From positions 1 to 20,768 of IMG/VR virus record IMGVR_UViG_3300010300_000154: a DNA stretch of 20,768 bases; one strand, given 5' to 3'. A program made the translations under genes and the position numbers. Under the pieces are notes generated by a model. The model saw only the letters and a list, made by a program, of their open reading frames with translations. It was not told where the DNA came from and did no database searches. This DNA comes from a virus. Below are positions 1 through 20,768 of this stretch, piece after piece. Each line of letters starts with the position of its first letter. Position 1 is the first letter of the stretch.

Positions 1-198
1 GGGAAGCCCTGTGGCAGACAAAAGGGAGAAAAGCGAGGGACACCATACTGTCGGCCATCGAAGCGTGTAAGCGAAAGAACCCCTGTTACTGCTGGCGAGA
101 TGACCTCCGCACAAAAGCGAAGCCGAGTCGCCGAAAAAAAGAAACTTGGACAACCAGCAGGTAAACCAAAGCGTGTCAAACCAGTTAAACGGAAATAA
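1..198 (+). CDS. Lys/Arg-rich small phage protein, 5' end cut by window
   Basis: Frame 1 is open from the first base to a TAA at 196-198 and gives 65 residues of the C-terminal part; the start lies outside the window. The product is very basic. It carries the segment GTPYCRPSKRV (residues 14-24), then VTAGEMTSAQKR, and a lysine-rich tail ending KRVKPVKRK. There are two cysteines (residues 4 and 17). Proteins of this style are familiar next to tail genes in marine podoviruses, but no function is established. The next gene starts 2 bases after the stop, so the two are probably co-transcribed. A nucleic-acid-binding or virion-packaged role is inference from charge only. Confidence 0.6.
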   Translation, partial: GKPCGRQKGEKRGTPYCRPSKRVSERTPVTAGEMTSAQKRSRVAEKKKLGQPAGKPKRVKPVKRK

Positions 199-200
199 CA

Positions 201-446
201 ATGGCAGATAAATCCAAGATGAAGTGCAACGTGCCACGCCGTGAAGTCCAGGGCGGGAAGAAATTCGTTGTGAAGGCTTGCCAAGGTGGCAAGGAAAAGA
301 TTGTGCGGTTCGGCGATGCGAACATGACAATCAAGAAGAATCGTCCAGCCCGGAAGAAAAGCTACTGCGCTCGGAGCGGTGGTATCAAGGGTAAGTCCAA
401 TAAACTTTCAGCAAATTACTGGAGCCGTAGAGCCTGGAATTGCTAA
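201..446 (+). CDS. Conserved small basic phage protein
   Basis: This 81-residue, highly basic protein starts MADKSKMKCN and contains the phrases KKFVVKACQGGKEKIVRFGD (residues 20-39) and KKSYCARSGG. It ends in an aromatic tail (ANYWSRRAWNC). I recognise the N-terminal pattern as a family that recurs beside structural genes of marine podoviruses. Its function is unknown. The ATG is preceded by a weak GGAAA at about 8 bases. The gene follows the previous stop by 2 bases and the next gene by 38 bases. Three cysteines could bind metal, but no classic zinc-finger spacing is visible. Confidence 0.7.
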   Translation: MADKSKMKCNVPRREVQGGKKFVVKACQGGKEKIVRFGDANMTIKKNRPARKKSYCARSGGIKGKSNKLSANYWSRRAWNC

Positions 447-470
447 AATCAAAAAATATTAAAAACCCAA

Positions 471-476
471 AAGGAG
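471..476 (+). promoter_or_regulatory. Shine-Dalgarno site AAGGAG
   Basis: AAGGAG lies 8 bases before the ATG at 485. It is the strongest ribosome-binding site in the window and fixes the start of the following gene at 485 rather than at the upstream in-frame TTG at 440. Confidence 0.8.
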
Positions 477-484
477 ATATAATC

Positions 485-1039
485 ATGCCCCAGAAAACAA
501 GAGGAGGAGGAAGACGCACAGCCTATGGCGGTGAGTACACTTCCGCAGAACAGAAGAGACAACTCGCTAATCAAAAGCGAAATGAGCAGCGCCGCCGCCA
601 GACCAAGGCTCAACAGCAAGCAGCTAAAGCACCCAATGCTCCAAAAGCCGTAACGAGCGCCAAGAGTACCGCCCGCAAGGTGCTAAAGGCTGGACGATTC
701 TTAGGTAGCCGTGCCAATATATTGGCTCCCGTAATTGGTGCAGCAGGCGAAATCGCCATGCGCCAGTTCGTTGACCCGGTTATTGCTCGTAAAAAGGAAT
801 CCGCTGGCGAGAGACTTCGCAAAGAAGCGGAGGCTATCGATGCTGAGTTCGCCAAGGTTCGTGCAGCAAAGCCACCAAAGGCTGACCCCCAGAAAACACC
901 ACGTGCTGAAATTAGCATGGACATGGGTGAATTTCCAGTTACAGCCAAAGGGGTACGGTATAAAGATGTACGCCGTGGACGAGCTACTGCCATGCAGGAA
1001 ATGAAAGCTCGCCGCGCTCGTGCTAAGAAGAAAAAATAA
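485..1039 (+). CDS. Basic alanine/lysine-rich protein, probable virion component
   Basis: This gene encodes 184 residues from the ATG with the good AAGGAG site. The product is rich in Arg, Lys, Ala and Gln: a Gly/Arg N-terminus (TRGGGRRTAYGG), an Ala/Gln/Lys helix-prone stretch, a short hydrophobic segment near residues 78-95 (NILAPVIGAAGEIAMRQF), and a basic tail ending RRARAKKKK. The hydrophobic piece is too short and mixed to call a transmembrane helix with confidence. It sits directly before the tail protein; the next ATG follows its stop with no gap. I do not recognise the family. A DNA-associated internal or scaffolding-type virion protein is a guess from composition and position. Confidence 0.65.
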   Translation: MPQKTRGGGRRTAYGGEYTSAEQKRQLANQKRNEQRRRQTKAQQQAAKAPNAPKAVTSAKSTARKVLKAGRFLGSRANILAPVIGAAGEIAMRQFVDPVIARKKESAGERLRKEAEAIDAEFAKVRAAKPPKADPQKTPRAEISMDMGEFPVTAKGVRYKDVRRGRATAMQEMKARRARAKKKK

Positions 1040-3220
1040 ATGCCGGAATATCGTGCATATGGTGGACTTGATGACCGAATCTCCAAAGCTGGGGATGTCG
1101 GTTTTGCTGGATTCAATAACCGCCTTCGCCCTGACCAGCTTCAGCCAGGATTGCTTTCTGATGCCCAAAACATCAGAGTAGACCGAAACGGCGAAGCTCA
1201 AGTACGAAAGGGCGTAGAGCTAGTGGTTGCACCTCTGGCCGTTGGTGCTGATGCGTTGACACTTCCGTTCACCCTAGTTGCCGATGACTCAAGCGTTACT
1301 GTTACACAGACCGCAGGAGACCTTGTCATTACGAATGTAACAGCTACTGACTACCCAAGTTCGGGTACAATCAATCTCAGCGGTGTTACCGGTATTACCC
1401 CTGACCCCAACGGTAATCGTCCGTTCACAAAAGATAGTAGCACCCAGATAACAATATCTGACCAGACTTACAGCGGTACGGCCGGTGGAACAGCCACCGT
1501 CAAGTTCGGTATTCTTGCTGATGATGCAGTCAACGCTATCTACGGCTCATGCGGATTCTCTGACCCGAATGCTGCTGCTAGTCAGTACATTATTATTGCA
1601 TCAAACTCAAAGGGTATTGCAATCAATATAAACACAGGTGCTACAACCGATATTACTTACCCTGCTGGGGTAACCGTAAGTGCAAGCGTTGATATGATTC
1701 AGGCTTTCAACAAGGTGTTCATCTTCCGAAACGGAGAGACAGCCCTTGAGTGGGATGGTTCCTTTTCTGGGTCACCTGCATTTACCAAGGTGGAAAGCGG
1801 GACTTACAGCCAGCCAAAGCAACTTACACCTACACGTGTTGACATAACTGACGGTAAGGCAACTGCGACCTTTGCTAACCTTGCCGCAATGAATGGACTT
1901 GATGTGGGCGAAAAGTTCATTGTTGAGTCCGTAGGAAGTCCAGCTACGTTTACGATAGGTACTGAGTACATTGTGGCTGCTCGTGATGATGTTGCGTTCA
2001 CGGTTGATTTCTTTGTCCAGTTAGCAAATGCCAGCAATGTTTCTGGTGTAATTTTCCAACAGCACGTATCCGTTGGTCTAGGATTTACCCATATGCCAGC
2101 ACCGCCGTTTGCTATCTACCACCAGCGTAGACTTGTGATGCCCTATCGATTTACCGTGGACGCATCAGCCGACAGCTTTACTTCTCGTGGTATATTGGAC
2201 GAAGTAATAGCATCCGACATTCTGGACAGCGATACTTATGACCAGATTTTTGCGCAGTACCGCTTCAACGCTGGTACGGCTGACTTCGTGGTTGGGCTAC
2301 AATCCTTTGCCGAGGACAGACTGCTGGTATTTAACCGCAACAGTATTCACTTGGTTGAGAATACTACCAACCTCCAAGCCGCAAGTACACGTGTCCTTAC
2401 CAATGAGGTCGGCTGCGTGGCTCGTAAGTCAATCGTACAGGTTGGCAATCAGGTTCTTTTCCTTTCGGACAATGGCGTATATGGTACACAGTTCTTGGAT
2501 GAGTACAACCTTCGTGGTACTGAAACACCATTGAGTGAACCCATTAATGAAACAATCAAGCGGATAAACAAGAACGCTTGGGAAAACTCAGTAGCTACTT
2601 ACTTTGACAATAGGTATTTCATTGCGGTTCCTCTGGACTCAGCGACCGAGAACAATGCAATCCTAGTTTACAACTTCCTCACAAAGCAATGGGAATCCGT
2701 TGACCAAGTGAACGATGCCAACTTCCACAGCACCAATTTGATTGTTGTGGGTGACGGCGATGACCGAGCGGTTTACGTAGTAAATGATATCGGTGGCGTT
2801 CACCGCCTTGAAAAGCGGGTTGACGGGGTTGACCGTGTTATTACACAGATTGGTGGAAGCCAGCAGAACCTCAATGTTCCGGGTTCTATCACTACCCGGC
2901 AGTACACGCTGGGAACCCTTGAGCGTAAACGCTGGAAGGAATTCGATATTCACGTTCAGTCAAGTGAGGACAATACCTCCGACTTTGATATATCTGTCGA
3001 AACAGAGAACCCTGATGCTACATTATCCTTGGGTACTCTTGCTGACTTTAATGGTGGAGCATTGGCAATCAATGAAGATGTTTCCATCCGTGGTAGAATA
3101 GGGAATCGCCGTGGATACGGTATACAATTTACAATCAACAATACAAGCGGAAGACCTCGTATTCGTGCTATCGATACTGATGGCTCGGTGTCATTCCGTT
3201 CAACAGAAAAGGCTATATAA
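1040..3220 (+). CDS. Tail tube / stabilisation-type structural protein
   Basis: This 726-residue protein is rich in Thr, Asn, Asp, Val and Gly with few lysines, typical of a beta-rich virion protein. Residues about 23-60 carry a pattern (GFNNRLRPDQLQPGLLSDA, then N-I-R-V-D and RKG) seen at the start of podovirus tail tubular B or P22 gp10-like stabilisation proteins. Around residues 518-556 the phrase DNRYFIAVPLDSATENNAI, followed by V-Y-N-F and W-E-S-V, is also characteristic of this group and suggests propeller-like blades. It probably forms the lower tail tube or nozzle. The ATG directly follows the previous TAA, and the next gene's ATG directly follows this stop. The broad assignment is fairly safe; the exact T7/P22 equivalent is not. 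Confidence 0.7.
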   Translation: MPEYRAYGGLDDRISKAGDVGFAGFNNRLRPDQLQPGLLSDAQNIRVDRNGEAQVRKGVELVVAPLAVGADALTLPFTLVADDSSVTVTQTAGDLVITNVTATDYPSSGTINLSGVTGITPDPNGNRPFTKDSSTQITISDQTYSGTAGGTATVKFGILADDAVNAIYGSCGFSDPNAAASQYIIIASNSKGIAININTGATTDITYPAGVTVSASVDMIQAFNKVFIFRNGETALEWDGSFSGSPAFTKVESGTYSQPKQLTPTRVDITDGKATATFANLAAMNGLDVGEKFIVESVGSPATFTIGTEYIVAARDDVAFTVDFFVQLANASNVSGVIFQQHVSVGLGFTHMPAPPFAIYHQRRLVMPYRFTVDASADSFTSRGILDEVIASDILDSDTYDQIFAQYRFNAGTADFVVGLQSFAEDRLLVFNRNSIHLVENTTNLQAASTRVLTNEVGCVARKSIVQVGNQVLFLSDNGVYGTQFLDEYNLRGTETPLSEPINETIKRINKNAWENSVATYFDNRYFIAVPLDSATENNAILVYNFLTKQWESVDQVNDANFHSTNLIVVGDGDDRAVYVVNDIGGVHRLEKRVDGVDRVITQIGGSQQNLNVPGSITTRQYTLGTLERKRWKEFDIHVQSSEDNTSDFDISVETENPDATLSLGTLADFNGGALAINEDVSIRGRIGNRRGYGIQFTINNTSGRPRIRAIDTDGSVSFRSTEKAI

Positions 3221-4099
3221 ATGGCAGTATTATCCAAAGGAACAACATTTGCAACAGGCGAACAGGTTACAGCTACCAAGCTGAATAACCTCGTTGACAG
3301 TTCAACCTTCGCTTCTGGAGCGGTTGACAACGTAAGCACACAGCTTTCTAGCGGTGCTATCATCGTCAAGGACGGCGGTATATCTACCGCAAAGATTGTC
3401 GACAGCAATGTAACGACAGCAAAAATTGCTGATAGTAATGTCACAAAGGCCAAGATTGAAAACCTAGCTGACTACAAGGTTCTGGGTAATGTAAGCGGAG
3501 GTGCGGCAGCACCCGCTGAGGTGGCTATTTTGGATGAGGATGATATGACCTCTGATAGTGCGACCGCCTTGGCTACTCAGCAAAGCATCAAGGCTTATGT
3601 AGATTTGTACAAGCCAAACGTAGCACTAGCATCAAAGTTAGATACTCAGGTAACGGCTTCGGGCGAAAATGTGTGGAACGAAGTTACTGGATTGAACCCA
3701 TCTTTAACAACTCGTGTGTCAGGTTCGAGCTTTCGTGTGTCCGCATCAATGTCATGGTGTGCTACTAGCCAAGGGTACGGGGTTGCGTGGAAGGTAATGT
3801 ATAGCCTCAATGGTGGCTCCTATACGGATTTTTCCCTGCCAACAAGTCCAGGCAATAAGGTTGCGGTTCACGCGGTTGGTTTTGATGGTGACGTTGGTAG
3901 CTGGCTGGACAAAAATACATTTGATGTATTCCTTACTGGATTGAGTTATAGTGCTGGCGATACCGTTGCCTTCAAGATATACACGCAGCAAGTTGCTGGG
4001 ACAGGAAGTGTTTATATCAATAGAGCAGAGGTGGAGGTGGACAATAATGATTACGTAAGGGGTATTAGTACCCTCCAAGCTGAAGAAATTTACGCATGA
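3221..4099 (+). CDS. Short tail fibre / appendage-like protein
   Basis: This gene encodes 292 residues. The N-terminus (MAVLSKGTTFATGEQVTATK, then LNNLVD) is a form I associate with small tail-fibre proteins of marine phages and is probably the virion anchor. Residues 54-83 are three decapeptide repeats with the core TAKI-x-D-S-N. Residues 117-127 (LATQQSIKAYV) match a phrase common in phage fibre proteins. The C-terminal half (about 150-275) is Ser/Gly/Thr/Val-rich and looks like a beta-sandwich that could contact the receptor. No catalytic motif is seen. The stop overlaps the next start (ATGA). Receptor binding is inferred from layout and position. Confidence 0.65.
   Translation: MAVLSKGTTFATGEQVTATKLNNLVDSSTFASGAVDNVSTQLSSGAIIVKDGGISTAKIVDSNVTTAKIADSNVTKAKIENLADYKVLGNVSGGAAAPAEVAILDEDDMTSDSATALATQQSIKAYVDLYKPNVALASKLDTQVTASGENVWNEVTGLNPSLTTRVSGSSFRVSASMSWCATSQGYGVAWKVMYSLNGGSYTDFSLPTSPGNKVAVHAVGFDGDVGSWLDKNTFDVFLTGLSYSAGDTVAFKIYTQQVAGTGSVYINRAEVEVDNNDYVRGISTLQAEEIYA
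3380..3469 (+). repeat. Three decapeptide-coding repeats in the fibre gene
   Basis: Residues 54-63, 64-73 and 74-83 of the fibre-like protein align as ISTAKIVDSN, VTTAKIADSN and VTKAKIENLA. The repeats are diverged at the DNA level, so they are old rather than a recent slippage product. Such short repeats usually form a fibrous trimer shaft. Confidence 0.75.
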
Positions 4100-4596
4100 T
4101 TGAAGTAGATAATCCAGTCCTAAACTCAGCCGTAGCTGCCCTCAAGTCAGGGAAGCAACCGCACTTCAATGCCTATGTGAACAGCATTGTTGATTACTGC
4201 ATTGAGAATGAGAACGGAAAAGTATTCCAAGACTGGGACAGGGATACGCTTGAGCAACTAGTTGCTTACCACCAAGCCAAGGGTACATTGATTGCGTTGG
4301 CTGATGATGAATCAAAGATACAGGGAGTATTCATGTGGTACAACTGCGACTCAGATGACCAATGGAGCTTTGTGTACAACTGGGACAAGGACAAACCAAA
4401 TGGTGATGCCATCTTCATGGCGTTCTTGTTTGCATCTAGCAAGTCTGCGTGGAAGCAAATGCTTCTTAAATTTATTGAACGAGAGCCGGATTGCCTTTGT
4501 AAGAAACTCTTAGGGGTTCGTGAAAGAAAAGGTTTCCCGACTCGTGTTGAATACACAACAAAAGTATTTTCAAAAATCTTAAAAGCAAAGGAATAA
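4096..4596 (+). CDS. Hypothetical protein in tail cluster, faintly GNAT-like
   Basis: This gene encodes 166 residues and is coupled to the fibre gene by a 4-base ATGA overlap. The middle (residues 63-85, beginning TLIALADD and reaching GVFMWYNC) could be the beta strands of a GNAT fold. Residues 92-123 (VYNWDKDKPNGDAIFMAFLF and on) could be the strand-helix after it. No convincing acetyl-CoA pyrophosphate loop (Q/R-x-x-G-x-G/A) is seen, so the enzyme call is weak. The protein has a few cysteines and is not basic like its neighbours. Being between the fibre and internal virion proteins, it could instead be a chaperone or a minor virion part. Confidence 0.6.
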   Translation: MIEVDNPVLNSAVAALKSGKQPHFNAYVNSIVDYCIENENGKVFQDWDRDTLEQLVAYHQAKGTLIALADDESKIQGVFMWYNCDSDDQWSFVYNWDKDKPNGDAIFMAFLFASSKSAWKQMLLKFIEREPDCLCKKLLGVRERKGFPTRVEYTTKVFSKILKAKE

Positions 4597-4597
4597 A

Positions 4598-5701
4598 ATG
4601 GGAGGAAAAGGAAAAGCACCACCACCGATTGACCCAGGTCAAGCAATGGGTGAGTATTTGTTTGGTCAGGACTTTAGGAGTTTTGGGGGCGTAACTGACC
4701 CTAGACTTCAAGAGCGTATCATTGGTGCGGAAGAACAGTTCCGTCCCCGGTATGCCGCCCTTGAGTTGCAGGACATTGGTACGTTTGCTCGTGGACTAGA
4801 GGCTGGAGAAGTTGCTGACCCTCGATTTACTGCTGCACAGGAGCGCGTCAGCGAGCTACAAGCACAACTTGCCCAGACCCCAGAGACTATTACTACTACT
4901 CAACCTGGCGGATTTCGGAGGGCAGGGAGGGAGGTAACAGAAGCCAACCCTGAATACGCAAGGCTTCAAGCCGAGATTGCCTCACAGCAACAGACCCTAG
5001 AGGGTCTATCTCCCACCATGATGCGTGAGGCTACCCCTGGTGTGTTTGACTTACTTGAGGAGCAAGCTCGCCGTGCATCAGAACTCCAACGTGAACAGCT
5101 ACAGCTTCAGCGTGAGGCTGATGTAGGTGCTATCCAAGAGTTCGCCCCGCAGGTTGTCTCTGCTTACCGTGCCGCTGACCCACGTAGTGCCGCCCTAGCT
5201 GATGCTGCTCAAGCACAAGCCATGAGGCTTTTTGGCGAGGCTGAGGGTCCACTATCCCCGGAACGCCGTAGAATGGCAGAGCAGGCTGCTCGTGCCGGTT
5301 CTTTGGCTCGTGGTCGTATCGGTGATGAAAGCTCTATAGCGGCTGAGTTACTTGGTCGTGAGCAGTTCAAGGCTGGTCTCCGCCAAGAGGCGAGACAAGC
5401 TGGTGCTGGTGCATTCGGACAACAACGTGCGATAGCGGGTGACATTGGTATGACCCTTCTTGGCCGTCCTTCTCAAGCTATTCAGCTTGGAGGTCAGACA
5501 CTAGGACAGGCTACCGGGCTTGCTGCTGGACCGATGGGTCCGCAACTATTTGACCCCAACGTAGGTATTAACCTTGCCCTTCAACAACGAGGGCAGGATA
5601 TTCAGTTCCAAGGTGCTAAGGCTCAAGCTCGTGGTGCTTTGATTGGTGGTCTCGCAGGTGGCATCGGAACAGGACTAAGCGGAACAAATTTATTTGGATA
5701 A
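4598..5701 (+). CDS. Probable internal virion (ejection) protein
   Basis: This gene encodes 367 residues starting MGGKGKAPPPIDPGQAMGEY. Residues about 75-185 are rich in Gln, Glu, Arg, Ala and Leu with heptad-like spacing and are probably coiled coil. Residues 190-280 are an Ala/Arg-rich helical region. The C-terminus (GGLAGGIGTGLSGTNLFG) is a glycine-zipper-like hydrophobic tail of the kind found in ejected core proteins that insert in the cell envelope. AAGGA sits 5 bases before the ATG. It is followed after 6 bases by another probable internal protein and then by the giant protein, matching the gp14/gp15/gp16 order of T7-like phages. There is no sequence motif that proves the role. Confidence 0.6.
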   Translation: MGGKGKAPPPIDPGQAMGEYLFGQDFRSFGGVTDPRLQERIIGAEEQFRPRYAALELQDIGTFARGLEAGEVADPRFTAAQERVSELQAQLAQTPETITTTQPGGFRRAGREVTEANPEYARLQAEIASQQQTLEGLSPTMMREATPGVFDLLEEQARRASELQREQLQLQREADVGAIQEFAPQVVSAYRAADPRSAALADAAQAQAMRLFGEAEGPLSPERRRMAEQAARAGSLARGRIGDESSIAAELLGREQFKAGLRQEARQAGAGAFGQQRAIAGDIGMTLLGRPSQAIQLGGQTLGQATGLAAGPMGPQLFDPNVGINLALQQRGQDIQFQGAKAQARGALIGGLAGGIGTGLSGTNLFG

Positions 5702-5707
5702 TCAATT

Positions 5708-6418
5708 ATGGCATTTCAAACAGGAACACAAGTACGCCCAGAACTGGGCAGAGCAGACGTAAGCGGATTCGCTCGTGGGGGTGAACTGATAGCTGCTGGT
5801 ATCGGGGCTGGCCTTAGGAACTTCATCGAGGGGCAGGAAAAGGTTAAGAAGATTAACAATGCAACGGATGCCCTAACCGAGGGTGTTAAAAGTAACCAAT
5901 ACCTACAGGCTCTTCTGGGTCTTACTGACCAGCAGGTGCAGAGCGATGCCCTTAAACCTGCTGTTAAAAAATTCGTGAAGGGTCTCGGTGCAGACAAGGC
6001 AATGGCTCTTGGCGCACAGCTTAATCTAGCTGTCATAAATAAGATGATTGACCGTGATAAGGTTTCACCCAAGGTGGCGATGGATTTGAAGAAATACTTG
6101 GATGATAAAAAACTTGTAATAGAAGATGGAAGATTGGTATACACGAAGGGGATAAACAAAGTACTTGATAAGGGAGACCCCAGAGTAATAAATCTCATTC
6201 GTGACATTGAAGGTGGCGAACAGCTACTCTATGGATACGAAGGAGGAACGAACATCGATTTAGTGTCTCAAGAGAGTGAAGAAGATAAAAAACCTACTCC
6301 TCCTCCATCCGTACTTAAAGAGATGTTCCCAGAAGATGAGCCATCAATGACGAGAGACTTAACATTTGATATTGGCGTAGCAGGTCCATTCGCTCCCAGG
6401 CAATACCTTGGACTGTAA
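5708..6418 (+). CDS. Hypothetical, probable internal virion protein
   Basis: This gene encodes 236 residues. The N-terminal quarter is Gly/Ala-rich (GFARGGELIAAGIGAGL, residues 20-36). The centre is Lys/Asp/Leu-rich and probably helical. Residues 190-212 are acidic and proline-rich (ESEEDKKPTPPPS), a likely flexible linker before a short C-terminal tail ending APRQYLGL. No known domain was recognised. The position between the coiled-coil protein and the giant protein is the only evidence for a core or ejection role. Confidence 0.5.
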   Translation: MAFQTGTQVRPELGRADVSGFARGGELIAAGIGAGLRNFIEGQEKVKKINNATDALTEGVKSNQYLQALLGLTDQQVQSDALKPAVKKFVKGLGADKAMALGAQLNLAVINKMIDRDKVSPKVAMDLKKYLDDKKLVIEDGRLVYTKGINKVLDKGDPRVINLIRDIEGGEQLLYGYEGGTNIDLVSQESEEDKKPTPPPSVLKEMFPEDEPSMTRDLTFDIGVAGPFAPRQYLGL

Positions 6419-6439
6419 TAATCTTTTGTTAGTCCCGGC

Positions 6440-9400
6440 ATGATTACCAGTACATTTAGAGACAAGGCTTCGGGTGAAACCGTAAGGATAACCCACGATA
6501 AGGATGTATCTTTATCTGTCCTTAAGCAGTTAGCTATGGACAAGGTTATCGATAAGATGCAAACCGAGGATAACTTTGCTATTGATGTAGTCAAAGGCTT
6601 GGGTGCTGGTGGAGTAAAGGCTCTACTGGATTCTGCCGCTGGACTACAGCAAGCCACCGCCATTGCTGGTCGTGGTGTCTACGGCGAAGAGGATGCAATG
6701 ATACAGGCTCTCGGTGAGAACGCCGAAAAGCTACGTGACTTGTCCTCTAAGGTTGATGATGCGATTGGGCTGGATGAGGATTTCCGGTATTCCTTTGCTG
6801 GGCAGGTAGCCCAAGGATTCGGGCAGATGCCAGTACAGATTGCGACCGCCCTTGGCGGTGCTGCTGTTGGTGGTTTAGCGGCTGGACCGGTTGGTGCTGT
6901 TGCTGGTGGTATAGCTGCTGGTGGCGGTTTTGCCGCTGGACAGATGCAAACGGAGGCTGTTCGTGATGCGGAGCAAACACTCGGAAAGAAGTACGCTGAA
7001 TTTACTGACCTAGAAAAGCAACAGACAGCGATGTCGTCCCTCACGTACATGACCGTTGGTGGTCTCATGGAGTACGCCGCTGTTACCAAAGTTATCCCAA
7101 AGCCTCTTCGCTCTAAGCTATTGCGGTTTGCGTCCGGTAAGGAAAGACTCCCTGCTGGTGAGGTGAATAAAGCGATTCGCTCTTTGAAGCGTGACGCTGC
7201 TGAGGGTGCGCTTTTCGAGGGCATGACTGAGGCTGCCCAAGGTCAACTTCTAGACGGACTAGCTAGGGCTACGTTTGACGATGAGCGTGAACTAATGTCG
7301 CTCAATGTCCTAGCACAACGTGCAAATGAGTTCGCAGTTGGTGCTATCGTTGGTGGTGGTACGACCACGGCTATCCGTGCCGGTCAGAACATTGTCGGCG
7401 GTCAGCCGATTACCGGACTCAAGGAAACCAAGGAAGTTGACGAGGCTACAAGACAAGGACTCCAGAAGTTCAATGTTACCGTCAACCGCACAATGCCAAA
7501 CGGTGAGGTCAAGGAGGAGAGCCATATCATGGCTGCTCCGAATATCGAGGCTGCTACCGAAGAGGCTAATAGAATTTACAAGTCGGACGATACTGTCGTC
7601 AACCAGACAATCAAGGTCGAGGATTACAAAGAGCCAGCCGTAGGTGTTACCCCAACCGAGGAGGGGGTTATACTGGAAGAGTCAGACTTCGCTGAACAAC
7701 CAACCGTAGGTGCAGCTCAAGAATTTCAATTTACCGACCAAGACGCAGAACAAGCACTTCCAAGCAAAGAAAGAGCTAAATTTAATCGACATATAACTGA
7801 GCCACTTCAGAGGGGTGCAGTCCGATTGAATTTAAATTCTAAGTTCCAGAAAGAGGGTGTCCCCGGACCGTTATTTGTCCAGACGCTACACCCAATAACC
7901 AAGGACGGAAGACCTCAGTACGGACAGGCTCATAGCTATGGACGTTCCTTTACTCTTCGCAATGCTTCATTCTCGGTCAACCCATTAGCCAAAACACAGA
8001 TTGCATCTGGGGTTTCTAACAAGTTCCCGATGGCAAGTGTAGACGGAGATGTTGTTCAGGGAAGGGATAGCTTGGAGGGAGAAGTTCTTTCTTTTAATCC
8101 ATTCCGAGATGATGCCTTTGTTGACAGTCAAGGTAGAGCCGTCAAAAGCGCAGAAGAGGTTACCGTTTACGGAACGAAGGCATACGCCAGAGGGAAGATT
8201 GAATACATGGACGAAGCCCCAGAGGTTGTCAGTAGGGAGGAGCTTCTTGATTTAGCTAGGACCGGGAGGAAATACATTCACCCCAAGTTCCATCCCAAAG
8301 GGACAACCGTCAAGTTGACCGAGGATGATATCGCAAGAATACAAGCAGAGCCTACCGTAGGTGCGGCTCAGTTGTCAGCGGATGCAATGATTGATGCCGC
8401 TGACCAAGTCATTGATGCACCCATCTCTGTTGAGACAGACCCAGGAGAAGGTGGACGAGTTCGCTCAATAGGAAAGATGTATTTGTTGCCGGAGTCCGAA
8501 GTATTAGACTTCAATGACGACAAGAACATAGCACCTGCCGCAAAACGAATCTCAAAGGTATTAGACCTTTCGTTCAAGCAGTTCCCCAAGTTTTCAAAAT
8601 GGTATTCAAGTCGCCTCAAAATGGCGATGAACATTCTTCAACAACTTGACCCGGACCTCAAGAAACCCCAAGACCAGTTCATGGTTAAGGTTCTTCTAGC
8701 CATTACCTCAAATGGAAATGAGGTTTCACCGCAGACAGAAGAGAGTTATCGTATATACCAATACTGGAAGCAAAATAATTCCATCGCTGTTCCGACTACG
8801 CAAGGAACACGAGTAGGCGCACTACTTAACCATCTTGAACTCGTTGACGATATCATCAAGAAACACGGATGGAAGAAGCTCAAAACCTTTATGGACAAAA
8901 GCGGAACGGTCTCTGACCTCCGCAAGGAGATGGTAAAGACTTTTGGGTACACAACCAAGGAAGCGTCTGATTTAACAGGGGGCGAACTCGTTGCCGAGGT
9001 AGTCCCATTCTCCCTAATGCTCGGTCCCAAACTTGGTAGTTTCTACAACAACCTAAATGGGAACTTTGATACAACTACGATGGACCGTTGGTTCATGCGT
9101 ACGTTTGGGCGAACCCTCGGTCAGCAGTTCTTACGTCAAGACAATACAAAACAAACCAAGAGGTTTCTTGATGCTGCCAACTCAATATTGGCTGACCCAG
9201 GATATGCCAGCATACTAGACCAAAGGATACTTAAGACCCAGGAAACAACGGTACGTGACCTTCTCCCCAAAGGAGACCAAGTCAATTCGTCAGACCTAAA
9301 AAGGCTATCCACTTTCTTTTCCAAGAAGGAAAACAGAGAAATTGACGGTGTTCCTATCAAGGAAAGCGCACCCCTCCTAGATAACCTTCGACTTGCCACT

Positions 9401-12400
9401 AATGGTTTGTTTAAGGTTGGGGATGGTCTTACCATGTTGGAAGCCCCCAAGGGTGGTAAACACCGCAGCTTTATACGGCGGGTTATGGAACAATCCTTGG
9501 CGGATTTTAACAAGGCGAATAATTTAAACTTTACACCAGCGGAAGCACAGGCTTTACTCTGGTATTACGAAAAACTAATCCACGATTCACATGGCAGTAG
9601 ACAAAAAGACGAAGCCCCGGACTATGGCTCCGCTGCAAACACCCTCTACCGAAAGATTACAGGACGAGACTCAACTAGATATAGAGCCTCCGATGCAGTC
9701 CGAAGAAGAGGAGATGTTCAACCAAGCGGTGCTGTCGTATCTGCGGCGCAACAACCTGCCCCACCAACAGGACGTAGACCCGAATCTGTAGGTGCGGCTC
9801 AACCCACAGCGGAACAGAACCAAGGGTTCGGTGATGCTGTTTCAAAGATTGAAGCCCAGGCTCAGAGGCTAGGCGTAAATGTACAGGCTCGGTCAGACAT
9901 GACTCGTGATGCCCAGTACAACTACGAGACCCAGACTATCGAGTACGACCCTGCCCGGTTAGCAAACCGAGGGCAGGACGGAGCTAAGGCAGCAATGCGT
10001 GAGGAACTGATTCACGCAACAATGCACAAGGTTCTTATGAACCGAACCAAGGGCAAAAACCCAAGGCAAGCATTCGAGGCTTTCTTTAGCTCAGTAGGCA
10101 AGTCCCTGACGCAAGAGCAACGTGCTGCACTAGAGGCGGTATACGGAGAACAGCTTGACGATACCGGTACCGGTGCTGAGTACACAAGGTTCTTGGTACA
10201 GCAAGCATTAGACGGACAAACCACCGAGGCGTTCATGCGTACCGGTCCAGCTTTCAACAAGGTCAAATCCTTGATTAAATCCGTACAGGCTTACGCTGCT
10301 CGTATCTTCGGTAAGGACTTACAACAAAACCAGGAGGCTGCCTTTGTCATTGCTGATACAATCAAAGTCCTTCGCAACCTTGACCCGGATGCTAGACCCG
10401 CCCAGCAAAGTATCGTAGAGCAAGCTCTGGAGATTGCGTCCGGTAACCAAGCCTTATCCTCGGAGAATATCTCGGACCCATTCCTTCCGTATGAGCAGCG
10501 AGAGAGGAAGAGGAAGATGAAACGAATCAAACGAGGGATACGTAAGTTCGTTCAGCCAGCTAGTGACTTCTTCGCAGGTATACACCCAAGAATCCAGCGT
10601 GTACTCAGCGATTACTATACCACGATTGAGCGTATACAGAACGAATCCGCTGCCAAGATAATTGATTTCCAGCGTGGAATCGCTGGCATCAAGAACCTCA
10701 AGGAGCAGTCCGAACTAGCGAGACTTATCTCTTACTCCCCAGAGCCTGATGATTACAACACAAGTGAACACCAAGAGTTAGTCGCAAGACGAGACGAGCT
10801 TCTGATGAAGTACGGATTGTATAACTCTTACAACTTACAGGTTCGGCCATTGCTGGATGAACTGTATCTCCAGGCTAAACAATCAGGCTTAGATATAAAC
10901 TTCCTGTTTGATTACTTCCCTCGTGTCGTCAAAGACTTCGAGGGTCTAATGAATTACTACGGTAAGGACGTAGAGCAGGACTTCCTTGACTACGTTGACC
11001 AAGAAAACAAAAGACGGTCGGCTGCTGGCGAGACCCTTATCAGCCAGAAAGAGCAAGCTCAACTCTTCGATAGATACATTCGTGGTAAGCAGTTCGTACA
11101 GCCATCACGGATACCCGGCAACCTCAAGGAACGCCGGACTGATATCATCCCAGAGGATGCTTTGCAGTTCTACCTGCCGCCACAAGAAGCGTTGAGTGCT
11201 TACACCAACAGTATCGCTGTTGCTATTGAAACCCAGAAGTTGCTTGGTACTGCTCTTCGCACAAAGAAGCGTCCGACTATCGTAGATGGAGAGTCAATAC
11301 AGGCTTTCAATCTTGATGACCCGACTGGTACTTTGAATCGTGTTGTTGCTCAACTCGTCTCCGAGGGTGCTTTGGATAAGACCAAGATGCAGAATCTTGA
11401 GTACGGACTGGTTCAGCTTTTTGGTTCACAGAATGCTTCCGAGAATAATCTCTTGGAGCTTGGCCGTACGTTCAGCTACGGTTCCTTGCTGGTTGAGCCT
11501 ACCTCTACCCTGTCCCAGATGTTTGACCTTGCGTTCACCATCATGGACAATGGTATCCTTCCGGCACTCAATGCAATGTTCGGAACCAAGGTTACGATGC
11601 AGTCAATGGGACTCGACCCCAATAACCTAAGTGCTGAGTACCCGGCAGGTAGCCAAGGTAAGAAAAAGTTTTTCAATGATGCTGTCCGTAAGGGACTGCA
11701 ACTTACTGGATTCCGCAGAATGGACCAGCTAATGAAGGAGACTAACTTGACGGCGAACTACAATCGATATCGCAAGACAGCGAGGTTAGCTCCTAATAAT
11801 CCCAAGTTTATTAAGTTCCGACAGGAGCTTGAGTTCATGGTTGGGCAAGATGTTGACCAAGTTATCGCTGACTTCAGAGCTAACAAGCACGACAGCGAGT
11901 TAGTCCGTGAGGTATTAATACGTAAGTTGCTTGAGACCCAGCCGCTGAATCGCTTCGAGCTTCCGCTCTCGGTATCCGCTAACCCGAACTACAGAATGCT
12001 GTACACCATGAAATCATTCTTGGTTAAGCAGCTTGCACTTGTTGTTCGTAGGTATGCACAGACTCTTTTTGCAGGAACACCTTTATCTCCCAAGGCGAGT
12101 GCAACCGCTAGTGAGCGTGTAAGGGCGTTCCGGGATATGGTAAAACTCCTGATTCTTTTCCAAGTTGTTGGACTACCTCTTGACTTCCTCAAGGACTTGA
12201 TTGCTGGTCGTGACGTTTACCCAGGTGACTACTCAACGAACGCACTCCTTCGTATTGCTGGTATGTCCAAGTACACCTTGTACCAAGCAGAGCGAGGACT
12301 CGGTGGTGCGATTGGTTCTTACTTCTTACCGGTCGGACTCGACCAGACCTTTACAACTCTCGATGATATCGGTGGCGTACTCTGGGGTGGCAAGAAAGTA

Positions 12401-12535
12401 CCGGACACCAGAGCCGTGAACTACCTGCCGTTCTCCGATGTGTGGTACTACCGATACGGACCGGGCGTTGAGAAGCAGAAGCGTAAACGCAGCAGAAAGC
12501 TGGAAGAGGGTATCGTTCCTTTCTTAAGAATGTAG
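6440..12535 (+). CDS. Giant multi-domain polyvalent / ejection protein
   Basis: This gene encodes 2031 residues. Residues about 126-180 hold a long glycine-zipper (GGAAVGGLAAGPVGAVAGG and flanks) that could span membranes. The motif VGAAQ occurs at about residues 423-427, 640-644 and 1117-1121 in Pro/Glu-rich linkers and splits the chain into four parts. Part 3 contains TTMDRWFMRTFGR and ALLWYYEKLIHDS, phrases seen in phage polyvalent proteins. Part 4 starts with a metallopeptidase-like stretch ending EELIHATMH (1188-1196), in which the first His of HEXXH is Glu. It continues with long helical segments and a hydrophobic stretch near 1902-1921. Size, position and glycine-zipper fit a T7 gp16-like ejected protein; polyvalent phage proteins are known to carry enzymes into the host. 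No Shine-Dalgarno is seen before the ATG. Individual enzymatic activities are unproven. Confidence 0.7.
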   Translation: MITSTFRDKASGETVRITHDKDVSLSVLKQLAMDKVIDKMQTEDNFAIDVVKGLGAGGVKALLDSAAGLQQATAIAGRGVYGEEDAMIQALGENAEKLRDLSSKVDDAIGLDEDFRYSFAGQVAQGFGQMPVQIATALGGAAVGGLAAGPVGAVAGGIAAGGGFAAGQMQTEAVRDAEQTLGKKYAEFTDLEKQQTAMSSLTYMTVGGLMEYAAVTKVIPKPLRSKLLRFASGKERLPAGEVNKAIRSLKRDAAEGALFEGMTEAAQGQLLDGLARATFDDERELMSLNVLAQRANEFAVGAIVGGGTTTAIRAGQNIVGGQPITGLKETKEVDEATRQGLQKFNVTVNRTMPNGEVKEESHIMAAPNIEAATEEANRIYKSDDTVVNQTIKVEDYKEPAVGVTPTEEGVILEESDFAEQPTVGAAQEFQFTDQDAEQALPSKERAKFNRHITEPLQRGAVRLNLNSKFQKEGVPGPLFVQTLHPITKDGRPQYGQAHSYGRSFTLRNASFSVNPLAKTQIASGVSNKFPMASVDGDVVQGRDSLEGEVLSFNPFRDDAFVDSQGRAVKSAEEVTVYGTKAYARGKIEYMDEAPEVVSREELLDLARTGRKYIHPKFHPKGTTVKLTEDDIARIQAEPTVGAAQLSADAMIDAADQVIDAPISVETDPGEGGRVRSIGKMYLLPESEVLDFNDDKNIAPAAKRISKVLDLSFKQFPKFSKWYSSRLKMAMNILQQLDPDLKKPQDQFMVKVLLAITSNGNEVSPQTEESYRIYQYWKQNNSIAVPTTQGTRVGALLNHLELVDDIIKKHGWKKLKTFMDKSGTVSDLRKEMVKTFGYTTKEASDLTGGELVAEVVPFSLMLGPKLGSFYNNLNGNFDTTTMDRWFMRTFGRTLGQQFLRQDNTKQTKRFLDAANSILADPGYASILDQRILKTQETTVRDLLPKGDQVNSSDLKRLSTFFSKKENREIDGVPIKESAPLLDNLRLATNGLFKVGDGLTMLEAPKGGKHRSFIRRVMEQSLADFNKANNLNFTPAEAQALLWYYEKLIHDSHGSRQKDEAPDYGSAANTLYRKITGRDSTRYRASDAVRRRGDVQPSGAVVSAAQQPAPPTGRRPESVGAAQPTAEQNQGFGDAVSKIEAQAQRLGVNVQARSDMTRDAQYNYETQTIEYDPARLANRGQDGAKAAMREELIHATMHKVLMNRTKGKNPRQAFEAFFSSVGKSLTQEQRAALEAVYGEQLDDTGTGAEYTRFLVQQALDGQTTEAFMRTGPAFNKVKSLIKSVQAYAARIFGKDLQQNQEAAFVIADTIKVLRNLDPDARPAQQSIVEQALEIASGNQALSSENISDPFLPYEQRERKRKMKRIKRGIRKFVQPASDFFAGIHPRIQRVLSDYYTTIERIQNESAAKIIDFQRGIAGIKNLKEQSELARLISYSPEPDDYNTSEHQELVARRDELLMKYGLYNSYNLQVRPLLDELYLQAKQSGLDINFLFDYFPRVVKDFEGLMNYYGKDVEQDFLDYVDQENKRRSAAGETLISQKEQAQLFDRYIRGKQFVQPSRIPGNLKERRTDIIPEDALQFYLPPQEALSAYTNSIAVAIETQKLLGTALRTKKRPTIVDGESIQAFNLDDPTGTLNRVVAQLVSEGALDKTKMQNLEYGLVQLFGSQNASENNLLELGRTFSYGSLLVEPTSTLSQMFDLAFTIMDNGILPALNAMFGTKVTMQSMGLDPNNLSAEYPAGSQGKKKFFNDAVRKGLQLTGFRRMDQLMKETNLTANYNRYRKTARLAPNNPKFIKFRQELEFMVGQDVDQVIADFRANKHDSELVREVLIRKLLETQPLNRFELPLSVSANPNYRMLYTMKSFLVKQLALVVRRYAQTLFAGTPLSPKASATASERVRAFRDMVKLLILFQVVGLPLDFLKDLIAGRDVYPGDYSTNALLRIAGMSKYTLYQAERGLGGAIGSYFLPVGLDQTFTTLDDIGGVLWGGKKVPDTRAVNYLPFSDVWYYRYGPGVEKQKRKRSRKLEEGIVPFLRM
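7700..7720 (+). repeat. Linker repeat 1 (PTVGAAQ)
   Basis: This stretch codes residues 421-427 of the giant protein within a Glu/Pro/Gln-rich linker. It is the first of three near-identical copies. Confidence 0.7.
8351..8371 (+). repeat. Linker repeat 2 (PTVGAAQ)
   Basis: This stretch codes residues 638-644. The peptide is identical to copy 1, with GTAGGTGC-x-GCTCA conserved at the DNA level. Confidence 0.7.
9779..9802 (+). repeat. Linker repeat 3 (PESVGAAQ)
   Basis: This stretch codes residues 1114-1121. VGAAQ is conserved and again lies between Pro/Gln-rich linker sequence and a new domain. Confidence 0.65.
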
Positions 12536-12575
12536 AAAGAAAAAGCCCCACCCCCCATGCGAAGAGGGTGAGGCT
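12536..12575 (-). terminator. Rho-independent terminator for the leftward genes
   Basis: Arms 12544-12553 and 12566-12575 form a 10-bp GC-rich stem. On the minus strand every position pairs (one U-G wobble), while on the plus strand there is one A-C mismatch. On the minus strand the stem runs into a U-rich tract (complement of 12536-12543). It lies just past the last leftward gene and directly against the stop of the giant protein, so it mainly serves leftward transcription. Confidence 0.75.
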
Positions 12576-12622
12576 AACCAGTCTACCTACACTATTATAC
12601 TACACAATGAGCTACCGTTTGT

Positions 12623-12647
12623 GGTGGGAAAATGAATAAAACCCACC
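12623..12647. other. GC-rich stem-loop in the convergent junction
   Basis: GGTGGG at 12623-12628 pairs with CCCACC at 12642-12647 around a 13-base A-rich loop. No U-tract follows on either strand, so it may be a transcript-end stabiliser or a weak terminator for the rightward genes. Nothing else was seen in 12576-12671. Confidence 0.4.
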
Positions 12648-12671
12648 TAGCCCAAATCATGAAAAGTTATA

Positions 12672-12854
12672 TTATACACCAAGGTGGCACAAAATGTCTT
12701 TGAGTTTCTTTTTCTCAGCCTGAAGAGCTTTGCGCTGGTTCTCCATGCGAGATATTCTGTAAGATAGATTCCGGGACTCCGCACGAATCATGTCGATTTG
12801 AGTTTGGACGCTTTCGATTTGGTGTTCCTTTTTGACTGTAGTTGTTTCTTCCAT
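12672..12854 (-). CDS. Small coiled-coil protein, last leftward gene
   Basis: This gene encodes 60 residues from the ATG at 12854; an in-frame TTG two codons earlier is less likely. Almost the whole chain is a charged helix with heptad-like spacing (IESVQTQIDMIRAESRNLSY, then ISRMENQRKALQAEKKKL), so coiled coil is likely. It overlaps the 3' end of the HTH gene by 67 bases in another frame, which is large for this phage. No Shine-Dalgarno is visible, so coupling to the upstream gene is plausible. Function unknown. Confidence 0.5.
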   Translation of the reverse strand: MEETTTVKKEHQIESVQTQIDMIRAESRNLSYRISRMENQRKALQAEKKKLKDILCHLGV

Positions 12855-13111
12855 TTGCAATATGTACTTGGGTCAATATTTAAAGTTTTTGCTGCAATGC
12901 GATATGTGTACCCTTTCTTTTTTAGTTTGTCAACCTCGGCAACCAACCTCCGTTTCTCTTTCTTTGTATAGGATGGTCTCATTTTCCTGTCATCTTTCTT
13001 AACGAGCCACTCAGCGGTTCCGTATTCCCTCTCCATCATTTCGATGTCCTCAAGTTCTTTCTGGAGTCTCATGTGCGCCCAATGGATAAAGTGAGATATT
13101 GACCTAGACAT
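12788..13111 (-). CDS. Helix-turn-helix DNA-binding protein
   Basis: This gene encodes 107 residues. The N-terminal third is helical and charged. Residues 67-91 (GYTYRIAAKTLNIDPSTYCK, then W-K-K-Q) fit a homeodomain-like HTH of the kind found in IS3-type OrfA proteins and phage regulators. The C-terminus is Lys/Ser-rich. The start overlaps the helicase stop (TAATG). There is no transposase catalytic domain nearby and no insertion-sequence ends were seen, so this is more likely a phage regulator or terminase-small-subunit-like DNA binder than a transposon remnant. Confidence 0.6.
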   Translation of the reverse strand: MSRSISHFIHWAHMRLQKELEDIEMMEREYGTAEWLVKKDDRKMRPSYTKKEKRRLVAEVDKLKKKGYTYRIAAKTLNIDPSTYCKWKKQLQSKRNTKSKASKLKST

Positions 13112-14439
13112 TATTCAAACCTCCCTGTTCCGTGGTAAAATTTAAAGAAACACGTAACATCCCGCATACCCTCACGGTTCTTTGCTAGGTTGTATACTAG
13201 CTCAGTATAAGAACCCTTCCAGTCTTTCTTCTTGCTGCTTTCTACATCTTCCTCGCTCGGCCACATAAGCAGAACAACATCAGCATCATTCTCAATGTCC
13301 CCGGAATCCTTGAGGTCGTAAAGCTGAAGACCGCCAAACCTTTTAGCACCCTCACGATTTACTTGTGCCAGTAATATTACAGCTACGTTAAGCTCAATAG
13401 CCATCTGCTTAATCCTGTGTGAGATATCAGCGATGCCCTCAGCCTTGCCTTTGTTTCCATCGAATGGCACAAGCTGTAGGTAGTCTATGACTACCAGCTT
13501 GACTCCCTTCTTTCGTACCAAGTATCGAGTCTGACCCACAAGGTCTTCGGCACTCTTCACTCTGTGGCTGGTGTACAATGGAAGTTTCTTTGCCTCCTCC
13601 GAGGACTCTTTGAATCTCTTCTTATCTTCATCGCTGGCGTATCCATCCTGAATGGTTCGCATATTAACCCCAGACATAACTTGAACCATGCGTTTCATTA
13701 ACTGCTTCTGCGGCATCTCCATTGAGAAGTAAGCGGTCGGTGTACCTTGGTGCTTCATGGCTTTACCAGCAATGAATAAAGACAACGCTGACTTACCGCA
13801 GGACGTTGGGGCAGCTAATACTAATACTTCACCAGCAGCGATACCGCCATTGCCCAGAAAACTATCTAGTCTACCGACTGTCGTATGGACTACGTCCGGC
13901 TTGTAATCTTCCTCACCCATGCGGTCTACCTCTTCGGAGAGTTCATCGAGTGTATCAGTAATGGTGTAGTCCTCGCTGGTGTTCTTATCAATCTCCAGCA
14001 TCTGGCTTTCTAGGGACGAGCGAATCTCTTTATATTCTAAGGACTCTCCCTGTGCGGATTCGATAGCAATTTTGCACTCACGAATTAGCCGTCTGAGGTT
14101 GCTCTTCTCTGCCACCACACGCGCACAGTATTGTGCCTGTGAGGGCGTTGTAGCCTTGTCCGCAAGACCGAATATACCCGGCATCCCTCCGACCTCATCT
14201 AGGGCATTCTGAGCCTTTAGCTCCTCCTCTAGGGTTACCTCGTCAATCGTACGCCCTGAGTTCGACAAGGACTGCAAGGCTGCGAATACTAACTTACTCT
14301 TGTGGGAGTAGAAGTCATCAAGGCTGACAATGTTTGATATCGTATCAAACGTGTCCGTATCGGTCTCGCAGATGCAAGTGCCAAGGATTGTATCCTCAGC
14401 CTCTGTATTACTTGGTGGGCTTTTTGCCTGTAGGTTCAT
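13111..14439 (-). CDS. dnaB: Replicative DNA helicase, DnaB family
   Basis: This gene encodes 442 residues, a usual length for the family, and the product unwinds DNA at the fork with NTP hydrolysis. An N-terminal primase-interaction-type domain (about 10-115) precedes a linker and a RecA-fold domain. Motifs seen are Walker A APTSCGKSA (210-218), catalytic Glu in FSMEM (238-242), Walker B VVIDYLQL (316-323), the glutamine switch in LLAQVNREG (356-364) and the GDIENDADVVLL region (380-391), with a late KNREG (420-424) where the arginine finger is expected. GGAG lies 10 bases before ATG 14439; a TTG at 14445 is the alternative. No TOPRIM primase domain is attached, unlike T7 gp4, so a separate primase is expected elsewhere. 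Confidence 0.92.
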   Translation of the reverse strand: MNLQAKSPPSNTEAEDTILGTCICETDTDTFDTISNIVSLDDFYSHKSKLVFAALQSLSNSGRTIDEVTLEEELKAQNALDEVGGMPGIFGLADKATTPSQAQYCARVVAEKSNLRRLIRECKIAIESAQGESLEYKEIRSSLESQMLEIDKNTSEDYTITDTLDELSEEVDRMGEEDYKPDVVHTTVGRLDSFLGNGGIAAGEVLVLAAPTSCGKSALSLFIAGKAMKHQGTPTAYFSMEMPQKQLMKRMVQVMSGVNMRTIQDGYASDEDKKRFKESSEEAKKLPLYTSHRVKSAEDLVGQTRYLVRKKGVKLVVIDYLQLVPFDGNKGKAEGIADISHRIKQMAIELNVAVILLAQVNREGAKRFGGLQLYDLKDSGDIENDADVVLLMWPSEEDVESSKKKDWKGSYTELVYNLAKNREGMRDVTCFFKFYHGTGRFE

Positions 14440-14581
14440 GCTCAAGTGTCTCCATCATTGCACGAAGACATTGACCAAGAGCTTTTACCTTTATGCGTTC
14501 GCTCTCTGGCAAACGGAAAGTATCTATTGAATTGTGTAGGCTCATTAAAGTAGTTATGGATTCTTGGACTGTCTCGCTCAT
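14408..14581 (-). CDS. Small helical protein overlapping the helicase start
   Basis: This 57-residue ORF runs from ATG 14581 to TAA at 14408 and overlaps the helicase start by 32 bases. The product is helix-prone (SETVQESITTLMSLHNSIDT and a Leu/Met/Glu-rich second half) and ends in a basic tail GKKPTK. It fills most of an otherwise empty gap between the Nmad1-type gene and the helicase and carries the helicase ribosome-binding site inside it, so translational coupling is plausible. There is no Shine-Dalgarno of its own; the leader is A-rich like other leftward genes. Function unknown. Confidence 0.45.
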   Translation of the reverse strand: MSETVQESITTLMSLHNSIDTFRLPESERIKVKALGQCLRAMMETLEHEPTGKKPTK

Positions 14582-14654
14582 TTATTTTTTAGGTTATGGT
14601 GAATACTTGAACTCACCGCCGGATTGCGATGAGCCAAGCATTCTATCACAAGGG

Positions 14655-14999
14655 TTACGGGTTTTCTTCCCTTTCCAGCATCCCTATGGCTACCAATGAG
14701 TAACCAATTAGGTCTCGGAATATGTCCTTGGACTGGTCGCCGTTGGTCGTAACCTTCAGCGAGCCATCAGAACAGAGAGCCTTAGCCCTCTGGAATTTAT
14801 CCTGCATTCTAACGCAGACTCCAACAAGGGGGTGAACATTGAACTCGGTGCTTTTGTCAAAGTTTGCGAAGGGGTTATCGCAGCTTTGACCACCTGTGTA
14901 GTCATTGTTCTTATTGGCGGTAAGCTCCAGTATGTGCTGGACTTCCATTGTACGGAAGTGTTCCCACCAATCCTTGTTGAATCTGGTTTCCGGTTCCAT
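14655..14999 (-). CDS. Nucleotide modification-associated domain 1 (DUF1599) protein
   Basis: This gene encodes 114 residues. The pattern ELTANKNNDYTG (25-36), DNPFANF (41-47), VCVRMQDKFQRAKAL (61-75) and DLIGYSLVAIGML (96-108) is the signature of the Nmad1/DUF1599 family. That family was proposed from gene context to take part in phage nucleotide or base metabolism; the biochemical role is not settled. It starts at the stop of the SSB-like gene (TAATG). In this window its companions are a cytosine methyltransferase and recombination proteins; no thymidylate-synthase-like or deaminase gene is visible. Confidence 0.75.
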   Translation of the reverse strand: MEPETRFNKDWWEHFRTMEVQHILELTANKNNDYTGGQSCDNPFANFDKSTEFNVHPLVGVCVRMQDKFQRAKALCSDGSLKVTTNGDQSKDIFRDLIGYSLVAIGMLEREENP

Positions 15000-15262
15000 T
15001 AGAACGGACTTGCGTCAGAGGTGACAGGGGTTGGCGCACTTGCGTGACTCTCACGAGCCTCGGCTTGCTTGTCTTCCGGGGCGTAGTCAGCAGCCACCGA
15101 CAGATAAGGTCGGTCATCTGCGAACGATTTCTTCCACCCCTTGAGGTAGTAAAGCCCAGGCTTATCCACGTATATTTTACCTGTGTAGTCCGGGTGCGTT
15201 TCTTTCTCCTTGCGGTCATTAACCGCAAAGAGACCTGTGTTTGGTTTGTATTTATTAGCCAT
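14999..15262 (-). CDS. Small OB-like / SSB-like protein
   Basis: This gene encodes 87 residues. The core (TGLFAVNDRKEKETHPDYTG, then a YYLKGWKK segment and PYLSV) matches a group of small phage and plasmid proteins of DUF736-like appearance with a compact beta fold. The tail is Ala/Glu/Ser-rich and ends TSDASPF, resembling the acidic C-terminal tip of SSB (D-D-D-I-P-F) that recruits partner proteins. It lies directly downstream of the ERF annealing gene. I infer a single-strand-binding or accessory role; the tip is less acidic than in true SSB. Confidence 0.5.
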   Translation of the reverse strand: MANKYKPNTGLFAVNDRKEKETHPDYTGKIYVDKPGLYYLKGWKKSFADDRPYLSVAADYAPEDKQAEARESHASAPTPVTSDASPF

Positions 15263-15282
15263 ATTATTATTTGGTGTTAGGG

Positions 15283-15762
15283 TTAGAATCCTACTTGCTT
15301 TGCATCGTGCTTCTTCTGCATATCATCGAAGACAACGTCCTTGTTGCGTGGTACACGTTTACCGTGGTCGTTGGTTGCATCCGCATCCTTGGTATCATCA
15401 ATAGCGAAGAGACCATTGAGTGCGTACTTACGAGCGTAAGAACTAGCCGAGCCAGTAATCTGGGCATCGTCCATACCCTTCTTGATTTCGGCTTCACGAG
15501 CGAAGGCAGTAGCGGATAGAGCGAGTTCAGTTTCGTTGTCCGCTAGACTTGCGGTAGCCTTGACGTAGACACGACCACCGACTTCAACGATGTCATCTTG
15601 GATGACGATGGAGCAACCCCACTCAGCGAGTAAAGGTTTAACGGCGGTGAGGATGTCCTCACAGGAGCGGTACTTGTACCCTCCGAATTTATTAGTCTGC
15701 CCCTTCGGAGCTTTGAGGGATGACTGAATCCCCTGTAGTTTTTGTCGTATATTATGACTCAT
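15283..15762 (-). CDS. erf: ERF-family single-strand annealing protein
   Basis: This gene encodes 159 residues from the ATG at 15762. The product anneals complementary single strands during phage recombination. Family features are FGGYKYRSCEDILTAVKPLL (26-45), a central beta region (51-88), and the strongly conserved block GMDDAQITGSASSYARKYAL (96-115) followed by NGLFAIDDTKDADATN (116-131). An in-frame start at 15876 would overlap the endonuclease gene by 125 bases and adds no ERF-like sequence, so I prefer 15762, which overlaps it by 11. The leader is A-rich without a Shine-Dalgarno. The P22-type C-terminal extension is short. Confidence 0.9.
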   Translation of the reverse strand: MSHNIRQKLQGIQSSLKAPKGQTNKFGGYKYRSCEDILTAVKPLLAEWGCSIVIQDDIVEVGGRVYVKATASLADNETELALSATAFAREAEIKKGMDDAQITGSASSYARKYALNGLFAIDDTKDADATNDHGKRVPRNKDVVFDDMQKKHDAKQVGF

Positions 15763-16204
15763 ATTTTTTCTTGAGTAAACTGCGGTATAAATCTTTTCGG
15801 CGGGGTGCGTTACGCTTGGCGTATTTAAGTTCATCTTCGGTCGCTCCCATGTCTTTAAGAACATCACTTTGCTCATCCGATGTCAAGCTCGTAGCCCATC
15901 TATTTACTAATTGTTTTAGACCAACAGGATGCAGAATATCTGTTTGTTCTTTCTCAAGATAATCAGCGGCTGCACGTAAGATTCTAGGGAAGTTTTTGTA
16001 CTGCTGCCTGCACCTTGTATACAGGAAGTTTTCTATCTTGCCGATGAAGGCATTGCCGGAACGAGAGATAACGCCACGGACCATCCCGGTCTTATGGTCG
16101 TGGTCTAGGACCCAGTCAGCCGTGTACCCACCCAGGATGGGGCAGCGACTTGGCTTGTGCTTCTCTCGGTAAGATTTTATTTCAGTCTGTTTAAGGTAGG
16201 GCAT
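15752..16204 (-). CDS. Recombination endonuclease VII-like (His-Me finger) nuclease
   Basis: This gene encodes 150 residues. The block DWVLDHDHKTGMVRGVISRS (30-49), then GNAFIGKIENF (50-60), is the His-Me finger of T4 endonuclease VII (gp49), which resolves Holliday junctions and branched DNA before packaging. The metal/active residues D34, H35, D36, H37 and N51 are present. Of the four zinc cysteines in T4 gp49 only C21 is evident; the C-x-x-C partners are Leu and the second pair is Ser/Gly, so the structural zinc is probably lost. The C-terminal half is helical (dimerisation-like). It starts 2 bases after the previous stop. Confidence 0.85.
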   Translation of the reverse strand: MPYLKQTEIKSYREKHKPSRCPILGGYTADWVLDHDHKTGMVRGVISRSGNAFIGKIENFLYTRCRQQYKNFPRILRAAADYLEKEQTDILHPVGLKQLVNRWATSLTSDEQSDVLKDMGATEDELKYAKRNAPRRKDLYRSLLKKKYES

Positions 16205-16206
16205 GA

Positions 16207-16428
16207 CTATAAAGAGTTAGTGGGTTTAAGTTTTTGATAAAATCCAACTACAAAGAAACAAGCCCTATTCACATTCCATTCTGCGACTATAAGCTCGTCT
16301 TCTTTACTGTAAAAACAGTAAATCCCCTTGGACTCGAAAACTTGCCATATCTCAAGCAGATTATTGTCTTGGTCGTAAAAGTAACCAGTTTGGGGATGCT
16401 TATGTATTGTATTTATTTTATTTGCCAT
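16207..16428 (-). CDS. Hypothetical protein
   Basis: This gene encodes 73 residues rich in aromatics (FYDQDNNLLEIWQVFESKGI, residues 17-36; FFVVGFYQKL near the end), suggesting a small beta-rich fold. The ending PTNSL and the 2-base gap to the next ATG copy the ending of the gene just upstream. The ATG lies 2 bases after that gene's stop. No motif identifies a function. Confidence 0.6.
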   Translation of the reverse strand: MANKINTIHKHPQTGYFYDQDNNLLEIWQVFESKGIYCFYSKEDELIVAEWNVNRACFFVVGFYQKLKPTNSL

Positions 16429-16430
16429 AT

Positions 16431-16661
16431 TTATAGTGAGTTCGTGGGTTCATCGTTAAGGACAGCAATCGCTTGGCGTAGCTGCTCAATCCTTTCGATA
16501 AACCTTTCCTTCTCCATCCTAAGACTTCTAATCTCTGTATGGGCAAAACTAAGCTCGTGTCTTAGGTTGGTCACCTCGGTCTCCAAGATGATGTTGTCTC
16601 GCTTGAGTCCGGTAACTTCTCGCTCAAGTCTATCGTGGTAATCAGTATTTCTATTTGTCAT
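16431..16661 (-). CDS. Small coiled-coil protein
   Basis: This gene encodes 76 residues. Residues 8-70 form one long charged helix with leucines at heptad spacing (REVTGLKRDNIILETEVTNL, then RHELSFAHTEIRSLRMEK), so a parallel coiled coil is likely. It ends PTNSL. The start overlaps the upstream gene's stop by 4 bases (ATGA). It could be an oligomerising partner of the small nuclease-like protein upstream; this is inference from coupling only. Confidence 0.65.
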   Translation of the reverse strand: MTNRNTDYHDRLEREVTGLKRDNIILETEVTNLRHELSFAHTEIRSLRMEKERFIERIEQLRQAIAVLNDEPTNSL

Positions 16662-17008
16662 GGCTTGATTATTTTGGTTAGTGGGAGCAGGATTCCCTTT
16701 GATGTATTTTCATCTCCGCCCAGTTTATCGGAACTAGTCCCAAGCAATGGACGGATAATGTCTTTTAATTTTTCTGTCTCAATCAGAATAAATAAATGCC
16801 CAATGTCGAAGCAGTAAAAGTCAGCCTTGGTTCTTGATATACCGGAAGGCTTACCCCTTGATTCGTATTCAATAAATAGATTACCGGTATCTTTGGCTTT
16901 GATGTCGGACTTCACCTCGATTGTTTTGTTATCGAGGATTTCACCGAGGGCTTTTTCTGATAGCATCCCTACAGCCAGGTCGTATTCAAAGTCAGATTTG
17001 TAGTCCAT
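16658..17008 (-). CDS. Small PD-(D/E)XK nuclease-like protein
   Basis: This gene encodes 116 residues. An N-terminal helix (DFEYDLAVGMLSEKALGEIL) is followed by TIEVKSDIKAKDTGN (29-43), where E31-x-K33 fits the core (D/E)XK. Residues 43-57 (NLFIEYESRGKPSGI) are a strand-loop frequent in small phage PD-(D/E)XK proteins. The length suits a resolvase or Vsr-like endonuclease domain. Its ATG comes 6 bases after the CCA end of the tRNA-like RNA and no Shine-Dalgarno is present, so 3' processing of that RNA would leave a near-leaderless message. The nuclease call is by pattern, not by a complete verified active site. Confidence 0.6.
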   Translation of the reverse strand: MDYKSDFEYDLAVGMLSEKALGEILDNKTIEVKSDIKAKDTGNLFIEYESRGKPSGISRTKADFYCFDIGHLFILIETEKLKDIIRPLLGTSSDKLGGDENTSKGILLPLTKIIKP

Positions 17009-17288
17009 GTTGATTGGTGGAGGTGGGAGGAATCGAACCTCCGTCCTCTGGCGACTGCATTACTTCGCAATCCTTAACCAGAGTCGATGACCTTGCACCC
17101 CCTGTTATATCCGTGACGGAAAGGATTCGACCTGTCCCGCCATTCTTGAATTGAACCCTGTCGTCCTTGCCAGCGTTTACACGTAGCAGGAGACGGACAG
17201 CTTTCTTCTCATCGCCAGCCCACTTGTAAGCGCGGAACTTCATGTCCCCCATCTCATCGTGGGTGTATTCGATTTGGTATTCCCTCAT
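16992..17288 (-). CDS. Small hypothetical protein whose 3' part runs through a tRNA-like RNA
   Basis: This gene encodes 98 residues. Its ATG overlaps the methyltransferase stop (ATGA), so it is translationally coupled. Residues 1-62 look like a normal small protein (MREYQIEYTHDEMGDMKFRA, then KKAVRLLLRVNAGKDD and GRILSVTDIT). Residues 63-92 are the translation of the tRNA-like RNA at 17015-17102; SPEDGGSIPPTST is the typical peptide read from a T-arm and CCA end. The frame then runs to 16992 and overlaps the next gene by 17 bases. The natural stop may have been lost when the RNA was acquired, or the protein may be made with this odd tail. Function unknown. Confidence 0.55.
   Translation of the reverse strand: MREYQIEYTHDEMGDMKFRAYKWAGDEKKAVRLLLRVNAGKDDRVQFKNGGTGRILSVTDITGGARSSTLVKDCEVMQSPEDGGSIPPTSTNQHGLQI
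17015..17102 (-). ncRNA. tmRNA-like / tRNA-like RNA with alanine identity pair
   Basis: This is an 88-base RNA. Acceptor strands GGGGGTG (17102-17096) and CACCTCC pair over 7 bp, with a G-U at the 3-70 position and A as discriminator, followed by an encoded CCA. G3-U70 is the identity element for alanyl-tRNA synthetase, used by tRNA-Ala and by tmRNA. The T-arm is GGAGG-TTCGATT-CCTCC, preceded by GGAC as in tmRNA. The 5' side reads GGTCATCGAC, close to the GG-x-TTCGAC of tmRNA. Between them CTCTGG pairs with CCAGAG, enclosing GATTGC/GCAGTC, a long P2-like hairpin. No normal anticodon arm fits and there is no mRNA-like domain. It is either a tmRNA reduced to its tRNA-like domain or a tmRNA-derived attachment site. 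Confidence 0.65.
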
Positions 17289-18592
17289 ACTACTCTTTGG
17301 ATAAGGGTAACGAAGGCTTTGGCTGCGGTTGCTGGGACGACTCCGTTTCCCAAGAGCCTAAGTCTGTCCACCCGACTGGAAGACCCATTAGTTGCTCGAC
17401 CCAGTCCGGGTTGAGTTTCCCTGTCGCCTTGCCGCAATGTCCGGCTATGTCCTCCTCTAGGTTCGCCTTCTTCCGATTCGCAAGTTGCTCCCTGTTCTCG
17501 TCCGTGATTGTTGGGTGAACCTTGTTGGCTCTTGGTGTCGGCCACGACTCTTGGTTCTTCCCATTCGTATTGGGGTTCGCTTGGTCTTGCAGGCCAACGT
17601 GTGCAACACGCTGTCCGAGGGTCTGCTTGGATGGGTTCGCTCGACTCGGCGGGACGGTTGCATTGCTGTCCTTCCAGTCTCGTGTCGTTGCTGTCGGCCA
17701 GTTCATCACTTCCTCCCTGAGATTCTTGCACCCGCCCTTCTTCTTGGCTTTTGCTAGTTTCTCTGGACTCCTCGCTGGTAGTACATCCATCGTGTTGGGG
17801 GTTGCCCAGTTCTTCTTCGCTTCCTCCGCTAGAATCTTGCCTCCCTTTTCGTTCGGTCTTGAGCCTGGATTGGCTGCCCTCGGTGTCGGCCAGTTCTCCG
17901 CATTGGCTTCCCTCTGTGCATCCTTGTACGCTTGACACATCAATGGGTCCACTTGCTCCCTTAGATTGCCGGGTCGTTGGCGATTCTTCCTTGCTCCGTT
18001 GGTCGCTTGCTTCTTCATCGCCTCGTAACTCCGTGACGGTAGACAATCCATAGTGTTGGGCGTACCCCAAGATAAAGACTCGCTTTCTTTGGTGAGGTGC
18101 GCCGACTTCACTCGCTGAGAATATTCCTGCCGTTGCTCGGTAACCCAAGCCTTCCAACTCTCCGAGGACATACTTGAGAACTGATTCTCCGTCTGCGGTT
18201 TTGGCGGAGATGATTCCTTCAACATTTTCGAGGAAAACAATTCGAGGTTTACAGTCTCGGATTCCGTTTGCGATGAAAGGGAAGAGGTGTCGTGGGTCTT
18301 CTGTTGCCTTACGTTTTCCAGCAGCCGAGAAAGGCTGGCACGGGAATCCCCCAGAGAGGATATCCACTTTGTGACGAAACCTTGTGTAAGGGAAGGTCTT
18401 AACGTCCGTGAACACAGGTGCTGCATCCAAGTATTCCGCTTCCATCTTTGCAACCAAGTTCGCGCAAGGGAATCCTTCCCTCTCCACGTAAGCGATTTCT
18501 CTGAGATTTGGGAGAACTCTTCTGAGTCCAAGCCCAATGCCTTCGTATCCTGAACAAAGGCTGAGGTGTGTAATTGTTTCGGTAGTATCCAC
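17285..18592 (-). CDS. dcm: Cytosine-5 DNA methyltransferase
   Basis: This gene encodes 435 residues from a GTG. The product transfers a methyl group from S-adenosylmethionine to cytosine C5 in DNA. Motif I is SLCSGYEGIG (11-20), motif IV GGFPCQPFS with catalytic C85, motif VI LENVEG (121-126), motif VIII HQRKRVFILG (167-176), motif IX RVDRLRLLGNG (407-417) and motif X VVPATAAKAF (418-427). In-frame TAA codons upstream leave GTG 18592 as the only start that keeps motif I. Residues about 190-400, where the target-recognition domain should be, are Ser/Glu/Gln/Gly-rich with very few hydrophobics and contain repeated A-D-T/S or G-N-P phrases. A second ORF covers the same DNA in another frame. There is no partner restriction enzyme next to it, so protection from host restriction is likely. 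Confidence 0.88.
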   Translation of the reverse strand: MDTTETITHLSLCSGYEGIGLGLRRVLPNLREIAYVEREGFPCANLVAKMEAEYLDAAPVFTDVKTFPYTRFRHKVDILSGGFPCQPFSAAGKRKATEDPRHLFPFIANGIRDCKPRIVFLENVEGIISAKTADGESVLKYVLGELEGLGYRATAGIFSASEVGAPHQRKRVFILGYAQHYGLSTVTELRGDEEASDQRSKEESPTTRQSKGASGPIDVSSVQGCTEGSQCGELADTEGSQSRLKTERKGRQDSSGGSEEELGNPQHDGCTTSEESRETSKSQEEGRVQESQGGSDELADSNDTRLEGQQCNRPAESSEPIQADPRTACCTRWPARPSEPQYEWEEPRVVADTKSQQGSPNNHGREQGATCESEEGEPRGGHSRTLRQGDRETQPGLGRATNGSSSRVDRLRLLGNGVVPATAAKAFVTLIQRVV

Positions 18593-18594
18593 AT
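17290..18594 (-). CDS. Overlapping second-frame ORF inside the methyltransferase gene (WxTP-repeat protein)
   Basis: This ORF encodes 434 residues on the same strand as the methyltransferase in a shifted frame. It starts at ATG 18594, two bases before the methyltransferase GTG (shared ATGTG), 4 bases after AAAGGA. The N-terminal third is Ser/Leu/Trp/Arg-rich (MWILPKQLHTSAFVQDTKAL). From residue 176 on, five W-x-T units occur at 176, 235, 263, 299 and 351 (WGTPNTMD, WPTPRAAN, WATPNTMD, WPTATTRD, WPTPRANK), followed by LNPDWVEQLMGLPVGWTDL (394-412). From memory, W-P-T-P-x-x-x-D and L-N-P-x-W-V-E-x-L-M-G phrases are common in proteins annotated near or as phage methyltransferases. It could be a second real protein, a frameshift-joined recognition domain, or an unexpressed shadow. 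Confidence 0.5.
   Translation of the reverse strand: MWILPKQLHTSAFVQDTKALGLDSEEFSQISEKSLTWRGKDSLARTWLQRWKRNTWMQHLCSRTLRPSLTQGFVTKWISSLGDSRASLSRLLENVRQQKTHDTSSLSSQTESETVNLELFSSKMLKESSPPKPQTENQFSSMSSESWKAWVTEQRQEYSQRVKSAHLTKESESLSWGTPNTMDCLPSRSYEAMKKQATNGARKNRQRPGNLREQVDPLMCQAYKDAQREANAENWPTPRAANPGSRPNEKGGKILAEEAKKNWATPNTMDVLPARSPEKLAKAKKKGGCKNLREEVMNWPTATTRDWKDSNATVPPSRANPSKQTLGQRVAHVGLQDQANPNTNGKNQESWPTPRANKVHPTITDENREQLANRKKANLEEDIAGHCGKATGKLNPDWVEQLMGLPVGWTDLGSWETESSQQPQPKPSLPLSKE
17777..17808 (-). repeat. Internal repeat copy in methyltransferase gene
   Basis: This 32-base unit matches 18038-18069 at 25 of 32 positions. It encodes LGNPQHDG in the methyltransferase frame and WATPNTMDVLPA in the second frame. 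Confidence 0.65.
18038..18069 (-). repeat. Internal repeat copy in methyltransferase gene
   Basis: This is the partner of 17777-17808. It encodes LGYAQHYG in the methyltransferase frame and WGTPNTMDCLPS in the second frame. Three further diverged units with the same core lie near 17885, 17690 and 17535. Confidence 0.65.
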
Positions 18595-18598
18595 TGTA

Positions 18599-18604
18599 TC
18601 CTTT
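18599..18604 (-). promoter_or_regulatory. Shared Shine-Dalgarno AAAGGA before ATGTG
   Basis: On the minus strand AAAGGA ends 4 bases before ATG 18594 (second-frame ORF) and 6 bases before GTG 18592 (methyltransferase). One site therefore serves two overlapping start codons. It is one of the few clear ribosome-binding sites among the leftward genes. Confidence 0.65.
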
Positions 18605-18605
18605 C

Positions 18606-19382
18606 TTATTTTATTACTGGGTTCATTCTCTTTTGCCAAAAAATCTTGGCACAAATTTTTGCGTTATCTATTCCCCACTTCATCTCGGCCGGTGTCCACT
18701 CTCGGTGGTGGTGTTGCTTAGTATCACAGTCAATGATTATACTTCGGCAACCGGGCAGGTAGTCCAGCTTGTGTTCCTTCATGAGCATGAATGATTCAAT
18801 CGCCAGTTGCTCGCAGTCCTTCGGGTAGGTCTTAGCCTTGCCCTTGGTATTCGTGCGGCACTTGTAGTCAGCTAGGAATAACTTGCCCTCGGCATCGTGT
18901 CCAATGAAGTCAACGCTTCCGGCTATCTTGATGCGGTTACAGGCGACCAGTCGCTCACAGGCTATGGGGCTGACATCGTTCTCCTCAATCCATGTAACGA
19001 ACGGCATCGCCCACATATCCCAGGGTGTCTCCTCTGGTGCGGCTTCGCCAAGCCATAGATGGTTGACCCATTGCTCAATACAATGGTGGACAGTCGTGCC
19101 GAACTCGGACGATGAAATGACATTGCCGGATATTGGATGCTCCCTTGTTCCGTACGTTAGCTGCTCAACGTCTTGCCATGCGAGGTAAGGCTTCTCTCTG
19201 GCAATCTCGGTTATCATCCTGGGCTTCCAGATTGAATCAATGAATGAATCCTTAACGATACCCAAGACAGTCGTAACAGATGGGTAAACCTTGGGTCCAG
19301 CTTTCTTAGCTTGGATAGGTGTTGATACATCAGCGTTGAAGATGGGTTCAGAAATATTTGTGCAGTCGTAGAAATGAGCCAT
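18606..19382 (-). CDS. PD-(D/E)XK exonuclease, RecB/Cas4-like
   Basis: This gene encodes 258 residues from ATG 19382. An N-terminal helical region with PSVTTVLGIV (34-43) and FGTTVHHCIEQWV (94-106) matches the G-x-x-x-H motif of RecB/Cas4-type nucleases. The core is IAGSVDFIG (153-161) with D158, and FLADYKCRT (169-177) with D172-x-K174, followed by a helix with Q192 (CEQLAIES). The product is expected to degrade one DNA strand to give ends for the ERF annealing protein. A TTG at 19430 in frame would read through a terminator hairpin and is rejected. The ATG directly follows that hairpin's U-tract and has no Shine-Dalgarno. The stop is 11 bases before the ATGTG of the methyltransferase pair. 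Confidence 0.8.
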   Translation of the reverse strand: MAHFYDCTNISEPIFNADVSTPIQAKKAGPKVYPSVTTVLGIVKDSFIDSIWKPRMITEIAREKPYLAWQDVEQLTYGTREHPISGNVISSSEFGTTVHHCIEQWVNHLWLGEAAPEETPWDMWAMPFVTWIEENDVSPIACERLVACNRIKIAGSVDFIGHDAEGKLFLADYKCRTNTKGKAKTYPKDCEQLAIESFMLMKEHKLDYLPGCRSIIIDCDTKQHHHREWTPAEMKWGIDNAKICAKIFWQKRMNPVIK

Positions 19383-19416
19383 AAAAAAAGGGGTTACCCT
19401 GATTAAGGATAACCCC
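19383..19416 (-). terminator. Rho-independent terminator abutting the nuclease start codon
   Basis: On the minus strand an 11-bp stem (arms 19416-19406 and 19400-19390, one G-U, 5-base loop) is followed by seven U. The U-run ends at the base before ATG 19382. It should end transcripts coming from the genes at 19482-20768 and insulate the nuclease operon. Confidence 0.85.
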
Positions 19417-19430
19417 TGTTGGGATGTCAA
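19402..19430 (-). promoter_or_regulatory. Candidate sigma-70-type promoter inside the terminator region
   Basis: On the minus strand TTGACA (19430-19425), an exact -35 consensus, is followed after 17 bases by CTTAAT (19407-19402), 4 of 6 to the -10 consensus. The start site would fall near 19395, in the 3' arm of the terminator stem, giving a leader of about 13 bases for the nuclease gene. Confidence 0.45.
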
Positions 19431-19436
19431 ATCCCA
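19420..19436 (-). other. Second hairpin upstream of the terminator
   Basis: TGGGAT at 19420-19425 and ATCCCA at 19431-19436 pair over 6 bp with a 5-base loop that holds most of the TTGACA. It stands 3 bases from the terminator stem. It could be an operator or an RNA element controlling read-through. Confidence 0.5.
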
Positions 19437-19481
19437 TCACACAGAACAATCATAAGTCTTTGTGTAGCATCATTTTGCGGA

Positions 19482-19850
19482 TTACAATTCCGAATTATGG
19501 ATAAGCTCGGTAACCGCTTCACGGAACGCAGAACGCAGGTCGGTGACCTCGGAGTCATACTCCTTGGTGATTAAATCATTCATAGTGTTCTTATCCCACA
19601 CCTTGAACCAGTTATCCAGCGTAGTCCATCCAAGTCCCCTGTCCAGCAGGTAGTCCAGAATCTCGGTATCGGTTGCTGGCGGCAACTGAACCTGTTCCGG
19701 GATGATGTAGACATCGCCCTCTTGAAGTTCGTGGAAGTAAGCGTCCTTGAAAACAAGCCGTGAGCCAGATTTGACTTGGACTTGGATAAGCTCTCCATCG
19801 GAGAGTTGTTGCCCTTGCGGGTACGTGTACGTTTGTATTGTTTGTTCCAT
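19482..19850 (-). CDS. Hypothetical protein
   Basis: This gene encodes 122 residues. Residues 1-57 are beta-prone with few positive charges (ELIQVQVKSGSRLVFKDAYF, then GDVYIIPEQVQ). Residues 60-120 are helical and acidic (TEILDYLLDRGLGW, FREAVTELIHNSEL). No family was recognised. The ATG is 1 base past the stop of the small membrane protein gene, so the two are probably coupled. The transcript is expected to end at the terminator at 19383-19416. The leader is A-rich without a Shine-Dalgarno. Confidence 0.65.
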   Translation of the reverse strand: MEQTIQTYTYPQGQQLSDGELIQVQVKSGSRLVFKDAYFHELQEGDVYIIPEQVQLPPATDTEILDYLLDRGLGWTTLDNWFKVWDKNTMNDLITKEYDSEVTDLRSAFREAVTELIHNSEL

Positions 19851-19851
19851 T

Positions 19852-19995
19852 TTATTTGCAGGTTACATCCAGGTTGAGGATGTAAATAATGATTAAGAGA
19901 AGGCTCGCCCCAAAAAGGCAAACCAAAAGAGCGAGAGCGGAGTCTAAGACTCGCTTCCCTCCGTGTACTATTTTTTCTAGGTCTTGGTTTTTCAT
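19852..19995 (-). CDS. Small single-span membrane protein
   Basis: This 47-residue ORF runs from ATG 19995 to TAA at 19852. A charged N-terminus (MKNQDLEKIVHGGKRVLDS) is followed by about 21 hydrophobic residues (ALALLVCLFGASLLLIIIYI, 20-39) and a short tail LNLDVTCK. The helix is uninterrupted and flanked by Lys/Arg on the N side, fitting an N-in topology. It fits exactly between its neighbours and its stop precedes the next ATG by 1 base, which supports a real gene. Early position speaks against a classical holin; inhibition of host functions or superinfection exclusion are possible. Confidence 0.6.
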   Translation of the reverse strand: MKNQDLEKIVHGGKRVLDSALALLVCLFGASLLLIIIYILNLDVTCK

Positions 19996-20064
19996 GGTTG
20001 ATGAGTTTGACAATGCCCAATGTTGTAATTATTACTTAAGGAACACAAGGCTTAAGTTTACCAA

Positions 20065-20091
20065 CCGCCTTGGCTTGCAGGCCAAAGGCGG
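20065..20091 (-). terminator. GC-rich stem-loop, possible leftward terminator or processing site
   Basis: Arms 20065-20074 and 20081-20091 form a 10-bp stem with one bulged base and a 6-base loop. It lies between the stop at 20128 and the membrane protein start at 19995. On the minus strand it is followed by TTGGTAAACTT, a poor U-tract, so termination is uncertain. The surrounding 19996-20127 holds no gene I can support. Confidence 0.45.
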
Positions 20092-20126
20092 CGGTACGTG
20101 ATGAATAATGAAACTAAAGTAATCCG

Positions 20127-20140
20127 GTTACTTAAGTAAC
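20127..20140. other. Perfect 14-base palindrome at a gene end
   Basis: GTTACTTAAGTAAC is perfectly self-complementary and covers the stop codon at 20128. Two further CTTAAG hexamers lie at 20035-20040 and 20051-20056. It may be a protein-binding site. Confidence 0.35.
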
Positions 20141-20481
20141 TTGCTTGGTTCGTATTGAAATGGAGGGAACTCCTCCATGATGCCCTCGATTTCGACTGAG
20201 TCCATGAGTGGACAGAGTCCCTCGTTGTTGAGGCACAGGGTGAGACCACCGCTGCCGTCCAGAATGTAGTCAATCATCTTCTTGTAGTAATGCTCGCTGT
20301 CTTCCGGGTTCTTGTAGGACTCAATGACCTCAATCAGAATCTTTAGGACCGGCTGGAACTCCTTTTGGATTTCCGGCAAGCCCCCGGTTCTACCCACGAA
20401 GGCGTGTAATACTTCGTAGATTGACTGGAGCTTACGTAGCTCGTAGGACGATTTACCTCTGGGCTTTGGGTAGTACCTCAT
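20128..20481 (-). CDS. Hypothetical protein
   Basis: This gene encodes 117 residues. It has a basic N-terminus (MRYYPKPRGKSSYELRKLQS), a helical middle (LKILIEVIESYKNPEDSEHY, 47-66) and a C-terminal part with two cysteines (GLTLCLNNEGLCPLMDS). No family was recognised. The ATG overlaps the stop of the upstream DUF3846-like gene by 4 bases (ATGA), so they are translated together. Its 3' end carries a perfect palindrome. Confidence 0.6.
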   Translation of the reverse strand: MRYYPKPRGKSSYELRKLQSIYEVLHAFVGRTGGLPEIQKEFQPVLKILIEVIESYKNPEDSEHYYKKMIDYILDGSGGLTLCLNNEGLCPLMDSVEIEGIMEEFPPFQYEPSKLLK

Positions 20482-20768
20482 GTTGATACCTCCTCTGCGA
20501 TTTGGCAGATGCCTTGGATGAGTCCAATGATGCCAGTTGCGGAGAGGGTGCAGTCCTTGTCGCCACCCATGCCGTCATCGCCTAAGACAATGATACGGCC
20601 AGCCAGAGGCTGCGGGTATACTTCGTCAATGAATCGCACGGCACGAGTTGTGCCATTGATGAGTCCCTCGTCATCGAGGTAAAGGACGTTGCCGTCCAGG
20701 GCTTCGGAACGGACACAGGTGAATATGTCGCAGCCGATGTGCTTCTGGATGTCCTTGTAGTCACCCAC
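20478..20768 (-). CDS. DUF3846-like protein, 5' end cut by window
   Basis: The frame is open to the right edge; the GTG at the very edge is not a trustworthy start. The 96 visible residues contain IQKHIGCDIFTCVRSEAL, LYLDDEGLINGTTRAV (29-44) and YPQPLAGRIIVLGDDGMGGD (51-70). This pattern (L-Y-x-D-D-E-G-L, then P-Q-P-L-A-G-x-x-x-V-L-G) is that of a small conserved family in phages and bacteria resembling DUF3846, of unknown function. It is the most upstream early gene in the window. Confidence 0.65.
   Translation of the reverse strand: MGDYKDIQKHIGCDIFTCVRSEALDGNVLYLDDEGLINGTTRAVRFIDEVYPQPLAGRIIVLGDDGMGGDKDCTLSATGIIGLIQGICQIAEEVST

Follow-up and report, generated by a model that had tools for sequence, protein, structure and literature searches.

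The question raised by this locus is what kind of RNA is encoded by an 88-nt segment that ends as an alanine acceptor and has neither an anticodon arm nor a message domain, and what such an RNA would do for a phage. The segment, its encoded CCA included, lies on the minus strand from 17102 to 17015 of the window (the whole stretch of DNA analysed, an IMG/VR virus fragment of 20,768 bases). Read 5' to 3', its first half is GGGGGTG, CAAGGTCATCGAC, TCTGG, TTAAG, GATTGC, GAAGTAAT and GCAGTC, and its second half is G, CCAGA, GGAC, GGAGG TTCGATT CCTCC, CACCTCC, A and CCA. The acceptor stem is formed by the 5' strand GGGGGTG (17096-17102) and the 3' strand CACCTCC (17019-17025, with U70), as judged from the sequence, the pair counts and the relatives; 7 of 7 positions are paired, including G3-U70, and the stem is followed by the discriminator A73 and CCA (17015-17018), A73 being present in 41 of 41 unselected relatives. 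The D-loop segment CAAGGTCATCGAC (17083-17095) is conserved in the family and of the tmRNA type; it ends in TCGAC, a motif that corresponds to the SmpB-contact nucleotides G19-A20-C21 of Helicobacter pylori tmRNA (PMC2584231). The 5' arm of P2 (C20-G25; 17078-17083) pairs with a 3' arm made of CCAGA and the first G of GGAC (17046-17051), and the P2 pairs covary in relatives. The upper hairpin GATTGC-GAAGTAAT-GCAGTC (17053-17072) stands in place of the message domain and is shorter in relatives, often with a tetraloop cap. The 12-bp interrupted hairpin thus consists of six P2 pairs (C20-G57 counted) and six further pairs, with an internal loop between them. The GGAC linker (17043-17046), placed by the family alignment, lies 5' of the T-arm GGAGG-TTCGATT-CCTCC (17026-17042), which is perfectly paired and supported by Rfam and the pair counts. 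No anticodon arm is present.

The Rfam tmRNA model RF00023 scores this RNA at 56.6 bits (gathering threshold 47, E 5e-20) and covers it end to end, skipping 303 model positions, all of them in the message region. A covariance model termed R1, built from 26 unrelated phage RNAs with the window sequence left out, gives 60.9 bits (E 5e-12). ARAGORN called neither a tRNA nor a tmRNA on the window RNA. A descriptor that required nothing beyond the G3-U70/A73 acceptor and a T-arm matched once in the window and not at all in 300 Markov shuffles (6.2 Mb). The folding z-score is -3.3, and the minimum-energy structure places the arms differently; since energy folding alone yields this other structure, the proof of a real RNA is covariation and not fold energy. 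Chance resemblance, for which nothing but the short length can be cited, is all but ruled out by the covariation and the absence of matches in the shuffles.

Among the criteria for tmRNA proper, the RNA meets that of an alanine acceptor (7-bp stem, G3-U70, A73) and that of a tRNA-like head above the Rfam gathering threshold. It fails those of a message domain with resume codon, tag frame and stop, and of a long P2 with pseudoknots, only a short hairpin lying between D-loop and T-arm. The criterion for a phage tmRNA of the 'TLD only' type, phage-encoded and barely more than a tRNA-like domain, is met. An ordinary tRNA was rejected because a cloverleaf with an anticodon arm is absent, ARAGORN reports none and Rfam prefers tmRNA. 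The acceptor piece of a permuted two-piece tmRNA was rejected because the 5' half comes before the 3' half and the hairpin closes both. A very short tag, for which the window loop offers GCG AAG TAA, is not conserved among relatives. The identification as a message-less tmRNA-like RNA is therefore held with high confidence. An earlier note, made without database searches, had described the 7-bp acceptor with G-U at 3-70, A discriminator, CCA, GGAC, TTCGATT T-loop, D-loop and 12-bp hairpin, and all of these held, on the minus strand, as did its statement that anticodon arm and mRNA-like domain are missing. The refutation set beforehand, that covariance models would see an ordinary tRNA or nothing, did not come about, the tmRNA model scoring above gathering without any tRNA call.

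On the minus strand, the RNA is preceded by a gene at 17103-17288 (from tblastn and the ORF list) and followed by a 116-aa gene at 16658-17008, which starts 6 nt past the CCA and has a homologue in Phage C75C1. The upstream open reading frame, starting at 17288, formally continues through the RNA down to 16992. By tblastn, most relatives match only its first 61-62 residues, approximately up to the first base of the RNA, which places the RNA between two genes; the tail is probably accidental. A promoter scan around the RNA gave nothing useful, and a covariance-model search of the syntenic relative Phage C75C1 gave no match to a message-less RNA. Further along the minus strand, at 17285-18592 and 17290-18654, the window has two long overlapping frames of 435 and 454 aa. 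The former aligns over its full length to a DNA methyltransferase of C75C1; the latter, out of frame with it, also has a match to phrog_1008, a family of phage methyltransferases, as seen in the near-identical contig L099. Dual coding by these methyltransferase-like frames is a possibility.

Selection on the RNA was assessed in three sets of sequences. A first motif without the acceptor stem (TCGAC, 25-55 nt, GGACG..GGTTCGA.TCC) was scanned over unrelated phages, and those sequences were kept that were distinct, had the hairpin pairs and were neither a tRNA nor a full tmRNA. U70-C71-C72-A73 was found in 41/41 of them and G3-U70 in 40/41, neither being part of the motif. In a second motif GGGG and TCCA were fixed, and no constraint was placed on acceptor pairs 5-7, on T-stem pairs 1-3 or on any part of P2. 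Its sequences fall into 51 groups at less than 85% identity. Of these groups, 92% form acceptor pair 5 and 90% acceptor pair 6 (40-49% when shuffled), 100% form T-stem pairs 1-3, and 88-100% form the P2 pairs 1-5 (about 45% when shuffled). RNAalifold missed the acceptor on the raw MAFFT alignment, which has ragged 5' ends, and an equal-length subset was used instead. When 26 sequences were cleanly aligned, pairing was seen in 94.3% of cells, as against 68.6% after shuffling, with a covariation score of 0.62 as against 0.14; G3-U70 was invariant while pairs 4-7 varied on both sides. The third set, which combined the window RNA with those of its relatives and of named phages and contained no training sequence of R1, had 98.3% of cells paired, variation on both sides in 14 of 18 pairs, and G3-U70 in 10 of 10. 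Compensatory changes were thus found in the acceptor, P2 and T stems, so that the second refuting condition of the earlier note, a lack of compensatory conservation of the acceptor stem in relatives, did not arise either. A GCN...stop frame in the middle of the RNA is possible in only 16 of 113 relatives, and the short forms leave almost no room for one. Sequence and covariation show that the alanine identity (G3-U70, A73), the tmRNA D-loop and the T-arm are kept under selection, and that the message-less RNAs have no conserved tag frame.

The RNA is widespread among phages. In IMG/VR, motif scans detected the longer form as at least 161 distinct sequences, which occur at 208 loci and fall into 97 groups at less than 85% identity; a shorter, one-hairpin form of 58-70 nt accounts for at least 112 distinct sequences in 29 groups. 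Near-identical loci of the L008 type (L008, L009, L010, L034, L054, L058, L091, L093) fit the motif and have a 7-bp acceptor; they were excluded, as they look like protein-coding DNA for an acidic linker and probably fit by chance. The matches in PaMx31/SM1, S-SSM7 and Phabba were set aside as permuted or full tmRNAs. As separate observations, the Samunavirus phages SM1 (L267 2941-3361) and UF_RH6 (L269) of Pseudomonas carry unannotated permuted tmRNA candidates with the tag ANDTSFDVRLAA, and Synechococcus phage S-SSM7 (L268 1443-1794) carries a permuted candidate that overlaps the annotated hypothetical protein SSSM7_025. The GGGG motif, run over 84,980 genomes of bacteria and archaea, matched 34 times; about eight of these matches are true members, and the others are full tmRNAs that fit it by chance. 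When genomes related to two carriers were searched with the model, the order of the first yielded 1 match among 297 genomes and the phylum of the second 1 among 296, each time the centre genome itself. By these low numbers the RNA belongs mainly to phages and not to bacterial chromosomes.

The nearest neighbours of the RNA loci encode terminase, portal, prohead protease, helicase and similar virion or replication proteins (top 25 families per list). A recurring slot for the RNA between large genes, apparently those of the terminase large subunit and the portal, was observed in one phage group (L022, L161, L169, L173, L234). In Microbacterium phage Jerky and Exiguobacterium phage phiExGM16 the terminase-portal gap is present and no model match was found there. 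Relatives of the window phage at 59-72% DnaB identity have a form of 65-68 nt directly after dnaB, capped by tetraloops of the UNCG type; two relatives at about 45% DnaB identity have forms of 63-64 nt, one beside a tRNA-Arg and one within a group I intron. Among relatives, the RNA is thus retained while its genome position shifts. The intron (L112 10959-11247, contig IMGVR_UViG_3300038520_002359; 82 bits) holds a 63-nt message-less tmRNA in its P5 hairpin loop, and splicing would be predicted, from sequence alone, to free the RNA along with the intron.

Unannotated copies were also found in named phages. Those of Streptomyces phages LuckySocke (73.4 bits), GiJojo (73.4), pSt2308 (70.8) and BRock (69.3) lie at a syntenic spot in a tRNA cluster, after tRNA-Val, where pair 4:69 has changed from G-C to U-A and pair 5:68 from C-G to U-A with G3-U70 unchanged. 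Streptomyces phage Alone3, which shares with LuckySocke the laboratory host S. lividans, has a copy (L449 1187-1263; 52.5 bits) with mismatches in the T-stem. This copy resembles a hybrid of the BRock and LuckySocke types and could be decaying or recombinant. Pontimonas phage phiPsal1 has a copy at 5569-5647 (R1 64.7 bits, Rfam 54.6); the phage itself can no longer be obtained (PMC6106888). The announcement of BRock, which cites ARAGORN, describes this phage as virulent and without predicted lysogeny genes (PMC7453282); the blindness of this program to such RNAs would account for the missing annotation. That the RNA is an attachment-site remnant or a decayed ssrA left by integration is very improbable. 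The ssrA gene is a common integration site (PMC11915505); however, the RNA retains both of its gene ends, which covary, a tyrosine integrase is not seen in 29 of 38 carrier records, and BRock is virulent.

A tRNA lies within 1 kb at 22 of 121 loci, and all five Streptomyces phages carry the RNA in tRNA clusters. The RNA might be a decoy for host defences that attack or sense tRNA or tmRNA, or might stand in as acceptor once tRNAs have been cleaved. This location of part of the family, and the lack of an anticodon, which would resist anticodon nucleases, speak for this; however, most loci are outside tRNA clusters, and the retained tmRNA D-loop and P2 would be superfluous in a generic tRNA decoy, so that the explanation is considered unlikely. 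Still less probable is an alanine donor or AlaRS trap acting off the ribosome, for instance for an enzyme that uses aminoacyl-tRNA. The invariance of G3-U70 and A73 would suit it, although no such enzyme is among the neighbour families (top 25 per list) and the tmRNA-specific D-loop would be unnecessary.

The preferred reading, held at a probability of roughly 0.6, is that the RNA blocks trans-translation as a dead-end decoy, charged with alanine and making use of SmpB; its expression, charging and inhibitory effect are inferred. Host enzymes would trim the phage RNA, AlaRS would charge it with alanine, and host SmpB and EF-Tu would bring it to ribosomes stalled at mRNA ends, where it would accept the nascent chain and give no resume codon. 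The RNA would compete with host tmRNA and the ribosome would stay unrescued, the net outcome being inhibition of host trans-translation during infection. In H. pylori ssrA, charging depends on the G-U pair, contact with SmpB on the D-loop GAC and rescue on the resume codon, and mutants in the resume codon, the wobble pair or the SmpB site fail to sustain the essential rescue function (PMC2584231). As the phage RNA has the G-U pair and the D-loop GAC and no resume codon, it should stop in stalled ribosomes or hold SmpB. No SmpB was matched in 50 carrier records (about 2.5 Mb); a phage-supplied SmpB was therefore rejected, and host SmpB would have to serve. The reading is supported by the Rfam and R1 scores, the covariation in three sets, the invariant G3-U70, the absence of a tag, the lack of a phage SmpB, the retention at differing genome positions and the inhibition reported for the RNA of mycobacteriophage DS6A.

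The strict conservation of the alanine identity suggests that the RNA probably acts in its charged form and does not simply soak up SmpB, an inference made without charging data. Against a charged poison, by analogy with the DS6A kind, the published inhibition needed no alanine charging and fits a sponge better. Data on expression, charging and inhibition exist for none of these RNAs except the DS6A kind, and a benefit to the phage from blocking rescue is not shown. Some phages need host tmRNA. An unlikely alternative is that of a helper, in which the Ala-charged, SmpB-bound head frees or primes stalled ribosomes without tagging and spares phage proteins degradation. A similar role has been suggested for CDS-less mitochondrial tmRNA, which persists with SmpB and is thought beneficial (PMC11915505), and the charging identity is strictly conserved; however, rescue in H. 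pylori requires the resume codon (PMC2584231) and the DS6A type was reported to be inhibitory (PMC11915505). A bolder version of the dead-end decoy, that many unrelated phage lineages use charged message-less tmRNAs and host SmpB to shut down trans-translation, with the strict conservation of G3-U70 showing that charging is essential, is given slightly less than even odds. If these RNAs do block trans-translation, phages would have a widespread means of attacking ribosome rescue that relies on RNA alone. The RNAs also make SmpB sponge versus charged poison a testable question.

Compared with known molecules, the phage RNA shares the AlaRS acceptor identity elements of tRNA-Ala, but has no D-arm hairpin or anticodon arm and is not called by ARAGORN. 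It shares with bacterial tmRNA (ssrA, RF00023) the G3-U70 acceptor, A73, D-loop, T-arm, a P2-like stem and the lack of an anticodon arm, but is without message domain, resume codon, tag and pseudoknots and measures about 58-95 nt instead of about 350. The CDS-less tmRNAs of mitochondria and Mallomonadaceae plastids (about 65 bp) are tag-less heads of similar size but organellar; those of mitochondria are mostly of permuted gene form and thought to act with organelle-targeted SmpB (PMC11915505). The 2025 tmRNA database, with 97,179 sequences, lists 79 phage tmRNAs and 9 tmRNAs of standard form without a tag frame, DS6A being the sole phage case described among the latter (PMC11915505). The literature searched does not report how broadly such RNAs are distributed, that they come in two size classes, that one copy is intron-borne, which named phages carry them or that their charging identity is invariant. 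The 'TLD only' tmRNA of DS6A (tmID 11587), or a similar molecule, is reported to inhibit E. coli tmRNA (PMC4131195, PMC11915505), by one account whether or not it was chargeable (PMC4131195); the original account is reportedly that of Mao et al. 2009. The proposal of the earlier note, a tag-less Ala-charged RNA acting against host trans-translation, is supported and fits the published DS6A case, remaining an inference for the window phage; it is corrected in that the idea was already in print and in that the distribution of the RNA extends far beyond a single phage. The DS6A and window RNAs are both phage-encoded, with little beyond the tRNA-like domain and no tag frame, and very likely of the same kind, filed as CDS-less tmRNA, as judged from the published description without an alignment to DS6A. 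DS6A is a single phage on record, whereas the present family extends over hundreds of diverse phages in two size classes.
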